A DNA stretch of 64,000 nucleotides from the NCBI RefSeq assembly GCF_016863315.1, contig NZ_BOOQ01000006.1, positions 1 through 64,000 on the forward strand, read 5' to 3'. Positions 1-64,000 of this stretch are shown piece by piece. The notes beneath the pieces are model-generated. The model was not told where the DNA came from, made no database searches, and saw nothing but the letters and a program-made list of their open reading frames with translations. Source of the DNA: Planotetraspora silvatica (lineage in GTDB: Bacteria > Actinomycetota > Actinomycetes > Streptosporangiales > Streptosporangiaceae). Each line of letters opens with the position of its first letter. Position 1 is the first letter of the stretch. The position numbers were made by a program, and so were the translations under genes.

Positions 1-1417
1 CCGTGCCCGGATCTGTGCCCGGATCGGCAGGGGGAACGCCGGGGTTGCCCCCCGGTGGGTTCACGGGCGGGTCACCCGGGTCGGCGGGTGGGTTACCGGG
101 GTTGGCGGGTGGGTTCGCTGGAGGGTTGCCCGGGGGATTCGCGGGCGGGTTCGCCGGGTTCCCCGGCGGGTTGGCGGGGGGATTGCCCGGCGGGTTCGCG
201 GGCGGATTGACGCCCGGGTTGCCGGGAGGCTGCGGCACCACTCCGGGATCGGGGCTCGGCGTCTCCTCGGGCTCGTCCGAGACCGTCTCCTCAGGCGTGA
301 CTGGTTCGTCGGTGGTCTCGGTGCCGGCTCCGGGCGCCGCGGGCGACTCGGCCGCCGTGCCCGCCTGGAGCTTCGTCCCGTTGGTGATGGAACCGACCAG
401 CAGCGCGCCACCTGTGGCGACCACCACCGCGCCCGCCAGTGACAGGCCGACCTTCATGCCCGTCTTGCTCAGCAGGCTCTTGCCCCTGCCCAGCCTGGTC
501 TCGGCGAGTGACGTGCCGACCTCGGGCGCCTCCTCGGTCAGCGGGAAGAACGGAAGCAGCAGCCCGGCGAGGACGGCCAGGCGCCGCCGGCCCTTCTCCT
601 CCCATTCCGGGCCGTACGCGTCGTGCGCGACGAACTCGAGCTCGTTGACGAACGCCTCGGCGTTCTGGGGCCGGTCGGCCGCGTGTTTGGCCATGCCGCG
701 CTCGATGAGGCCGCGCAGCGGGGCCGGCACCTCCTCCACCGGGGGAGGCGTGATCCGGTGCTGACGGGCGAGGGCGGCCATGTTCTGCGCCCGGAAGGGG
801 CGGGTGCCGGTGAGGCACTCGAAGAAGACGACGGTGGCGGCGTAGACGTCCGTCGCCGGGCTCGCCGGCGCGCCCGACCACTGCTCGGGCGCCATGTACG
901 GAGGCGTGCCGCTCGTGGTCGTGCCCTCACCGGCACGTGCGGCGATGCCGAAGTCGACCAGCTTGCTCGTGCCGTCGGTCTCGATCATGATGTTCTCGGG
1001 CTTGTAGTCCCGGTGGACCATGTCGGCGGCGTGCACGGCGGCCAGCCCGAACAGGGAGCCCTTCAGTACGGCCAGCGCCGCCTCCGGGCCGGTGGGGCCC
1101 TCCGAGCGCAGCATGACGCGCAGCGAGACGCCGTCGATCAGCTCCATGACGATGGCGGCGCCCTGCGGCGTCTCCAGGTATTCGTAGAAGCGGGCGGCGT
1201 GCGGACTGGGCGGCATCGTCGCGAGCAGGCGCGCCTCGTGCCGGAATCTCGCGACGAAGTCGAGGTCGGTCAGGAGTGCGTCCGACAGGTACTTGATCGC
1301 TACTAGGATGTCGTTGGCATCGTGTCGTGCGAGCACGACCCTTCCGGTGGCCCCAGTGCCGAGTTCTCGAATCTCGGTGTAGCCGGGGACGAACCAGGTG
1401 CCCGTGTGGCCGTACAT
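1..1417 (-). CDS. Membrane-anchored serine/threonine protein kinase (partial, C-terminus off the left edge)
   Basis: Hanks-type (PknB-like) kinase that phosphorylates protein Ser/Thr at the membrane. The frame is open to the window edge. Visible motifs: glycine loop near residues 20-27, ATP lysine in VAIKY (K42), catalytic loop HRDYKPEN (135-142), DFG (155-157) and an APE motif, so it should be active. A single membrane span lies near residues 320-342, followed by an extracytoplasmic tail of repeated Asn-Pro-Pro-Gly/Ala units (positions 1-230), a flexible linker possibly leading to a sensor domain outside the window. The start ATG at 1417 follows a GAGGAG site. It lies downstream of a kinase-like gene on the same strand (139-bp gap), and a 12-bp motif shared with the VWA gene lies 62 bp upstream. 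Confidence 0.93.
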   Translation of the reverse strand, partial: MYGHTGTWFVPGYTEIRELGTGATGRVVLARHDANDILVAIKYLSDALLTDLDFVARFRHEARLLATMPPSPHAARFYEYLETPQGAAIVMELIDGVSLRVMLRSEGPTGPEAALAVLKGSLFGLAAVHAADMVHRDYKPENIMIETDGTSKLVDFGIAARAGEGTTTSGTPPYMAPEQWSGAPASPATDVYAATVVFFECLTGTRPFRAQNMAALARQHRITPPPVEEVPAPLRGLIERGMAKHAADRPQNAEAFVNELEFVAHDAYGPEWEEKGRRRLAVLAGLLLPFFPLTEEAPEVGTSLAETRLGRGKSLLSKTGMKVGLSLAGAVVVATGGALLVGSITNGTKLQAGTAAESPAAPGAGTETTDEPVTPEETVSDEPEETPSPDPGVVPQPPGNPGVNPPANPPGNPPANPPGNPANPPANPPGNPPANPPANPGNPPADPGDPPVNPPGGNPGVPPADPGTDPGT

Positions 1418-1479
1418 ACGGTCTCCTCATCGCCCGGGCCCCCGCCGGAACCGAGCTTAATGACGGCCGTCGTCGGTGG

Positions 1480-1491
1480 TACGAAAAGTCA
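1480..1491 (-). promoter_or_regulatory. Shared 12-bp upstream motif, copy 1
   Basis: TGACTTTTCGTA on the minus strand, about 62 bp upstream of the kinase start. An identical 12-mer lies upstream of the VWA gene at 9209-9220. It may be a promoter element or operator common to the two envelope-signalling genes; this is inference from two copies. Confidence 0.3.
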
Positions 1492-1556
1492 CGAAACAGT
1501 CGTGGGTGGCTGTCAAATAGTCTGAACGTTGTGTAACCGACTAATCACACAACTGG

Positions 1557-2483
1557 TCAGTCGGTGCGCGAATGCCGTGCGGGCGCCTTTCCGGAGCGGT
1601 TCCGCCTGACGGCCGCCGCCATGGCGCGCAGAATCCCGGGCGGCCGGTCGAGGGGCGGCCGGTTGAGCGGGAAGGTGGGGGCCAGTGGCGCGGCCAGGTC
1701 GGCCACCGCGCGCCTGCCCCGCTGCTCCCATGCCGCGCCGCACGCCGCGGACGCGATCTCGTCCAGCTCCGCGACGAACATCGCGGCGCTCGGGGGGCGC
1801 AGCTCGGGATCCCCGGCCAGCCCCCGCTCGACCAGATCGCGCAGCGGTACCGGGACCTGCCTGGACGCCGCGTGCGAACGCCGTCCGCCGGGGAGGCGGC
1901 CGGTGAGGCATTCGCGGAGCACGGCGGTCGCGGCGTACATGTCGGAGGCGGCCGACGCCGGCTGTCCTGCCCGCACCTCGGGAGCGAGATAGGCGGGCGT
2001 CCCGGTGCGTACGGCCAGGCCGAAGCCGACGAGCTTGCTCGCTCCGTCGCCCTGGACGAGCACGTGCTCGGGCTTGTGGTCGCCATGGACGACGCCCGCC
2101 TCGTGGGCCGCCGCTAGGCCGAGCAGCGAGTCCTTGAACAGCACGAGGGCGGCCCGCGGCGCGATCGGGGACTCCTCGCGGAGCACCGCCCGCAGCGAGG
2201 CCCCGTTGACCGGCTCCATGACGACCGCCGCGCCGCGCGGCCCGTCGGCGTACTCGTGCACCCGGGCCACGTGGGGGTCGTCGAGATCCGCCAGGAGCCG
2301 GAAGTCCGCGCGGAACCGTTCGGCGAAGCCGGGCTCCGTCCGCGTCTCCTCCGGCAGGTACCGGATGGCGACGTGGGAGCCCGACGTCTCCTCGACGGCC
2401 AGGACGACGCGGCCGTCATCCCCCGATCCGAGCGCGCGCACCTCGGCGTATCCGGGTACCCGCCACTCGCCGGGGACGGTCAT
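1557..2483 (-). CDS. Kinase-like protein with degraded catalytic motifs (probable pseudokinase)
   Basis: A 308-residue soluble protein with the whole kinase fold but altered catalytic residues. The ATP-binding lysine is arginine (VAIR, R41), the catalytic loop reads HGDHKPEH (133-140) instead of HRDxKxxN, so the metal-binding asparagine is histidine, and DFG is GFG (153-155), losing the metal-binding aspartate. The APE motif (168-170) and overall spacing match the neighbouring kinase downstream, so it looks like a tandem duplicate that lost transfer activity. It probably acts as a scaffold or allosteric partner, perhaps of that kinase. ATG 2483 is preferred over GTG 2489 because AGGAG sits 5 nt before it. 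Confidence 0.88.
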   Translation of the reverse strand: MTVPGEWRVPGYAEVRALGSGDDGRVVLAVEETSGSHVAIRYLPEETRTEPGFAERFRADFRLLADLDDPHVARVHEYADGPRGAAVVMEPVNGASLRAVLREESPIAPRAALVLFKDSLLGLAAAHEAGVVHGDHKPEHVLVQGDGASKLVGFGLAVRTGTPAYLAPEVRAGQPASAASDMYAATAVLRECLTGRLPGGRRSHAASRQVPVPLRDLVERGLAGDPELRPPSAAMFVAELDEIASAACGAAWEQRGRRAVADLAAPLAPTFPLNRPPLDRPPGILRAMAAAVRRNRSGKAPARHSRTD

Positions 2484-2573
2484 GCGCACTCCTGCGGTGA
2501 GCGGGGCCGCCCATCGGGAGGCCCATCCGATCGAACGGGACGCCCAAAGTGTGACGAATTAGGGGGATCCCCG

Positions 2574-3212
2574 CTATCCCCTCTTCCGGATATGCCGCGG
2601 AACAGTCACGCCGGGAGTCAGGCGGGGGTCGGGCAGCGGCTCGCCCCAGGACACGTTCAGCGGCAGCACGCCCGCCCATACCGGCAGGTCGTAATCCTCC
2701 TCGTCGTCCTTCGGCGGGCCCTGCCGCACCTTCACGGAGGCCTCCTTCAGAGACAGGGCGAGGACGGCGGTCGCCGCGAGTTCCTTCCTGGTGGGAAGGC
2801 GGACGACGTCCCACTGGCCGGGAGCGAGTTGCTCGGTGACGGCGCGCAGGCCGTCGAGATGCTCGTCCGGGTCGTCCACGCGGCGGGCCCGGCCGTAGAT
2901 CATCGCGGAGCGGTAGTTCACCGAATGGTGGAAGGCCGAACGGGCCAGCACGATGCCGTCGAGATGGGTGACGGTGACGCACACCGGCTCGGTGGTCCCC
3001 GCCCTGAGCGACGAGGCGCCGGTCGAGCCGTGCAGGTAGAGCGTGTCGCCGATCCGCCCGTAGCCGGTCGGGATCACCATCGGCGCCCCGTCGACGATCA
3101 CACCGAGATGGCAGATCAACCCGGCGTCGAGCACGGCGTACAGGTCGGTGCGGTCGGTCCGGGCACGTTCCTTGCCCCGGTTCAGGGTCGTACGGGCGGT
3201 GGTGGAGAGCAT
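2574..3212 (-). CDS. Pyridoxamine 5'-phosphate oxidase-family flavin-binding protein
   Basis: A 212-residue split-barrel protein of the PNPOx-like superfamily, with the family features YAVLDAGLICHLG, GRIGDTLYLHGS and the NYRSAMIYGRAR strand that usually contact FMN or F420. The exact substrate cannot be read from sequence; these proteins are often heme- or flavin-dependent reductases rather than true PdxH. The gene is divergent from a MocR regulator with a 68-bp intergenic region carrying an inverted repeat, which suggests it is the regulator's target and linked to vitamin B6. The start ATG at 3212 was chosen because the upstream extension runs into the regulator's operator. Confidence 0.85.
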   Translation of the reverse strand: MLSTTARTTLNRGKERARTDRTDLYAVLDAGLICHLGVIVDGAPMVIPTGYGRIGDTLYLHGSTGASSLRAGTTEPVCVTVTHLDGIVLARSAFHHSVNYRSAMIYGRARRVDDPDEHLDGLRAVTEQLAPGQWDVVRLPTRKELAATAVLALSLKEASVKVRQGPPKDDEEDYDLPVWAGVLPLNVSWGEPLPDPRLTPGVTVPRHIRKRG

Positions 3213-3230
3213 GCCCGTTAAGTTAGATGA

Positions 3231-3257
3231 AAGTGGACTGGTGAAACACGTCCACTT
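3231..3257. promoter_or_regulatory. Probable MocR operator between divergent genes
   Basis: Inverted repeat AAGTGGAC (3231-3238) / GTCCACTT (3250-3257) with an 11-bp spacer, centred in the 68-bp divergent promoter region. The left half with its upstream A, AAAGTGGACT, resembles the AAAGTGG-type site I recall for PdxR/MocR of Corynebacterium. It is placed to control both the flavin oxidase gene and the regulator itself. Confidence 0.6.
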
Positions 3258-3280
3258 CAGGCGACTTATGGGAGACCACT

Positions 3281-4693
3281 TTGCGCACCGACATCGACCT
3301 TCCACTGGTCGTGGACCGGACGACACCGGTGCCGCTCGTCGTGCAGATCGGCGATCAGTTGCGGGAGGCGATGCGGAGCGGGGCGCTGAAGGCGGGGGAG
3401 CGGCTGCCGTCGAGCCGCGCGCTCGCCGGCCTGCTCGGCGTGAGCCGCACCGTGGTCACCGACGCCTTCCAGCAGCTCTACGCGGAGGGCTGGCTCGACG
3501 GGCGACACGGGTCGGGCACCTACGTGGCCGCTTCCGGGGACGGCGCGGCCACGGGACGAGAAGCCGCGGTGCAGGGGTGGACCAGGAGAGAGCACGCGCC
3601 GACGGAGGACGATCCGGTCGCGCGTGAACCCGTGCCCGATCGCGATGCGGCGGGGGTCGTCGATCTGCGGCCGGGGCGGCCGTGGGTCTTCGGATACGAC
3701 CCGGCGGCGTGGCGGCGCGCCTGGCGCAGCGCGGGAGAGATCGCGCCCGCCGACAGGCCCGACCCCTACGGCCACGCCGAGCTGCGCGAACTGCTGGCCG
3801 AGCACCTCCGGCGGGCGCGAGCCGTGCCCACGGGCCCCCGGAACGTCATGGTCACCAGGGGGACGGGCAACGGGCTCGACCTCATCGCGGCCACGCTCGT
3901 CCGGCCGGGCGCCAGGGCGGGCGTGGAGGAGCCCGGTTACCGGGTCGCCCGCAACGTGTTCGCCGCGAGGGGGGCGGAGATCGTGCCGTGCCCGGTCGAC
4001 GGTCAGGGGGTGGTCGTCGAGGCGCTGCCCGACGATCTGGAGGTGCTCTACACGACGCCCGCGCACCAGTATCCGGTGGGCGGCAGGCTGTCCATCCCGC
4101 GCAGGGAGCGGTTGCTCGCATGGGCCCGCCGTACGGGGGCGATCGTCGTCGAGGACGACTACGACGCCGAGTTCCGCTACGACGTCGCCCCGTTGCCCGC
4201 GCTCCACGGCATGGACCCCGAGCGCGTCGTGCTCCTCGGGACGCTCTCGAAGTCGCTCAGTCCCGACGTCGGGCTCGGCTGGCTGGTCGCGTCCGAAGCG
4301 CTGCTGGCCGCCGTCGCCCGCCGCAGGGACGAGTTGGGCGACAGGACGCCCGGGCCCGTGCAGAAGGCCGTCGCGACCCTGCTGGAGCGGGGCGACCTCG
4401 ACAGGCACCTGCGCAGGATGCGGCTCGAGTACGCCCGGCGCCGCGCGGCCATCGTCGAGGCGCTCGGCCCGCTCGTGCAGGGGGACACCGCGGGCCTGCA
4501 CGTGATGATCGAGCTGCCGGAGCCGGTCGTGCCCGACCTCGTCAAGAGGGCGGAGGACCGCGGCGTCCTCCTGGACACGACCGAACGGCATCACCACGGG
4601 CCGCCGCGGGTCCACGGCCTCGTTCTCGGGTACGGCTACGCGTCCCTCGCCGACGTGAAGCGCGGCTGTGCCGTGATCAGAGACCTGCTCTAG
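3281..4693 (+). CDS. MocR/PdxR-family GntR regulator with aminotransferase domain
   Basis: A 470-residue transcription regulator: N-terminal GntR winged helix (about 15-80; GERLPSSRALAGLLGVSRT) joined by a linker to a fold-type I aminotransferase domain (about 110-465). The PLP-binding lysine is K324 in TLSKSLSP, and the PLP-ring Asp region reads VVEDDYDAEFRYD. MocR proteins use PLP or an amino-acid aldimine as effector, usually to control B6 or amino-acid metabolism. TTG at 3281 is the start: GGAG lies 6 nt before it and the protein begins exactly at the family N-terminus. It converges on the next gene, sharing a CTAG at the stop codons. Confidence 0.92.
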   Translation: MRTDIDLPLVVDRTTPVPLVVQIGDQLREAMRSGALKAGERLPSSRALAGLLGVSRTVVTDAFQQLYAEGWLDGRHGSGTYVAASGDGAATGREAAVQGWTRREHAPTEDDPVAREPVPDRDAAGVVDLRPGRPWVFGYDPAAWRRAWRSAGEIAPADRPDPYGHAELRELLAEHLRRARAVPTGPRNVMVTRGTGNGLDLIAATLVRPGARAGVEEPGYRVARNVFAARGAEIVPCPVDGQGVVVEALPDDLEVLYTTPAHQYPVGGRLSIPRRERLLAWARRTGAIVVEDDYDAEFRYDVAPLPALHGMDPERVVLLGTLSKSLSPDVGLGWLVASEALLAAVARRRDELGDRTPGPVQKAVATLLERGDLDRHLRRMRLEYARRRAAIVEALGPLVQGDTAGLHVMIELPEPVVPDLVKRAEDRGVLLDTTERHHHGPPRVHGLVLGYGYASLADVKRGCAVIRDLL

Positions 4694-5292
4694 ATCACGC
4701 GCTCCAGCACCCGGAAATCCTCGCGTGGGCGGGGAACCGAGAAATCGGGAGACTCGTCCCCGATGATCCGGGAGATGTCGATCGAGCCCGGGTCTCCCTC
4801 ACTCGTCCCCGGCACCTGGGAGTGGCCGAAGTGTCCGCCACGCGCCCAGATACGGCCGCTGCGGGCACTCACGAGTGACTGCGGGAACGCCTGGGGCGGG
4901 CCCGCGGGCCAGCGACGGGGGATGTCCCACGAGTCGAGCCACGTCAGGATCTCATCGAGACCGTCCAGTTTCGTGTCGGTGAACGGCTCGTGCGCCGAGC
5001 CGATCACCCGGATCTGCACGCAGACCCGTCCGTTGCGTCCACGGTCGCCCGCCAGTCCACAGGCCGCCCTCGTGATCGGCAGGAGTTGCGCCGTCTCTCC
5101 TGTCACCGGGTTCCACACCAGGTGAGGGGGCCGTTTGAGCTGGATTAGCCGCTGGGCGACCGACCGTGCGGAGACCCCGTGAGGGTCGGCGGGCCAGATG
5201 AACCAGACAGCCCGGGGAGCTCCGCCGATCATCGGTCCGGAGTCCTCGGAGGAGGGATTCAGGCTGGCGCCAGGAAGCCATGCTTGGGCCAC
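4690..5292 (-). CDS. Peptidoglycan amidase-like (Amidase_2/PGRP fold) protein, possibly inactive
   Basis: A 200-residue protein. The segment from ADPHGVSARSVAQ through HLVWNPVTGETAQLLP and the C-terminal GHSQVP...GDPGSID resembles the start, DGxxxQxxP strand and second/third zinc-ligand region of N-acetylmuramoyl-L-alanine amidases, including actinophage lysins. The first zinc histidine normally found in a WHTTEG-like strand is replaced by WFIWPADP, so catalysis is doubtful. No signal peptide is visible. GTG 5292 follows AGGGGG. The 3' end overlaps the MocR gene by 4 bp. The family assignment is from pattern similarity only; a remnant phage lysin or a cell-wall binding protein are alternatives. 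Confidence 0.6.
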   Translation of the reverse strand: MAQAWLPGASLNPSSEDSGPMIGGAPRAVWFIWPADPHGVSARSVAQRLIQLKRPPHLVWNPVTGETAQLLPITRAACGLAGDRGRNGRVCVQIRVIGSAHEPFTDTKLDGLDEILTWLDSWDIPRRWPAGPPQAFPQSLVSARSGRIWARGGHFGHSQVPGTSEGDPGSIDISRIIGDESPDFSVPRPREDFRVLERVI

Positions 5293-5379
5293 AATGCCCC
5301 CTAAGATCCTCGGTCGCGTGTTTCCTCCCCTTTCGCGCTCCGGCTGACACCTCGTGAATCGTGATTGTTACCGGCGGGG

Positions 5380-5407
5380 AGCCTTTGGCCGGATCCGGCC
5401 AAAGGCT
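5380..5407. terminator. 28-bp perfect palindrome, probable terminator of the sigma-factor gene
   Basis: Each half is 14 bp, beginning AGCCTTTGGCCGGA, and the two halves are exact reverse complements with no spacer. It lies 70 bp beyond the sigma-factor stop and before the divergent amidase-like gene's upstream region. No U-tract follows, as is usual for high-GC actinobacterial terminators. Confidence 0.55.
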
Positions 5408-5476
5408 GGCGTTATCCCTGGTGGTGATGGGTTTTGTGAGGCTTCAGATGAGTGCCGCAGGGGGGCGGGGACGGGG

Positions 5477-7051
5477 TCAGAGGACGGAGGGATCGGGGGA
5501 CGGGCTTGCCGGTGGTTCGGGCGGGGGACTGCCGCCCGTCCCGCTCCAGGAGACGCGGCAGGTGGGGTTGCCCGCAGCCGAGTGGAAGGCGACGATCCCG
5601 CTGCCCGCCGAACCGGGGTCGATGATCGTCAGTGCGACCCGGCCTGAGGCATCCGCCTTGAGCCGGCCCTGTCCCGGGGCGATGGCCACACCCAGGGGCG
5701 GAGTCGCCGACCAGTCGACGGCCGCGTTGCGGGCGGCCAGGGTGATCGTGCCGCCCGTGGCAGCGCCGAGATCGCCCGGGCAGCCCACCTCCAGAACGGG
5801 AGGGGGAGGCCGCCGCGTCGGGGATCGGGTGGGAGCCGGGGTCGTCCGTGCTGCGGGAGGCCGCGGCGGAGTGGTCACACGCGCCCGCGGAGAGGCGGGC
5901 GGCGTGGGCGGCGTGGGCGGCGGGGACGTGGGGGCGGGGCTGGTCTCCTCCGGTTCGGCCGTCTCGAGCGGATCGACTTCCGGGGTCGGGACGGGCGCGT
6001 CGGGCGGTGCCGGTGCCGGTGCCGGGTTCATCGCCTCCAGACGGCGCTCGGGAGCCTGGCCGTAGATCAGGGTCGCGGCGCCGGCCGTGCCGAACACGAA
6101 GACCGCGGGCAGCAGGATGAAGGTCGTCCGGCTGCTGCGCCGGTCACGCGAGCCCCGTCGCCGGCGGCTCCGCCTCCTGCCGGACGGCCCCGCGGGCGCG
6201 ATGGGGAACCCCCTCTTGTCGAAGCGGTTCCCCTGCTCGAGGATCGCCGCTCTGGCCGCCTCACACTCGGGGGAGACGCACGTGTCGATCACGTGACGGC
6301 GCAGCGACAGGGGCGGGAACGCGATGGGCATCGTGGTCAGCAGGGGATCGGCTGACACGTGCCGCTCGCGGCCCTCCACACAGACCTTGCAGCCGCTGAT
6401 GTGCCGGCTCAGCCGCTTGCGGAGCGCCGTGCTCAGCGGCCCGTCCTGCCAGGAGGCCCCCACGCCGGAGTCGACGAGCGCGGACAGGTCGGGGCAGTGG
6501 GCCCGCCCGGTACGGGCGAGCACGATGGCCGCGGCGGAGTTCTCCACGTGGCCGCGCGCTTTGGAGAGGTGTCCCGCCGCCTGCCGGGAGGTGACGCCGA
6601 GCACCGCTCCGATCTCCGCGGTGGACAGCCCGTGCCGTACGGACAGGTCGAGGGCCTGGCGCTCGTGCCCTCCGAGTTCGCCGAGCGCCTCGTGGACGAC
6701 GGCCGCGAGTTGCGGGTCGGCCGGCTCGTCCAGGGTGGCGGGCGGGGCCATGCCGTGCGGCGGCGTCCTGCCGCCGGTGCGGGCCGCGCTCCGCGTGCGG
6801 GCCAGCGCGTACAGCCAGGCCCGCAGCCGGGCCGGTTCGGTCAGCCGGTCCACGCATTCGTGGGCGATCACCAGGCTGTCGTGTACGGCTTCCGCGGCGA
6901 GATCCTGATCGTGGAGTAGGGAATGGGCGTAGTCGTTGAGTCGGTCGGCGTACGCGTCATAGAGACTGGCGGGCGCGTGCGCGTCCCCGCGCCGGAGCGC
7001 CTCCAGCAGTCGATGATCGTCGGTACGGCCGACGTCCGGCCATCCGGGCAA
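5477..7051 (-). CDS. ECF-type sigma factor fused to zinc anti-sigma-like motif, membrane span and extracytoplasmic domain
   Basis: A 524-residue protein. Residues about 12-85 match sigma region 2 (SLYDAYADRLNDYAHSLL) and about 110-165 region 4 (HERQALDLSVRHGLSTAEIGAVLGVTSRQAAGHL). Next comes an HxxxCxxC motif (H217, C221, C224), the signature of zinc-binding anti-sigma domains, then a basic stretch, one membrane span (about 309-328), a Pro/Thr-rich linker and an Ig-like C-terminal domain. It therefore appears to carry its own anti-sigma and sensor in cis. TTG 7051 is chosen: GGGAGG lies 8-9 nt upstream and region 2 begins soon after; upstream in-frame extension has no family resemblance. A perfect palindrome at 5380-5407 likely ends the transcript. 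Confidence 0.85.
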   Translation of the reverse strand: MPGWPDVGRTDDHRLLEALRRGDAHAPASLYDAYADRLNDYAHSLLHDQDLAAEAVHDSLVIAHECVDRLTEPARLRAWLYALARTRSAARTGGRTPPHGMAPPATLDEPADPQLAAVVHEALGELGGHERQALDLSVRHGLSTAEIGAVLGVTSRQAAGHLSKARGHVENSAAAIVLARTGRAHCPDLSALVDSGVGASWQDGPLSTALRKRLSRHISGCKVCVEGRERHVSADPLLTTMPIAFPPLSLRRHVIDTCVSPECEAARAAILEQGNRFDKRGFPIAPAGPSGRRRSRRRRGSRDRRSSRTTFILLPAVFVFGTAGAATLIYGQAPERRLEAMNPAPAPAPPDAPVPTPEVDPLETAEPEETSPAPTSPPPTPPTPPASPRARVTTPPRPPAARTTPAPTRSPTRRPPPPVLEVGCPGDLGAATGGTITLAARNAAVDWSATPPLGVAIAPGQGRLKADASGRVALTIIDPGSAGSGIVAFHSAAGNPTCRVSWSGTGGSPPPEPPASPSPDPSVL

Positions 7052-7206
7052 CAGATTTTCCTCCCCGCGTGACGGAAACCAGATTCGAGCCAGTCCCCAC
7101 ACGAGAAAGACGCCGCCGGAGCGGCCCTCGTTTACTGATCCGTAAGTCATGCCCAGCGGGCATGACCTGCGAAAACTGTGTTCAGAGCGAGCCTTGCGGC
7201 AAAAGT

Positions 7207-7237
7207 GAACGCCGGGTCCCAATGGGGCCCGGCGTTC
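7207..7237. terminator. Strong hairpin terminator
   Basis: A 14-bp stem (7207-7220 with 7224-7237; one T-G pair) and a 3-nt loop, AAT. It lies 43 bp past the stop of the VWA gene on the minus strand and ahead of the sigma-factor gene, separating the two transcripts. Confidence 0.7.
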
Positions 7238-7279
7238 AGGGAGGGAGCCGCCTGCGCGCTCCCTCTGAGCTCCTCCGCG

Positions 7280-9073
7280 CTACTTCCCGGTGTCTCCGCA
7301 GTTCGGCGCGCAGAGGCGGCGGGCGATGCCCTTCAGGAAGATGTTGCGGATCTCGAGGACCGTCTGCGGGAAGTACGCCGTTCCGCCGGTGGCCTTCGCG
7401 ATCGAGTTCATCTGCTTGCGGTTCTCGTCCTTCGTGGTGTTGAACGAGATGATCAGGATGCTGACCGGCTTCTTCGGGTCGTAAGCCTGCTTGAGCTTCT
7501 GCAGGATCTCGGGGTTGGAGATGCCGCCGTTCGGGTCGTCGTTCCCGACGCCGTCGGTGAACAGGATGATCGTGTTGACCTTGTCCGGCTCGTAGTCCTT
7601 CGACATCTTCTGGTAGGCCGCCCAGAGGGTGTCGTTGAGGCCGGTGTTGCCGGTCGGGATCGCCTTGGACGCCTGGAGGGCCTGCTCGATGAGGGTGCGC
7701 CGGGTGACCCCGTTGCTCTGCTGGGCGAGCGGGCCGATCGGCACGATCTGCTTCCAGTCGACGCCCTTGCCGCGGAGGTTGTCGGAGAAGGCCCAGATGC
7801 CGAGCTCGGCCTTGTCGGGGAAGAGCTTCAGCCCCTCGATTCCGACGCCCGAGATGGCCTGCATGCGGGTGGTGCCGGACTTGTCGGCCGGCAGGGCCAT
7901 GGTGCCCGAGATGTCGATCAGAGCGAGGATCTTGGTCCCCAGCTTGATCTGCTGCCACGCCTGGGCGAGCTGCGTGATGGTCGCGGCGTTGGGAAGGGGC
8001 AGTTCCGCCGGCTTCTTCGCGTTCACGCCGTGCTCGGCCGTGAGCAGGTCGCCGCCCTTGCCGTCCGGCGTGCGGAAGCCGAACTCCTGCACGGTCTGGC
8101 GGCCCTTCGCGGAGGTGACCTGCGCGGAGAAGGCCTCGGCGGCCTTGCGCAGCCCGGCGTCCTTGGTCGTGATGATGATCGGGTAGTCCAGGCTGACCGT
8201 GCCCTCCGCCGGGTAGAGCGCGACGGCGGGGTTGCTCGGGGTCTTGTTGGTGTTGAACGCCCAGACCGCCTGCTCGGAGGCGATGCCGACGGGAGTGCGG
8301 GCCGCCGTCTTCGTCAGCGTGGCGAACATGCTGTCGGACGACGGCACCGTGGACTCCGACAACTGCCGGAGCACGCCGACGAGGACGTCCTCGCTGCCGC
8401 CCGCGCTCTTCAGCACGTTCGCGCCGGCGAGCAGCGCGCCGAGGCCCGCCGCGTTCTGCGTCGGGTCGAGCGCGAGCACGCGGACCTTCTTGGCGAGGCC
8501 GTCCGGGTTCGCGGCGTTGGCCGCGCTCAGCAGGCCCGTCCAGCTCGCCGGACTGAAGGCCGACTTGAGCTTCGAGGCCCCGGCCTTCGACGCCGTCAGC
8601 ACGACGGGGGAGTCCGCGGCGCTGCCGGACGGCTTCACCGCGGGGCCGCCCGACTTGGCGAGCCCGGCGAGCCACAGGCTGGAGTCGGGGATCCACACGG
8701 CGGGGTTCAGCTTGGCGCTGGTCGGGCCGGTGCCCGACATCGCGTTGGCGACGTCGGCCGAACTCGCCGCCGTGACGGTGACGGCCACACATTGCCCGTC
8801 GACCGACGGAGGGGAGGTCTTCGCGATCTTCTCGACCGCCGGCTGGATGTCGGGGGACGCCACGACCGACAGGGCGATCTTGTCCCCGCCGCTGGTGCAG
8901 CCGGGACTCTTGTTCAGGAGTACGTACGCGGCCACGCCGCAGAGGACGGCCAACGCGACCGCGCCTGCCAGGGGGACGAACACCCTGCCCCGGCTGGCAC
9001 GCCGGCGTGGTGGCGGATCGTTGTACGCGTCGAAGCCGCCATCGAGTTCGTCATTGCGGTGACGTCCGCCCAT
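7280..9073 (-). CDS. Membrane-anchored substrate-binding / von Willebrand factor A domain protein
   Basis: A 597-residue surface protein. A basic cytoplasmic N-terminus precedes one membrane anchor (about 31-54). Residues about 60-370 look like a type II periplasmic-binding-protein fold (SPDIQPAVEKIA, AEGTVSLDYPIIITTKD), and a VWA domain fills the C-terminus with metal-ion site D387-I-S389-G-T391 and a later FTDGVGNDD loop. It probably binds a ligand or protein partner outside the membrane; no permease or ATPase is nearby, so it is not an ordinary ABC transporter component. ATG 9073 was chosen because it starts just ahead of the charged segment. It ends before the hairpin at 7207-7237. Confidence 0.88.
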   Translation of the reverse strand: MGGRHRNDELDGGFDAYNDPPPRRRASRGRVFVPLAGAVALAVLCGVAAYVLLNKSPGCTSGGDKIALSVVASPDIQPAVEKIAKTSPPSVDGQCVAVTVTAASSADVANAMSGTGPTSAKLNPAVWIPDSSLWLAGLAKSGGPAVKPSGSAADSPVVLTASKAGASKLKSAFSPASWTGLLSAANAANPDGLAKKVRVLALDPTQNAAGLGALLAGANVLKSAGGSEDVLVGVLRQLSESTVPSSDSMFATLTKTAARTPVGIASEQAVWAFNTNKTPSNPAVALYPAEGTVSLDYPIIITTKDAGLRKAAEAFSAQVTSAKGRQTVQEFGFRTPDGKGGDLLTAEHGVNAKKPAELPLPNAATITQLAQAWQQIKLGTKILALIDISGTMALPADKSGTTRMQAISGVGIEGLKLFPDKAELGIWAFSDNLRGKGVDWKQIVPIGPLAQQSNGVTRRTLIEQALQASKAIPTGNTGLNDTLWAAYQKMSKDYEPDKVNTIILFTDGVGNDDPNGGISNPEILQKLKQAYDPKKPVSILIISFNTTKDENRKQMNSIAKATGGTAYFPQTVLEIRNIFLKGIARRLCAPNCGDTGK

Positions 9074-9208
9074 GGTGCCCTCTTTGGAGTCGATTGGCTC
9101 CCGACGGTACGCGTCTCTGCGGCACCATTTAGGGAGATTCACCTGAATGCTTACGGAACGATACTGGTTAGGCCAAGTCTGGCAAAACGCCGGTCTTGGT
9201 GCAGTGAT

Positions 9209-9220
9209 TACGAAAAGTCA
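9209..9220 (-). promoter_or_regulatory. Shared 12-bp upstream motif, copy 2
   Basis: TGACTTTTCGTA on the minus strand, 136 bp upstream of the VWA gene start, identical to the copy at 1480-1491 upstream of the Ser/Thr kinase gene. Confidence 0.3.
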
Positions 9221-9250
9221 TGGTAAAGACTCATCATGTAAACTAACTTG

Positions 9251-9286
9251 CGATACATCTTGACTGGGGGCAAACGCGATGTATCG
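9251..9286. promoter_or_regulatory. Inverted repeat around a -35-like box
   Basis: CGATACATC (9251-9259) and GATGTATCG (9278-9286) are perfect 9-bp arms. A TTGACT hexamer (9260-9265) sits just inside the left arm. The site lies 28 bp upstream of the next plus-strand gene and probably is its operator/promoter. Confidence 0.45.
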
Positions 9287-9313
9287 TGAGGCGCAGAGGG
9301 CTAGGGGGCGCAG

Positions 9314-9751
9314 GTGGCGGCGGTCATGGACGGCGAGGTCGGCGAAACGGTGAGCGCGGCGACCCTCACGTCGTCCCGTGAGTGGCCCGGAGACCTCGTT
9401 CTCATCGAGTTCGCCGAACCGGGTTGCCCGGCCGAAGTCAGGCGGCGGTTGCGCGAGCTCACCTGCCTGCGGGGGATCGTGATGACGGGCCGGATCGGCC
9501 GGGCGTGGACCGATCCCGGCGGTGGGCCGGCCCTGGCGCGGGCGTTCCGCTCTCTCGGGTTCGACCTCGCGGTCGTCACCCTCCAGTGGCGGCGGGACCG
9601 GCCGTTCCAGGCCGTCCGGCCCTCATGTACGGCCACCGCGGACAGCCCGGCCACGATCGCGTGCTCGGCCGCCACCGGCAACGGCATCCTGACCAAGATG
9701 ATCGTCGTGACGGCGGACCCCGGCACGCCGGGCGCGGCCCGGCAGTCCTGA
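9314..9751 (+). CDS. Hypothetical protein
   Basis: A 145-residue protein of unknown function, starting with GTG 9314 (possibly ATG 9326). Codon third positions are strongly G/C in this frame, which favours it over the opposing minus-strand frame. There is no signal peptide or membrane span. The sequence has a short hydrophobic strand (DLVLIEFAEPGC) and two isolated cysteines, but no motif I recognise. It is preceded by an inverted repeat at 9251-9286 that could be an operator and followed 119 bp later by a TrmH-family methyltransferase gene on the same strand. Confidence 0.6.
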   Translation: MAAVMDGEVGETVSAATLTSSREWPGDLVLIEFAEPGCPAEVRRRLRELTCLRGIVMTGRIGRAWTDPGGGPALARAFRSLGFDLAVVTLQWRRDRPFQAVRPSCTATADSPATIACSAATGNGILTKMIVVTADPGTPGAARQS

Positions 9752-9870
9752 TCCACCCTGATCCGTGTGCCGCGGGCGGCAGAGGGCACGGCCTGTGCGG
9801 GCGGAAGCCGGCCGTCGGGGGATCGCCCGCGGATGGCGGCGACGTGTCGCGCACGCCGTACCCTTGGCGC

Positions 9871-10716
9871 GTGGTCATCCCGGTCGAAGACGCCGCCGAT
9901 CCCCGTCTGGCGGACTACACGCGGCTACGCGACGTCGACCTGCGCAAGAGCCTTGAAGGTGCGCGGGGGCTGTTCCTCGCCGAGGGGGAGAAGGTCATCA
10001 GGCGGGCGGTGGCCGCCGGGCATCCGGTGCGCTCGGTGCTGACCACCGCCAAGTGGCTCGGCCACCTCGCGGACGTGATCGAAGGCGTCACCGTCTACCT
10101 GGTCTCCGACGAGGTCATGGAGGGCGTCACCGGCTTCCAGGTCCATCGCGGAGCGCTCGCGTCGATGGAACGCCTCACCCCGCCGTCGGTCGCCGATGTC
10201 ATCTCCGGCCGTGCACTCGCCGGAGGGACGGAGCCGGAGGGCCGGGGGAGGACGCCCCGCCGGATCGTTGTGCTGGAGGACCTGGTCGACCATGGGAACG
10301 TCGGAGCCATCTTCCGCTGCGCCGCGGCCCTGGGCGTCGACGCCGTGGTCCTGTCGCCCCGCTGCGCCGACCCTCTCTACCGGAGGTCGGTGAAGGTGTC
10401 GATGGGCGCGGTGTTCGCCGTTCCGTACGCCCGGATGGCCGACTGGCACGACGGGCTCGCCGAGATCCGCGCGGAGGGGTTCCAACTGCTGGCTCTGACG
10501 CCCGACCGGGCGGCCGTGCCGATGGACGACGTGCCGCTCGGCGACCGCGTCGCCCTCATGCTCGGCTCGGAGGGCGACGGCCTGTCCTCTCACTGGCTGC
10601 ACGAGGCCGACCACCCCGTCCGCATCCCGATGAGCGAGACGGCGATGGACCTCGGGGTCGACTCGCTGAACGTCGTGGCCGCCGCCGCCATCGCCTGTCA
10701 CAGCCTGGTGCGCTGA
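9871..10716 (+). CDS. TrmH-family (SPOUT) RNA 2'-O-ribose methyltransferase
   Basis: A 281-residue protein with an N-terminal RNA-binding domain (LRKSLEGARGLFLAEGEKVIRRA, about 20-45) and a C-terminal SPOUT domain with the deep trefoil-knot motifs: motif 1 with N143 in HGNVGAIFRCAAALG, motif 2 LGSEGDGLS (231-239), and motif 3 SLNVVAAAAIA (N267). It transfers methyl from S-adenosylmethionine to ribose 2'-OH of rRNA or tRNA; the target nucleotide cannot be told. The GTG start at 9871 matches the family N-terminus, but no clear ribosome site is seen. Its last 17 bp, with the stop, recur 24 bp downstream. Confidence 0.9.
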   Translation: MVIPVEDAADPRLADYTRLRDVDLRKSLEGARGLFLAEGEKVIRRAVAAGHPVRSVLTTAKWLGHLADVIEGVTVYLVSDEVMEGVTGFQVHRGALASMERLTPPSVADVISGRALAGGTEPEGRGRTPRRIVVLEDLVDHGNVGAIFRCAAALGVDAVVLSPRCADPLYRRSVKVSMGAVFAVPYARMADWHDGLAEIRAEGFQLLALTPDRAAVPMDDVPLGDRVALMLGSEGDGLSSHWLHEADHPVRIPMSETAMDLGVDSLNVVAAAAIACHSLVR

Positions 10717-10741
10717 CGTACGAACAGCCTGGTGCGCTGAC
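10700..10741 (+). repeat. 18-bp direct repeat spanning the TrmH stop codon
   Basis: ACAGCCTGGTGCGCTGAC occurs at 10700-10717 and again at 10724-10741. The first copy encodes the protein's last residues and stop. It looks like a small tandem duplication of 24 bp at the gene end. Confidence 0.8.
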
Positions 10742-10771
10742 TGCCCGGGAACGTTCCGCGTTCCCGGGCAG
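10741..10771. terminator. Bidirectional hairpin terminator
   Basis: Perfect 12-bp stem CTGCCCGGGAAC (10741-10752) / GTTCCCGGGCAG (10760-10771), 7-nt loop, located between the convergent methyltransferase and carboxypeptidase genes. Confidence 0.75.
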
Positions 10772-10792
10772 TCGCCGTAGAGGTCTGCGGGC

Positions 10793-11719
10793 CTATGCCT
10801 TCTTGGCCGCCGCCACCTGCGCGCCGGCCCATTGGAGGAGCTTGCGGGCGGAGGTGAAGCGGGCCGCGTCGGACTTGTCGCCCAGGACGGCGCCGACGAT
10901 CGTGTGACCACTCTTCACCTGCGCGAACGTGAGGCAGTAGCCGGCCTTCGCCGTGTAGCCGGTCTTCAGGCCGATCGCGCCCTCGCTGAGCAGCTTGTTC
11001 GTGTTGGTCCACGTGTGCTTGCGGTGGACCTTCGTCGCCGGAGTCGTGTACTTCTTGACCTTGATGATCGTCGACAGGGTCGGCGTCTTCAGAATGGTCT
11101 GCGCCAGCTTCGTCTGGTCGCGCGCCGTCGAGTACGACTTGGTCGAGGTGAGGCCGTCCGCGTTGGCGTAGCGGGTGTCCTTCAGCCCGAGCGCCTTGGC
11201 GGCGTCGTTCATCCTGGCGACGAACTTGGTCTTACCCGGGCCGTACTTCACGGCCAGCGCGTTCGCCGCGTCGGCAGCGGAGGGGAGCATCAGGGCGTAG
11301 AGCAGATCCCGGACGTACAGCCGCTCACCCGCCTTGAAGCCGCCTCCGGTCGCGCCGTGGGACGAGGCCCACTGGATGTCGGCCTTGCTGATCGTGACGA
11401 TGTCGTTCAGCTTGGCCCGCTTCAGCACGACGTAGGCGGTCATGAGCTTGGTCACGCTGGCGATCTGCACGCGGGTGGCCGATGACTTGGACACCAGGGC
11501 CTTGCCGGTGGTCGCGTCGATCACGTACGCCCGGAGGGCGGTGATCGACGGAGGCGCCGCGACCGCAGCTGCCTTTGTGGGAACCGCCGTCGCGGGGATG
11601 GCTACGGATACGGTCGCCGCGGTGGTGCTCACGGGCACGGTCGCCGCGGCCGCGGCCGTGCCCACCGATCCTGTGGCAAGAATGGCGGCTGTCAACGCGC
11701 CGATGATTCTTATACGCAT
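10793..11719 (-). CDS. D-alanyl-D-alanine carboxypeptidase (PBP5/S11 family)
   Basis: A 308-residue secreted penicillin-binding protein that removes the terminal D-Ala of peptidoglycan stem peptides. A signal peptide covers about residues 1-26, followed by an Ala/Thr/Val-rich linker to about 55. The active-site triad is visible: SVTK (S88, K91), KTG (252-254), and in place of SxN the sequence SAA (147-149) followed by DAAN. Many actinobacterial relatives also vary at this Asn. ATG 11719 is chosen; GTG 11725 is in frame and possible. It shares a terminator hairpin with the convergent methyltransferase gene. Confidence 0.93.
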   Translation of the reverse strand: MRIRIIGALTAAILATGSVGTAAAAATVPVSTTAATVSVAIPATAVPTKAAAVAAPPSITALRAYVIDATTGKALVSKSSATRVQIASVTKLMTAYVVLKRAKLNDIVTISKADIQWASSHGATGGGFKAGERLYVRDLLYALMLPSAADAANALAVKYGPGKTKFVARMNDAAKALGLKDTRYANADGLTSTKSYSTARDQTKLAQTILKTPTLSTIIKVKKYTTPATKVHRKHTWTNTNKLLSEGAIGLKTGYTAKAGYCLTFAQVKSGHTIVGAVLGDKSDAARFTSARKLLQWAGAQVAAAKKA

Positions 11720-11785
11720 CCGCACATGATCGCATGATTGGCAATCTTGAAAGGTTGCTATTTAAAGGCGCTATGGAGTGAATCG

Positions 11786-12283
11786 TCAGGATGCCGTCGT
11801 CATGTTTCTGCGCCGTCTCCATGCGAGAAAGGCCGCCGCGGCTGCGGCGAGGACCCCGAGCAGCCCGACGGCGAGGACCGGCGACGCGGCGACCAGTCGC
11901 ACCCAGGTCCAGATGAGCGAGTAGAGCCCGAACGTCGTCACGGGCACCCACGTCAGGCAGCCGAGCGCGCTGGCGACCAGGTACCACCGGTAGTCGACGC
12001 GCAGTGCTCCCGCGACCCAGGGCAGCGTGTGCCGCAGGCCGGGGATCCAGAAGCAGCCGTAGACGGCGAGCGCGCCCCACCTGCGCACGATTCCCTCGAC
12101 CCGGGCGATCCGCTGCTGCCCGATCTTCCTGCCCATGCGTGACCGGTAGAGGGCCTCACCGAGTCTGTGGCCGATCCAGTAATAGGCCTGGAACGCGCCG
12201 AACAGGGCGGCCGCGCCGATCGCGACGACGAGCCACAGGGGCAGGCCGAGTATCGAGGCCCCCAGGGGGTCGGGGATCCGCAC
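11786..12283 (-). CDS. VTT-domain (DedA-like) membrane protein
   Basis: A 165-residue integral membrane protein with about four hydrophobic segments. The central motif FWIPGLRHTLPWVAGALRVDYRWYLVASALG matches the F-x-PG-x-R...AG signature of the DedA/VTT family, which are proton-coupled half-transporters implicated in lipid scrambling and envelope homeostasis. It is shorter than typical DedA proteins (about 200), mostly at the N-terminus. GTG 12283 is the only good start. It lies 66 bp upstream of the carboxypeptidase gene on the same strand; both act on the envelope, but co-transcription is not proven. Confidence 0.8.
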   Translation of the reverse strand: MRIPDPLGASILGLPLWLVVAIGAAALFGAFQAYYWIGHRLGEALYRSRMGRKIGQQRIARVEGIVRRWGALAVYGCFWIPGLRHTLPWVAGALRVDYRWYLVASALGCLTWVPVTTFGLYSLIWTWVRLVAASPVLAVGLLGVLAAAAAAFLAWRRRRNMTTAS

Positions 12284-12409
12284 CGGCCACCACCGCCCTT
12301 TCTGAGGTCAGGCTTACCTTACCGCCGGGTTCGGTCGCCCCTGCAAGCCGCCGTCAAGCGCCGGTCAACCGTTCGGCCTGAATGTGGGGGTGGAAGGAAG
12401 GGGAGGCCG

Positions 12410-12997
12410 ATGAGTCCGCGAAGCAGTGTGATGCCGATCGTGGCGAGCGGCACCGTGAACATGGCGAAGCTGCTGATCGCCACCATGGCGGTGGCCGGCG
12501 CGTACGTGGGGGCGCAGGCGTCCCAGACCGAGCCCGGCGGTGTCCCGGCGATCTCGTCCACGGTGCCCTCGGCGCCCGCGAGGTCCACCGGGTCCACCGC
12601 CGCGGCGTCGGCGGCGTCCACGACAGGGGCCTTCGCGGACCGGCCCACCCGAGTGATGACCCTGACCACCCGCGCCGATGAGACGGACGCGGCCCCCAGG
12701 CCCGGCACGGTGGAGGTGACCATGACGCCCGGAGGCGCGGGATGCGAGCGGACCTACCGGGTGCGGACGGTGATCGGCTCCCCCGGCGCGGACACCTCGT
12801 ACGGCTGGCAGGTCCAGCGCTGGAACTCCGCGACAGGTGAGTGGCAGCCCTACTTCGCCAGCAGGAGCGGTTTCACGGGCGGCCCGCGGGCCGTCGAGTG
12901 GCGGCCGAGGATCTCTGGCAACCCCGGTCGCTACCGCGTGCGGCTCGACGTCGCCTCCCGCTCATACGAGAGTGCGACGTTCCAGATCACCTGCTGA
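12410..12997 (+). CDS. Secreted or membrane-anchored hypothetical protein
   Basis: A 195-residue protein with an uncleaved-looking signal sequence (about 17-36), then an Ala/Ser/Thr-rich linker to about 80 and a compact C-terminal domain with beta-strand spacing and two cysteines (CERTYRVRT and the final ITC), likely a disulfide-bonded beta-sandwich. The function is unknown. ATG 12410 follows a strong AAGGAAGGGGAGG site. The gene stops 26 bp before repeat array A, which fills the rest of the gap to the convergent regulator. Confidence 0.8.
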   Translation: MSPRSSVMPIVASGTVNMAKLLIATMAVAGAYVGAQASQTEPGGVPAISSTVPSAPARSTGSTAAASAASTTGAFADRPTRVMTLTTRADETDAAPRPGTVEVTMTPGGAGCERTYRVRTVIGSPGADTSYGWQVQRWNSATGEWQPYFASRSGFTGGPRAVEWRPRISGNPGRYRVRLDVASRSYESATFQITC

Positions 12998-13023
12998 CCA
13001 TGTGACCTCGGCCCTTTTGGGTG

Positions 13024-13377
13024 GTGATCATGCACAGGTTCTGCGAAGGGCCCATCCACAAGCCCAAACCCCCGCCGTGATCATGCACAGGTTCGGCGAA
13101 AGGCCCTTGACCTGCGGATCCCGAGTTCGTGATCATGCGCAGGTTCGGGGAATCACCCCACCACCAGGGCGCATTCACCGCGTGATCATGCAACGAGCCC
13201 GCCGCTGCATGATCACGGTCGTCATCGTCCGAGGTCGACAGCCCGATCTCCGAAAGCGCGCATGATCACGCTCACGGTTTGACCAGGTCACTCGGCAAGA
13301 GCCCGAATCCGTGCATGATCACGGGCTGGGTTTGTGCACGTCAACAGCACCTTCGCCGAACCTGTGCATGATCACGA
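13024..13377. repeat. Repeat array A: 53-bp-period motif in two opposed blocks (8 copies)
   Basis: Fills the 381-bp gap between two convergent genes. The best-conserved unit is GTGATCATGCAC followed by AGGTTCGGCGAA, about 24 bp. Plus-orientation copies start at 13024, 13077, 13129 and 13182; minus-orientation cores GCATGATCAC start at 13207, 13260, 13313 and 13366. Successive starts are 52-53 bp apart within each block. The two blocks meet at a hairpin (GTGATCATGCA 13182-13192 with TGCATGATCAC 13206-13216). Each unit holds two short palindromes, TGATCA and TTCG-N-CGAA. The last copy abuts the stop codon of the regulator gene. Array B (63080-63483) has the same design. Function unknown. Confidence 0.92.
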
Positions 13378-13378
13378 C

Positions 13379-16300
13379 TCAGGTGGGCAGGGACTGGCGG
13401 GCTTCGTCGATCCAGCGGGGGACGCCGACCCGCTCCGCCACCCCGAGGGCCGTCTCGTAGTGCTCACGGGCGGGCAGGCCGAGCCGTACGGCGAGATCTC
13501 CGAGAGTCCTGGCCACCGGCCACAGGGCGACCACGCCGGTTCCCGCTCCGGCGATGCGGTCGCGGAACGGCACGAGCTTCTCGTAGGCCTCCTTCATCCG
13601 ATCGGCGTCGTCGAGGAGCATCCCGGCGAGCGCCCGCCAGATGAGCGCGAGCTCGTAGAGGAAGTCGGTGCGCACCGGCTCCCGCCCGGTCGCGATGACC
13701 TGGGCGTCCTTCAGGTGGCCGGCGGACGCGAGCGCTACGGCGTAGGCGTCGAGCGTCCACTTGGCTCCCCGCTGGTGCGCCTCGGCGAGCGGCTCGGCCA
13801 TCTCGGCGGCGCGCCCGTCCACGAGGTGCAGGCAGAAGGTCGCGATCAGCGGCAGGTCCTGGCGGCCCTCCAGCATGCCCGCCCGGGCCGTCAGCCTGGC
13901 CGCGTTGCGGTAGGCCCGCTCGGCTTCCGCGTAGTCGCCGGTGATCATCAGGCGCTGTCCGGCGTACCAGGCGCCGACGGCGGCCGGGGCCGGCAGGTCG
14001 TACTGGCGTCCGAGCGACTCAGCCTCCGCCAGGTGCCCGTCTGCCTCGGCGAAGTCGCCGCGCGCCGCCGCGCATTCGAGCAGGACGAGGTGGGCCAGCG
14101 CCCGGACGGCGATCTGTCCTGATTCCGCGCCGACCCTGAGCAGTTCGCGGCCGATGGTCTCCCGCTCGTCGACCTGCGTCATCGTGTAGGACTGGCGCAG
14201 CCTGCCGCTGAGCGCCACCGCCAGCAGGGCCGGGTCGCCGCTCGACCGGGCCAGTTCCTCCGCCTCCAGCGACGCCTGGTATCCGCGCTGGGTGGCGGAG
14301 CCCTCCAGTTCGAGCGCCAGCGTGGCCAGCAGGCTCGCCCGCAACGACTGCTCGCCCGGAGGCAGCTCGACCAGGGCCTTCTCGGTGACGTCGACGATCT
14401 CCCAGGCGGTCCTGGTGAAGTCGCGGGCGATCCCCTTGTGCGGGACGGCGAGGGCCGCCGCGATCCGCGCCGTCAGCTCCATGTCGCCGAGCGGAAGGGC
14501 GACGTTCATGGCCTCCCGCCGCAGGCCGCGCGCGGCGGTCATGTCGCCGCCCAGGGCCAGCGCCCTGATGTGCCTGAGCTGAAGCTCCAGCCGCTCCCTG
14601 ACGGGGCCGTGTCCGCCGTGAGCGCGGTCGAGGGCGGTGACGGCCTGCTGCCACAACGACGCCGCCTCGCGATGCGCGAACCGACGCTCGGCCTGCTCGG
14701 CCGCCAGCCCGGCGTACCAGCCGGCCTTCGCCGCGCTGTCCGCGGTGCCCGCGGCGTCGTAGTGGTGGGCCATCGCCGCCACGTCGCCCGGATTGCGCCG
14801 CTCGATCACGGACGCCACGGCCGCGTGCAGCCGGGACCTGCGCAACCGCGAGGCATCGGAGTACAGGGTGTCCCTGACCAGGTCGTGGTCGAAGCGGAGG
14901 AGGCCGGTGCCCGGCTCGGTGACGAGCCCGGCGAGCAGCGCGGCCTCGACGGCGTCCACCACCGCGTCCTCGTCGCCCGAGACGTCGACCAGCACGTCGA
15001 CGTCGACGTCGCGCCCGATCACCGCCGCCTGGAGCAGCACCTGCTGCGCCCGCTCGGGTAGCCGGGCGATCCTCCGGCGCAGGACGTCGCGGACCCCGGA
15101 CGGCACCTCGGAGATGTCGGCCTCGGCCTCGAACAGGCGGACCGTCTCCTTGACGAAGAAGGGGTTGCCGCCGGCCCGCTCGACGATCGTGGTGACGACC
15201 TCGTCGTCCACGTCGTGCACACAGGTCGCCCTGACCAGCTCGGCCACCGACGCGTCGTCGAGCCCGTCGAGGCCCACCCGCACGGGCCCCAGCCTGGCCA
15301 GTGCCGCGAGCACGTCCTGCTGCTGGTCGTTCAGCTCGCCGTCACGGCAGGTCACGACCATCAGCACCCGGCTGGCGGCCAGCAGACTGGGCAGCGCGCG
15401 CAGCAGCGCGAGCGTCTGGTCGTCGGCCCAGTGCAGGTCCTCCAGGACGATCAGCAGTGGGGCCTCGCGCGCCACCGCCGACAGGTAGCCGCCGACCGCC
15501 CGGTGGAGGCGGAATCCACCCGACGCCTCGTCGTCTCCCGTGTCCGGCGCCGCGTCGTCGAGCAGGGGCGCCAGCAGGGCGGCGTATTCGCCCGCACCGC
15601 GCCGCGCGACCAGAGCCCGCAGCACCTCGACCCACGCCCAGCCGGGAGGTGTCGCGCTGCTGTCCGGGCAGCCGCCGGCGGCCGCGATCCAGCCGCCGTC
15701 TTCCAGCAGGCCGGACAACTGGCGGACGAGCGTCGTCTTGCCCGCGCCGGGGTCACCGTTGACGACGGCGACGGTGAACCGGCCTGCCCCGGCACGCGGC
15801 GCCGCGGCCCGCAACATGTCCAGTTCGCCGTCGCGGCCCATGAAGGGCTCGGGCTCCAGCGGAGGCAGGTCCACCGCCTCGAACGACCGGGGCGGCCAGG
15901 TCGCGCCGATCTCCGTGGTCCGGCGGGCCGCGGGTGCGGCGAGGTCGAGTGCGGGGTCCTGCGACAGGATGCCGGACTCCAGCTTCCGCAGCGCCGGGCC
16001 GGGGTCGATGCCGAGCTCGTCCGAGAGGATCGTGCGGGCCTTGCGGATCGCGGCGAGCGCGTCTCCCTGCCGCCCGCACCGGTAGAGCCCGAGCGCGAGC
16101 AGCCGCCAGCCCTCCTCGCGCAGGGCGTGCTCGGTGGTCATCGCCTCGAGGTCGGGAACGGTCTCGGCGTGCAGGCCCATCCGCAGCCCGGCGTCGGCGT
16201 GCCGTTCGCGGGCCACGAGCCGGAGTTCGCTCAGCCTGGCCACCTCCGCCTCGGCCCACGACTGGTCGGCGAAGCCGGAGTACGGCGTGCCCTGCCACAG

Positions 16301-16711
16301 CCCGAGGGCGGACCCGAGCCTGGCCCTGGCCGAGGCGGGGTCGTCATCGAGCCACTCCCCGGCCGAGCGGACGGTCGCCTCGAAGCGCAGCGCGTCGACC
16401 TGCTCGGCCGCGGTGCGCAGGGCGTAGCCGGAGGCCACCGTCACCAGCAGGCGGTTCGGCCCGCCGCGCGGGCGGTTCGGCTCGAGCACGCGGCGCAGCC
16501 GCGAGACGTAGACCTGCAGCCCCGACTGCGCCCCCTTGGCGGCGTCGTCGTCCCACAGGTCGAACAGCAGCGTGTCCACGGGAACGACCTGCCCCCGTGC
16601 GACGAGCAGGCGGGCGAGGACGGCACGCTGCCGCAGGCCGCCGAGGTCGATGAGGCCGGCGTCGCCGTCGGCCTCCACCGGGCCGAGGACCCGGAACGTG
16701 ACCGGACTCAT
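13379..16711 (-). CDS. AfsR/SARP-type transcriptional regulator with BTAD, ATPase and TPR-like domains
   Basis: A 1110-residue regulator. An OmpR-like winged helix (about 1-95; FRVLGPVEA...LRQRAVLARLL) is followed by a bacterial transcriptional activation domain (about 100-250), a STAND-type NTPase with Walker A GDPGAGKTT (K325) and Walker B VLEDLHWADD (E424, D425), and a C-terminal half of helical TPR-like repeats. Such proteins activate specialised-metabolite or developmental genes when the TPR part senses a signal. No biosynthetic cluster adjoins it, so the target is unknown. ATG 16711 gives the family N-terminus. Repeat array A begins 2 bp beyond its stop. Confidence 0.92.
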   Translation of the reverse strand: MSPVTFRVLGPVEADGDAGLIDLGGLRQRAVLARLLVARGQVVPVDTLLFDLWDDDAAKGAQSGLQVYVSRLRRVLEPNRPRGGPNRLLVTVASGYALRTAAEQVDALRFEATVRSAGEWLDDDPASARARLGSALGLWQGTPYSGFADQSWAEAEVARLSELRLVARERHADAGLRMGLHAETVPDLEAMTTEHALREEGWRLLALGLYRCGRQGDALAAIRKARTILSDELGIDPGPALRKLESGILSQDPALDLAAPAARRTTEIGATWPPRSFEAVDLPPLEPEPFMGRDGELDMLRAAAPRAGAGRFTVAVVNGDPGAGKTTLVRQLSGLLEDGGWIAAAGGCPDSSATPPGWAWVEVLRALVARRGAGEYAALLAPLLDDAAPDTGDDEASGGFRLHRAVGGYLSAVAREAPLLIVLEDLHWADDQTLALLRALPSLLAASRVLMVVTCRDGELNDQQQDVLAALARLGPVRVGLDGLDDASVAELVRATCVHDVDDEVVTTIVERAGGNPFFVKETVRLFEAEADISEVPSGVRDVLRRRIARLPERAQQVLLQAAVIGRDVDVDVLVDVSGDEDAVVDAVEAALLAGLVTEPGTGLLRFDHDLVRDTLYSDASRLRRSRLHAAVASVIERRNPGDVAAMAHHYDAAGTADSAAKAGWYAGLAAEQAERRFAHREAASLWQQAVTALDRAHGGHGPVRERLELQLRHIRALALGGDMTAARGLRREAMNVALPLGDMELTARIAAALAVPHKGIARDFTRTAWEIVDVTEKALVELPPGEQSLRASLLATLALELEGSATQRGYQASLEAEELARSSGDPALLAVALSGRLRQSYTMTQVDERETIGRELLRVGAESGQIAVRALAHLVLLECAAARGDFAEADGHLAEAESLGRQYDLPAPAAVGAWYAGQRLMITGDYAEAERAYRNAARLTARAGMLEGRQDLPLIATFCLHLVDGRAAEMAEPLAEAHQRGAKWTLDAYAVALASAGHLKDAQVIATGREPVRTDFLYELALIWRALAGMLLDDADRMKEAYEKLVPFRDRIAGAGTGVVALWPVARTLGDLAVRLGLPAREHYETALGVAERVGVPRWIDEARQSLPT

Positions 16712-16889
16712 CGGGCGCTCGTCCCGCGCCCGGCCGTACGGATGGTCAGGGGTGCACGCCCGGGCGATCGCCGTGCGTCGTACGCGTCCGCTGCCACTTG
16801 CCCACACATGTCAGCCGTAACGGTATGCGCGCCCGCGAAGGGGGCACAAGGTCTTTCCGGATCCGGGCATCATCGCTCTCGCGGGACGG

Positions 16890-17963
16890 TCACGTCGTCT
16901 GCGCGCGGGCCGGTGTCCGCCGGTCCTCCGTCGACCTGTTCTCGCGCCTGCGGAGCAGCGACCACGCGCCGAGCGCCAGCGCGCCCCAGGGGATCTCGAT
17001 CGTGTAGGTCCAGAAGCCGAACAGGATGGCGGCCGCGGTCGCTCCGCTCGCGGGCTGCCCGAAGGCGCCGATCAGCAGGGCGGCCACGCCGCCCTCCATG
17101 ATCCCCGCACCGCTCGGCGTGATGACGGCGGAGGTCAGCACGCGGCTCAGCGCGAAGACGGCGATCGTCTCCGCGGGGCCGGGATACGAGTCGGTCGCCA
17201 CGAGGCAGCAGGCCATGATCGCGCACTGGAGGGCGAGGAAGGCGATCATGCCCAGCGAAAGTCCCAGCCACTTCCGGTGGATGATCTCCGCGGTGTCCCG
17301 GCGGAGCCGGTCGATCGCCGCGGAGGCGGCGTGCTCGGCGGGCCGGAACCGGCGGGGGGCGAGCCGGAGGAGCCCGTCGAGCGCCCGGCTGAGGACCGCC
17401 GCGGCACGGTCCCAGTAGAGGGCCGCCGCCACGACGGCGACCAGGCCGACGATGGACGCGGCCCCGACCCATCCGGCGTTCGCGACGGTCGGGTTGGTGG
17501 CCTTGCCGGCGATCAGCAGGCCGGCGATGCCGACGGCCGGCAGCAGGAACCTGAACAGGGAGTTCCAGATACCCGTGACCAGCGTGTAGACCACGATGGG
17601 CCGGTTGGCGAACCCCCAGCCGCGGGTCATCCCGAAGGTGAGGGCGACCCCCGCCGCGCCGCCGAACGGGAGCAGGTTGCTGACCGCGCTTCCCGCCGCG
17701 TTGAGGGTCAGTGCCTGGAGGTGGCTCAGACCGGGCAGCGCCGAGGTCATCACGAAGGTGTACGCCCAGAGACTCGCCAGCCACAACACGGTCATCAGCA
17801 GGACCGTGTGCCAGCTCAGCCTGCCGAACTCGCGCCCGATCTCGTGCCAGCTGACCTTGGCGCCGGTCAGCGTGTGCACGATCCAGGGCAGGTAGACGAC
17901 GAGCGCGACGGCCAGCGCAAGGGACAGCGCGGACAGCGCGACACGCAGCCACTTGTTGTTCAC
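16890..17963 (-). CDS. Flippase-like integral membrane protein (YbhN/LPG synthase TM family)
   Basis: A 357-residue protein with about eight membrane spans and the UPF0104 hallmarks: SNLLPFGGAAGVALTF near residue 95, and RVLTSAVITPSGAGIMEGGVAALL near 285. The family forms the membrane part of lysylphosphatidylglycerol synthase and also includes glycolipid translocases. No synthase domain is present here. GTG 17963 has GGGGGC a few nt upstream. Its neighbours are a PIG-L deacetylase and a GT4 glycosyltransferase, so a role in moving a glycolipid across the membrane is a reasonable guess. Confidence 0.85.
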   Translation of the reverse strand: MNNKWLRVALSALSLALAVALVVYLPWIVHTLTGAKVSWHEIGREFGRLSWHTVLLMTVLWLASLWAYTFVMTSALPGLSHLQALTLNAAGSAVSNLLPFGGAAGVALTFGMTRGWGFANRPIVVYTLVTGIWNSLFRFLLPAVGIAGLLIAGKATNPTVANAGWVGAASIVGLVAVVAAALYWDRAAAVLSRALDGLLRLAPRRFRPAEHAASAAIDRLRRDTAEIIHRKWLGLSLGMIAFLALQCAIMACCLVATDSYPGPAETIAVFALSRVLTSAVITPSGAGIMEGGVAALLIGAFGQPASGATAAAILFGFWTYTIEIPWGALALGAWSLLRRRENRSTEDRRTPARAQTT

Positions 17964-18023
17964 TCGAGATGCCCCCAGTCGTCCTTGGTCGCCTCAAGTG
18001 TGCCGGGAGATCGGTTACCTGGA

Positions 18024-18041
18024 ATCATCCTGACGGATGAT
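18024..18041 (-). terminator. Small hairpin past the PIG-L gene
   Basis: ATCATCC (18024-18030) / GGATGAT (18035-18041), 4-nt loop, 8 bp beyond the PIG-L stop; the stop itself lies in CCCCTAGGGG. A weak terminator between two same-strand genes. Confidence 0.4.
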
Positions 18042-18049
18042 CGGGTCCC

Positions 18050-18847
18050 CTAGGGGTTGCCGAAGGGATGCCTGAGGCGGGTGCCAGGGGGCAGCCCCCG
18101 CTGGACGAACCATTCGGTCCCGAACACGTACCGGTAGATCGGCGCCGGGATTCTGAGCATGGCGCCGAGCGTCCGGTCCCCGTTTCCGCCGCTGGCCTGG
18201 CTCACATGCGCGGCCATGGCGGTCCGCTTGGCCCTGGTGTGCCTGCGGACGTTCACCCGGTGGGTGATGGTCTCCCCGGCGGAGTAGGCCCTCTCGAAGC
18301 TCCTGACGTCGAGCGCCGGATAGAAACGGGCCGCGAGCCGCACTCCCTTGACGAGCCAGTCCCGGTTCACCGTTGCCTCCAGCACGATCGGCGTCCCGGC
18401 GATCTCGGCCGCCCGGCTGCCGACCCGGTACACCTGGACGTGGTCCGGGTGCCCGTAGCCGCCGGAGGGGTCGTAGATCGTCACCAGGTCGGCCGTCTCC
18501 TCCTTGAGGATCGCGGCGAGTCGCTGCGCGGCCTCCTCGATGTCGACGTCGATGAACGCGTTGTCCGCCCGGTCGTCCGCCATTCCGCCGTCGATCGCCA
18601 GGCCCGAGTCGCCGTATCCCAGCTGAACGACGCGGGCGCAGCCGAGCGCCGCCGCCGAGCTGCGCAGCTCGTCCATCCTCGCCTTGCCGAGCTCCTCGCC
18701 GTGAGGGAGCTCCGCGAGGCCGCGCTCTCCCGCGGTCGCGACGACGAGCACGACCCGATGCCCCTCGTCCGCCAGCATCGCCATGGTCCCCGCGGTCAGC
18801 AGGGCCTCGTCATCCGGATGGGCGTGGAAGAACACCGCCGTTTTCAT
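18050..18847 (-). CDS. PIG-L family N-deacetylase
   Basis: A 265-residue zinc hydrolase of the GlcNAc-PI de-N-acetylase/MshB family. The metal site is visible: HAHPDDE (H8-E14, with H10 and D13 as likely ligands) and GYGHPDHVQVY near residue 135. The family removes acetyl from N-acetylglucosamine in glycolipids or small thiols. It is divergent from a GT4 glycosyltransferase with 150 bp between them, which parallels the MshA/MshB chemistry (transfer, then deacetylation), although neither protein carries enough to be called a mycothiol enzyme. ATG 18847 is chosen from the family N-terminus; the ribosome site is weak. Confidence 0.88.
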   Translation of the reverse strand: MKTAVFFHAHPDDEALLTAGTMAMLADEGHRVVLVVATAGERGLAELPHGEELGKARMDELRSSAAALGCARVVQLGYGDSGLAIDGGMADDRADNAFIDVDIEEAAQRLAAILKEETADLVTIYDPSGGYGHPDHVQVYRVGSRAAEIAGTPIVLEATVNRDWLVKGVRLAARFYPALDVRSFERAYSAGETITHRVNVRRHTRAKRTAMAAHVSQASGGNGDRTLGAMLRIPAPIYRYVFGTEWFVQRGLPPGTRLRHPFGNP

Positions 18848-18997
18848 CCCGTTACGCCGAACGTTGTCATCGTGCTCCACGAAATGTTGTCCCAGTCCCT
18901 GCCCCATGATCCCACGTGGCGGTTCACGCTCACGGTCCACCCTCCCGGGGCGCACCGGCGGTTTGATGGGCGACGCGCGCTCTGTCACGCTGGCCCG

Positions 18998-20131
18998 GTG
19001 AGGATCCTTCACGTCAGTGACTGCTACCTCCCACGACTCGGGGGAATCGAGGTGCAGGTCGCTGACCTCGTCAGAGTGCAGCGGGAGGCGGGCCACAACG
19101 TCGAGGTGGCCACGGCGACGCCCGGGGAGAGCCTGCCCGGCGTGCACCGCGTGGTGGCCTCCCTGCCCTTCGACCTGCCCGTGCACCCCCGTGGAACCAC
19201 GCACCTGCTCCGGATGATGACGGCGCGGCGGCCCGACGTGGTCCACGTCCACGCGGGGGCGGCCTCGCCGTTCGCCTGGATGGGCGTGCGCGCCGCCGTG
19301 CGCGCGGGCCTGCCGGTGGTGGTGACCGTCCACAGCATGTGGGATCCCGTGACGCGGGGCGGCTACCGGGCGTTGCAGAGCGTCTTCCGGTGGCGCCGCT
19401 GGGGTCTGGTCGCCACCGCCGTGAGCGAGGCCGCGGCCCGTCCGATCAGGGCGGTGGCCGGGCCGAACGTGCCCGTCCTCGTCGTGTCGAACGGGCTCGA
19501 CGTCTCGGCCTGGCGCCCCACCGGTGAGCCGGCGCACGAGGAGACGGTCCACGTGGTGGCGGTGGGGCGGCTGGCCCCGCGCAAGCAGCCGATACGGCTG
19601 CTCAAACTGCTGGAGGCGGCGCGTGGCCGCGTGCCGGACGAGATCGCGATGCGGGCGACCATCGTGGGAGACGGGCCCGCACGGGGACGCATGGAGCGGT
19701 ACCTGCGGGCCCGGGGGATGGACTGGGTGTCGCTTCCCGGCCGGTTCAGCAGGGAGCAGATCAAGGTGCTGCTCGCCTCGGCCGACGTCTTCGTTGCCCC
19801 GGCGCCACGGGAGTCGTTCGGGCTGGCGGCCCTGGAGGCGCGCTCGGCGGGGATCCCCGTGGTGGCCCGGATGCAGAGCGGTGTGGCCGACTTCGTCCGT
19901 CCCGGTAAGGAGGGCCTGCTGGGGCGCACCTTCGACGAGCTGGTCACCTCGGTGGCGACACTGGCGCGAGACAGCGAGCTGCGCCATGCCATCGCCGGTC
20001 ACAACCGGGAGACCGAACCGGTCAAGTCCTCCTGGCCCGCGGTTCTGGAGGGTTTCGGCCGCTGCTACGAGCTGGCGGCTGAGACCTCCTCAGCGAGCCG
20101 GGGCCTCCCCGGTACGTCCGGACCCTTTTGA
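18998..20131 (+). CDS. Glycosyltransferase family 4 protein
   Basis: A 377-residue GT-B retaining transferase. The N-terminal domain opens ILHVSDCYLPRLGGIEVQVADL, with the GG loop that binds acceptor, and the C-terminal nucleotide-sugar domain shows VAVGRLAPRKQP near 190 and the E-x7-E type motif PRESFGLAALEARSAGIPVVA near 270. Sugar and acceptor are not readable. GTG 18998 begins the Rossmann strand at the usual place. The frame is open far upstream, but that region is antisense to the PIG-L gene. The stop lies inside a hairpin (20123-20155). Confidence 0.9.
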   Translation: MRILHVSDCYLPRLGGIEVQVADLVRVQREAGHNVEVATATPGESLPGVHRVVASLPFDLPVHPRGTTHLLRMMTARRPDVVHVHAGAASPFAWMGVRAAVRAGLPVVVTVHSMWDPVTRGGYRALQSVFRWRRWGLVATAVSEAAARPIRAVAGPNVPVLVVSNGLDVSAWRPTGEPAHEETVHVVAVGRLAPRKQPIRLLKLLEAARGRVPDEIAMRATIVGDGPARGRMERYLRARGMDWVSLPGRFSREQIKVLLASADVFVAPAPRESFGLAALEARSAGIPVVARMQSGVADFVRPGKEGLLGRTFDELVTSVATLARDSELRHAIAGHNRETEPVKSSWPAVLEGFGRCYELAAETSSASRGLPGTSGPF

Positions 20132-20155
20132 GAAGCCGGGGCCTCTCAAAAAGGG
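20123..20155. terminator. Shared hairpin at two convergent 3' ends
   Basis: CCCTTTTGAGA (20123-20133) pairs with TCTCAAAAAGGG (20144-20155) with one bulged A and a GC-rich loop. It includes the glycosyltransferase stop and the stop of the small minus-strand ORF 20146-20241. Confidence 0.6.
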
Positions 20156-20241
20156 AGGACCTTGCCCGAAGGGGTGCGCAGGTCGACGGGCTCGGGGTGC
20201 TTCGGTGGCCGGGGCCGGGGAATGATCTGCAACTTCTTCAT
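20146..20241 (-). CDS. Probable 31-residue Pro/Lys-rich peptide downstream of the ATP-grasp operon
   Basis: An ORF too short for routine callers: ATG 20241 preceded by GAGAGGAGGG, 10 nt upstream. The product begins MKKLQIIPRPRPPKHPEP and ends VLPF, with seven prolines and a net positive charge and no membrane segment. It lies 133 bp beyond the transglutaminase gene on the same strand, and its stop is set in a hairpin shared with the convergent glycosyltransferase, which supports a real 3' end. It may be a last gene of the ATP-grasp / alpha-E / transglutaminase operon. I do not recognise the family; coding is not proven. Confidence 0.45.
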   Translation of the reverse strand: MKKLQIIPRPRPPKHPEPVDLRTPSGKVLPF

Positions 20242-20374
20242 CGGGGGCTGCCCTCCTCTCAAACTCTTGGTGTCATGATTCCCACGAAATCATCGGGATT
20301 ATCCTCGCCAGGCCATTTCCGCTTCACTTCTTGTTCTTGTACTCCGCAGGCGCCCGCAAACCCTTCGTAGGGCC

Positions 20375-21211
20375 TCATGCCAGCCGGGTCACCTCGACCG
20401 TCACCTCCTGGTTCTCGGCGGGCGGCCCCTGGTAGACGCCCTTGAGGGGTGGTACGTCCGAATAGTCCCTGCCGCGGGCGACGACGACGTGTCCCTCCCC
20501 GACCTCCGTCCTGTTGGTGGGATCGAGGGCGGCCCACTCGCCGGTCCAGTACTCGACCCAGGCGTGGCTCTGGCCGACGACGCGGCGGCCGATCTCGGCC
20601 TCCCGTTGCGGATGGAGATATCCCGAGACGTATCGGGCCGGGATCCCCGCCGCGCGCATCAGGGCGACGGTGAGGTGGGACATGTCCTGGCAGACGCCCA
20701 CGGCCTGATCCCAGACCTCCTGGGCGCTGGTGAGCACGCCGGTCGCCCCGGGTGTGTACGCCACCCGGTCGTTCACGCTCCACGCGATCGCCTCGGCCGT
20801 CTCGTGCGGGTCGTGTCCCTCGGCGTGCTCCCGGACCGTGGCCGCGAGCTCCGGGGAGATCGAGCTCTGTGCGGTGGGGCGGAGCATCTCCGCCACCGGC
20901 CCGTCGACCGTGCGGAGCTCGCCCCAGCTCAGCGGCTTACCGCGGGGACGGGAGGCGGCCGTCTCCACCCTGCTGACCGACTCGATCGTCAGCGACGTGT
21001 GGGCCTTCGGCAGGTCGAAGACGCTGACGAGCGTGCCCCAGTGGTCGACGTAGGTCCAGATCGGGGTGGCGGGCCGGACGATCAGCCGCCTCTCCAGGGT
21101 GTTCTGCCTGCCGTCGTCCAGTGGCGTCATCCTGACCTCGTTGTACGACGCCGAGGCCGTTCCGTCGTACTCGAAGCCGGTGACATGCCTGATCTTCACA
21201 CGCCAGCCCAT
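20375..21211 (-). CDS. Transglutaminase-like cysteine peptidase-fold protein
   Basis: A 278-residue protein with N-terminal beta region (RHVTGFEYDGTASASYNEVRMTP, the bacterial transglutaminase-like N-domain) and a core catalytic domain. The triad is present: Cys in AVGVCQDMSHL, His in VGQSHAWVEYW, and Asp in WAALDPTNRTEV. It is predicted to hydrolyse or transfer peptide bonds. It is the third gene of the conserved trio with alpha-E and circularly permuted ATP-grasp proteins. ATG 21211 follows GAGAGGAGG and overlaps the alpha-E gene by 16 bp, indicating translational coupling. Confidence 0.9.
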   Translation of the reverse strand: MGWRVKIRHVTGFEYDGTASASYNEVRMTPLDDGRQNTLERRLIVRPATPIWTYVDHWGTLVSVFDLPKAHTSLTIESVSRVETAASRPRGKPLSWGELRTVDGPVAEMLRPTAQSSISPELAATVREHAEGHDPHETAEAIAWSVNDRVAYTPGATGVLTSAQEVWDQAVGVCQDMSHLTVALMRAAGIPARYVSGYLHPQREAEIGRRVVGQSHAWVEYWTGEWAALDPTNRTEVGEGHVVVARGRDYSDVPPLKGVYQGPPAENQEVTVEVTRLA

Positions 21212-22155
21212 GAGGAGCCTCCTCTCACCCAGCTCGTGGGGGCGGTCTGCTGGAAGAAACGATCCGTGATCGCCAGGGCGGCGGCCGTCCCCGCCTCCTG
21301 CAGCGCGATGAGCAGTTGCGGAAGCTGGTCCTGCAGCGATGTCACGTCGGCGTACTCCAGCCCCATGCGGACCCGGCCGATCGCGGCCCGCGCCGAGTCG
21401 GTCATGCCCGCACGGTCGTGGTGGGGGGCCAGTTCGGCGAGGCACTGCTCGGCCGTCGCCAGGGCGTGCATGACCGACCGGGGGAACAGCCGGTCCAGCA
21501 GGAGGAACTCCAGGACCTTGGCCCTGTCGCCCCGATGGGTCCGGGTGAACGACTCGTCCGCCCCGCAGGCCTCGAGCAGCAGCCGCCACGTCGCGGGCTC
21601 GGAGGTCGCCGCGGGCGATCCGGAGACGGCGGAGTGGTGGACGGCGAGCAGGCGGGAGGTCATGTCGGCCCGTTCGAGGCTGCGCCCGAGCACGATGAAC
21701 CGCCACCCGTCGTCCCTGCTCATGGTCGCGTCCGCCAGGCCGAAGAACAGCGCCGACCGTTCGCGGACGTACCTGAGGTAACTGTGCGGCCCGAGCCGTT
21801 CGGCCGCGCCGCGCATGGCGGGCAACTGGTTCCAGGTGACGTTGAGACACTCCCACGTCTCGCTGGAGATGATCTCCCGGACTCCCCGGGCGTTCTCCCT
21901 GGCCGCCCGCACGCACCCGGCGATCGAGCTCGGATCGGCCGAGTCGTAGGCCAGCCGCCCGACCATGGTCTCGGTCGTCAGCGGCTCGGCTCCGTCGTGG
22001 CCGAGGATCGCGAAGACGGCGGTGCCGTCCTCCTCGCCGGCGAGGGCCCGGTGGAGGGAGACGTCGAGGATCCGGGCGATGTCGTCGGCGCGCTCGACGT
22101 ACCGCCCGATCCAGTACAGCGTCTCGGCGATCCGGCTGAGCAGCTCTCTCGTCAT
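21196..22155 (-). CDS. Alpha-E domain-containing protein
   Basis: A 319-residue all-helical protein of the alpha-E family, beginning with the characteristic LLSRIAETLYWIGRYVERADDIARILD and containing repeated ERADMTSRLL-type helices. No enzymatic residue set is established for this family; it always accompanies circularly permuted ATP-grasp ligases and transglutaminases and is thought to be a structural or substrate-handling partner. ATG 22155 follows GGGGGA with 5-6 nt spacing; an in-frame ATG at 22173 is possible. It starts 14 bp after the ATP-grasp gene. Confidence 0.9.
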   Translation of the reverse strand: MTRELLSRIAETLYWIGRYVERADDIARILDVSLHRALAGEEDGTAVFAILGHDGAEPLTTETMVGRLAYDSADPSSIAGCVRAARENARGVREIISSETWECLNVTWNQLPAMRGAAERLGPHSYLRYVRERSALFFGLADATMSRDDGWRFIVLGRSLERADMTSRLLAVHHSAVSGSPAATSEPATWRLLLEACGADESFTRTHRGDRAKVLEFLLLDRLFPRSVMHALATAEQCLAELAPHHDRAGMTDSARAAIGRVRMGLEYADVTSLQDQLPQLLIALQEAGTAAALAITDRFFQQTAPTSWVRGGSSWAGV

Positions 22156-22169
22156 CCCGTGTCCCCCCG

Positions 22170-23687
22170 TCATTGTTGTTCGGCGTCCCAGGCGGCGCTG
22201 CGGCTCGGCTCCCACTGCACCGGCGGTGCGCCGCCGGCCGCGGCGGGAGTCGTACGGGCCGGCTCGCCGGGCAGCACCCAGGTGTCCTTGGAGCCGCCGC
22301 CCTGGCTGGAGTTGACCACCAGTTCTCCTTCCGGGAGGGCGACCCGGGTGAGTCCTCCGGGCAGCAGCCAGACGTCGTCCCCGTCGTTGACCGCGAAGGG
22401 ACGCAGGTCGATGTGGCGCGGGCGCGGACGGTCGCCGATCAGGCTGGGCGCGGTCGACAGGGCCACCGGCCGCTGCGCCACCCACCCCCGCGGATCCGCT
22501 CGTACGGCTGTCGCGAGCGTGTCCAATGCCGCCTCGGACGCCCTCGGGCCGATGACGATGCCCTTGCCTCCGGCGCCGTCCACCGGCTTGAGCACGAGGG
22601 CGGAGAGGTTGCCGAGCGCCCACTCGAGCGTGTCGGGATCCTCCAGACGGTAGGACTCCACGTTGGCGATCAGCGGTTCCTCATTCAGGTAGTACTTCAT
22701 GAGGTCGGGGACGTAGGTGTAGATCAGCTTGTCGTCGGCCACGCCGTTGCCCACGGCGTTGGCGATCGTCACGTTCCGGGAACGCGCCGCGTTGACCAGT
22801 CCCGGACAGCCGAGGGTGGAGTCCCAGCGGAAATGGAGCGGGTCCAGATACTCGTCGTCCACCCGCCGGTAGATCACATGGACGGGACGCTTGCCATGTG
22901 TGGTCACCATGTAGACGCGGTTGTTCTCGCAGACCAGGTCCCGGCCTTCGACGAGTTCCACGCCCATCAGGCGGGCGAGGAGGGCGTGCTCGAAGTAGGC
23001 CGCGTTGTAGACGCCGGGCGTGAGGACCACCACGGTCGGATCGGCCACGTGCTCGGGGGCGGCCTTGCGGAGAGCGGCGAGCAGGCGGCCGGGATACTCG
23101 TCGACCTGCCGCACCCGCTGCTCCGCGAAGAGGGCGGGCAGCGTGCGGCTCATGGCCAGCCGGTTCTCCAGGACGTAGCTGACCCCGCTCGGCGTGCGGA
23201 CGTTGTCCTCGAGGACCCGGAAGTCGCCGTATTCGTCGCGGATGATGTCGATCCCGGCGACGTGCACGCGCACACGGGCGGGGATCCCGTCGGCCGCCCG
23301 ATGGAAGTGCGGGGAGGAGTGCAACAGCCGCCAGGGCACCACTCCGTCGTGGAACACCTGGCGGCTGCCGTACACGTCGTCGAGGAACCCCTCCAGCGTA
23401 CGGACGCGTTGCCGTACGGCCCGGGCGATCAGGTCCCACTCGGCCGCGTCGAGGACCCGCGGGATCAGGTCGAGAGGGAAGGGGCGTTCCTCTCCGGCAT
23501 AGTCGAAGGTCACGCCCCGATCGGTGAACACCCGGGCGAGCTGGTCGGCCCGGAAGCGGAGCTCGTCCGCCCCCAGCGGTTGCAGGGCCGCGAACAGCGC
23601 CTGGTACGGCGGGCGGGGGACGCCCGGCCGCTCGAACATCTCGTCCCATGCGTTGGCCAGGGCATATGAGTCGAATATGTCCGCCAT
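22170..23687 (-). CDS. Circularly permuted ATP-grasp ligase (type 2)
   Basis: A 505-residue predicted ATP-dependent carboxylate-amine ligase. Landmarks: an N-terminal DEMFERPGVPRPPY segment, VLEDNVRTPSGVSYVLENR near 160-180, and a C-terminal VLKPVDGAGGKGIVIGP lysine/glycine loop that would bind ATP, followed by VAQRPVALSTAP and RPFAV. Circular permutation puts the lysine loop near the C-terminus. The family is predicted to make peptide or amide bonds on an unknown substrate. It heads the operon with alpha-E and transglutaminase genes (14-bp and -16-bp spacing) and possibly the small ORF at 20146-20241. ATG 23687; the ribosome site is weak. Confidence 0.9.
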   Translation of the reverse strand: MADIFDSYALANAWDEMFERPGVPRPPYQALFAALQPLGADELRFRADQLARVFTDRGVTFDYAGEERPFPLDLIPRVLDAAEWDLIARAVRQRVRTLEGFLDDVYGSRQVFHDGVVPWRLLHSSPHFHRAADGIPARVRVHVAGIDIIRDEYGDFRVLEDNVRTPSGVSYVLENRLAMSRTLPALFAEQRVRQVDEYPGRLLAALRKAAPEHVADPTVVVLTPGVYNAAYFEHALLARLMGVELVEGRDLVCENNRVYMVTTHGKRPVHVIYRRVDDEYLDPLHFRWDSTLGCPGLVNAARSRNVTIANAVGNGVADDKLIYTYVPDLMKYYLNEEPLIANVESYRLEDPDTLEWALGNLSALVLKPVDGAGGKGIVIGPRASEAALDTLATAVRADPRGWVAQRPVALSTAPSLIGDRPRPRHIDLRPFAVNDGDDVWLLPGGLTRVALPEGELVVNSSQGGGSKDTWVLPGEPARTTPAAAGGAPPVQWEPSRSAAWDAEQQ

Positions 23688-23791
23688 GTCCGGAGGGTAG
23701 GAAAGCTATGTTTCGGACAATGCGTGGGAATGTTTCAAGTCATGTCCCGGTGGCGGATTCGTCCTTACTCACAGGCCCGTAGCCGCCGAGG

Positions 23792-24367
23792 TCAGGCCAC
23801 CGACGCGACGATCTTGCCGAAGAGCGGGGTCAGTTTGGTGGCCGTCGCCTTGTCGGCGTTGACCAGGTAGACGTTCACCAGGCGATCGTCGTCTCCGACC
23901 AGCCCCTCCACGACGACCTTGTTCCTCTCGCACACGACGCCCTTGCCGGAGTCGCGCAGCTTCCCGCCGAACCCGGAGCACGAGTCGCCGAAGGCCTGCC
24001 GGACCCTGGCCACGTCGGCTCCGAGCACGACGTCGGCGCGCAGGGCCAGCGGGTCCGAGCCCTCCTGGGGCGCTTGTGCGCTGGTGAACAGGCAGACGGT
24101 CGCCTTGATGGACTCGGCGGTCTCCAGGGGGTGGTCGTACAGCTGCTCCTGCAACTCCCACTTGAGTGAGGTCGCCTGGCCGAGCGACTCCGCGCTGAGC
24201 GGGCAGCCCACCTTCTTGCCTTGGCCGTCCCCGGCCGCGGCGGCCGCACTGGCCTTGGTGGACGCGCCGGACGCACTGGACTCGCCGGGCGTGGCCGTCG
24301 AGCCGCATCCGGCCAGGAACGCGCCGGCGATCACGACGGTGACCACCTTGCTCACAGAATGCCGCAT
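23792..24367 (-). CDS. Putative lipoprotein (sensor-like, unknown function)
   Basis: A 191-residue lipoprotein. A short signal ends in the lipobox LAGC with lipidated C21, followed by a Ser/Ala/Gly-rich linker and a domain with three further cysteines (CPLSAESL, TVCLFT, DSCSGFG...VVCERN), which likely form disulfides. The layout, ending in a predicted alpha-beta domain, recalls the DUF3558-type lipoproteins next door. ATG 24367 is selected because it places the lipobox correctly; the longer in-frame extension is not signal-like. It lies 141 bp downstream of the next lipoprotein gene on the same strand. Confidence 0.8.
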   Translation of the reverse strand: MRHSVSKVVTVVIAGAFLAGCGSTATPGESSASGASTKASAAAAAGDGQGKKVGCPLSAESLGQATSLKWELQEQLYDHPLETAESIKATVCLFTSAQAPQEGSDPLALRADVVLGADVARVRQAFGDSCSGFGGKLRDSGKGVVCERNKVVVEGLVGDDDRLVNVYLVNADKATATKLTPLFGKIVASVA

Positions 24368-24508
24368 GCCTGCGACACCATCCTTTTCATCTGACGAAGG
24401 CGCCCGAGAGCGCGGTGCGGGGTCCACACGGCGAGGTCGCCGTGCTCGATCTGCCACTCGACGTGGCCGGGAGACGGGGCCTTGCCCGGCGCCCGTCCCC
24501 CGGAGCCG

Positions 24509-25069
24509 TCAAAGTCGCCCGGCGGCCGTGGCGGCGAGTTCCTCCATCGGTTTCCTGTTCGCCTCCGGGTCGGTGAGGAGAACGAGCCGGATCCCCACCC
24601 AAGTGCCCGATTTCAAGAAGAAGACCATGCCGTCCTCGTAGTACGCCTCGTCGCCGACGCCGGGGACCGGGGTGAACTTGTGCTTCAGGGTGCGGTCGAT
24701 GTCGAGGACCTTCTTCGCGCCGTCGCCCGCGTACACCTCCACCTGCGCCGTCGGCCCGGTGGGCGGCCCGGTGTATCTGCAGGAGCTGGGGTCGCCTGCG
24801 ACGCCGTCGGCCAGCGGAGTCCCTGCCAGCTTCTCCGCCTCCTCGTGCGTCACGAGCTCGCACGCGACGACGGCTCCCGCGGGAGCGGCCGCCGCGTCCG
24901 GTGTCGAAGGGGCGGCGGCCGGCTCCTCGGTAACGGTGACCGTCACCGTGGCGGTGGGCGCGGGGCTCGCCGCGGAAGCGCCGCAGGCCGCGGTCGCCAG
25001 GGCGCCGGTGACGAGGGACAGCGCCGTGGCCCACCGGAACACGCGGGCACGCACTGATCGGCTGTTCAT
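24509..25069 (-). CDS. DUF3558-like putative lipoprotein
   Basis: A 186-residue lipoprotein: signal peptide with lipobox ATAAC (Cys about 29), Thr/Val/Ala-rich linker and a C-terminal domain with CELVTHEEAEKLAG...SSCRYTGP and VPGVGDEAYYEDGMVFFLKSG, the two-cysteine and VxGVGDxA pattern of the DUF3558 family found in actinobacterial surface lipoproteins. Function is unknown. ATG 25069 has GAGG 9 nt upstream. Only 11 bp separate it from the preceding large lipoprotein gene, so the two are probably co-transcribed. Confidence 0.85.
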   Translation of the reverse strand: MNSRSVRARVFRWATALSLVTGALATAACGASAASPAPTATVTVTVTEEPAAAPSTPDAAAAPAGAVVACELVTHEEAEKLAGTPLADGVAGDPSSCRYTGPPTGPTAQVEVYAGDGAKKVLDIDRTLKHKFTPVPGVGDEAYYEDGMVFFLKSGTWVGIRLVLLTDPEANRKPMEELAATAAGRL

Positions 25070-25080
25070 GAAAGTCGACC

Positions 25081-26625
25081 TCAGCTCTTGCAGAGTGGAA
25101 CGTCTGGTTGGGTGACGGTCCGGTTGACGATGTCCTTCTTGCGGAGGTCCTTCTCCGCCGGGACCTTGACCTTCAGCGTCTTCTCGATCGCCTTGGCGAG
25201 CGGGGCGGAGAGGTTGATGCCCGCCCCGCCCCGCACGGTCAGGACGAGCGTCGTCCCCCTGCACTTCACGGCGGGCCCGGCGAGGGGGAGGCCCACGCGG
25301 CCCGCCGCCGAGCCGTTCGTCAGCCCGAGCGAGGCCACGACGCCCACGTACGGCCCGGCCCCGGCGACGGGGAGGCCGACCATGAGGCCGAAACGGAACT
25401 CCGCGGCCACGACGATGCCCTCGACGCCGATGGAGACGCCGCGGATGGAGTCCATGATGCTCTTGCGCACCGAGAACGTGGGCGTCAGGACGGTCCCGCC
25501 ATCGAGCCCGAGCGGGCCGCTGAGCCCCCACTCGCCGCCGGCGGAGATCGTGCCGTTCTTCGCGGAGAACGCCGTCTCGACGAGAAGCTTGAAGGTCTGT
25601 TTGAGCGTCGCGGGGAACCCGCCGATGAGGATCGGCTGCTTGAGCTCGACCGGCAGTTCGATGCGCGCCTTCTTGTTGTCGGTGTACCCGCCGCCCGCCC
25701 CCGCGTGTACGGACATGGCGATGCCCGTGATCCCGAGCAACTGCAGCTGGGGCTTGACGATGGTGCCGTTGGCGACGGTCATGCTCGACCTGATCCGCAG
25801 GTCGTTGAACTGCAGCGTGACGTCCAGGCCGACCTTCAGGCCCTTCTTGGCCGTCGCGGCGTGGTCGGCGTGGAGGGTGAGCTGGGTCGGGCTCTTGGCC
25901 GCCAGGATCTCCCAGGGGCCTACCTTGGCCGGCTGCGTCTGCGGCCCCGGGCTCGGGGCGCGCCGGTCGCGGGCGACCAGCTGGAGGGCGGGAGCCGCGA
26001 GGGCCACCGTGCCGGACGAGGCCGCCGGCGCGAAGGCGGAAACCACGCGGGAGCCGCTCGCGGGCCGTCCACGCAGGGAGGCGGGCGCGGCGGTCCCTCC
26101 GGACGAGGGGTCGCTCTCGGGGACGGAGACCGTGTCGTCGGGGCCGGCCGTGTCGGGGTCGACCTCCCCCAGGAGGTCGGGCAGGGTCTGGAAACTCTGT
26201 GCCTCGACGTCGAGCGGCTGGTCGACCGAGAACGTGCCGTTGCGCACGATGTCGGTCAGCTCGATGGGGGCGAGAGTCACCGCGAGGTCGTCGTTCGAAC
26301 GTTCCACCCGGACGACGCGGCCGGCGGCCTCGCCCGTGACGAACATGACCTTGCCCGGCCGTACGTCGCCGGCGCCGTCGGCGCCTCCGTCGATCGTGTA
26401 GGTGAGACCGTCCTTGCTGACGGAACGGATGATCGAGCCGCCGCCCTTCACGATCACGACGTCCGGCTGGTACTCGACCGAGGAGTCCGGGCGGGGGGCG
26501 TACCCGTATTCGAGGTTGTCCGCCGCGGGGGTGTCCGAGCCCGCGCCGCACGCGGCGACCAGGACCAGGCACAGGACGGACAGGACGCCGCACGCGCCGC
26601 GGCGGATGAGCCTGAGTGATCTCAT
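25081..26625 (-). CDS. Large putative lipoprotein of unknown function
   Basis: A 514-residue protein. A signal sequence ends in VAAC (C26), followed by a domain opening NLEYGYAPRPDSSVEYQPDVVIV, where a question of when proteins switch between states (RPGKVMFVTGEAAGRVVRVE) recalls beta-rich domains that follow a membrane anchor. A Pro/Ser-rich linker (about 185-245) leads to a C-terminal beta-strand-dense region with many Gly and alternating hydrophobics (TISAGGEWGLSGPLGLDGG, VASLGLTNGSAAG), which may be a beta-helix or barrel-like fold. I recognise no family. Its ATG overlaps the stop of a 27-codon ORF as ATGA, showing translational coupling. Confidence 0.8.
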   Translation of the reverse strand: MRSLRLIRRGACGVLSVLCLVLVAACGAGSDTPAADNLEYGYAPRPDSSVEYQPDVVIVKGGGSIIRSVSKDGLTYTIDGGADGAGDVRPGKVMFVTGEAAGRVVRVERSNDDLAVTLAPIELTDIVRNGTFSVDQPLDVEAQSFQTLPDLLGEVDPDTAGPDDTVSVPESDPSSGGTAAPASLRGRPASGSRVVSAFAPAASSGTVALAAPALQLVARDRRAPSPGPQTQPAKVGPWEILAAKSPTQLTLHADHAATAKKGLKVGLDVTLQFNDLRIRSSMTVANGTIVKPQLQLLGITGIAMSVHAGAGGGYTDNKKARIELPVELKQPILIGGFPATLKQTFKLLVETAFSAKNGTISAGGEWGLSGPLGLDGGTVLTPTFSVRKSIMDSIRGVSIGVEGIVVAAEFRFGLMVGLPVAGAGPYVGVVASLGLTNGSAAGRVGLPLAGPAVKCRGTTLVLTVRGGAGINLSAPLAKAIEKTLKVKVPAEKDLRKKDIVNRTVTQPDVPLCKS

Positions 26626-26705
26626 ATGCGGTTCTGCGGTGTGTAGGGGCGGACCTCGATGCCGTCGAGGTCGTTGACGTGATACAGGCCGCTGGACACG
26701 GCCAT
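26622..26705 (-). CDS. 27-residue leader peptide or small protein, coupled to the lipoprotein gene
   Basis: An ORF below usual length limits. ATG 26705 is preceded by GGAGG with 6-nt spacing, the best ribosome site in this part of the window, while the lipoprotein gene itself has none. The stop overlaps the lipoprotein start in ATGA (26622-26625). The product starts MAVSSGLYHVNDLDGIEV and ends PQNRI; it is polar with no membrane segment. The arrangement shows that ribosomes ending this ORF start the lipoprotein. Whether the peptide itself acts is unknown. Confidence 0.65.
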   Translation of the reverse strand: MAVSSGLYHVNDLDGIEVRPYTPQNRI

Positions 26706-26757
26706 CGGGCACCTCCGTCAGGGGGCAGCGTGGCAACCGATGATGTTGAGAATGGGA

Positions 26758-26778
26758 CTTTAAAGTAGTGCTTTAAAC
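26758..26778. promoter_or_regulatory. CTTTAAAG repeat, likely TetR operator
   Basis: CTTTAAAG (26758-26765, a perfect palindrome) and CTTTAAAC (26771-26778) sit 13 bp apart; TTTAAAG/CTTTAAA also forms an inverted repeat with a 5-bp spacer. It stands between the lipoprotein operon and the truncated TetR gene that begins 3 bp later, the usual position of a TetR operator. Confidence 0.5.
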
Positions 26779-26780
26779 AG

Positions 26781-26852
26781 ATGGGCGGGGTCAAGGGGCA
26801 GCGGTCCGAACAGACGAAGAACAGGATCGTCGACGCGGTGCGCACTTCGTTC
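26781..26852 (+). pseudogene. TetR-family regulator, N-terminal remnant
   Basis: From ATG 26781 the frame reads MGGVKGQRSEQTKNRIVDAV followed by RTSF, the typical opening of a TetR regulator (helix 1, QRSEQTxxRIxDA). The similarity then stops and the frame runs into sequence antisense to the end of the allophanate hydrolase gene (stop 26868). The helix-turn-helix and ligand domain are absent. A deletion has removed the rest of the gene, leaving the operator-like repeat upstream. The divergent lipoprotein operon may therefore have lost its repressor. Confidence 0.65.
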
Positions 26853-26867
26853 GTCTGGCCCGGCGGG

Positions 26868-28718
26868 TCAGACGGCCCGGGCCGCGAGGTAGGCGGGCCA
26901 GCTCCCATGGGACGTGATGTCCCTGGCGTCCGGTGCGGCGTACGGCTCGCACAGGAAGCCGGTGACGAGACGCCCGTCGGACAACTCGACGGTGCCGAGA
27001 CCGAGCGGCGGGCGGATCGTCACGAGCAGCCGGCCGAGCGCCTCCGGGGTGAGGCGGAAGAGCTCCACCTCGATCGGCCCGCCCGAGGAGTCCCGGATGA
27101 GGCCGGGGCGGTCGCCCAGGTCGTAGAGGCGGTACGTGGAAGCCGTATGGGCGAGGCCGCGGGCGACCGCGCCGAGTCCGGCCAGCTCAGGATGGAGCGG
27201 CTGACCGGAGCGGTGTGCTCCCACGACCGCGAGCAGCGCCTCGCCCAGCAGCGCCCCGCCGGGGGCGAGGACCGGGCCGCTCACCGGGGCCGCGCCTGGG
27301 TTGCTTCCCACTGCCGCGCCTGGGCTGCTCACCGCGCCCGTGCCGCTTTTCGCGGCCGGGCCGTCTTCCGTGGCCGCGTCCCTTTGCGTGACCGCGTGGA
27401 ACGACGCCGCCAGATCCGCGAGCAGGGCGTCGGAACCGGCAGGGGCGAGGACGGTGACACCGTGCGGCCTGCCCGTGGCGGTCGTCCCCGCGGGCACGGC
27501 CACGGCCGCGAGATCGAGGAGGTTGGCGAAGGTCGTGTAGTGCCCCAGCATGCTGTTGCGCCCGATGGGGTCGGCGGCCACCTCGTCGAGCGTGAAGGTC
27601 GTCGGCACGGTGGGGACGGCGAGCAGGTCGATCTCCGCCCAGGTGCGCCGCGTCAGGGCCCGAAGCTCACGGAGTCGATGGAGCCCGCGGAACGTGTCCG
27701 CTCCGGTGATGTCCCGCCCTGTGGCGAGGACCCGCGCGGTGACCGGATGGGCGTCGTCAGGGTGGGCAGCGACGAAGTCGCCGACGGCCGCGAGCCGTTC
27801 CGCGACCCACGGGCCTTCGTAGAGCAGCCGCCCGGCCGCGAGGAACGGACTCAGGTCGACGGGCACGAGATCGTGCCCCAGGGCCGCGAGCCGCGCCGCG
27901 GCTTCGGCGAAGCCCGCCGCCGCGGCGCGGTCCCCGAAGAACTCCGCCTTGTCCGGCAGGCCGATCCGCAGACGCCCACCGGCGCCGGAAGGGACGGGCA
28001 GGGGGGAGATCGGCCGTGACCACGGATCGGCGGGCTCGAAGCCGGCGATGACCGAGAGCACGGCCGCGGCGTCCGCCACCGACAGCGCGAACACGCTCGG
28101 GCAGTCGAGAGACGCGCAGGCCGGCACGATCCCGAGCGTGCTCACCAGGCCCCGCGAGGGCTTGAGGCCCACCGTGCCCGTCATGACCGCGGGGACCCGG
28201 CCCGATCCGGCCGTGTCGGTTCCGATGGAGAAGGTGACGAGGCCGGCGCCCACCGCCACCGCCGACCCCGAACTCGACCCCCCGGAGACAAGCCCCGGAA
28301 CGAGGGGCGATTCGCAGGAGCCGTACGGGCTGCGCGACCCGGTGAGGCCGGTGGCGAACTGGTCGAGATTGTTCTTGCCGATCAGGACGGCTCCCGCGGC
28401 GACGAGCCTGTCCACGAGGGGCGCCGACACCGGCGGCCGGTAGGTGAAGGCCGGGCAGGCCGCCGTGGTGGGCATCCCGGCCACGTCGATGTTGTCCTTG
28501 ACCGAGAACGGGATGCCGTAGAGGGGGAGACCGGGATCGCCGAGGGAGGCCAGGACCTCGGCCTCGGGACGCAGGCTGATCCAGACGCCGTCGTCGCCCC
28601 GCTCCCTGATCCTCCGGTAGACCTCGTGGACGATGTCGGCCGGGGTGAACTCCCCGGTCCGGTAGCCGTGGGACAGCGCGGCCGCCCCCAGGGTCGAGAT
28701 CGGCACGCTCACCCTCAT
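26868..28718 (-). CDS. atzF: Allophanate hydrolase (amidase-signature)
   Basis: A 616-residue enzyme that splits allophanate to ammonia and CO2 in the urea amidolyase route. The amidase-signature triad is visible: K74 (PFSVKDNID), a cis-Ser in GGSSSGSA (about 149), and nucleophile about S172 in TDTAGSGRVP. The C-terminal 160 residues match the extra AtzF/DUR1 domain. Between them lies a 40-residue Ala/Gly/Pro/Ser linker (about 455-490) longer than I expect. The usual partner, urea carboxylase, is not in the window. ATG 28718 has no strong ribosome site. Confidence 0.88.
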   Translation of the reverse strand: MRVSVPISTLGAAALSHGYRTGEFTPADIVHEVYRRIRERGDDGVWISLRPEAEVLASLGDPGLPLYGIPFSVKDNIDVAGMPTTAACPAFTYRPPVSAPLVDRLVAAGAVLIGKNNLDQFATGLTGSRSPYGSCESPLVPGLVSGGSSSGSAVAVGAGLVTFSIGTDTAGSGRVPAVMTGTVGLKPSRGLVSTLGIVPACASLDCPSVFALSVADAAAVLSVIAGFEPADPWSRPISPLPVPSGAGGRLRIGLPDKAEFFGDRAAAAGFAEAAARLAALGHDLVPVDLSPFLAAGRLLYEGPWVAERLAAVGDFVAAHPDDAHPVTARVLATGRDITGADTFRGLHRLRELRALTRRTWAEIDLLAVPTVPTTFTLDEVAADPIGRNSMLGHYTTFANLLDLAAVAVPAGTTATGRPHGVTVLAPAGSDALLADLAASFHAVTQRDAATEDGPAAKSGTGAVSSPGAAVGSNPGAAPVSGPVLAPGGALLGEALLAVVGAHRSGQPLHPELAGLGAVARGLAHTASTYRLYDLGDRPGLIRDSSGGPIEVELFRLTPEALGRLLVTIRPPLGLGTVELSDGRLVTGFLCEPYAAPDARDITSHGSWPAYLAARAV

Positions 28719-28834
28719 CTCGTGACGGTTTCGTCGATTGTCGACAGAATACGGCGGGACGCCTCCCTGTGGCAGACGGTAGGAGCGCCGGATTTCACGC
28801 CGTGACGGTGCACGTTAATTCACGGTGGCGGGCC

Positions 28835-28921
28835 GCTCACCGCGCGACAAGGCTCACCGCGCGACAACGCCCGCCGTACGGGTCGCTCACCGCACGAAGA
28901 CGCTCGCCGTACGGGTCGCTC
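28835..28921. repeat. Short direct repeats between two hydrolase genes
   Basis: GCTCACCGCGCGACAA occurs at 28835-28850 and 28852-28867; CGCCGTACGGGTCGCTC occurs at 28872-28888 and 28905-28921. All lie in the 209-bp gap between allophanate hydrolase and nucleoside hydrolase genes and look like slippage-prone minisatellite DNA. Confidence 0.75.
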
Positions 28922-28927
28922 GCCGAC

Positions 28928-29854
28928 TCAGGCGATCGTCGCGGCTACCTGCGCGTAGGTACCGAGCATGAGATCCCAGAAGCGTCCGGTGTCGATCGAG
29001 GTGCCGACCAGCGCGTTGGGAGCCCGGTCGCCCAGATGGAAGTCCACCACGGTCATCCCCGAGGTGAAGCGCCCCATGGTCTCGACCTGGACCACGGCCT
29101 GCTGGATCTCGATCAGCGTCGGGTCGATGAGGTAGGCGATCGCGCACGCGTCGTGGATGGCGGGCCCGTCGTTCGCCGTGACCATCCCGTAGAACTCGGC
29201 GCAGGGGACGAGCAGGTCGGAGCCGAGCCGTCCCATCTCCCGCATCCGGTCCACGACGGCCATCGTCGCGAGGGCGGTGCGGCTGACGTCGAGGCCGATC
29301 ATGGTGACCGTCCATCCCGCGGAGAACACGATGGCCGCGGCCTCGGGGTCGGCGGCGATGTTGAACTCGGCCGCCGGGCTGAAGTTGCCCCGGGTGTAGG
29401 AGCCGCCGAGGATGACGAACTCGCGTGCCCACTCCACCAGCCGGGGCTCCTTGCGCACGGCCAGTGCGATGTTGGTCAGCGGGCCGATGGCGACGAGCGA
29501 GATCTCCCCGGGGGCGGACGCCAGTGTGTCGATGATGAAGTCGACCGCGTGGCCGTCCGCGGGGGGAAGGGTCGGCGGCGGCAGTCGCGTCTCCCCGAGC
29601 CCCGAGTCTCCGTGCACCTCCGACGCGTCGATCGTGGAACGCAGCAGGGCGCCCGGGCTCCCCGGGACGACGGGAACCTCGGGGAAGCCGAGGAACTCGC
29701 GGAGCCGCAGGGCGTTGGCCGTCGTCTTCGGCAGCGAGACGTTGCCCCCGACCGTGGTGATTCCGAGGATCTCCAGTTCGGCGCTGCCGTGCGCGAGGGT
29801 GATGGCCAGCGCGTCGTCGATGCCCGGGTCGCAGTCGATGAGGATCTTCTTCAC
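28928..29854 (-). CDS. Inosine/uridine-preferring nucleoside hydrolase
   Basis: A 308-residue calcium-dependent ribohydrolase that cleaves nucleosides to base and ribose. The N-terminal DxDPGxDD metal motif is present (D7, D9, D13, D14 in KILIDCDPGIDDALAI), as are ITTVGGN, GPLTNIALA and the catalytic His/Asp segment IHDACAIAYLIDP. GTG 29854 is chosen as the family start. The gene is downstream of the CysRS-like gene (50-bp gap) on the same strand. Confidence 0.93.
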   Translation of the reverse strand: MKKILIDCDPGIDDALAITLAHGSAELEILGITTVGGNVSLPKTTANALRLREFLGFPEVPVVPGSPGALLRSTIDASEVHGDSGLGETRLPPPTLPPADGHAVDFIIDTLASAPGEISLVAIGPLTNIALAVRKEPRLVEWAREFVILGGSYTRGNFSPAAEFNIAADPEAAAIVFSAGWTVTMIGLDVSRTALATMAVVDRMREMGRLGSDLLVPCAEFYGMVTANDGPAIHDACAIAYLIDPTLIEIQQAVVQVETMGRFTSGMTVVDFHLGDRAPNALVGTSIDTGRFWDLMLGTYAQVAATIA

Positions 29855-29904
29855 CCGGGCAGCGTAGTCCTGAGGGTCGCGGTGCCCTGTCACCGGCCAC
29901 TGAG

Positions 29905-31257
29905 CTATCTGATAAGCGCGGAGTGCTTGATTTGGCGGCGCTTTCTCACGGCGATCTCTATCTGGCGTTCCATGATCCGGGCCCGCTCGTGATCTCCCTG
30001 GCGGGCGCTCGACGCGGCGAGATTCGCCACGACCGCCAGAACGGCTTCCGCGACGTCCTGGAGACGCGTTTCCGATGCCCAGATCTCGCTCATCGGGTCG
30101 AGTCCGAGGACATTCAGCATCGCCCGCACGGAACGGCATTTCGCGGCCGCGCCTTCGTGGTCTCCCGCGTTCAGCGCCGCGTTGCCCGCGCCGACCGCCG
30201 CGTGGACGACGGCCAGTGCCCGGGACACGTTCAGGTCGCTGTCCATGGCCGCGCTGAACTGCGGGGGAAGCGAGCCGAGGGACGAGCCGACCCGGAGCAC
30301 GAACCGTTCGATCCTGCGGTAGGCCGCGGCCGCCTCCTCGACCGCCTCGACCGAGAATTCGACCGGCGAGCGATAGTGGGCGGCGGCCAGGTAATAGCGG
30401 AGCTCCACCGGCCGAATCCGATCGAGTACGGCCCGGACGGCGAGCGGGTTGCGCACGTGTTTACGGATTTTCTCCCCGCGATGGGTGACCGGTCCGTTGT
30501 GCAGCCAGAAACGCGCGAACGCGTCTCCCGCCGCCTGTGACTGGGCCATTTCGTTCTCATGATGGGGAAAGATGAGATTGGCTCCGCCACCGTGGATGTC
30601 GAATTCTCCGCCGAGATATCTGCGGGCCATCGCCGAACATTCCAGGTGCCATCCGGGCCGTCCTTCGCCCCAGGGGGCGGACCAGACCGGCTCGCCCGGC
30701 TTGGCGCGTTTCCACAGGGCGAAATCGCGGGGGTCGCGTTTTCCCCGCTCGTTCTCCTCGGTGCCGCGCATATGCGTCGCCTGCCGTCGTGAGAGCGACC
30801 CGTAATTGGGATAGGAATCGACCGCGAAATAGACGTCTCCGTCCGCCTCGTAGGCGTGGCCGGCGGCGACGAGTTCCTCGATCATCTCGATCATCTCGGG
30901 GATGTGACCGGTCGCCCGGGGCTCCACGCTGGCAGGAAGGCACCCGAGCGTCGCGTAGGCACGGGCGAAGGACCGGTAGACGGGGCCGGTGATCCGCCAC
31001 CACGGCGTCCCCTCGGAAAGGGACCTGCTGATTATCTTGTCTTCGATGTCCGTGACGTTCCGACATAACAGGACTTTGTGGCCGGTGCTTCTCAGCCAGC
31101 GGTGAAGAATGTCGAAACTCACCTGCGACCTGATCTGCCCGACATGGGGAGGAACGACGACGGTGGGGCCGCACAGATAAATCGATACCCTGCCGGGAAT
31201 TCGAGGGGTGAAATCGCGGACCATGCGACGACGCGTATCGTAAAGGCGAAGACCCAC
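29905..31257 (-). CDS. Divergent cysteinyl-tRNA synthetase-like protein
   Basis: A 450-residue class I synthetase-type protein aligned to CysRS over its whole length. Zinc-site residues look conserved (C29 in [33 protein letters not shown]). The HIGH motif is HVGQ (38-41) and KMSKS reads KIRKH (263-267), keeping both lysines but losing the serines, so adenylation may be slowed or the role changed. Third-position AT and AAA/TTT codons are more frequent than in neighbours, a sign of transfer. A resistance or specialised-metabolite paralogue is possible. GTG 31257 gives the expected LRLYDT start; ribosome site is poor. Confidence 0.85.
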
Positions 31258-31392
31258 CTATCCGAGGGTAAGCGACTAATCCGCTCGCTGTCGATAGCGG
31301 TGCGCGGGCCCATGAGCGCACATCGCGGAATGCGGATTGTGAGACGTGCGGAAGGGGGAATAAGCGGACGGCATCCCGTGGTTCGCGCTGAC

Positions 31393-32109
31393 ATGGAGAC
31401 GACGAACCGGGGCCGCGTCCGCGTCGAGACGACGGCCAAGCGCGTGCGGGCCTTCGTGAACGGGCGTCCGGTGGCCGACACCACCCACGCCCTCCTGGTC
31501 TGGGAGAGCCCGCACTACCCGACCTACTACTTCCCCGTCGGCGACGTCGACACCGACTCGCTCAAGGCGACCGGCGGGACCAAGCACTCCCCGAGCCGGG
31601 GTGACGGACTCCTCCACGACCTGGGGGAGCGGAGGGACGCGGCCCTCCTCTATGGGGACGACGCCCCGTTGAAGGAGATTCGCGGGCACGTCAGGCTCGA
31701 CTGGGACTCCGTGGACAACTGGTTCGAGGAGGACGAGGAGGTCTTCTTCCACCCGCGTGATCCGTACACGAGGGTGGACATCCTCCCGAGTTCCCGGCAC
31801 ATCCGGGTGGAGGTCGGCGGGGTCACGGTCGCCGATTCGAAGCACACGCGGATCCTGTTCGAGACCGGGCTGCGGCCGCGCTACTACCTGCCGAAGACCG
31901 ACGTCAGGCTCGACCTGCTGACCCGTTCCGACTCCGTGACCCACTGCCCGTACAAGGGCACGGCCGAGTACTGGTCGATCGGGGAGGGCAAGGACCTCGT
32001 CTGGTCGTATCCGACACCCCTGCCCGAGAGCCAGAAGATCGCCGGCCTCGTCTCGTTCTACAACGAGAAGATGGACATCTACGTGGACGGCGTCCTCGAG
32101 CAGCGGTGA
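31393..32109 (+). CDS. DUF427 domain-containing protein (two domains)
   Basis: A 238-residue protein built of two DUF427 copies (about 3-95 and 120-235), each with the family's VRAFVNGxxVADTTHALLVWESxxYPTYYFP-type strand order and an HCPYKGTAEYWS or equivalent loop; the second is the better conserved. The fold is a small beta-barrel and the enzymatic role is not established. ATG 31393 is chosen; an earlier in-frame start is possible. It is divergent from the CysRS-like gene (135 bp). Its 3' end shares the palindrome CGGGTCGACCCG (32128-32139) with a convergent small gene, a likely terminator. Confidence 0.88.
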   Translation: METTNRGRVRVETTAKRVRAFVNGRPVADTTHALLVWESPHYPTYYFPVGDVDTDSLKATGGTKHSPSRGDGLLHDLGERRDAALLYGDDAPLKEIRGHVRLDWDSVDNWFEEDEEVFFHPRDPYTRVDILPSSRHIRVEVGGVTVADSKHTRILFETGLRPRYYLPKTDVRLDLLTRSDSVTHCPYKGTAEYWSIGEGKDLVWSYPTPLPESQKIAGLVSFYNEKMDIYVDGVLEQR

Positions 32110-32140
32110 CCGGGTCTCCAGGCCGAGCGGGTCGACCCGG

Positions 32141-32425
32141 CTAGCGGCGGATGACGTGCAGGACGCTCGCGATGCGCTCGGCGGCGGTGACGACGTCGGA
32201 GGCGTGCCCGATGCGGCCGGCCCAGGACAGCCAGTACCACCACTCGCCGTCGCTGGCGTTCGACGCGAGGACGTCCTCGGCCATGGCGGGGGCCATGGGG
32301 TTGATCACGCGCAGGCGGGGATACAGCCCCGCCGGCGCCGTCAGGCGCACCTGGAACGAGTGGGCCTCCAACTGGGCGGCGAGCCGCTCCAGATGGTCCA
32401 TCGCCTCGCTGCGATCTGGCGTCAT
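32141..32425 (-). CDS. Small hypothetical protein paired with HTH regulator
   Basis: A 94-residue soluble protein with no recognised motif; it has a YWLSWAGRIG strand and a helical start (DHLERLAAQLEAHSFQVRL). ATG 32425 has GGAGG 7-8 nt upstream, supporting a real gene. It is divergent from the HTH/TPR regulator gene with a 240-bp promoter region between them, a layout typical of a regulator and its small partner or target. Confidence 0.75.
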   Translation of the reverse strand: MTPDRSEAMDHLERLAAQLEAHSFQVRLTAPAGLYPRLRVINPMAPAMAEDVLASNASDGEWWYWLSWAGRIGHASDVVTAAERIASVLHVIRR

Positions 32426-32665
32426 GGTCGGCCTCCAGGGGATGTCGGTACCTTTCAATCGGAAGCCTGAACCCGACCAGACCGCCCGGCAATCGGGGGC
32501 GATCGGCGAAACCGTGCAATAACCAGGGAATTCATCGATATTCCGTGGAACATCCTCGGGTCCCCGGCCACGAACACGTAACGGTGCGGGAGGCCGGGTG
32601 CACCTCGCTTTACATTTGGGAAACATTCGTACAGGGGCGACACTCCAACTGCGGAGGGCACGCAC

Positions 32666-34108
32666 ATGGCCCGTGGAGAGCATTCACCCGCATGCGCCCG
32701 GCGCTGGCGTGAGCAGGCCGAAGGCCGTCAGTGGACGCTCTGGCAGACCGTCCAGGCGATCCACGGATGTTGCGGTGTGAGCCTGCTCAAGGCCCACCGG
32801 CTCGGCCGCGGCTGGTCGGCCAGGCAGGCGATAGAGGAGCTCGAGTTCCTCTGCGAGCAGCAGTCCCTCGGGCTGCCGCGCGCCAGCATCGACCTGCTGA
32901 ACGCCTGGGAGAACAACCGGGCCAGGCCCCGCCCCCAGACGATCGACCTGCTGGCCCGGCTCTACCGGGCCAATGCCGTACGGCTCGGCCTCGCCGCCGA
33001 CTACTGCGAGGACCAGGGCGGGCAGAAGGTCGTGGTCGTCGGCCCCGGCCAGTCCGACGAGACCGTCCATCTGGAGGACGCCGGCGACGACACCGAGCGG
33101 CGGGCGCTGTTCCACCAGGCCATGCTCCTCGGCACGCCCAACGGCCGGTTCTTCGCCGAGGTCGAGGGCACCCGGCACGACATCGACAGGACCCTGGCCG
33201 CCGGGTCCGTGACCGAGGACCAGCTCGATCGGCTGGACGAGCAGGTGCTGCGCTACCGCCGCGAGTACATGACCACGCCGCCGATGCCGATGTTGTGCCG
33301 CGTCATGCTGGAGATCTCCGACGTGCGGAAGCTGAGCGCGGCCCGCCAGCCGTCCTCGGTGCAGCGCCGCCTGCTGACCGCGACGACGATGCTGGCCCTG
33401 CTCTCGGCGGACGCGCTGATGAAGCTGGGCGACACCCGCCAGGCCCACTCCTGGTACGGCACGGCCCGCGCCTCCTCCGACGACGTCGGGGACCTGAGGT
33501 TGCGGGCCCTCGTCCGGGCGCAGCAGACGATGTTGCTCTACTACTACGGCGACCTCAACGAGACCGTACGGCTGGCCAGGGAGGCCCGGATGCTCGCGGG
33601 ATCGGCCCCGAGCTCTCCCGCGGCGCTCGCGGCGGCGGCCGAGGCCCGGGCGCTCGCCCGGATGGGGGACGGCAAGGCGGCCAGGCTGGCCCTCGCGGAG
33701 GCCGAGCAGATCTTCGCGAGGATGCGGGGCATGAGCCAGGACGACCTGGCCTTCGTCTTCACCGAGAAACGCATGAAGTTCTACCGGACCGGGACGCTGA
33801 TCGAGCTGGGCGACGCCGACGATTTCGACGGCCTCGACGGCTTCTCCTCCGGCTTCCACACGATCGACCCCGCTCTCATCCAGCTCGACCAGGCCAGCCA
33901 TCTGGCCAGGCACGGGGACCACGAGGAGGCGTGCAGGATCGCGGCCGACGCGCTGAGACAGGTGCCGGCCGAGCATCGGACCTCGATCGTCGTCACCCGC
34001 GCGAAGGCGCTGCTCGCCGACGTCGACCCGGGGCTGCCGGCCGTGCGGCACCTGCGGCAGGTGCTCTCGGAGTCCTCTTCGCGGCTCGCCCTGGACAGCC
34101 GGCTGTGA
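32666..34108 (+). CDS. Helix-turn-helix (XRE-like) regulator with TPR-like C-terminal region
   Basis: A 480-residue protein: N-terminal XRE-type DNA-binding region (about 20-110; a segment like QTVQAIHGCCGVSLLKAHRL and the LNAWENNRARPRPQTIDLLARLYRA helix pair), then a long helical region with TPR-type repeats. This layout is common in actinobacterial regulators that respond to peptides or stress. ATG 32666 follows GGAGGG. A kinase-fold gene follows after 7 bp, so the two form an operon. Confidence 0.82.
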   Translation: MARGEHSPACARRWREQAEGRQWTLWQTVQAIHGCCGVSLLKAHRLGRGWSARQAIEELEFLCEQQSLGLPRASIDLLNAWENNRARPRPQTIDLLARLYRANAVRLGLAADYCEDQGGQKVVVVGPGQSDETVHLEDAGDDTERRALFHQAMLLGTPNGRFFAEVEGTRHDIDRTLAAGSVTEDQLDRLDEQVLRYRREYMTTPPMPMLCRVMLEISDVRKLSAARQPSSVQRRLLTATTMLALLSADALMKLGDTRQAHSWYGTARASSDDVGDLRLRALVRAQQTMLLYYYGDLNETVRLAREARMLAGSAPSSPAALAAAAEARALARMGDGKAARLALAEAEQIFARMRGMSQDDLAFVFTEKRMKFYRTGTLIELGDADDFDGLDGFSSGFHTIDPALIQLDQASHLARHGDHEEACRIAADALRQVPAEHRTSIVVTRAKALLADVDPGLPAVRHLRQVLSESSSRLALDSRL

Positions 34109-34115
34109 GGCGGCG

Positions 34116-35024
34116 ATGAGAGCCGGGGGGCGGCCGCCGCTCGCCGAGGAGGCGTTCGGCCTTCTGCGTGAAGTGTGCGGCCAGCTGGGCGTGGATTCCC
34201 GGGGCGCACAGCTCATGCGGTTGCGCAGCAACGCGGTCTTCAAGCTCCGCGGCGACATGGTCGTGCGGATCGCCACCGCCCCCGACGCCCTGACACGGCT
34301 GCCCGTGGTGCTGGCGGTCGCGCGCTGGCTCGCCGACCGGGGCTTCCCGACCGTGCGCCCGGTGGACGAGATCCCGGGCCAGCCCATCGTCTACGGCGGC
34401 AGGGCCGTGACCTTCTGGCGGTACGTGCGGTCGAGGGGCCGTCCCACGACCCAGGAACTCGGCCGGATCCTGCGGAACCTGCACCGCGAGCCCGTGCCCC
34501 CCATGCCGCTGCGCCGGCTCACCGACCCCCTCGCGGAGGTGCGTCATGCCGTCGAGCACCGGGCGGAGGTGCTGACCGCCGGGCAGCGGGCCTGGCTCGG
34601 CGACCGGATCGAGGAGCTCACCGGGCGCTGGGGCGACCTGGAGACCGGGCCTCCCGTCCTCCTGCACGGCGACGCGTGGATCGACAACCTGCTGCGCTGC
34701 CGGGACGGCCACGTGGTGCTGCTGGACTGGGACGGCGTCGCGGTCGGCCCCCGGGAGTGGGACCTCGTGCACACCTACCACGGGCAGCGCCGTTTCGGCC
34801 TGTCCGCGGCCGACGTCGAGGAGTTCGCCCGTGCGTACGGCGCCGACCTGCGACTGTGGCCCGGCTACGGCACTCTGATGGAGGTCAGGGACATGTACGC
34901 GGTCGGCATCCACATCCGCAACGCCCTGGGAGACCCCTTCTCACGGCAGGAACTTCCCCGCAGGCTCGACTCGTTGACCCGTGGTGACGGCCACGCGAGG
35001 TGGTACATGGCATCGCCCGCATAG
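34116..35024 (+). CDS. Aminoglycoside phosphotransferase-family protein
   Basis: A 302-residue eukaryotic-like kinase-fold enzyme. Brenner motif HGDAWIDNLL (H184, D186, N191) and the metal-binding DWDG (D204) are intact, so it should be active. The substrate may be an aminoglycoside, choline or a homoserine-type metabolite; the sequence cannot tell. It lies 7 bp after the HTH regulator gene with the same strand. ATG 34116 is chosen. A hairpin at 35035-35053 may end the transcript. Confidence 0.85.
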   Translation: MRAGGRPPLAEEAFGLLREVCGQLGVDSRGAQLMRLRSNAVFKLRGDMVVRIATAPDALTRLPVVLAVARWLADRGFPTVRPVDEIPGQPIVYGGRAVTFWRYVRSRGRPTTQELGRILRNLHREPVPPMPLRRLTDPLAEVRHAVEHRAEVLTAGQRAWLGDRIEELTGRWGDLETGPPVLLHGDAWIDNLLRCRDGHVVLLDWDGVAVGPREWDLVHTYHGQRRFGLSAADVEEFARAYGADLRLWPGYGTLMEVRDMYAVGIHIRNALGDPFSRQELPRRLDSLTRGDGHARWYMASPA

Positions 35025-35034
35025 GTATTCGGCG

Positions 35035-35053
35035 ATCCGGGTACTCTCCGGAT
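35035..35053 (+). terminator. Small hairpin after phosphotransferase gene
   Basis: ATCCGG (35035-35040) / CCGGAT (35048-35053), 7-nt loop, 10 bp past the stop. A second hairpin, GCACGC (35104-35109) / GCGTGC (35134-35139) followed by TTGCTTGCTTTT, is more terminator-like and lies before the cold-shock gene's leader. Confidence 0.45.
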
Positions 35054-35244
35054 AGGCTGTTGTTGTTGCAGCGGTGATTTCCTAGAACGTGTTTTAGCCA
35101 AAGGCACGCACTCGGGGAATCTCCCGGCGGCGGGCGTGCTTGCTTGCTTTTCCAGCGTGATACGCGGATGCAGGGTAAGGTCCGCTGAGCAGCCCCGTGT
35201 CTCCGACCTGGTGACATGGTGAGGCTCCCGTAAAGGAGAAGCAG

Positions 35245-35448
35245 TTGTCTGAAGGCACCGTCAAGTGGTTCAACGCCGAAAAGGGCTTCGGGTTCATCGC
35301 TCCTGACGACGGTACACCTGACGTGTTCGTTCACTACTCGGCGATCACCTCGAGTGGTTACCGAAGCCTGGACGAGAACCAGCGCGTCAGTTTTGTGACC
35401 GTACAGGGCGCCAAGGGTCCGCAGGCCGAGCAGGTCACGCCCCTCTAG
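35245..35448 (+). CDS. Cold-shock protein (CspA family)
   Basis: A 67-residue single CSD domain that binds single-stranded RNA/DNA and melts mRNA structure. RNP1 KGFGFI (about 15-20) and RNP2 VFVHY (about 30-34) are present. The start is TTG at 35245, with AAAGGAG 7 nt upstream and [16 protein letters not shown] immediately. A leader of up to about 100 nt follows the hairpin at 35104-35139. The gene is closed by the terminator at 35471-35492. Confidence 0.95.
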
Positions 35449-35470
35449 GCTCAAGAGAAGTTCGAAGATT

Positions 35471-35492
35471 CGGGCTCGCGCTCACGAGCCCG
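35471..35492 (+). terminator. Terminator of the cold-shock gene
   Basis: CGGGCTCG (35471-35478) / CGAGCCCG (35485-35492), 6-nt loop, 23 bp past the stop. A second GC-rich hairpin with arms near 35505 and 35541 follows. Confidence 0.7.
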
Positions 35493-35578
35493 ACATATCG
35501 AAAACCGGACCCGCGTCGCACCGGCGGCGCGGGTTTCCGGATGTTTTGCCGACTTTTTACCGGGCAGCCACCAGCCTT

Positions 35579-37267
35579 ATGAGGCTGAGCGTCACGTCCG
35601 ATCTGTGGTGGAAGAACGCGGTCGTTTATTGTCTTGATGTCGAGACATATGCCGACGGGAACGGCGACGGGGTCGGGGATTTCCGGGGTGCCATCCAGCG
35701 GATCGACCACCTCGACCGGATGGGCGTGACGTGCATCTGGCTGATGCCGTTCTTCCCCAGCCCCGATCGTGACGACGGCTACGACATCACCGACTTCTAC
35801 AACGTGGACCCGCGACTGGGCACACTCGGCGACTTCGTGGAGTTCATGCGGGTGGCCAGGGACCGGGGCATCCGGGTCATCGCCGACCTCGTCGTGAACC
35901 ACACGTCCGATCAGCACCCGTGGTTCCTGGACGCCCGATCGGGTAAGGACTCGCGATATCGCGACTGGTACATCTGGTCCGACGAACCCGAGCCCGACGA
36001 CCCCAAGGGAGTGGTGTTCCCCGACAAGGAGAACAGCCTGTGGGAGTTCGACGAGAAGACCGGCCAGTATTACTTCCACCGGTTCTACCGGTTCCAGCCC
36101 GACCTCAACACGAACAATGCCGAGGTGCGCGACGAGATCGCGCGGATCCTCGGCTTCTGGATGGAACTCGGCCTTTCCGGATTCCGCGTCGACGCGGTGC
36201 CGTTCCTGGTGGAGCAGGTCACCGATCCCGGTGACGAGAAGCTTCCCGACCCGCACGAGTTCTTCGCCGACCTGCGCGCCTTCATGAATCGCAGGGACGG
36301 CTCCGCCGCACTGCTCGGCGAGGTGAACCTGCCCTATGACGACCTCGTGAAGTATTTCGGCGACTCGCTCGGCAACCAGATCACGATGTGCTTCGACTTC
36401 ATCGGCATGCAGAACATGTATCTCTCGCTGGCCCGGGGCGACGCCGGGCCGCTCGCTGCGGCGCTCAGGGAGCGGCCCCGGCCGCCCAGGGACGCCCATT
36501 GGGCGACCTTCGTCCGCAACCACGACGAGCTCACCTTGGACAAGCTCAGCGACTCCGAGCGCCAGGAGGTCTTCGCGGCCTTCGGCCCCGACGAGGACAT
36601 GCAGTTGTACGGCCGGGGCCTCCGCCGGCGCCTGCCCACGATGCTCGGGGGCGACCTGGAGCGGATCAAGATGGTCTACAGCCTGCTGTTCTCCCTGCCC
36701 GGCACCCCCGTCCTGTTCTACGGGGAGGAGATCGGCATGGGGGAGAACCTGGCCCTGGAGGGCCGGCAGGCCGTCCGCACGCCGATGCAGTGGACCCCCA
36801 ACCGCAACGGCGGTTTCAGCACCGCCGACCTCGCGAAGATCCACAATGCCATGCCCTCCGGGGACTACGGCCCCGAGCGTGTGAACGTCAGTGCCCAGCA
36901 GCGCGACCCCGACTCCCTGCTGCTCTGGATCACCCGGCTCGTCCGGCACTACCGGGAGTGCCCTGAGCTCGCCTGGGGCGACTACACCGTCCTCGACTGC
37001 GGGGCCGACGCCGTGCTGGCCCATCGGGCGGACGCGGAGGGGGAGACCGTCGTCGCCGCGCACAACTTCGGCGACGAGGAGACCGAGGCCGAGATCGTCC
37101 TCGAGGGCCTCGACTCGTCCAAGGTGCTGACCGATCTCCTGGTGGACGGGACGGTGGAGATCTCCGACAGCGGACGCGCGCGATTCGGCCTCGGAAGGTA
37201 CGGATGCCGGTGGTTCCGCGTCTCCACCCCTGAGACCGCCCCTGCCGATTCCGCGGACCCGTCCTAG
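35579..37267 (+). CDS. GH13 alpha-amylase-family protein (trehalose-synthase-like)
   Basis: A 562-residue (beta/alpha)8 glucan-active enzyme. Catalytic residues visible: nucleophile D205 (GFRVDAV), acid/base E248 (LLGEVNLP) and D316 (VRNHDEL), with the DxVVNHTS region II motif. The N-terminal WWKNAVVYCLDVETYADGNGDGVGDF and TDFYNVDPRLGTLGDF resemble trehalose synthase/maltose transglucosylase, but the protein lacks the maltokinase part. Likely role: alpha-glucan or trehalose metabolism. ATG 35579 is chosen from the family start; no ribosome site is obvious. Confidence 0.9.
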   Translation: MRLSVTSDLWWKNAVVYCLDVETYADGNGDGVGDFRGAIQRIDHLDRMGVTCIWLMPFFPSPDRDDGYDITDFYNVDPRLGTLGDFVEFMRVARDRGIRVIADLVVNHTSDQHPWFLDARSGKDSRYRDWYIWSDEPEPDDPKGVVFPDKENSLWEFDEKTGQYYFHRFYRFQPDLNTNNAEVRDEIARILGFWMELGLSGFRVDAVPFLVEQVTDPGDEKLPDPHEFFADLRAFMNRRDGSAALLGEVNLPYDDLVKYFGDSLGNQITMCFDFIGMQNMYLSLARGDAGPLAAALRERPRPPRDAHWATFVRNHDELTLDKLSDSERQEVFAAFGPDEDMQLYGRGLRRRLPTMLGGDLERIKMVYSLLFSLPGTPVLFYGEEIGMGENLALEGRQAVRTPMQWTPNRNGGFSTADLAKIHNAMPSGDYGPERVNVSAQQRDPDSLLLWITRLVRHYRECPELAWGDYTVLDCGADAVLAHRADAEGETVVAAHNFGDEETEAEIVLEGLDSSKVLTDLLVDGTVEISDSGRARFGLGRYGCRWFRVSTPETAPADSADPS

Positions 37268-37338
37268 GGGAACCTCAGGGGCCGGTCGGGTATATCTCCG
37301 ATGGGCCGGTGTCCTCCCCGCGGCCACAGTGATGAGCC

Positions 37339-38004
37339 ATGGGGATGTTCTTTACCTTTGCCGGAAACCCGTATGACGTCGCACTACGCCGAGGGGGTTG
37401 GGCGCCCGCCTGGTGGGGGCCCGATCTCGCCCGAGTCGCGGGGAACGCGCTGGTCGCCGCCGGCTGCCTGGGCATGGTGCTCCTGCACCTCGTGTCAGGG
37501 CTCGACCCTGTGCGCGACGTGATCAGCCAGTTCGTCTTCGCACCGTACGGCTGGCTGTTGCCCGTCTCGCTGGTGTCGCTCGCGTGCGGCTCGGCCCTGG
37601 CCGCCCTTCGGCTGGCGCGACTGGACCGCAGGGTCGCGTTGCTGGCCGGGCTGTGGAGCGGCTGTCTGCTTCTGGTGGCCGGATTCCCTACGGACCGGCC
37701 AGGGTTGTCCCTGTCGATGTCCGGGGGGATTCACCGATACGCGGCAGCCGTCGCCTTCGTCAGCCTGCCGGTCGGGGGACTGATCCTTGCCCGGATCGTG
37801 GGCTCACGCCTCGTCCGGGCGCTCAGCGTGGTCACGCTGGCCCTGGTCGTCCTGGTGCTTCTGCCGTACCTCGCCAAGACGCTGGGTCATGACCTCGGGG
37901 CGATCCCCGCCGGCCTGACCCAGCGCCTGACCGTGCTGTCGGACGTGGCAGATCTGGTCGCGATGACGTCGCTCACCGCCCGTGGGGCGGTGGCGCGGCG
38001 CCGG
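37339..38004 (+). CDS. DUF998 membrane protein lacking its own stop codon
   Basis: A membrane protein with about six spans: residues 1-222 match DUF998 (HLVSGLDPVRDVISQFVFAPYGWLLPVS and SGGIHRYAAAVAFVSLPVGG). The family normally ends about where homology stops here, near 38004. There is no stop: the frame continues for 303 further codons, entirely antisense to malate dehydrogenase, to 38913. Its native 3' end seems lost in a junction. The end coordinate given is the domain end, not a stop. ATG 37339; 71 bp after the GH13 gene. Confidence 0.65.
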
Positions 38005-39135
<1,131 letters not shown>

Positions 39136-39140
39136 TCAGG

Positions 39141-39530
39141 GTGAACGATCTCTCCCCTGGTGGCGAGGCGCCCGATCCCCGGCTCGGAGCCGCCCTGCGG
39201 TTCGCGACGGAGCTGGTGGCGTGGGTGGCCGCCCCGTGGGCGTTGTGGAGCCACTCCGTGGTGCTGGCGCTCGTCTCGGTCGTGGTGCTGATCGGCCTGC
39301 CGACGTTGTTGTCCACACCTGGGGACAAGGCCTCGGCCATCGTCCCGGTCCCGGGGTGGGTGGTGATCCTCCTCGTCCTGCTGCAGTTCGCCGCCGCGGC
39401 GGTGGCCTCGTGGTTCGCCTGGCCTCCGGTGGTCGCCGTGCTCGTCTGGGTCCTGGTCGTGGCCGCGGTCGTCGCCCAGGGCCCGCGCTGGCGGTGGCTC
39501 GCCGGCAACCCGGGCACGGCCAGGAGCTGA
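39141..39530 (+). CDS. DUF2568 (YrdB-like) membrane protein
   Basis: A 129-residue membrane protein with four predicted spans: about 20-34, 38-56, 70-88 and 92-112. The conserved ELVAWVAAPWALWSHS strand and the PTLLSTPGDK loop match the YrdB/DUF2568 family. Its role is unknown. GTG 39141 gives the family start. It is divergent from mdh and convergent with the CDF gene. Confidence 0.82.
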   Translation: MNDLSPGGEAPDPRLGAALRFATELVAWVAAPWALWSHSVVLALVSVVVLIGLPTLLSTPGDKASAIVPVPGWVVILLVLLQFAAAAVASWFAWPPVVAVLVWVLVVAAVVAQGPRWRWLAGNPGTARS

Positions 39531-39587
39531 AGCCCCCCGGAGTGGGATCAGCGGCACGCTGGGCCGAGCCGGCCGCGAGCGCCCCGG

Positions 39588-40697
39588 TCATGTCGCGCCG
39601 GGGTGGGAGGGGCCGTGCGGGTCCCGGCAGTGCGGGCCCTCCTCGCCGATGATCAGCAGCTTGGGAGAGGCGTGGTCCACCTGGAGCGTCGTGTGCTCGA
39701 TGCCGTACGTGTCGTGCAGCATGGCCTCGGTGGCCTGCCGTACGGCATGGCAGTCGGAGCCGGGGGCGACGAGCACGTGGGCGGAGAGCGCGGCGTAACC
39801 CGAGGTGACCGTCCAGATGTGCAGGTCGTGCACCTCGACGACGTGCTCCGTCGCCGCCATCCGGGCACCGATCTCGTCGGGCGCCATCCCCGCGGGCGCC
39901 GCCTCGAGGAAGACGCGGCCGGAGTCGCGGACCAGGCCCCAGCCCGCCTTGGCCATCAGGGCGGCCACCACCAGGGCGGCGATGGCGTCCGCCCGGGCCC
40001 ACCCGGTCAGCCAGACCACGAGACCGGCCGCCGCCGTGGCGATGAACGCGTAGAGGTCGCTGAGGATGTGCTGGAAGGCCCCTTCGACGTTGAGGCTCGA
40101 CCGGTTGGCCTTGCTGATGAGCCAGGCGGCGATCACGTTGACGACGATGCCGACGAGGCCGGTCACGGCCACGAGCGCACCCTCGACCACGGGCGGGGAC
40201 ACCAGCCGGTGCACGCCTTCGGCGACGAAGAACACCGTGAGCAGCAGCAGCGTGATGCCGTTGATCTGCGCGCTGATGATCTCCACGCGCTTGAGCCCGT
40301 AGGTGAAGCCGCCCTTGGCCGGGCGTGCGGCGATCCGCATGGCGACGAGCGCCAGCCCGATCGCGGCGGCGTCGGTCAGCATGTGGCCGGCGTCCGACAG
40401 CAGCGCCAGGGAGCCGGCCAGCAGTCCGGTCACCACCTCGGCCGCCATGAAGCCGAGGATCAGGAGCAGCGCTCCCACAAGTGGGCGCCGGTCGGCGTCC
40501 GAGCGCACGGCGTGCCCGTGGCCGTGTCCGTGCCCGTGTCCCGCGTCGTGGCCCTGGCCCTGGCCCGCGTCGTGGTCGCCAACGTCTCCGTGCCCGTGTC
40601 CCGCGTCGGGGTCGTGCCCGTCTCCGGGCCCGTGTGCCCGCTCGGCTCCGGACCCCGGGGCGTGCCCGCGGTCGCGGGCGGCCCGCTGATCAGTCAT
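39588..40697 (-). CDS. Cation diffusion facilitator (zinc/cadmium efflux, CzcD/ZitB-like)
   Basis: A 369-residue H+/Zn antiporter of the plasma membrane. Six membrane spans (about 70-270) carry the metal-site motifs HMLTD (TM2) and HILSD (TM5), and a C-terminal cytoplasmic domain (ferredoxin-like; HDLHIWTVTSGYAALSAHV) lines metal sites. The first 65 residues are His/Asp/Gly-rich, a zinc chelating region. ATG 40697 overlaps the ArsR stop by 8 bp, so it is translated with the sensor gene as an arsR-czcD operon. Confidence 0.94.
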   Translation of the reverse strand: MTDQRAARDRGHAPGSGAERAHGPGDGHDPDAGHGHGDVGDHDAGQGQGHDAGHGHGHGHGHAVRSDADRRPLVGALLLILGFMAAEVVTGLLAGSLALLSDAGHMLTDAAAIGLALVAMRIAARPAKGGFTYGLKRVEIISAQINGITLLLLTVFFVAEGVHRLVSPPVVEGALVAVTGLVGIVVNVIAAWLISKANRSSLNVEGAFQHILSDLYAFIATAAAGLVVWLTGWARADAIAALVVAALMAKAGWGLVRDSGRVFLEAAPAGMAPDEIGARMAATEHVVEVHDLHIWTVTSGYAALSAHVLVAPGSDCHAVRQATEAMLHDTYGIEHTTLQVDHASPKLLIIGEEGPHCRDPHGPSHPGAT

Positions 40698-41061
40698 GTG
40701 AGCCGGCCTCGTCGTGGGTCACGTGGGTGAGGCCGAGGTCGAAGAGCATCCGTACATGCGAATCGGCCAGCCGGTAGTACGCCATCCGGCCGGACCGCCG
40801 CACCTTCACCACGCGGTTGAGCCGGAGCAGTCGCAGCGCGTGGGAGACGGCCGACTCGCTCTGGCCGCACGCCGCCGCGAGATCGCAGACGCACATCTCG
40901 CCACCCTCGAGGAGCGCGGCCATCAGCCGGAGCCGCCCGGGATCGGACAGAAGCCCGAAGACCTGGGCCAGGCCCTCGATCGCCGTCTCAGGGGGGAGCG
41001 ACGCCATGACGGCGCTCACCCGGTCGGCGTCGACCACCCGTGCGTGTGAAGAGGTGCTCAT
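40690..41061 (-). CDS. ArsR/SmtB-family metal sensor
   Basis: A 123-residue winged-helix repressor. Two metal motifs are visible: alpha-3-type CVC (C57, C59 in EMCVCDL) and alpha-5-type DxHx10HxxH (D100, H102, H113, H116), the zinc-sensor pattern of SmtB/CzrA. A CadC/SmtB-type zinc or cadmium response is likely. It heads the operon with the CDF pump and has a palindrome over its start codon. ATG 41061 is chosen; the MSTSS N-terminus is preferable to the longer in-frame extension. Confidence 0.92.
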   Translation of the reverse strand: MSTSSHARVVDADRVSAVMASLPPETAIEGLAQVFGLLSDPGRLRLMAALLEGGEMCVCDLAAACGQSESAVSHALRLLRLNRVVKVRRSGRMAYYRLADSHVRMLFDLGLTHVTHDEAGSHD

Positions 41062-41067
41062 ATGAGC
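41056..41067. promoter_or_regulatory. 12-bp palindrome over the arsR start codon
   Basis: GCTCATATGAGC is a perfect palindrome that contains the ArsR start. TATGAGCG recurs 21 bp upstream (41082-41089), two helical turns away. A natural autoregulation operator for the ArsR/CDF operon, possibly on a leaderless transcript. Confidence 0.55.
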
Positions 41068-41130
41068 GATGGTATGCGCCGTATGAGCGGTTGGCCCGGC
41101 GGCTCCCATGATGCCGCGTGGACGGGCCCC

Positions 41131-41157
41131 GGCCGGCCGCGGCGCCCACGGCCGGCC
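41131..41157 (-). terminator. Hairpin terminator
   Basis: GGCCGGCCG (41131-41139) / CGGCCGGCC (41149-41157), 9-nt loop, 16 bp beyond the stop of the small membrane-protein gene. Confidence 0.6.
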
Positions 41158-41172
41158 GCCGGGATGAGTGGG

Positions 41173-41352
41173 TCAGGCGTAGTGATCGCGGCTTCCGCCG
41201 GAGCGGGTCAGCTTGACGACGACGGACACGATCAGTGCGACGGCGCCGATGATCAGTACCCACTTCAGCGCGCCGAAGATGAGAGAGATGATCGAACCGA
41301 GCACGAAGAAGCCGACGATGACCGCCGCTGCGATGAGGAGAATGCGTCCCAT
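41173..41352 (-). CDS. Small hydrophobic membrane protein (59 aa)
   Basis: A 59-residue protein too short for many callers. Two hydrophobic stretches (about 4-26 and 29-45) flank a Lys/Trp pair, and a short polar tail ends KLTRSGGSRDHYA. ATG 41352 has a GGTGAAG site upstream, and a terminator hairpin lies past its stop. The pattern resembles small actinobacterial membrane proteins of the two-helix type. Function unknown. Confidence 0.75.
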   Translation of the reverse strand: MGRILLIAAAVIVGFFVLGSIISLIFGALKWVLIIGAVALIVSVVVKLTRSGGSRDHYA

Positions 41353-41433
41353 GTCTTCACCGTAAGCTCCGCCCGCCCCACGATCACAGGGCGGGCGGCC
41401 AAGTTCAGGGCTACCTCAGGGACATCTCAGGGG

Positions 41434-42402
41434 TCAGTCGTTGGCGTGGAGGGCGGAGTTCAACTCGATGCCCGTGCCGGCCCGGTGGACCGCCTCGACC
41501 GCGCCGGTCGTGGAGTTGCGGCGCAGCAGGAGCCCGCTCTTGCCGGACAACTCCCTGCCCTTCACGACCTCGCCGCCGGGCAGCGTGACCTTGGTGCCCG
41601 CCGTGACGTAGAGGCCCGCCTCGACCACACAGTCGTCGCCCAGGGAGATGCCGATCCCGGAGTTGGCACCCAGGAGGCACCGCTCTCCGACGGAGATGAT
41701 CTCCTTGCCGCCGCCCGACAGGGTGCCCATGATCGAGGCCCCGCCGCCGACGTCCGAGCCGTCGCCCACGACGACCCCGGCCGAGATCCTGCCCTCAACC
41801 ATCGAGGCGCCGAGGGTTCCGGCGTTGAAGTTGACGAAGCCCTCGTGCATGACGGTGGTGCCGCTCGCCAGGTGCGCGCCGAGCCGTACGCGGTCGGCGT
41901 CGGCGACGCGGACCCCGGTGGGCAGCACGTAGTCGACCATCCGGGGGAACTTGTCCACGCCGTAGACGGTCACGGGCCCCCGGGCGCGCAGGCGGAGCCG
42001 TACGGACTCGAAGCCCTCCACCACACACGGGCCGTGGTTGGTCCACACGACGTTGGCCAGCAGGCCGAAGACCCCGTCCAGGTTGAGGCCGTGGGGGCGC
42101 ACGAGGCGGGAGGACAACAGATGGAGCCGCAGGTACGCGTCGTGGGCGTCGGCAGGCGGCGCGGACAGGTCGGCGATCCCGGTGCGCACCGCCACGACCT
42201 CGACGCCGCGGGCGGGGTCGGGCCCCAGGAGCGCGGCCAGGTCCTCGTCGAGACCGGCCACCGCGAGCGGTTCTGTTCCGATGACGGGCGGCTCGCCCAG
42301 AGCGGGGGAGGGGTACCACGTGTCGAGGACGGTGCCGTCCGCCGCGATCGTCGCCAGGCCGATTCCGTGGGCGCCCGAGGTTGTGGGGTCCATAGCTGTC
42401 AT
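41434..42402 (-). CDS. dapD: 2,3,4,5-tetrahydropyridine-2,6-dicarboxylate N-succinyltransferase
   Basis: A 322-residue hexapeptide-repeat enzyme of lysine/diaminopimelate synthesis that transfers succinyl from CoA. The left-handed beta-helix region shows the repeated I/V-x-x-G-A/D pattern ([61 protein letters not shown]). The actinobacterial-type Mtb-like N-terminal domain precedes it. ATG 42402 preferred; ATG 42393 is possible. The gene is divergent from the ergothioneine operon with a 203-bp gap. Confidence 0.95.
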
Positions 42403-42525
42403 GGCACCCAACGCTACCGGCATCACCAGGTGAGAGCCTTGCGTGGAGGGATGGTCGGGGGAGCTTGCCTTTTTTCCCGCTAAATCCCCTGGTTTTATGG
42501 CAATTCAGGTTAGTTCGTGATGCTC

Positions 42526-42547
42526 CCGGGGAGAACTCGTTCCCCGG
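42526..42547. promoter_or_regulatory. Inverted repeat ahead of egtA
   Basis: CCGGGGA (42526-42532) / TCCCCGG (42541-42547), 8-nt loop, 59 bp upstream of egtA in the dapD-egtA divergent region. It could be an operator or leader hairpin. Confidence 0.35.
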
Positions 42548-42605
42548 AAAGTTCTGCGCCATTCGCGGAGTCTGGAGATCCGCGTGGACGCCGATGGAGG
42601 GGCGA

Positions 42606-43730
42606 ATGACCGACGTACAGGCGTACGCCCGGAAGTGTTTTCGTGGCGCCACCACCGACCGGGTCGGCGTCGAGCTGGAGTTCCTCGTCTTCGACGCGGA
42701 GGTCCCCGCGAAGCACGTCCCCATCGCCCGGACCATGGCCGCCCTTCCACCGTTGCCGGGCGGCAGCCGGGTCACGTTCGAGCCGGGCGGGCAGCTCGAG
42801 CTCTCGGCTCCGCCGGGGCCGCTCCCGCAGGCCGTCGCCGATCTCATCGCCGACGTCGACGCCGTGCGGCTCGGCCTGGCCGGGGCCGGGCTGACCCTGG
42901 GGGCGGGGGGCCTCGACCGGTTGCGGCCACCGAAACGCCAGCTCCGGGAGCCGCGCTACGACGCCATGGCGGCCTATCTCGGCGTGCCGTACGGGATCAC
43001 GATGATGTGCTCGACAGCCTCGATCCAGGTCAACGTGGATTTAGGCGCCGACCCCGCGGAGCGGTGGGCCCGCGCCCACGTGCTCGGGCCGGTCCTCGTC
43101 GCGGCCTTCGCCAACTCGCCCGCCGACGGCTGGATGTCCGGACGCCAGGCGGTGTGGTTCAACCTGGACCCGTCCAGGACCGCCTCCGCGGCGGCGGGCG
43201 GCGACCCGGCCGGCGACTGGGCCCGGTACCTGCTGGACGCCGGGCTCATGATGGTCCGGGACGGCGACGGCATCCGCGCCGTGCCGGCAGGATCGGCGTT
43301 CCGCGACTTCGAGACCGTGGCCGGGCGACCGCCGGAGGAGGACGACGTGGCCTACCACGCGACGACCCTCTTCCCGCCCGTACGGCCACGCGGCTGGCTC
43401 GAGATCCGCTATCTCGACGCCCAGGGCGCCGCCGACTGGCCGGTCTGCGCCGCCGTCGTGAGCGCCCTCCTGATGGACGACCGCGCGGCCGCCGTCGCGC
43501 TCGACGCCGCCGGGCCGGTGCGCGACAGCTGGGTGCCGGCGGCCCGCCTCGGCCTGGCCGACCCCGCGCTGCGCGAGGCGGCCGGGACGTGTTTCCTGGC
43601 GGCGGCCGAGGCCCTTCCCCGCCTGGGGGCCGAACCCTGGCTGGTGGCCCGTGTCTGCGCCTTCGCCGCCAAGCACATCGAGTCCGGCCGCTCGCCGGCC
43701 GTCGATCTGATGGAGGAGATGTACGCGTGA
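42606..43730 (+). CDS. egtA: Ergothioneine biosynthesis glutamate-cysteine ligase EgtA
   Basis: A 374-residue GCS2-type ligase that joins glutamate and cysteine with ATP to give gamma-glutamylcysteine. Motifs: VGVELEFLVFDAE and TFEPGGQLELSAPP (metal and ATP-binding acid residues), MMCSTASIQVNVDL, and LEIRYLDAQGAADW. ATG 42606 follows GGAGGGG. Its stop overlaps the egtB start (GTGA), and the four genes egtABCD run in one operon. Confidence 0.95.
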   Translation: MTDVQAYARKCFRGATTDRVGVELEFLVFDAEVPAKHVPIARTMAALPPLPGGSRVTFEPGGQLELSAPPGPLPQAVADLIADVDAVRLGLAGAGLTLGAGGLDRLRPPKRQLREPRYDAMAAYLGVPYGITMMCSTASIQVNVDLGADPAERWARAHVLGPVLVAAFANSPADGWMSGRQAVWFNLDPSRTASAAAGGDPAGDWARYLLDAGLMMVRDGDGIRAVPAGSAFRDFETVAGRPPEEDDVAYHATTLFPPVRPRGWLEIRYLDAQGAADWPVCAAVVSALLMDDRAAAVALDAAGPVRDSWVPAARLGLADPALREAAGTCFLAAAEALPRLGAEPWLVARVCAFAAKHIESGRSPAVDLMEEMYA

Positions 43731-45031
43731 CCGATTCCATCAAGGTCCCTGATGTGACCGCCCTCAAAGAGAAGATCGCCGCCGAGTTGGCCGCCGTGCG
43801 CGACCGCTCCCTGGCCTACACCGACGTCGACGACGACCTGCTCGTCCGCCAGCATTCGCCTCTGATGTCCCCGCTCGTGTGGGACCTCGCCCATGTCGGG
43901 AACTACGAGGAGCTCTGGGTGCTGCGCGAGGTCGGGGGGATCACCCCGCTGCGGCCGGAGATCGACGATCTCTACGACGCCTTCACCCACACGCGGAGCG
44001 CCCGGCCGAGCCTCCCTCTCCTCGGGCCCGACGAGGCCAGGCGCTACATCTCGGGGGTGCGCGGTCGGGTCCTCGACGTCCTGGACAAGATCGATCTCGA
44101 CGACCCGGACCCGCTGCGGGCGGGAGGCTTCGTCTTCGGGCTGGTCGTGCAGCACGAGCACCAGCACGACGAGACCATGCTCGCCACCCTGCAACTGTCG
44201 AGGGAGCCCGGCCTGATCCGCGAGGGCGACCTGCCGCCCGGCCGCTCCACGAACCTCGGAGCGCCCCGGGAGGTCCACATCCCCGGGGGGATCTTCACGA
44301 TGGGCGCCGCCGCCACGCCCTGGGCGTACGACAACGAGCGGCCCGCCCACCGGATGTACCTCCCGGGGTACTGGATCGACCGGTTCCCCGTGAGCAACGG
44401 GGCGTACACGGAGTTCGTCGCCTCGGGTGGGTATGAGGATCCCCGCTGGTGGACGGCCGAGGGATGGCAGTGGGTGGAGGCGAAGGGCGTCCGCGCCCCC
44501 CTCTTCTGGACGAGAGACGGCGACATCTGGTGGCGCACCCGGTTCGGCCGGCCGGAGCCCGTGCCCGCGGACGAGCCGGTGCAGCACGTGTCCTGGTACG
44601 AGGCCGACGCCTACGCCCGCTGGGCCGGCGGGCGGCTGCCGACCGAGGCCGAGTGGGAGAAGGCCTGCGGCGGGCGGACCTATCCGTGGGGGGACGCCGA
44701 TCCCACGCTGGACCAGGCGAACCTCGGCCACCTGGCGGCGCGTCCCGCGCCGATCGGGGCGTTCCCCCAGGGGGCGAGCCCGTACGGGGTGGAGCAGCTC
44801 ATCGGGGACGTCTGGGAGTGGACCGACTCGTGGTTCCTGCCCTACCCGGGCTACCGGAGCTTCCCCTACAAGGAGTACAGCGAGGTCTTCTTCGGCCAGG
44901 AGCACCGGGTGCTCCGCGGCGGATCCTGGGCCACCCATCCCTCAGCCGTCAGGACCACGTTCCGCAACTGGGACTATCCGGTTCGCAGGCAGATCTTCTC
45001 CGGGTTCCGGTGCGCCCGCTCGGAGGATTAG
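43727..45031 (+). CDS. egtB: Ergothioneine biosynthesis sulfoxide synthase EgtB
   Basis: A 434-residue non-haem iron enzyme that forms the C-S bond between hercynine and gamma-glutamylcysteine with O2. The DinB-like N-terminal half carries the three-histidine iron site: H56 (DLAHVGNYEELW), H143 and H147 (QHEHQHDET). The FGE-sulfatase-like C-terminal half contains HIPGGIFTMG, GRLPTEAEWEKAC, and GDVWEWTDSWF, RGGSWAT. GTG 43727 overlaps egtA's stop; a GGAGGAG precedes it. The egtC start follows the TAG stop with no gap. Confidence 0.96.
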   Translation: MTDSIKVPDVTALKEKIAAELAAVRDRSLAYTDVDDDLLVRQHSPLMSPLVWDLAHVGNYEELWVLREVGGITPLRPEIDDLYDAFTHTRSARPSLPLLGPDEARRYISGVRGRVLDVLDKIDLDDPDPLRAGGFVFGLVVQHEHQHDETMLATLQLSREPGLIREGDLPPGRSTNLGAPREVHIPGGIFTMGAAATPWAYDNERPAHRMYLPGYWIDRFPVSNGAYTEFVASGGYEDPRWWTAEGWQWVEAKGVRAPLFWTRDGDIWWRTRFGRPEPVPADEPVQHVSWYEADAYARWAGGRLPTEAEWEKACGGRTYPWGDADPTLDQANLGHLAARPAPIGAFPQGASPYGVEQLIGDVWEWTDSWFLPYPGYRSFPYKEYSEVFFGQEHRVLRGGSWATHPSAVRTTFRNWDYPVRRQIFSGFRCARSED

Positions 45032-45739
45032 ATGTGCCGCCACGCGGCCTGGCTGGGGCCGTCGCGAAGCCTGTCCTCGCTGATCTTCGAGCCTGATCAG
45101 GGGTTGCTCCGGCAGGCGTACGCCCCGCGCATGCAACGGTTCGGAAGCGTCAACGCCGACGGGTTCGGGGTGGGCTGGTACGACCCCTCCCTCTCCGAGC
45201 CGGTCCGGTACCGCAGGTCGATCCCGATCTGGGCCGACGCCAACCTGCCCGGCATCGCCGGCGTCGCGCGCTCCTCCTGCCTGATGGCCGCCGTCAGGTC
45301 GGCGACCGTGGGCATGCCCATCGAGGAGTCGGCCACCGCCCCGTTCGCGGACGGCATCTGGCTGCTCAGCCACAACGGCCGGGTCCAGAGGGAGGCCGTC
45401 CGGCCGTTGGCGCCCGGCTCGGAGAGCGCGTGCGACTCGGCGTGGCTCGCCTCCGCCGTGTTCGCGCTTCTCCGCGAGGGGATCCCGCTCGCCCGGACGC
45501 TTCCCCTCGTCGTCAGGGGCGCCGCGGAGGCCGACCCGGCCGCGCGGCTCAACCTGCTCGTGTGCGGCGGGATGGAGCTCGCCGCGACGGCGTGGGGGGA
45601 CACCCTCTACGCCCATCTCGGGGAGGGCGTGCTCGTGGCGAGCGAGCCGCTCGACGACCGCCCCGGATGGCAGGCCGTGCCCGACCGCAACCTCCTGCTC
45701 GCGTCCCCCGACGGCGTGCTCGTGACACCCATCGACTGA
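45032..45739 (+). CDS. egtC: Ergothioneine biosynthesis amidohydrolase EgtC
   Basis: A 235-residue class II glutamine amidotransferase-type enzyme that removes glutamate from gamma-glutamylcysteinyl hercynine sulfoxide. The N-terminal nucleophile is C2 (MCRHAAWLGP), exposed after removal of Met, and the family's N-term NADGFGVGWYD, VARSSCLMAAVRSATVG and LLSHNGRV loops are present. ATG 45032 abuts the egtB stop. The downstream egtD gene begins 11 bp on. Confidence 0.95.
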   Translation: MCRHAAWLGPSRSLSSLIFEPDQGLLRQAYAPRMQRFGSVNADGFGVGWYDPSLSEPVRYRRSIPIWADANLPGIAGVARSSCLMAAVRSATVGMPIEESATAPFADGIWLLSHNGRVQREAVRPLAPGSESACDSAWLASAVFALLREGIPLARTLPLVVRGAAEADPAARLNLLVCGGMELAATAWGDTLYAHLGEGVLVASEPLDDRPGWQAVPDRNLLLASPDGVLVTPID

Positions 45740-45750
45740 GGAGCGACCAC

Positions 45751-46710
45751 ATGACGCTGATCGACCATCTCCACGGTGACTACCTGCGGCAGGCGCTGGA
45801 ACACGACGTGCGCACCGGGCTGACCTCCACGCCCAAGTGGCTGCCCCCGAAGTGGTTCTACGACGCGGCCGGCAGCGACCTGTTCTCGCGGATCACACGG
45901 CTCGACCAGTACTACCCGACCCGCAGGGAGCTCGCCATCCTGCGCAGGAACGCGGCCGACATCGCCGCGCGCAGCGGGGCGGACACGCTCGTCGAGCTCG
46001 GCTCGGGCACCAGTGAGAAGACCGTCCTGCTGCTCGACGCGCTGTCCGGCTCGGGCACGTTGCGGACCTACATGCCCGTGGACGTCGACGCGGTCACCCT
46101 GGAGGCCGCCGCCGAGCGGCTCGCCGCCCGCTATCCCCGCCTGGCCGTACGGCCGGTCCGCGCCGACTTCGAGCACCACCTCTCGCTGCTGCCGAGGACG
46201 GGACGGCGGATGGTCGCCTTCCTCGGCGGGACCATCGGGAACCTCCCGCCGGCGGCCCGCGAGGTGTTCCTCAAGGAGCTGCGCTCCACCCTCAGGCCGG
46301 GTGACACCCTGCTGCTCGGGACCGACCTGGTGAAGGACGTCCGGCGGCTGGTCGCGGCCTACGACGACGACCACGGGGTCACGGCCGCGTTCAACCGCAA
46401 CGTGCTCCACGTGATCAACCGGGAGCTGGACGGCGACTTCGAGCCGGACGCCTTCGAGCACGTCGCCCGGTACGACGAGGACAACGACTGGATCGAGATG
46501 CGTCTCAGGGCGACCAGGGCCATGCCCGTACGGCTGGGCGGCCTCGGCCTGTCCCTCGCCTTCGAACCCGGTGAGGAGATGCGGACCGAGATCAGCGCCA
46601 AGTTCCGCGAGGAGGGCGTGCGGAGCGAACTGGCCGCCGCGGGATTCGAGGTCGTGCGCTTCTACACCGACCCCGCGGGCGACTTCGGGCTCACCCTGGC
46701 CGGTCGCTGA
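45751..46710 (+). CDS. egtD: L-histidine N-alpha-methyltransferase EgtD
   Basis: A 319-residue SAM-dependent enzyme that trimethylates histidine to hercynine, the first committed step of ergothioneine. Motifs: PKWFYDAAGSDLFSRITRLDQYYPTR, the SAM loop LVELGSGTSEKTVLLLDAL, YMPVDVDAVTLEAAA and FLGGTIGNLPP. ATG 45751 follows GAGGAG. It is the last gene of egtABCD; no egtE-type PLP lyase is seen, so the final C-S cleavage is served from elsewhere. The 3' end overlaps the convergent PucR gene by 20 bp. Confidence 0.96.
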   Translation: MTLIDHLHGDYLRQALEHDVRTGLTSTPKWLPPKWFYDAAGSDLFSRITRLDQYYPTRRELAILRRNAADIAARSGADTLVELGSGTSEKTVLLLDALSGSGTLRTYMPVDVDAVTLEAAAERLAARYPRLAVRPVRADFEHHLSLLPRTGRRMVAFLGGTIGNLPPAAREVFLKELRSTLRPGDTLLLGTDLVKDVRRLVAAYDDDHGVTAAFNRNVLHVINRELDGDFEPDAFEHVARYDEDNDWIEMRLRATRAMPVRLGGLGLSLAFEPGEEMRTEISAKFREEGVRSELAAAGFEVVRFYTDPAGDFGLTLAGR

Positions 46711-47731
46711 CGGCGGCGGCCGCAGGCGCGTGGTGGTGCAGGCGCCGTAGCGCGAGGGCGAGCTGCAGTCGCAACCGTCCCTGCGGCCCGTGGACGGACC
46801 AGCCGAGCACCTGCTCGGCGTGGGCCAGCCGATCCTGCAGCGTGGAGTGGTGCAGGTGCAGTGCCGTCGCCGCGGTGCGCAGGCTGGACTGGGAGGCGAC
46901 CGCGTCGAGCATGGCCAGCATCCACGGGGCCGCCGCGGCGGCGCGATCCAGGGCGTGCACGTCCGGGATGGGATCGCTTCCCGGGCCGATCGCCGCGGCG
47001 AGGACGGCGAGCCCGCCCATCTGGTCGGCCCGCACGAGCCGCGGTCCGGGGTCTTGCTCGGTCCCTTCGGCGGTCAGCCGGAGGGCGACGAGCGCGGCCG
47101 ACCAGGACGCCGGGAGGTCGAGGAGGCGCACCGCCGGGCCGACCCCCGCGCGCGGGTCCCCCGGCGGCGGAGCGGCGCCGGACGGAGGCACGGACTGGAT
47201 CAGGGCCTGACCGCCCGCGAGTGCCACGGCCCTGGCCGGGACGCCGGGGCGCAGGCCGAGACGCCGGGCCGCGTGCAGGCGCGCCGTCTCCGAGGCGGAC
47301 GCGTCCAGCAGGACCTCGACGAAGGCCTGGTCGCCCGCGGCGTCCACCGGGGCGCTGCCACGCGTGCGATCGAGCACGGCACGGATCGAGGCCACGGCCC
47401 GTTCCAGCACCATCGCGTCGACCACGCCGGCAGGTCCCTCGCGTTCCAGCCACAACGCGGGCGGGCCGTCCGGCGTCAGCGGCGCGGACAACCACGCGGG
47501 GTCGGCGGGCTCTTCGTCGTCGGCCCGCCGGCCGTCGGCGTCCACCCTGACGTGGACGCCGCGCTTCTCGTCGGCCAGCCGGGCCGGGCAGCCGGCCAGC
47601 ACCGCCGCCCCACGCACCAGCGCCTCCAGGCCCGCACGGGTCTCGAGGAGCCGATCGAAGTAGGCGATCACCCGGACCGCCGCGCCGGCGTCGGGGTCGA
47701 GTGCCGTGAGCCGGCCGGCAAGCTCCTTCAC
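46691..47731 (-). CDS. PucR-type regulator with C-terminal helix-turn-helix
   Basis: A 346-residue regulator. The C-terminal helix-turn-helix of the PucR/CdaR type is clear: SQSSLRTAATALHLHHSTLQDRLAHAEQVLGW and the preceding LDRAAAAAPWMLAMLDAV. The N-terminal 250 residues are a GAF-like or unknown sensor region. The target is unknown; the nearest same-strand gene is an esterase 143 bp upstream. GTG 47731 is chosen from the sequence start EL(A)GRLTALDPDAG; ribosome site is weak. Confidence 0.8.
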   Translation of the reverse strand: MKELAGRLTALDPDAGAAVRVIAYFDRLLETRAGLEALVRGAAVLAGCPARLADEKRGVHVRVDADGRRADDEEPADPAWLSAPLTPDGPPALWLEREGPAGVVDAMVLERAVASIRAVLDRTRGSAPVDAAGDQAFVEVLLDASASETARLHAARRLGLRPGVPARAVALAGGQALIQSVPPSGAAPPPGDPRAGVGPAVRLLDLPASWSAALVALRLTAEGTEQDPGPRLVRADQMGGLAVLAAAIGPGSDPIPDVHALDRAAAAAPWMLAMLDAVASQSSLRTAATALHLHHSTLQDRLAHAEQVLGWSVHGPQGRLRLQLALALRRLHHHAPAAAAVSDRPG

Positions 47732-47874
47732 AGGCCCAATCCTGCATCGTGCGGGGAATCGGTGCCAGGGCCGCCGCTCTGCGAAGGCGCGCCGCCCCGG
47801 CGTGCGGCCGGCGTCGCGGCCGGCTCGGCACGTCGGGCCGGCGCGCGACCAGCCCGCCGGCAGGCGGCGCGGTA

Positions 47875-48873
47875 TCAGCGGGTCAGCAGGCGGCGCAGCC
47901 AGTCGATTCGGGCGGCGCGGGCCGCCTGGGAGATCGCGGCCTGGGGCACCATGATGTCGAACCCGTGGAACCCGCCCGGCCACACGTGCAGCTCCGCCTG
48001 GCCGCCCGCCTGCCAGATGCGGGTGGCGTAGGCCACGTCCTCATCGCGGAACGTCTCGGCGGAACCCACGTCGATGAAGGCGGGCGGCAGCCCGGAAAGG
48101 TCCTCCGCGCGGGCCGGGGCGGCGTACGGGGAGACATCGGGGCCGCCCCGCCGTTCCCCGAGCAGCGCCGTCCATCCGGTGTCGTTCGACGTCCTGTCCC
48201 ACACGCCCAGTCCGGCCATCTGCAGGCTCGACACGGTGTCGTTGCGGTCGTCGAGCATCGGGCAGGCCAGCAGCTGACCGGCGAGCGACGGACCGCCGCG
48301 GTCGCGGGCGAGCAGCGCGACCGCCGCGGACAGGCCGCCTCCCGCGCTGCCGCCGCCGACGACGATCCTGTCCCGATCGACGCCGATCTCCTCCGCGTGC
48401 TCCGCCGTCCAGACCAGGCCGGCGTAGCAGTCCTCGACCGGGGCGGGGTGCGGGTGTTCCGGCGCCAGGCGGTATTCGACCGACACCACGGCGAGCCCCA
48501 ACTCCTGGGCCATCTCCAGGATGCCCTCGATCCCGGTCCGGTTGTCGCCCATGACCATGCCGCCGCCGTGGATGTTGTAGAGGGCGGGGATCGGACCGGT
48601 CACCCCGGCGGGCCGGCAGATGAGCAGCGAGATGGCGGGGGCGCCCTCCGGCCCGGGCATGGTGCGCTCCTCGATCTCGAAGGCGCCCCCTCGGCGGAGG
48701 TCGTCGTCCGACGGCCGCATCAGGACGGCCCCGCCCTGCAGGGCGGGGATCATCTCCGGCAGCAGCGAGGAGGGGATGCTCTCCGCCATGATCGCCAGAG
48801 CGGCGGCCAGTTCGGGGTCGAACGGCGGAGGGCTCAGGCGGTCGTCGTGCGGCGGGGAAGACGGGGTGGTCAT
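47875..48873 (-). CDS. Alpha/beta hydrolase (hormone-sensitive lipase family)
   Basis: A 332-residue serine esterase. Oxyanion-hole motif HGGGMVMGD, nucleophile elbow GGGSAGGG, and C-terminal Asp/His segment (FIDVGSAETFRDEDVAYA...WPGGFHGFD) match the HSL family of short-chain ester and lactone hydrolases. The substrate is unknown. ATG 48873 follows GGAGGG. It precedes the PucR gene on the same strand. A perfect 14-bp stem hairpin (48939-48971) lies upstream, closing the HTH/zinc-finger gene. Confidence 0.9.
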   Translation of the reverse strand: MTTPSSPPHDDRLSPPPFDPELAAALAIMAESIPSSLLPEMIPALQGGAVLMRPSDDDLRRGGAFEIEERTMPGPEGAPAISLLICRPAGVTGPIPALYNIHGGGMVMGDNRTGIEGILEMAQELGLAVVSVEYRLAPEHPHPAPVEDCYAGLVWTAEHAEEIGVDRDRIVVGGGSAGGGLSAAVALLARDRGGPSLAGQLLACPMLDDRNDTVSSLQMAGLGVWDRTSNDTGWTALLGERRGGPDVSPYAAPARAEDLSGLPPAFIDVGSAETFRDEDVAYATRIWQAGGQAELHVWPGGFHGFDIMVPQAAISQAARAARIDWLRRLLTR

Positions 48874-48938
48874 CGGCCCTCCAGGTTGCGTGTCAGCGTG
48901 GTAGACCCATGCTGCAACGCGCCGGGAGTCCAGGACAG

Positions 48939-48971
48939 CGCCATGTGGCGGGGACGGCCCGCCACATGGCG
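48939..48971. terminator. Strong hairpin terminator
   Basis: CGCCATGTGGCGGG (48939-48952) pairs perfectly with 48958-48971; loop GACGG. It lies 86 bp past the HTH/zinc-finger gene's stop. Confidence 0.7.
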
Positions 48972-49057
48972 GGCGTCGCCGGTGGCCGGCCGATCGTTCG
49001 TACGCGAGTCGGCACCGGTGATCGGACGGCGGGTGCCGGTGTGGTGAGCGACCGGCG

Positions 49058-49621
49058 TCATAGCGACCGCGCTTCGATGATCTCGTCGCAGAACCGCGCG
49101 CAGCCCTCGCAGATGCGGACTCCTCCGCCGGTCACGAGTGCCGAGACCTCCGTGGCGGACTTGCCGCAGAAGGAACACGACAGCGCGCTGGGGAGTGCCA
49201 CGAGTTCCAGATGGGCGCGTGACGCGTCCGGCCGTCCGGCTTCCTCGACGACCCGGCAGGCGATCGAGACGCAGCCGTCGCAGATGAACACGCCGGGCCC
49301 GGCGACGAGCCGGGTGACTTCGGTCTTGCCCGCCCCGCAGAAACCGCACGCGGGGTCGGCGGATTTCCTGCGGGACCTCCAGCCGGCCGTGCCGCCGGTG
49401 GCCTCGATGATCTGGTGAACCCGCTGGTGGCTGATGCCGAGGGCCTCGGCGATCTCGCGCAGCGACGCTCCTCCCAGGTGCAGGCGCCGGACGGCCTGGT
49501 GGTAGGCGGTCTTGGCCTGCACGACGTGGTCCTGCGCCTCGGCCCACCGAGTGCCCGCCTGACGGGCCTGGAGCAGCAGTTCCTCGTCGAGAGCCATGGC
49601 GACCGGGTTGTCTGGGTCCAT
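49058..49621 (-). CDS. Helix-turn-helix protein with two ClpX-type zinc fingers
   Basis: A 187-residue protein. Residues about 52-73 are a helix-turn-helix (ASLREIAEALGISHQRVHQI) of the sigma-4/MerR-like kind. Two C4 zinc-binding modules of the ClpX N-terminal domain follow: C92/C95...C114/C117 and C149/C152...C171/C174 (CGFCGAGKTEV...CDGC and CSFCGKSATEV...CEGC). No AAA+ domain is present, so this is not ClpX. It may tie DNA binding to Clp adaptor-like recognition. ATG 49621 follows GGAGG. An inverted repeat (49647-49665) upstream may be its own operator. Confidence 0.88.
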   Translation of the reverse strand: MDPDNPVAMALDEELLLQARQAGTRWAEAQDHVVQAKTAYHQAVRRLHLGGASLREIAEALGISHQRVHQIIEATGGTAGWRSRRKSADPACGFCGAGKTEVTRLVAGPGVFICDGCVSIACRVVEEAGRPDASRAHLELVALPSALSCSFCGKSATEVSALVTGGGVRICEGCARFCDEIIEARSL

Positions 49622-49646
49622 CGGGGGGTGCCTCCTGAAACACGGG

Positions 49647-49665
49647 TGTCTATGCGTAATAGACA
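49647..49665. promoter_or_regulatory. Inverted repeat upstream of HTH/zinc-finger gene
   Basis: TGTCTAT (49647-49653) / ATAGACA (49659-49665), 5-bp spacer, 25 bp before the start. Probable operator. Confidence 0.45.
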
Positions 49666-49722
49666 AGGAGTATGCCGTCTAGCATCCCTTGACGCAATCG
49701 AGCCCACGTGGCCGGAGGGTTC

Positions 49723-50247
49723 TCAGGACACCGGTTGTGGCGGGGTCAGGAACTTCGACTGCTCGTATTGGGAGCGCTCGCTCGGCAGGATCCGCGCACC
49801 CGGGGTCCTGTCGGTCCTGAGCCGGTTCATCGAGATCGCGAGAGACGTTCCGTACACCACGTGGCCCAGTGCCAGGAGAGCCTGGCGCCCCGGGCTGTCA
49901 CGGGAGATCGGCGGATAGGCGCCCAGCCGGGGCATCACGTGCTGGAAGCTGGCATACCAGACCGCCAGGCCGTAGGCCGCTCCGACCGGGAGAGGGATCC
50001 GCTGGCCGCGGAACAGCAGGCCGAGCACGGCTCCCGCGCCGCTGCCGTACGCGTAGTGGGCGATCGTCGCGAGCACCCCCTCACCCGGCTTGCGCCGGTG
50101 CCTGCTGCCGGGGAGGGCGACCCGCATGATCTTCTTGGGTGGCGTCTGGTCCAGCAGGCCCGCCCGGTCGCCGGCCATCAGGACGGCGCTGTACGCGGCG
50201 GTCGCGAGCGCGCCGCCGACGGCGCCGTTCACCATGTTGCGCGTCAT
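49723..50247 (-). CDS. DUF6789-like membrane protein
   Basis: A 174-residue protein with about four hydrophobic segments: MVNGAVGGALATAAYSAVLMAG, HYAYGSGAGAVLGLLF, VGAAYGLAVWYASFQHV and LLALGHVVYGTSLAI. A loop of TPPKKIMRVALPGSR and a polar C-terminal end lie outside the membrane. The arrangement is like small actinobacterial membrane proteins of unknown function (DUF1440/DUF6789). ATG 50247 is chosen; GTG 50265 is in frame. It is divergent from cydA by 167 bp. Confidence 0.75.
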   Translation of the reverse strand: MTRNMVNGAVGGALATAAYSAVLMAGDRAGLLDQTPPKKIMRVALPGSRHRRKPGEGVLATIAHYAYGSGAGAVLGLLFRGQRIPLPVGAAYGLAVWYASFQHVMPRLGAYPPISRDSPGRQALLALGHVVYGTSLAISMNRLRTDRTPGARILPSERSQYEQSKFLTPPQPVS

Positions 50248-50414
50248 GGTGGTGTCTGTTCCCACAGCCTCGCGGGCGCGTTCCCCGCAACCGGCCCGCT
50301 TCCGGTAAATACCTCATCCCGCATCGTCCGCGAATCGCCCGGCCGATCACCCTTGATCGTTTCCATACCCGCCGCGCGGTTTGTGCGGCGGTGGTGCCGG
50401 GGCACGGACCAGCC

Positions 50415-51764
50415 ATGACACCGCTCGCCGTCCTGGCAGGCCCGGCGAGCCCGGCCGATCTGGTGGCGGCGCGGACCCAGATGGCGCTCTCCCTGGGCTG
50501 GCACATCGTCTTCGCCTGTCTCGGCGTGGGCATGCCCGCGCTGCTGCTGTTCACCGAATGGCGGGCCCACCGGACCGGCGACGCGGACTACCTGCGTCTC
50601 GCCCGTCGGTGGGCCACGGCGGTCGGCGTGCTCTTCGCGGTCGGGGCGGTCTCCGGCACCATCCTCAGCTTCGAGATGGGTCTGCTGTGGCCCGGCCTGA
50701 TGGGCGTCTACGGCGAGGTGATCGGCCTTCCGTTCGCGCTGGAGGGCATCGCCTTCTTCATCGAGGCGATCTTCCTCGGCATCTACCTCTACGCCTGGGA
50801 CCGGCTTTCTCCCCGGGCGCATCTGCTCAGCGGGGTGCCCGTGCTCGTGGCGGGTGTGGCGTCGGCCATGTTCGTCGTGTCCGCCAACGCCTGGATGAAC
50901 CAGCCGCGCGGTTTCGACCTCGACGGCGGCCGGGTCACCGGGGTCGCCCCGTGGGCCGCCATGTTCAACCCGGCCACGGCTCCGCAGAGCGTTCACATGA
51001 TCATCGCGGCTTTCATGGTGTCCGGGTTCGGCACCGCCGGGGTCTACGCGGTGGCGCTGCTGCGGGGCCGCCGGGACCGCTACCACCGCCTCGGCTTCCT
51101 GGTCCCGTTCACGCTCGCGGCCGCGCTCTCGCCGGTCCAGATCCTCGCGGGCGACTTCGCCGCGAGGTTCCTCGCCGGTTACCAGCCCACCAAGCTCGCC
51201 GCCGCCGAGGCGTTGTTCCGCACCGGCCCGAACGCGCCCCTGCACCTCGGCGGGCTGGTGCTCGACGGTCAAATCCGGTACGCGGTCGAGATCCCCAGCG
51301 GGCTGTCGATGCTGGTGGGCTTCACGCCCGGGACGGTCGTCCAGGGGCTGGACCGGGCCGCGCCCGCGGACCGGCCGCCGATCGCGCCCGTCCACCTCGC
51401 GTTCGACACGATGGTGGGCATCGGGACGTTGTTGCTGCTCCTGTCGGCCTGGCTGGCCCTGAGCTGGTGGCGGCGCCGCGACATGCCCGCCTCGCCGTGG
51501 TTCCTGCGGTTCGCCTCCGTCGCGGGCGTTCTCGCCGTCGTCGCGGTCGAGACGGGCTGGGTCGTGACCGAGGTGGGCAGGCAGCCCTGGATCGTGTACG
51601 GCAGGATGCGGACCTTGGAGGCGGTGAACCCCGCGCCCGGCCTGTGGGCGGGGTTCACCGTGGTGGCCGTCGTCTACGCGGTCCTCACGGTCGCCGTCGT
51701 CTACGTCCTGCGCCACGTGGCCCGCACCGGGCACGTCGCCCCCCAGGAAACCGCGGAAACCTGA
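50415..51764 (+). CDS. cydA: Cytochrome bd ubiquinol oxidase subunit I
   Basis: A 449-residue membrane subunit of the respiratory bd oxidase (quinol to O2, high oxygen affinity). The N-terminal haem ligand H30 (LGWHIVFACLG), SVHMIIAAF and the GRQPWIVYGRMRT motif are present. It is shorter than E. coli CydA (about 520) because the Q-loop is of the short type. ATG 50415. The TGATG overlap with cydB shows translational coupling. Confidence 0.94.
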   Translation: MTPLAVLAGPASPADLVAARTQMALSLGWHIVFACLGVGMPALLLFTEWRAHRTGDADYLRLARRWATAVGVLFAVGAVSGTILSFEMGLLWPGLMGVYGEVIGLPFALEGIAFFIEAIFLGIYLYAWDRLSPRAHLLSGVPVLVAGVASAMFVVSANAWMNQPRGFDLDGGRVTGVAPWAAMFNPATAPQSVHMIIAAFMVSGFGTAGVYAVALLRGRRDRYHRLGFLVPFTLAAALSPVQILAGDFAARFLAGYQPTKLAAAEALFRTGPNAPLHLGGLVLDGQIRYAVEIPSGLSMLVGFTPGTVVQGLDRAAPADRPPIAPVHLAFDTMVGIGTLLLLLSAWLALSWWRRRDMPASPWFLRFASVAGVLAVVAVETGWVVTEVGRQPWIVYGRMRTLEAVNPAPGLWAGFTVVAVVYAVLTVAVVYVLRHVARTGHVAPQETAET

Positions 51765-52774
51765 TGGAACCGGCGCAGATCCTCCTGGCCGTCATGTGGG
51801 TGGGGCTCACCCTCTACGCGCTGCTGGGCGGGGCCGACTTCGGCGCCGGCGTCCTGGACCTGCTCGCCGGGCGCAGCCGGGCCGGGATGCCGCAGCGGCG
51901 GCTCATCGAGCACTCGATCGGGCCGGTATGGGAGGCCAACCACGTCTGGCTGATCTTCGTGCTCGTGGTGTTGTGGACGGGCTTCCCCATGGTCTTCGCC
52001 TCGGTGATGTCCACGCTCTACATCCCGCTCACGCTGGCCGCGCTCGGGATCATCGCGAGGGGCGCCGCCTTCGCCTTCCGCAAGGCCAGCACGGAATTGT
52101 GGCAGCAACGCCTGTTCGGCGGGGCCTTCGCCCTGTCGTCCGTCCTCACCCCGTTCTTCCTCGGAACGGTCGCCGGGGCGATCGCGTCCGGCAGGGTCGA
52201 ACCGGGTCTCGCGGCGGGTGACCTGGTGACGAGCTGGCTGAACCCGACCTCGCTGCTGGGAGGCGCGCTCGCCGTCCTGGTCTGCGCCTACCTGGCGGCG
52301 GTCTACCTGTGCGACGACGCCGCCCGCTCGGGAACGCCGGAACTGGCGGACGGCTTCCGCCTCCGCGCCCTCGTGGCCGCCGCCGCGACCGGCGCCGTCG
52401 CGCTCGCCGGCATCGCGGTGCTCCATCAGGACGCGCCCCGCCTGTACTCCGGCCTCACCCACCGGGCGCTGCCCCTGGTCGTGGCCAGCGCCGTGCTCGG
52501 GATCGCGTCGATCGTCCTGCTCTGGCGGCGGCGCCACCTGCTCGTGCGGGCGGCGGCCGTGCTCGCCGTCGTGGCCGTCATGTGGGGCTGGCCGGTCGCC
52601 CAGTATCCCGCCGTGTTGCCGCCGGGGCTCACCTACCAGGAGGCCGCCGCGACGCCGGTGGTGATCACTACCGTCCTCGTGGTGGCCGGGGTGGGCGCGC
52701 TGCTGGTGCTGCCGTCCATCCTCTGGCTGTTCCTCCTCCAGCGCCGCATGCCGTACGACTCCCATCAGACGTGA
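51764..52774 (+). CDS. cydB: Cytochrome bd ubiquinol oxidase subunit II
   Basis: A 336-residue, about eight-span partner of CydA. Opening MVWGLTLYALLGGADFGAGVLDLLAG-type motif (LLGGADFGAGVLD) and GPVWEANHVWLIFVLVVLWTGFP match the CydB family. No cydCD transporter follows within the window. Its 3' end overlaps the convergent Mut7-C gene by 10 bp. Confidence 0.95.
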   Translation: MEPAQILLAVMWVGLTLYALLGGADFGAGVLDLLAGRSRAGMPQRRLIEHSIGPVWEANHVWLIFVLVVLWTGFPMVFASVMSTLYIPLTLAALGIIARGAAFAFRKASTELWQQRLFGGAFALSSVLTPFFLGTVAGAIASGRVEPGLAAGDLVTSWLNPTSLLGGALAVLVCAYLAAVYLCDDAARSGTPELADGFRLRALVAAAATGAVALAGIAVLHQDAPRLYSGLTHRALPLVVASAVLGIASIVLLWRRRHLLVRAAAVLAVVAVMWGWPVAQYPAVLPPGLTYQEAAATPVVITTVLVVAGVGALLVLPSILWLFLLQRRMPYDSHQT

Positions 52775-53499
52775 CCGACGTTCGTGGTTCCTGCCAGGCG
52801 CGACGCGCTCTCCACGATGGCCTCCAGCCGGTTCCCGTGCGCTCCGCGCCAGTAGACGTGGCCGCAGTCGGGGCATCGGGCGAACGTGTCGTAGCTCCGC
52901 CTGGTCCCCGGCGGCAGGACTTCTTCGATCTCGGCCTTGGCGACCGGGGACAGGAGTCCGTTGCATGCCGTGCACCGGGTCCAGGGTGCGAGTGGCGGCG
53001 CGAAACGATCGAGCGTGTCGCGGAACTGATCGTCCGGGCGCGCGCCGCGGACGTAGGCGCCGAGCCACAGGCTCCGGCGGAACAGCAGCCGGCGATCCTT
53101 GGTGAGCAGCACTCTCCGCTCGGCGTTCGCCTGGATGATCAGCGCGTCGTCGTCGAGGTCGTTCCGGTAGGCGACGTCGACGCCGACGAGGCGCAGCCGC
53201 CTGGCGAGCGTGCCGAGGTGGACGTCGAGGACGAACCGGGGAGCAGGGATCCGCTGCGGCCTCGGCATCCCGCACACGTGGACGACGTCGGCCGTGCTCG
53301 GACGGTACGACGGCGTGATCGGCCGGCCGCCGGTCAGAAGCGAGCCGATCTCCGGGAGCGGGATGCCCGCCGACTCGACGACGTGCCCCAGCGACGACGT
53401 GCCGTCGTAAGGAAGGCGCAGATCGGCGTGCCGCCGGCGGGGCGGGAGGAACAGCCACAGCTCCGCCGCGACGCGCAGGTCGAGTTTCCCGCGGACCAT
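52765..53499 (-). CDS. Mut7-C RNase-domain protein with ubiquitin-like N-terminus
   Basis: A 244-residue protein. Residues about 1-85 are a beta-grasp (ubiquitin-like) domain, and about 90-235 a Mut7-C PIN-like RNase domain: FVLDVHLGTLARRLRLVGVDVAYRND, RVLLTKDRRLLFRRSL, and a zinc ribbon CTACNGLL...CPDCGHVYW. It is predicted to cleave RNA. ATG 53499 has GGAGG 1-3 nt spaced from it (GATGGAGGC). It is convergent with cydB. Confidence 0.9.
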   Translation of the reverse strand: MVRGKLDLRVAAELWLFLPPRRRHADLRLPYDGTSSLGHVVESAGIPLPEIGSLLTGGRPITPSYRPSTADVVHVCGMPRPQRIPAPRFVLDVHLGTLARRLRLVGVDVAYRNDLDDDALIIQANAERRVLLTKDRRLLFRRSLWLGAYVRGARPDDQFRDTLDRFAPPLAPWTRCTACNGLLSPVAKAEIEEVLPPGTRRSYDTFARCPDCGHVYWRGAHGNRLEAIVESASRLAGTTNVGHV

Positions 53500-53563
53500 G
53501 CCTCCATCATGCCGGGGCGCTCAGGACGGGCACTCGACCGCGTCGGCGGGCACGCGATGACGC

Positions 53564-53611
53564 GTAGGAGATTTCCTACGGTTGACACGTAGGAAATCTC
53601 CTACCTATTGT
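53564..53611 (+). promoter_or_regulatory. Promoter and paired operators of the ArsR/SRPBCC operon
   Basis: Two 16-bp near-palindromes that are exact reverse complements, GTAGGAGATTTCCTAC (53564-53579) and GTAGGAAATCTCCTAC (53589-53604), are 25 bp apart. A TTGACA -35 (53582-53587) and TATTGT -10 (53606-53611) have an 18-bp spacer, with the second operator between them. Transcription should begin near 53618, which is the ATG of the ArsR gene, so the mRNA is likely leaderless. Confidence 0.7.
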
Positions 53612-53617
53612 TTCCTC

Positions 53618-53971
53618 ATGACAGGAAGCGAGCGCGTGACGGCGGGGAACGCGGACGTCTTCGCCGCTCTCGCCAGTCCCGTGCGGCGCGAGCTGACGGC
53701 GCTGTTGCTGAGAGGGCCGCGGTCGGTGAACGACCTGGCCTCGCATTTCGAGATGAGCCGTCCGAGCGTCTCCGAGCATCTCCGGGTGCTGCGCGACGCC
53801 GGGCTGGTCAGCGAGGAGCGCAGCGGACGGCGGCGGCTCTACCGGTTGGAGGCGGAGCCGCTGATGGAAGTGTCGCGCTGGCTCTCGCCGTACGAGCGGT
53901 TCTGGCGGGACAGGCTCGCCGGGCTGCGTGAACTGCTGGATGAGGAGGATGGCGATGACCATGAGCACTGA
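53618..53971 (+). CDS. ArsR-family winged-helix regulator
   Basis: A 117-residue repressor with the ArsR core FAALASPVRRELTALLLRGPRSVNDLASHFEMSRPSVSEHLRVLRDAGLVSEERSGRRRLYRL, beta-wing included. It lacks metal-binding Cys/His motifs, so it senses something else, as is usual for regulators paired with SRPBCC proteins. ATG 53618 coincides with the predicted transcription start. It overlaps the SRPBCC gene by 17 bp, and two matched operators lie in its promoter. Confidence 0.9.
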   Translation: MTGSERVTAGNADVFAALASPVRRELTALLLRGPRSVNDLASHFEMSRPSVSEHLRVLRDAGLVSEERSGRRRLYRLEAEPLMEVSRWLSPYERFWRDRLAGLRELLDEEDGDDHEH

Positions 53972-54392
53972 TCGGACGTCGATCGAGGTCGACGAGTTCC
54001 TGCCGCACCCGCCTGCCAAGGTGTGGCGCGCCCTGACCGATCCTGCCCTGCAGGAGCGCTGGCTGATGGCGGGTGACATGAAACCCGTGGTGGGGCACCG
54101 CTTCACCTTCACCACCCGGCCGATCCCGCAGGTCGAGTTCGACGGGGTGATCTCGTGCGAGGTGCTCGACGTCGAGGAGGGACGCCTGCTGCGCATCAGC
54201 TGGCGAGGCGGATCGCTGGACACCACGGTCACCTGGAGACTGGTCGCCGAGGGACAGGGGACCCGGCTCTTCGTCGAGCACGCGGGCTTCGACCTCGACG
54301 ACCCGGCTCAGGCCTTCGCGTTCACGAACATGGGCAGCGGCTGGCGTTCCACGGTGATGCGGTCGCTCCTCAAGACACTCAGCGAGATGTGA
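53955..54392 (+). CDS. SRPBCC (AHSA1-like) protein
   Basis: A 145-residue START/SRPBCC-fold lipid or small-ligand binding protein. HPPAKVWRALTDPALQERWLMAG, GVISCEVLDVEEGRLLRISWRGG and the final GSGWRSTVMRSLLKTL match the AHSA1-like family. It is co-transcribed with the ArsR regulator, which may respond to its ligand. ATG 53955 is preferred (AGGAGG, 6-nt spacing). The gene's end overlaps the convergent soxG by 14 bp. Confidence 0.88.
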   Translation: MTMSTDRTSIEVDEFLPHPPAKVWRALTDPALQERWLMAGDMKPVVGHRFTFTTRPIPQVEFDGVISCEVLDVEEGRLLRISWRGGSLDTTVTWRLVAEGQGTRLFVEHAGFDLDDPAQAFAFTNMGSGWRSTVMRSLLKTLSEM

Positions 54393-54951
54393 CCGTCCCC
54401 TCCGGCAGGTATTCGGCGGCGGCGTCGAGGAGCCAGTCCGCGAGGTAGCCCGCGAACGAGGACCGCACGAACACGCGGAACCCGTCGTCCTCCCGGGCGG
54501 CGAGCACGACCTGCGCGCGGGCGAGCATCGTCTGCGCGCAGCGCCCCGGGCCGAACACCCGGGGATGCAGATCGAGGGCGCAGCCGTGCGCGAGCAGGTC
54601 ACGTGACCTCGGACCGTCCACGGCGACGACCGTGCGCTGGGCCGACACGTCGGTGATCCCCACGTGGGCCGTCCCCGCCGCCGCCCGGATCGTCGCCTCG
54701 AGATCGTGGCCCCGCGCCCCGACCACCAGCCACTCGTCGGGCCCCATCCAGAGCACGTCGGCGTCCGCGCTCGTGCAGGTGCCCGGCTCGGTCGGCAGTG
54801 GCGCGCCCAGCGCCACCCCGATGTCGGCGGCCGCCCGGCTCTTGGGATCCACCCGCAGGTTGATCTGCGTGAGGAAGGGGATCTCCGCGATCCGCAGGTC
54901 GTCGGCCGACACCGGCGTGAACCGGGCCAGCGGGCTCAGTCGCTCAGCCAT
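54379..54951 (-). CDS. soxG: Sarcosine oxidase subunit gamma
   Basis: A 190-residue subunit of the heterotetrameric sarcosine oxidase. The family match is in PLARFTPVSADDLRIAEIPFLTQINLRVDP and WMGPDEWLVVG...TDVSAQRTVVAVDGPRSRDLL. It binds the folate/GcvT-like region of SoxA. ATG 54951 overlaps the soxA stop by 8 bp. It is the last gene of the operon. Confidence 0.92.
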   Translation of the reverse strand: MAERLSPLARFTPVSADDLRIAEIPFLTQINLRVDPKSRAAADIGVALGAPLPTEPGTCTSADADVLWMGPDEWLVVGARGHDLEATIRAAAGTAHVGITDVSAQRTVVAVDGPRSRDLLAHGCALDLHPRVFGPGRCAQTMLARAQVVLAAREDDGFRVFVRSSFAGYLADWLLDAAAEYLPEGTVTSR

Positions 54952-57715
54952 CGCGGCGGGCTCCCTCGGGGTCGTAGAGGATGTGGGACGTGACGGTGAC
55001 GGGGACCTGCTCGCCGCCGAGCGGGACGTACAACACCTCGCCCATCCGATCGCGCCCGCCGCTGACCAGGGCGAGTGCGAAGGTGCTGCCGAGAACCGCG
55101 CTCCGGTAGCTCGACGTCACGTGGCCGAGGGTCGGTACGGGCGGCTCGGGCAGTGTGCTCGTCTCCACCAGGTGGGCGCCTTCGGGGAGCAGGCGGCCGG
55201 GATCGGCGGGCAACAGGCCGACCAGGTGCTTGCGGTCCGGCCGGCTCGTGTCGGCCCTGGCGAACGACCTCTTCCCGATGAAGTCGGGTTTCTTCTTCGA
55301 CACGACCCAGTCCATGCCGAGGTCGGCCGGGGTGACCGTGCCGTCGGTGTCCTGGCCGACGATCGGGTAGCCCTTCTCCGCGCGCAGGACGTGCATGGTC
55401 TCGGTGCCGTACGGCGTGACCACCCCCGTCCCCATGACCGCCTCCCACAGGGCGAGGCCGTCCCACGCGTTGACGTTGATCTCATAGGCGAGCTCGCCGG
55501 AGAAGCTGATCCGGCACACCCGCGCGGCCAGCCCGGCCACCTCGGTGTCCCGCCAGGTCATGAAGGGGAAACTCGCCGCGTCCACGGCCAGGCCCGGGGC
55601 CAGTCCGGCCAGCACGTCACGGGAGCCGGGACCGGCGAGGGCCACCGTCGCCCAGTGCTCGGTTACCGACGTGCAGTAGACGCGCAGCCCCGGCCACTCG
55701 GTCTGGAGCCACTCCTCCATCCAGTCGAGCACGGCCGCCGCGTTGCCCGTGGTCGTGGTCACCAGGAACCGGTCGTCCGCCAGGCGGATCACGGTGCCGT
55801 CGTCGAAGACCATCCCGTCGGGCCTGCACATGACGCCGTAGCGGATCGCGCCCACCTTGAGGGTGCTCATCATGTTCGTGTAGATCCGGTCGAGGAACTC
55901 CGCCGCGTCCGGGCCCTGCACGTCGATCTTGCCGAGTGTGGAGGCGTCCATCGCGCCCACGGACTCCCGTACGGCGCCGCACTCGCGCAGGACCGCCGTC
56001 TCCATGTCCTCGCCCGCACGCGGGTAGTACCAGGGCCGCTTCCACTGGCCGACGTTCTCGAACGGCGCGCCGTAGGCCACGTGCCATTCGTGCAGAGACG
56101 TGGTCCGCACCGGATCGTGCAGCGCGCCCCTGTGCCGTCCCGCGAGCGTCGCGAAGCCGACCGGCACGTACGGCGCGCGGAACGTGGTGGTGCCGAGATC
56201 GCCGAGCGGCAGGCCGAGGGCGTGGCCGACGACCGCGCTGGTGAGGACACCCGACAGCTTGCCCTGGTCGTGTGCCGTGCCCGCCGTGGTGTAGCGCTTG
56301 ACGTGCTCGACCGAGCGCAGGCCCGCTCCGGTCGCCCGCATGACGTCGGCGACGGTGACGTCTCGCTGGAGGTCCACGAAGTGCGTGCTGTAGTCGGCCC
56401 CGGGCACGAGCCACAGGTGCTCTGCCGGTGCGGCCGGGTCCTCGTCCGGCGTGCGCGGGACCTCGAACGTGCCCTCCACGCGGAACCCGGCGGCCTCGGC
56501 GGCCCGCGCTCCGGCGGCGGCGCCGTCCTCCAGGCATCCGGCCAGGGTGAACACTCCGCGAGCGGCGCCCGCGACCTCGACCGCCTGCCGCGCGGACGCG
56601 GGTACGAACGAGCCGATCCCGTCGTCGTGGCGCAGGTCGCCGCCCGACTGGCTGAACAGGTGGACCAGCGGGCTCCAGCCACCGGACACGAGCAGCAGGT
56701 CGGCCTCGATCTCCCGGCCGGCCCCGCCGTCAGAGGGGGAGACGGTGACGGACGAGACGCCGTCGTCTCCGCCGACCGCGGTGACCACGTGGCCGGTGAG
56801 GATCTCCACGCCGTCTCCGCCGCGACTGGGGGTCGCCCGCGTGTCGACGATCGCGGCGATCTCCACGCCGGCCGCCGCGAGGTCCCTGGCAGCGGCGTAG
56901 GCGCTGTCGTTCGTGGTGAACACGACCGCACGGTCGCCGGGGAGGACTCCGTGGCGGTTGGCGTACGCGCGTGCCGACCCGGCCAGCATGACGCCCGGCC
57001 GGTCGTTGCCCGCGAAGGCGATCGGCCGCTCGTGCGCTCCGGTCGCCAGCACGACGCGGCGGGCCCTGATGCGCCACACGCGCTCGCGCGAGTGGGCGTG
57101 CTCTCCGCGGCGCTCGACGGCGACGAGGTAGTTGTCGTCGTAGTAGCCGAACACGCTGGTGCGGCGCAGCACCCGGATGTCGGGACGGCCGTCGAGCGCG
57201 TCCAGCGTCGCGGCCGCCCACTCGGCTCCCGCCACGCCGCCGACCGTCTCCGCCGTGTCCGGCAGGCTGCCGCCCGCGATCGGCCGGTCGTCCGCGATGA
57301 TCACTCGGGCGCCGGTCTCCGCCGCCACCGTCGCGGCCGCCAGCCCGGCCGGGCCCGCGCCCACGACGAGGACGTCGCAGTGCGCGTGGACGGCGTCGTA
57401 GCGTGCCGTGTCCGTCTCGTCGGTCAGCCGGCCCCTTCCCGAGAGGCCGTGCGCGTCGAGCCCGTCGCGCAATTCGACGGTCGTGGCCTGCAGCATCGGC
57501 TCCGCGGCGACCTGGACGAGGGCGTTGGGCTCCTCCGTCCAGGCGGCGTAGATCCCCCGGGGGCGGCCGAGCGCCGGACTGGCGGCCACGGTGCGCACGC
57601 CGTTGGCGAGCAGGGCGGAGGCCAGTGTGTCGCCTCGGACCCCCTCGTAGTCGCGGCCGTCGAAACGGAACCGCACCGTCTCGCCCTGCCACCCGGTCAT
57701 CCGACGGGATGTCAC
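54944..57715 (-). CDS. soxA: Sarcosine oxidase subunit alpha
   Basis: A 923-residue subunit with NAD-binding fold (CDVLVVGAGPAGLAAATVAAETGARV), N-terminal 2Fe-2S-like/ferredoxin-type strand (GVRGDTLASALLANGV), and a C-terminal GcvT folate-binding domain (RVCRISFSGELAYEINV, MHVLRAEKGYPIVGQDTDG). It takes part in oxidation of sarcosine to glycine with formation of 5,10-methylene-THF. GTG 57715 overlaps the soxD stop by 4 bp. Order soxB-soxD-soxA-soxG is canonical. Confidence 0.95.
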   Translation of the reverse strand: MTSRRMTGWQGETVRFRFDGRDYEGVRGDTLASALLANGVRTVAASPALGRPRGIYAAWTEEPNALVQVAAEPMLQATTVELRDGLDAHGLSGRGRLTDETDTARYDAVHAHCDVLVVGAGPAGLAAATVAAETGARVIIADDRPIAGGSLPDTAETVGGVAGAEWAAATLDALDGRPDIRVLRRTSVFGYYDDNYLVAVERRGEHAHSRERVWRIRARRVVLATGAHERPIAFAGNDRPGVMLAGSARAYANRHGVLPGDRAVVFTTNDSAYAAARDLAAAGVEIAAIVDTRATPSRGGDGVEILTGHVVTAVGGDDGVSSVTVSPSDGGAGREIEADLLLVSGGWSPLVHLFSQSGGDLRHDDGIGSFVPASARQAVEVAGAARGVFTLAGCLEDGAAAGARAAEAAGFRVEGTFEVPRTPDEDPAAPAEHLWLVPGADYSTHFVDLQRDVTVADVMRATGAGLRSVEHVKRYTTAGTAHDQGKLSGVLTSAVVGHALGLPLGDLGTTTFRAPYVPVGFATLAGRHRGALHDPVRTTSLHEWHVAYGAPFENVGQWKRPWYYPRAGEDMETAVLRECGAVRESVGAMDASTLGKIDVQGPDAAEFLDRIYTNMMSTLKVGAIRYGVMCRPDGMVFDDGTVIRLADDRFLVTTTTGNAAAVLDWMEEWLQTEWPGLRVYCTSVTEHWATVALAGPGSRDVLAGLAPGLAVDAASFPFMTWRDTEVAGLAARVCRISFSGELAYEINVNAWDGLALWEAVMGTGVVTPYGTETMHVLRAEKGYPIVGQDTDGTVTPADLGMDWVVSKKKPDFIGKRSFARADTSRPDRKHLVGLLPADPGRLLPEGAHLVETSTLPEPPVPTLGHVTSSYRSAVLGSTFALALVSGGRDRMGEVLYVPLGGEQVPVTVTSHILYDPEGARRDG

Positions 57716-57969
57716 GCGGTCACCTCGCCGGCCTCGATCTCGTTGGTGGCGGTGTTCCGTACGGCGTTGAACCAGCGGCGGCAGCCCGCCGTGTGGTTCC
57801 ACCGTTCGGCGAACCGCCCCTTCGGGTTGTCACGGAAGAAGAGATAGCGGGCCCACTCCTCGTCGGAGAGCGCCGCGGGGTTCTCGGGGTAGGCGACGTG
57901 CGCCTGCCCGCCGTAGTGGAACTCGGCCTCGTCGCGCGGCCCGCACCACGGACAGGGGATCAGCAGCAT
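57712..57969 (-). CDS. soxD: Sarcosine oxidase subunit delta
   Basis: An 85-residue zinc-binding subunit. It has the C-P-W-C pair (C6, C9), EFHYGG and W-x-H-x-x-G-C (WNHTAGCRRWF) needed for zinc. ATG 57969 has AAGGAG upstream. It lies 13 bp after soxB. Confidence 0.95.
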   Translation of the reverse strand: MLLIPCPWCGPRDEAEFHYGGQAHVAYPENPAALSDEEWARYLFFRDNPKGRFAERWNHTAGCRRWFNAVRNTATNEIEAGEVTA

Positions 57970-57982
57970 CGGGGGATCTCCT

Positions 57983-59197
57983 TCAGTGGGCCACGGCCGC
58001 CGCGCCGTGCTCGTCCACGAGCGCGCCGGTGGTGAACCGTTCGAGCGAGAAGGGGGCGTTGAGCGGATGCGGCTCGCCGTGGGCGATCGTGTGCGCGTAG
58101 CACCAGCCCACGCCCGGCGTCGCCTTGAAGCCGCCGGTTCCCCAGCCGCAGTTGACGAGCAGGCCGTCCACGGGCGTCTTGCCGACCACGGGGGAGGCGT
58201 CCGGGGTGACGTCGACGATCCCCGCCCAGGTGCGCAGGACGTGGGCCCGCGCAAAGATCGGGAAGAGCTCCAGAGCCGCCGACATCTGCTGCTCGATGAT
58301 GTGGAACGCGCCGCGCTGGCGGTAGGAGTTGTACGGGTCGATGCCCGCGCCCATGACCAGTTCGCCCTTGTGCGCCTGGCTGACGTAGACGTGCACGGCG
58401 TTGGACATGACCACCGTCGGGTGCACCGGCTCCAGCAGCTCCGACACGAGCGCCTGGAGCGGGTGGGTCTGCACCGGCAACTCCACCCCGGCGGTCGCCG
58501 CGACGACGGAGGAGTGGCCGGCGGCGGACAGGGCCACCGTGCCCGCCGCGATCCTGCCCTTCGTCGTCTGGACGGCCTGGACCCGGCCGCCGGCCACCTC
58601 GACGCCGGTGACCTCGCAGTTCTCGATCAGGTGCACGCCCATCGCCGCGGCGGCCCTGGCGAAGCCCCAGGCCACGTAGTCGTGCTTGGCGATGCCCGCG
58701 CGCGGCTGGTAGGTCGCGCCCAGCACCGGATAGCGCACGTCGGGCGAGACGTTGACGATCGGGCAGATCTCCTTGACCTCGTCGGGCCCCAGCCATTCCG
58801 CGTCGACGCCGTTGAGGCGGTTGGCGTGGACCCGGCGCACGCTGTCCCTGACGTCCTGCAGGCTGTGCGCCAGGTTGAGCACGCCGCGCTGGCTGAACAG
58901 GATCGGATACCCGAGGTCGTCCTCGAGCCCCTCCCACAGCTTGAGGGCGTGCTCGTAGATCCCGGCGCTCTCGTCCCACAGGTAGTTGGACCGGATGATC
59001 GTGGTGTTGCGGGCCATGTTGCCGCCCGCCAGCCAGCCGCGCTCCAGCACCGCCACGTCGGTGATCCCGTGGTTCTTGGCCAGGTAGTAGGCCGTCGCCA
59101 GCCCGTGGCCGCCTCCGCCGACGATCACCACGTCGTACGAGCGTTTCGGCTCGGGGCTGCTCCACAACCAGTCGGGATGCTCGGGGACGTCCCGCAT
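57983..59197 (-). CDS. soxB: Sarcosine oxidase subunit beta
   Basis: A 404-residue FAD/FMN flavoprotein. FAD-binding [24 protein letters not shown] (about 20-43) opens it, and [21 protein letters not shown] and [35 protein letters not shown] are family hallmarks; a His in the RAGIAKHD region is the candidate for covalent FMN. ATG 59197 overlaps the glyA stop in TGATG. It oxidises sarcosine in the operon with glyA. Confidence 0.95.
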
Positions 59198-60522
59198 CAC
59201 GAACCATCTCCGGCGTTCTCGTCGGTGTAGAGCGGGTGCTTCGCGGCCAGGGCCTCGACGCGTCCGCGCAGGTGGGCGATGGAGGACTCGTCGCCGTCGC
59301 CGATCAGGGCCGCCGCGATGACGTCGGAGACCTCCTGGAAGTCGGCGGCCTGGAATCCGCGCGTCGCGAGCGCGGGGGTCCCGATCCTGAGTCCGGAGGT
59401 GACCATCGGAGGGCGGGGGTCGAACGGCACGGCGTTGCGGTTGACGGTGATCCCGGCCGCGTGCAGCCGGTCCTCCGCCTGCCTGCCGTCCAGTTCGGAC
59501 TCGCGCAGGTCGACCAGCACCAGGTGGACGTCCGTACCGCCGGAGATGACCCGCACGCCCGCCGCGGCGGCGTCGGGTTCGAGGAGGCGGGCGGCGAGGA
59601 TGCGCGCCCCTTCGAGCGTGCGCCGCTGACGGTCGGCGAACCAGGCGCTCGCCGCGATCTTGAAGGAGACCGCCTTGGCCGCGATGACGTGTTCGAGCGG
59701 GCCGCCCTGCTGACCGGGGAACACCGCCGAGTTGATCTTCTTGGCCAGTTCCTCCGAGGAGAGGATGACGCCGCCTCTCGGCCCGCCGAGGGTCTTGTGG
59801 GTGGTCGTCGTGACGACGTGGGCGTGCGGCACGGGGGAGGGGTGCAGCCCCGCGGCCACCAGGCCGGCGAAGTGGGCCATGTCGACCATGAGGTACGCCC
59901 CGACCTCGTCGGCGATCCGCCGGAAGGCCGCGAAGTCGAGGTGGCGGGGGTACGCCGACCAGCCCGCGATGATCAGCTTGGGCCGGTGCTCCCTGGCCAG
60001 CCGCTCCACCTCGTCCATGTCCACGAGGTTGTCGCTCTCCCGCACGTGGTAGGCGACCACGTTGTAGAGGCGGCCGGAGAAGTTGATCCGCATGCCGTGT
60101 GTCAGGTGGCCGCCGTGCGCGAGATCCAGCCCGAGGATCGTGTCGCCGGGCTCGAGCAGGGCCGCCATGACCGCCGCGTTGGCCTGGGCGCCCGAGTGCG
60201 GCTGCACGTTGGCCGCCTCCGCTCCGAACAGGCCCTTCACCCGGTCGATCGCCAGCCGCTCGATGACGTCGACGTGCTCGCAGCCGCCGTAGTAGCGCCG
60301 GCCCGGGTAGCCCTCGGCGTACTTGTTGGTCAGGACGGACCCCTGCGCCCGCATGACCGACACCGGGGCGAAGTTCTCCGAGGCGATCATCTCGAGCGTG
60401 GACTGCTGGCGGTGCAGTTCGGCGCCGATCGCCGCCGCGACCTCGGGGTCGGCCTCGGCGAGCGGTATGTCGACCAGCGATTCGGGTGAGTTCAAGGCGG
60501 GTCCTCCAGAGGTGGTGCTCAT
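59197..60522 (-). CDS. glyA: Serine hydroxymethyltransferase
   Basis: A 441-residue PLP enzyme that interconverts glycine and serine with (methylene-)THF. The PLP lysine K243 sits in [32 protein letters not shown] and [14 protein letters not shown] are present. In this operon it probably converts glycine and the methylene-THF made by demethylation of glycine betaine derivatives to serine. ATG 60522; 12 bp after the oxidase gene. A second, housekeeping glyA is expected elsewhere. Confidence 0.95.
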
Positions 60523-60534
60523 GCGGCGACCGCG

Positions 60535-62952
60535 TCAGCCGCGGAGGCGTTCCATGGCGGGGTCGAACAGGGGTTCCTCGGCGACGACCGCGGCGATCCG
60601 CCGGTCGAAGTACCCGATGTGCACCACCTGGCCGGGGGTGGACAGCTCGGTGGGAAGCCAGGCGTAGGCGATGCCCTTGCCGATCGTGTAGCCGTAGGCC
60701 GCGCTCGTGACGTAGCCGACGCAGTGGTCGCCGTCGTACACCGGCTCCTTGCCCATGACCACGGCCTCGGGGCCGTCGATGGTCAGGCAGGTCAGGCGCC
60801 GCCGTACGTCCTGGCGGCGTTCGAGCAGGGCCTCGCGGCCGATGAAGTCGCCCTTGTCGGGCTTGACGGCGAAGGCGAGGCCCGCCTCGAAGGGATCGTG
60901 CTCGTAGGTCATGTCCGTGCCGAACGACCGGTAGCCCTTCTCCAGCCGGAGGCTGTTGAAGGCCCCGCGGCCGCCCGCGATGATCCCGTGCTCCTGGCCG
61001 GCCTCCCACAGGGTGTCCCAGAGCTTGGCGCCCATGTCGGCGGTCGTGTAGAGCTCCCAGCCGAGTTCCCCGATGTAGGACAGCCGCAGCGCCGTGACGG
61101 GAACCGCCCCGACGTAGGCCTTCTTGCCGCGGAAGTAGCGGAAGCCGTCCTTGGAGAAGTCGCGCCCGGCCAGTGGCGCCACGACCTCACGGGCACGGGG
61201 CCCCCAGATGCCGATACAACACGTCCCGGCCGTGATGTCGCGGACGACGACCGTGCCGTCGGCGTGCCGGTGGAACCAGTCCAGGTCCAGGTTGCCGTTG
61301 GCGCCCACCTGGTAGTGGTCGCGGCCCAGCCTCGCGATGGTGACGTCGCTGCGGATGCCGCCGTCCTCGTCGAGCAGCAGGCAGTACGTCACCGAGCCGA
61401 CGGACTTGTCGACGTCGCCGGTCGACAGGCGCTGGAGGAAGGCCGTGGCTCCGGGCCCGCTGACCTCGATGCGCTTGAGCGCCGACATGTCGTACACGGC
61501 CACGGACTCGCGGGACGCCTGGGCCTCCGCGCCGACGATGGGCGACCAGTGGCGGGACGCCCAGTCGCCGGGGTGGGGGATGTCCCTGCCGTCGGCCAGG
61601 CCGGCGTTGGCGCCGTACCACTGGGGCCGCTCCCAGCCGGTCGCCTCCAGGAAGTACGCGCCGAGCTCGCGCTCGCGGGTGTGGAAGGGGCTGGTCCGCA
61701 GCGGCCGGAGGTCCGCCGGGGGCTCCAGCGGATGGATGATGTCGTAGACCTCGACGTAGTTCTGGCAGTCGCGGGCCAGGACGTAGTCGGGGGCGAGCTG
61801 GTGTTGCTCGAACCGGTTCACGTCGCACTCGTGCAGGTCGAACGAGGAGCAGTGGCCGTCGGCCAGCCACTCGGCCATGGCCCTGCCGACGCCGGCCGAG
61901 TGCGTCACCCACACGGCCTCGGCCACCCAGAAGCCCTTGACCTCGGGGGACTCGCCGAGCAGCGGCATGTTGTCGGTCGTGAAGGAGAACAGCCCGTTGA
62001 TGCCCTCCTCGACCTTGGCGTCGCGCGTGTCCGGCAGCAGCGACCGGGTCTCGGCCCAGGCGGGCGCGAAATCGTCCTCGGTGAAGGTCAGCACCGAGGG
62101 CATGACCTCCGCCTCGCCGAAGGGCAGGATCTCGTCGGAGGTGATCGGCAGGGGGCGATGGCCGTAGTAGCCGATGCCCAGCCGGTCGAACCGTTCGCGG
62201 TAGTAGAGGTCGGCGTCCTGGTGCCGCAGGATCGGTCGGACGGCCTCGTCGGCCTGGCCTTCGAGAGCGGCGACGGGGCCGGTCCAGGCGAGCTGGTGCG
62301 CGAGCGGCGTGAGGGGGAGCGTCATGCCCGCCATGCGGGCGACCTTGGGCCCCCAGATTCCGGCGCAGCAGACCACGATGTCCGCGGGGATCTCGCCCTG
62401 GTCGGTCACGACTCCGGTGACCCGGCCGTCTTCGTTGCGGATGTCGAGGACCTCGTGCCGGTCGAGGACGCGGACACCGCGCTCGCGTGCGCGTTCGAGC
62501 TGGACGTCGACCGCGCGGACGGCCTTGGCCAGGCCGTCGGTGGGGACGAACAGCCCGCCGAGCACCCGGTCGGCGGACAGGAGGGAGTGCCGCTCGACGC
62601 ATTCCTCGGGGGTCAGCAGGTGCGCTTCCAGGCCCCAGGCGGTGGCCCAGCCGTGGCGCCTGCGCAGTTCGACGAGGCGCTCGGGCGTGGTGGCGACCTC
62701 GAGTCCGCCCACCTGGAGGAAACAGCCGAGCGCGCTCAGCTTCTCGACCGTGTACCTGGCCATCTCGGTCATGGTCTTGGACGAGTTCGTCTGGAAGACC
62801 AGGCCGGGGGCGTGGGACGACGAGCCGCCCGTGGCCGGAACCGGGCCCTGGTCGACGACCGTGATCTCGGTCCAGCCCTTGGCGGAGAGCTCTTCGGCGA
62901 GGGCGGCCCCGACGACTCCGGCTCCGATGATGACGACGCGCGGGCCAGCCAT
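60535..62952 (-). CDS. GcvT-family FAD-dependent dimethylglycine oxidase/sarcosine dehydrogenase
   Basis: An 805-residue two-domain enzyme. The N-terminal FAD domain starts [22 protein letters not shown], with [16 protein letters not shown] (H48-like residue for covalent FAD in this family). The C-terminal half is a GcvT folate-binding domain ([47 protein letters not shown]). It demethylates dimethylglycine (or sarcosine) and passes the methyl carbon to THF. ATG 62952 has GGAGG at 6-nt spacing. First gene of the glycine-derivative operon; its promoter holds a 23-bp inverted repeat. Confidence 0.93.
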
Positions 62953-62968
62953 GTACACCTCCGTCGTT

Positions 62969-62991
62969 GCGCATGTCGAAACGTCATGCGC
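62969..62991 (-). promoter_or_regulatory. 23-bp inverted repeat ahead of the oxidase operon
   Basis: GCGCATGTCG (62969-62978) / CGTCATGCGC (62982-62991) form 10-bp arms with one mismatch and a 3-bp spacer, 17 bp upstream of the start codon. A TTGACA is seen further upstream (near 63028). A repressor operator is likely. Confidence 0.55.
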
Positions 62992-63079
62992 GTCCCGCAA
63001 CAGCGTCCTATTCACCCCATATGCCTGTCAAGAACATCCTTCTCCCGTAAATCCCCCTCCCTTTCCCGCCCCTTCCCGC

Positions 63080-63483
63080 GTGATCATGCACAGGTTCGGC
63101 GGAATGCCTGCCGACCCGCGCAAACCTCGGTCGTGATCATGCACAAGTTCGGAATCATGCCCGTCTACCGGCGGAGATTCATTTCGTGATCATGCGCGAG
63201 CGGCTTTGCATGATCACGTCAGCTATTAGCGCTGATCAGGCCGTACGTCTGCGAATCTGCGCATGATCACGGCATGGATTCGGGCAGGGCAACCCGTCTG
63301 CGGCCGAACCCGTGCATGATCACGGCGGAGGTTCGTGCAGGTCAACGCGGCCATCGCCGAACCTGTGCATGATCACGACCGAGGTTTGCGCGGGTCGGCA
63401 GGCATGTCGCCGAAGGTGTGCATGATCACGGAGTGGGTTTGGGCAGGCAGACGGGCGTGATCACGAATGTGTGCATGATCACG
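63080..63483. repeat. Repeat array B: 53-bp-period motif in two opposed blocks (9 copies)
   Basis: Same unit as array A. Plus-orientation copies begin at 63080, 63133 and 63186; minus-orientation cores GCATGATCAC begin at 63208, 63261, 63314, 63367, 63420 and 63473. The step is exactly 53 bp within each block. The orientation change occurs at GTGATCATGC (63186-63195) / GCATGATCAC (63208-63217), loop 12 bp. Semi-conserved 29-bp intervening sequence also recurs (GGTTTG-n-GCAGGTCAAC). It fills the gap between the promoter region of the oxidase operon and the 3' end of the aldehyde dehydrogenase gene, 19 bp before its stop. No other copies were seen in the window. Confidence 0.92.
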
Positions 63484-63501
63484 CCCGAGGGGTGGAGGGG
63501 G

Positions 63502-64000
63502 TTAGGGGGTGAACCAGTTTTGGGGGGTGGGGGAGATGTTCTGCCAGATGTGCTTGGGTTCGCGGTATTCGTTGAGGCCGGTCGGGCCCAGCTCCCGCCC
63601 GACGCCTGACTGCTTGAATCCGCCCCACTCCGCCTGTGGCACATAGGGGTGGTAGTCGTTGATCCACACGGTTCCGTGGCGGAGGCGCCGGGCCACCCGT
63701 GCGGCCTTGCCCGCGTCCTGGGTCCACACCGCGCCCGCCAGGCCGTAGTCGGTGTCGTTGCCCAGCCTGACCGCCTCGTCCTCGTCGCGGAAGCGCTCGA
63801 CCGTCAGCACGGGGCCGAACGACTCCTCCCGGACCACTCGCATCTCCCTGTGGCACTCGTCGAGCACGGTCGGCGGGTAGAAGTTGCCCTTCCCCGGCAG
63901 CCGCTGCCCGCCACAGCGCAGCACGGCGCCCTCGGCCACGCCGGCCGCCACGTAGGCCTCGACCTTGGCCAGGTGCGCCGCCGAGATCAGCGGTCCGGTC
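63502..64000 (-). CDS. Aldehyde dehydrogenase (betaine-aldehyde-dehydrogenase-like), C-terminal part
   Basis: The C-terminal 165 residues of an NAD(P)-dependent aldehyde dehydrogenase; the N-terminus with the catalytic Cys lies beyond the right edge. Hallmarks: NFYPPTVLDE, REESFGPVLTVERFRDEDEAVRLGNDTDYGLAGAVWTQD, HGTVWINDYHPYVPQAEWGGFKQSGVGRELG and LNEYREPKHIWQNISP, most like the glycine-betaine aldehyde dehydrogenase subfamily. This fits the adjacent dimethylglycine/sarcosine operon (choline to glycine-betaine breakdown). Repeat array B lies 19 bp beyond its stop. Confidence 0.92.
   Translation of the reverse strand, partial: TGPLISAAHLAKVEAYVAAGVAEGAVLRCGGQRLPGKGNFYPPTVLDECHREMRVVREESFGPVLTVERFRDEDEAVRLGNDTDYGLAGAVWTQDAGKAARVARRLRHGTVWINDYHPYVPQAEWGGFKQSGVGRELGPTGLNEYREPKHIWQNISPTPQNWFTP

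Follow-up and report, generated by a model that had tools for sequence, protein, structure and literature searches.

Layout of array B and its surroundings

The window considered here, the whole 64-kb stretch of Planotetraspora silvatica DNA that was analyzed, contains an array of repeats (array B) that sits between two minus-strand genes. Nine cores of the sequence TGCATGATCACG make up array B, three on the minus strand followed by six on the plus strand, with all steps between cores being 53 bp except for a 22-bp step at the center, where the orientation flips. Seven of the nine cores are exact, and two carry one mismatch. The locus comprises the following genes and features:

60535..62958, minus strand: gene left of array B with FAD oxidoreductase and aminomethyltransferase domains (DAO, GCV_T), predicted start 120 nt from the array
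63079..63196, minus strand: left block of array B, three cores (63079-63090, 63132-63143, 63185-63196) in 53-bp steps
63207..63483, plus strand: right block of array B, six cores (63207, 63260, 63313, 63366, 63419, 63472) in 53-bp steps
63185..63218: central inverted core pair, hairpin-capable (-18.2 kcal/mol as RNA)
63079..63152: inverted-repeat arm of 74 nt, 93% complementary to 63357-63430
63455..63466: off-phase extra partial core GCGTGATCACGA, within the last spacer of the array
63502..63999, minus strand: aldehyde dehydrogenase gene (PF00171), 3' part in the window, stop 18 nt from the array

On its left side, array B therefore lies 120 nt from the start of the neighboring gene. Read from the outside inwards, a unit consists of the core CGTGATCATGCA, the sequence CAgGTTCGg, a loose stretch, a box of the form tGACCTGCgc..aAC, and then the next core, with the innermost copy being a bare core. 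Spacer sequence is common to the left and right blocks, as seen in the 74-nt inverted repeat. Both the coordinates and the fold agree with the original prediction of a 3+6 array with a 53-bp period and a flip at a central hairpin, and the semi-conserved box that it had noted between units was found to be real (GGTTTG..GCAGGTC, reading GACCTGC..AAC in the opposite sense).

The same regularity extends to the other arrays of P. silvatica, where 114 of 124 within-block steps are 53 bp and 6 are 52 bp, and the 53-bp step is kept while the spacers diverge. The core letters GATC were invariant in 162 array units of this species, all of them chosen as having at most two mismatches to the core. No Rfam match at the gathering score was obtained in the 64-kb window. 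A short GC-rich tandem repeat (16/17/33 bp, TRF) lies at 28835-28925 of the window, and its consensus is unrelated to the core.

A second array in the window

Array A occupies positions 13023-13376 as four plus four cores, with steps of 53, 52, 53 / 25 / 53, 53, 53 bp, and lies in a convergent gap:

12428..12997, plus strand: convergent gene left of array A, encoding 189 aa without a Pfam hit, its stop lying 25 nt from the array
13023..13192, minus strand: left block of array A, four cores (13023, 13076, 13128, 13181)
13206..13376, plus strand: right block of array A, four cores (13206, 13259, 13312, 13365)
13379..16711, minus strand: gene right of array A, regulator with BTAD and AAA domains, stop 2 nt from the array

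Every one of the 17 core matches (at most one mismatch) in the 64-kb window falls in array A or B, compared with a mean of 0.17 and a maximum of 2 matches in 100 shuffles of the window. Array B had been described as a second copy of the element in array A; the two do belong to the same family, sharing the core, the extension that follows it and the GACCTGC box, but they are probably not copies of one another. Similarly, both arrays were said to lie just downstream of a gene on the minus strand, which holds for the stops at 18 nt (array B) and 2 nt (array A) but is not supported as a fixed place, since arrays occupy convergent and codirectional gaps and, rarely, divergent ones.

Copy number and placement

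Further copies, on which a general function had been made to depend, are found genome-wide: P. silvatica carries 751 exact cores, distributed 363/388 between the strands at a density of about one per 11 kb, with a reversed control pattern giving 0. Three of its contigs considered in full (C2, C1 and C6; 809,631 bases) carry 24 arrays with three or more units, and extrapolation from the core ratio gives about 150 arrays for the whole genome.

Placement was determined in the whole P. silvatica contigs and in stretches of three further genomes, referred to by our labels G145 (400 kb), G082 (120 kb) and G302 (160 kb). Genes are strictly avoided, copies inside genes having been named as evidence against a structural role: 233 of 236 exact cores lie in gaps (120/121 in P. 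silvatica, 78/80 in G145, 23/23 in G082 and 12/12 in G302), as judged with a 15-bp tolerance against genes from a codon-usage script, not a published caller. The intergenic share of these parts of the four genomes is 9-14%. Cores are densest at convergent junctions, a location that the original prediction had singled out for checking; summed over the four genomes, they are borne by 28 of 179 convergent, 40 of 612 codirectional and 6 of 211 divergent gaps, with the G145, G082 and G302 stretches having been picked for holding cores, which raises their share of core-bearing gaps. For the individual genomes, the convergent, codirectional and divergent counts are 11/107, 13/337 and 1/120 (P. silvatica), 14/44, 14/148 and 3/56 (G145), 2/13, 6/47 and 2/16 (G082), and 1/15, 7/80 and 0/19 (G302).

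The position of arrays relative to gene ends was also evaluated for 216 blocks of at least two units, taken from the P. silvatica contigs and 96 Planotetraspora loci. The gene nearest to the outer side of the block presents its 3' end in 135 cases, its 5' end in 68 and neither in 13, and a single block lies within a predicted gene. In 25 of the 135 blocks facing a gene 3' end, the TGA within the first core is the stop codon of the neighbor. Within P. silvatica, a gene start lies on the outer side of 10 of 37 such blocks. At 11 of 14 convergent G145 loci both stop codons lie at most 40 nt from the outer cores, so that the element takes up the space between the two genes.

Between codirectional genes, arrays of a single polarity showed no significant orientation to the genes across the four genomes (15 sense, 10 anti), and a sense orientation to the upstream gene, hinted at by the first arrays, was dropped on this count. 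No link between orientation and replication, which the original prediction had raised, was found in these draft genomes, where the origin position is lacking. An apparent forward-only strand bias over 500 kb of the G476 genome proved to be an artefact of the listing, with 36 kb of read sequence showing cores on both strands.

Distribution and dialects across actinomycetes

Amplification of the core is patchy. Within a class sample of 394 genomes, eight contain at least 20 exact cores (751, 288, 287, 100, 35, 29, 22 and 20) and the remaining genomes at most 8 each; within a family sample of 341 genomes, 15 contain at least 20 cores, one contains 17 and the rest at most 9. The two genomes examined from one genus hold 287 cores (G145) and none (G098). 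A public genome scan for two cores 53 bp apart returned at least 96 stretches, all from Planotetraspora among the matches listed. Lone core matches in other genomes of the family were set aside as background, with 15 of 26 sites lying inside a predicted gene (e.g., SulP- and aconitase-like genes, named by eye).

The amplified lineages have in common the 12-mer, usually with a C-rich tract before it, and differ in the sequence that follows and in the step between units:

Extension, P. silvatica and P. mira: CaggTTCG
Extension, P. thailandica: GAAGTTCG
Extension, Planotetraspora sp. A-T 1434: CaggTTCC
Extension, G028: GTTTTnnnCACA
Extension, G079: GCCGCTCGGC (few units, 5-7)
Extension, G082: ATCCCGCCACCC
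Extension, G302: CGCCAGCGCA
Extension, G208: CGTTCGCCCC (few units, 5-7)
Extension, G126: GTTGnTGT (few units, 5-7)
Extension, G145: cgTCcTGGG
Extension, G447/G448: GTTGTTCGCG (by eye, few loci)
Extension, G451/G452: ATCGTTCG (by eye, few loci)
Step, Planotetraspora: 53 bp
Step, G484 (another genus): 52-54 bp
Step, G492: 41 bp
Step, G082: 37/38 bp
Step, G145: about 34 bp
Step, G079: 22 bp (19 units in a row, three with one mismatch)

Inverted core pairs are mostly 26-51 bp apart. Outward-facing core pairs are present in G448 too, and the inward layout is therefore not universal. Since one 12-mer has been amplified in separate families with differing extensions and steps, the core itself seems to be recognized.

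Several further observations were made at these loci. The G079 rows, which run head to tail at 22 bp with 19 units (locus L215, 2863-3270) and 5 units (L216, 2589-2688), some of them with one mismatch, start 20-31 nt past a predicted plus-strand stop. In G082, another repeat, about 63 nt long and bounded by the inverted ends CACAGAATGCTG...CAGCATTCTGTG, was seen by eye between or beside cores in four places (L223, L227, L228). An Rfam search of 10 loci from nine genomes gave one tRNA only, and the arrays were unmatched.

Two functional readings can be weighed against this distribution. Sites for a structural protein that organizes the chromosome (nucleoid, segregation or replication-linked) would suit the approximately 150 arrays extrapolated per genome, the 53-bp steps near whole helical turns and the two-fold layout; this reading is nevertheless very improbable, given that the steps of other lineages (about 34 and 37/38 bp) are not whole turns, the strands are used about equally, the apparent strand bias was not real and the motif is lacking in members of the same genera. 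A DUS/USS- or Chi-like word with dialects, by which DNA is recognized as self during uptake or recombination, would account for a conserved core, lineage-specific extensions and inverted pairs at gene ends, features that resemble Neisseria uptake sequences (PMC2397512). Counting against it are the 3 of 236 cores that fall outside gaps, a density of only about one per 11 kb and the long regular arrays, and it is an extremely unlikely explanation.

Inheritance of arrays among Planotetraspora species

Comparison with P. mira (G004) over a 165-kb stretch of contig C2 showed 7/7 P. silvatica arrays to be shared in the same place and unit order, and the reverse comparison returned the same seven arrays. 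Arrays A and B and the arrays at L051, L113 and L120 are likewise common to the two species. Unit numbers differ at four of these loci, with 3+6 in P. silvatica vs. 5+5 in P. mira for array B, 4+4 vs. 3+4 for array A, and one unit in one block for L113 and L120. Genome G002 has 242 cores in total compared with 751 in P. silvatica; among eight P. silvatica arrays compared, seven keep at least two recognizable units in G002, one is gone, and 7/8 have fewer units. The difference in length at three G002 loci amounts to one or two complete units, with the junctions at cores. Array A is missing from G002, where its gap holds other sequence with a GC hairpin (by eye), and is present in G003 and G004, while array B was found in all five Planotetraspora genomes compared. 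The arrays are thus of long standing and at present pass mostly by descent at fixed places, any spreading phase belonging to the past.

In G002 and G003, the blocks of array B are parted by a gene that is not found there in P. silvatica, G001 or G004:

L177 6766-8088 and L178 6386-7726, plus strand: M20 peptidase gene (PF01546) between the blocks of array B

Arrays may be permissive places for gene gain or loss. An autonomous element was rejected, because blocks that face inward enclose ordinary genes (M20 peptidase, typA, ALDH and others) that are not the same from locus to locus, and no driver was found. A phage or plasmid source was also rejected, with 0 inverted pairs in viral contigs, no hits in phages and six weak hits in plasmids covering 9% of the query. 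As separate observations, cores lie on both sides of typA in three Planotetraspora species (L058 3709-5562, BipA_C; L086 2931-4784; L112 2166-4019), a typA-like gene lies near cores in G145 (L259), and a member of this cluster in G028 (L208) may be another EF-Tu-type GTPase. In P. mira, a 1.8-kb lower-GC stretch between blocks (L094, 2343-4125) is perhaps acquired DNA, and its small ORFs include one with an HTH_17 domain at 2569-2772.

Substitutions at shared loci are less frequent in the core than in the spacers. For array A in G003 and G004, fetched by position, 7/187 core positions and 44/385 spacer positions are substituted (P=0.0017), with G004 alone giving 4/91 vs. 20/189 (P=0.11). Across six colinear pairs the counts are 20/559 for the core and 213/1345 for the spacers (P=5.5e-16), so that the core changes 3-4 times slower than the spacers at the same loci, an apparent ratio that exceeds the true one because four of the six pairs were chosen for holding cores and P. 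silvatica cores were defined by near-match, which is estimated to lower the apparent core rate by up to about half. Selection, which the original prediction had offered together with a dedicated amplification mechanism in place of chance, is supported.

In array B, the spacers and, mostly, the dialects differ between P. thailandica (G001) and P. silvatica, and the flanks are conserved; the array stays in its place and its units are renewed in the local dialect. At one locus, the dialect arm is mostly CAGGTTCG-like in one species and mostly GAAGTTCG in another.

These comparisons bear on the reading of the arrays as relics of REP-like miniature mobile elements that spread in trans and are tolerated in gaps with no host function, the Planotetraspora arrays being later tandem and inverted slippage expansions. 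Patchiness across and within genera, lineage-specific subfamilies and orthologous arrays that differ by exactly one or two units all fit this account, as do the intergenic position and the scarcity of divergent gaps, REPs being found mainly downstream of genes in unidirectional and convergent gaps (PMC3733652), and the evenly spaced tandem REP arrays known in P. fluorescens (PMC3116915). We regard it as somewhat unlikely, taken as a whole, because no whole array was gained or lost relative to P. mira among the arrays compared and because the core changes more slowly than the spacer at fixed loci. Additionally, a RAYT/Y1 transposase (Y1_Tnp, PF01797) as driver was rejected, since it was matched in 2/13 amplified genomes vs. 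5/9 other genomes and is not associated with amplification, and three array-less loci inspected by eye showed no clean insertion boundary or target duplication.

What could read the core

The whole of array B folds as RNA with -253 kcal/mol (z -15.5), a stability that is to be expected because any inverted array must fold in this way. This fold, the convergent location, the 19-24 bp stems formed by chosen pairs in G145, G028 and G452, and the precedent of inverted uptake sequences acting as terminators (PMC2397512) would be consistent with function at the RNA level, in which inverted cores form long 3' UTR hairpins for bidirectional termination or for protection of mRNA 3' ends. The arms do not behave accordingly. 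In G145 (15 pairs), 98/135 arm positions are Watson-Crick compared with 98.1 (sd 3.6) in shuffles, and in G028 (18 pairs) the count of 178/216 against 185.8 (sd 4.2) makes the arms slightly less complementary than shuffled ones; no compensatory change keeping the stems was found in either set of arms, the test covering the extension only, in two lineages, as covariation is uninformative about an invariant core. Taken singly, three 53-nt units of array B folded no better than shuffles (z -0.23, -0.09 and 0.50), and one-polarity arrays exist, as do lone half-sites without a partner, which are present in several lineages. Hairpins would also have no need for an identical 12-mer in unrelated lineages. 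RNA-level function is an improbable explanation. A role of the arrays as a substitute for a lost Rho factor was rejected on other grounds, Rho being matched in 22/22 genomes (above the cut-off in 21/22).

Combined, the lack of arm covariation, the lone half-sites and the non-folding units fit independent half-sites of a DNA-binding protein. Together with the absence of an association with the REP transposase family, this makes DNA half-sites read by a protein a better account of the arrays than hairpins in RNA or REPs. The original prediction had listed targets of a repeat-binding protein among its options, an idea that is supported, with the protein itself putative.

A search for a reader among the neighbor genes shared between lineages yielded no candidate, these genes being mostly of common families. 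A lead comes from the arginine regulator ArgR of Streptomyces coelicolor. The exact core is contained in the ARG box CTCTCCGTGATCATGCACCC (11.8 bits) of an SCO5864 fragment that was shifted by ArgR (PMC5839063, Table 1), and for this box no differential transcription was seen in that study. In an ARG-box model built from 36 published S. coelicolor boxes, with the identical SCO5864 box left out, the core scores 11.6 bits in one register, a value reached by 0.0002 of letter shuffles, and the same figure holds for the best of nine registers. The median P. silvatica unit scores 8.1 bits in comparison with 9.0 for published boxes (each left out in turn). Among all 20-mers in contig C2, a score of at least 8.1 bits is reached by about 5 per 10,000, which counts against ArgR. 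Outside Planotetraspora, the medians range from 4.2 (G208) to 12.2 (G126). ArgR can thus be put forward as a candidate reader of the core.

That ArgR itself reads the arrays, with rows of ARG boxes bridging or titrating ArgR hexamers and little effect on nearby transcription, is a more specific reading and a quite unlikely one. Beyond the fit of the core in one register and its presence in the shifted fragment, the contiguous or 1-nt-spaced box pairs described in PMC5839063 resemble the 22-bp rows of G079. Core conservation, however, does not track ARG-box information (Spearman -0.02 over 12 positions with little variation), the two middle letters carrying little information in ARG boxes while the central GATC is invariant in the arrays, and the likeness came from a text match, after the fact. 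The missing transcription effect at the SCO5864 box also speaks against ArgR. ArgR is regarded as general in actinomycetes and so would not explain the patchiness, and ARG boxes account for neither the patchiness nor the near-invariance of the array core.

Proposed explanation

The description of the family, comprising its motif, layout, placement and inheritance, is firm. We infer the remainder, namely that the reader is a protein, what its identity may be and how it would affect transcription. Our tentative preference, which we hold as possible but somewhat short of probable, is that the arrays are rows of half-sites for a DNA-binding protein that mainly mark the ends of transcription units. 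As part of this same tentative explanation, the functional unit would be a directional half-site consisting of, usually, a C-rich tract, the core and a lineage-specific extension (CAgGTTCG in P. silvatica). In Planotetraspora the half-sites form rows with a 53-bp period, close to five turns of the helix, and point inward from either side of the gap between genes; a sequence-specific DNA-binding protein would occupy these rows. The occupied array might then act as a roadblock or insulator between neighbors, above all between convergent genes. The reader could be ArgR, whose ARG box the core resembles, or a dedicated protein that would occur only in lineages with amplification.

Several observations weigh against this end-marking role. 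A polar roadblock predicts an excess of sense arrays, so the 15 sense vs. 10 anti count speaks against it; cores do occur in divergent gaps (6/211), 10/37 P. silvatica blocks face a gene start, and promoter avoidance alone would give the observed placement too. G002, moreover, lives with 242 cores compared with the 751 of P. silvatica.

A stronger version, in which one DNA-binding protein (dedicated, or a repurposed ArgR) and hundreds of sites walling off transcription units form a patchily amplified system, is unlikely. In this version the sites would share a universal 12-bp word and carry a dialect arm that shifts in concert throughout the genome. If true, it would be the bacterial equivalent of terminator arrays that work as protein roadblocks, and the dialects of the sites would co-evolve with their reader. 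The combination of features is unusual: separate actinomycete lineages have each multiplied a fixed 12-bp word to between tens and hundreds of copies with a dialect of their own, the copies lie nearly always in gaps, and unit numbers differ between sister species. The arrays offer a directly testable case of co-evolution between a population of binding sites and its reader. Should the sites terminate or insulate transcription, they would represent a mode of gene separation for which our searches gave no description in these bacteria; should they do neither, they would form a family of extragenic repeats that is new. Among the titles listed in the literature searches, which mostly do not cover subscription journals, none described these arrays, and apart from the ArgR paper those matched by sequence included none on a bacterial repeat or binding site.

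Comparison with known systems

The arrays share with REP, REPIN and BIME sequences their short length, high copy number, extragenic and mostly downstream or convergent position, inverted dimers, lineage variants and tandem arrays. REPs are defined as imperfect palindromes with a 5-13 bp stem and a terminal GTAG/CGTC tag (PMC3733652), the tag naming their two super-families. The array unit, in contrast, is not palindromic, the three units tested are without a stem beyond chance, and no GTAG/CGTC is found at the CGTGATCATGCA edge in the lineage consensus lines, CGTGATCATGCA itself, as the word searched for, being the same in every lineage. Y1/RAYT is unmatched in 11/13 amplified genomes, the 12-bp word is identical across families and the step is fixed at 53 bp here. 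Because the tests for a palindromic unit, a tag and a RAYT all failed, the family was not filed as REP.

ARG boxes are loose palindromes mostly near the starts of regulated genes (PMC5839063), unlike the near-invariant word that is found here in rows between genes. The likeness lies in the core itself, 10/12 letters of which equal the model consensus in register, and in the identity of the exact core with part of a published box.

Mycobacterial MIRUs are tandem units of about 50-100 bp between actinobacterial genes; stop codons can lie inside them, and they sit in co-oriented operon gaps. Compared by description, the arrays agree with MIRUs in being tandem intergenic units in which the core TGA is a stop codon in 25/135 blocks, and differ in preferring convergent gaps and in facing inward from both sides.

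Neisseria DUS reportedly combine a conserved core with dialect parts and have many copies, some of them within genes. The arrays likewise have dialects beside an invariant core, as well as inverted pairs next to gene ends, but their cores are almost never in genes (3/236 outside gaps) and they form long regular arrays.

The mammalian Sal box with TTF-I is a roadblock terminator array. The arrays described here differ in that their bacterial reader is at present putative and in that no polarity was seen (15 sense, 10 anti). The resemblance would lie in rows of one protein's sites past gene ends, as proposed here, with the LacI roadblocks of PMC4132739 providing another example of a protein that blocks transcription.
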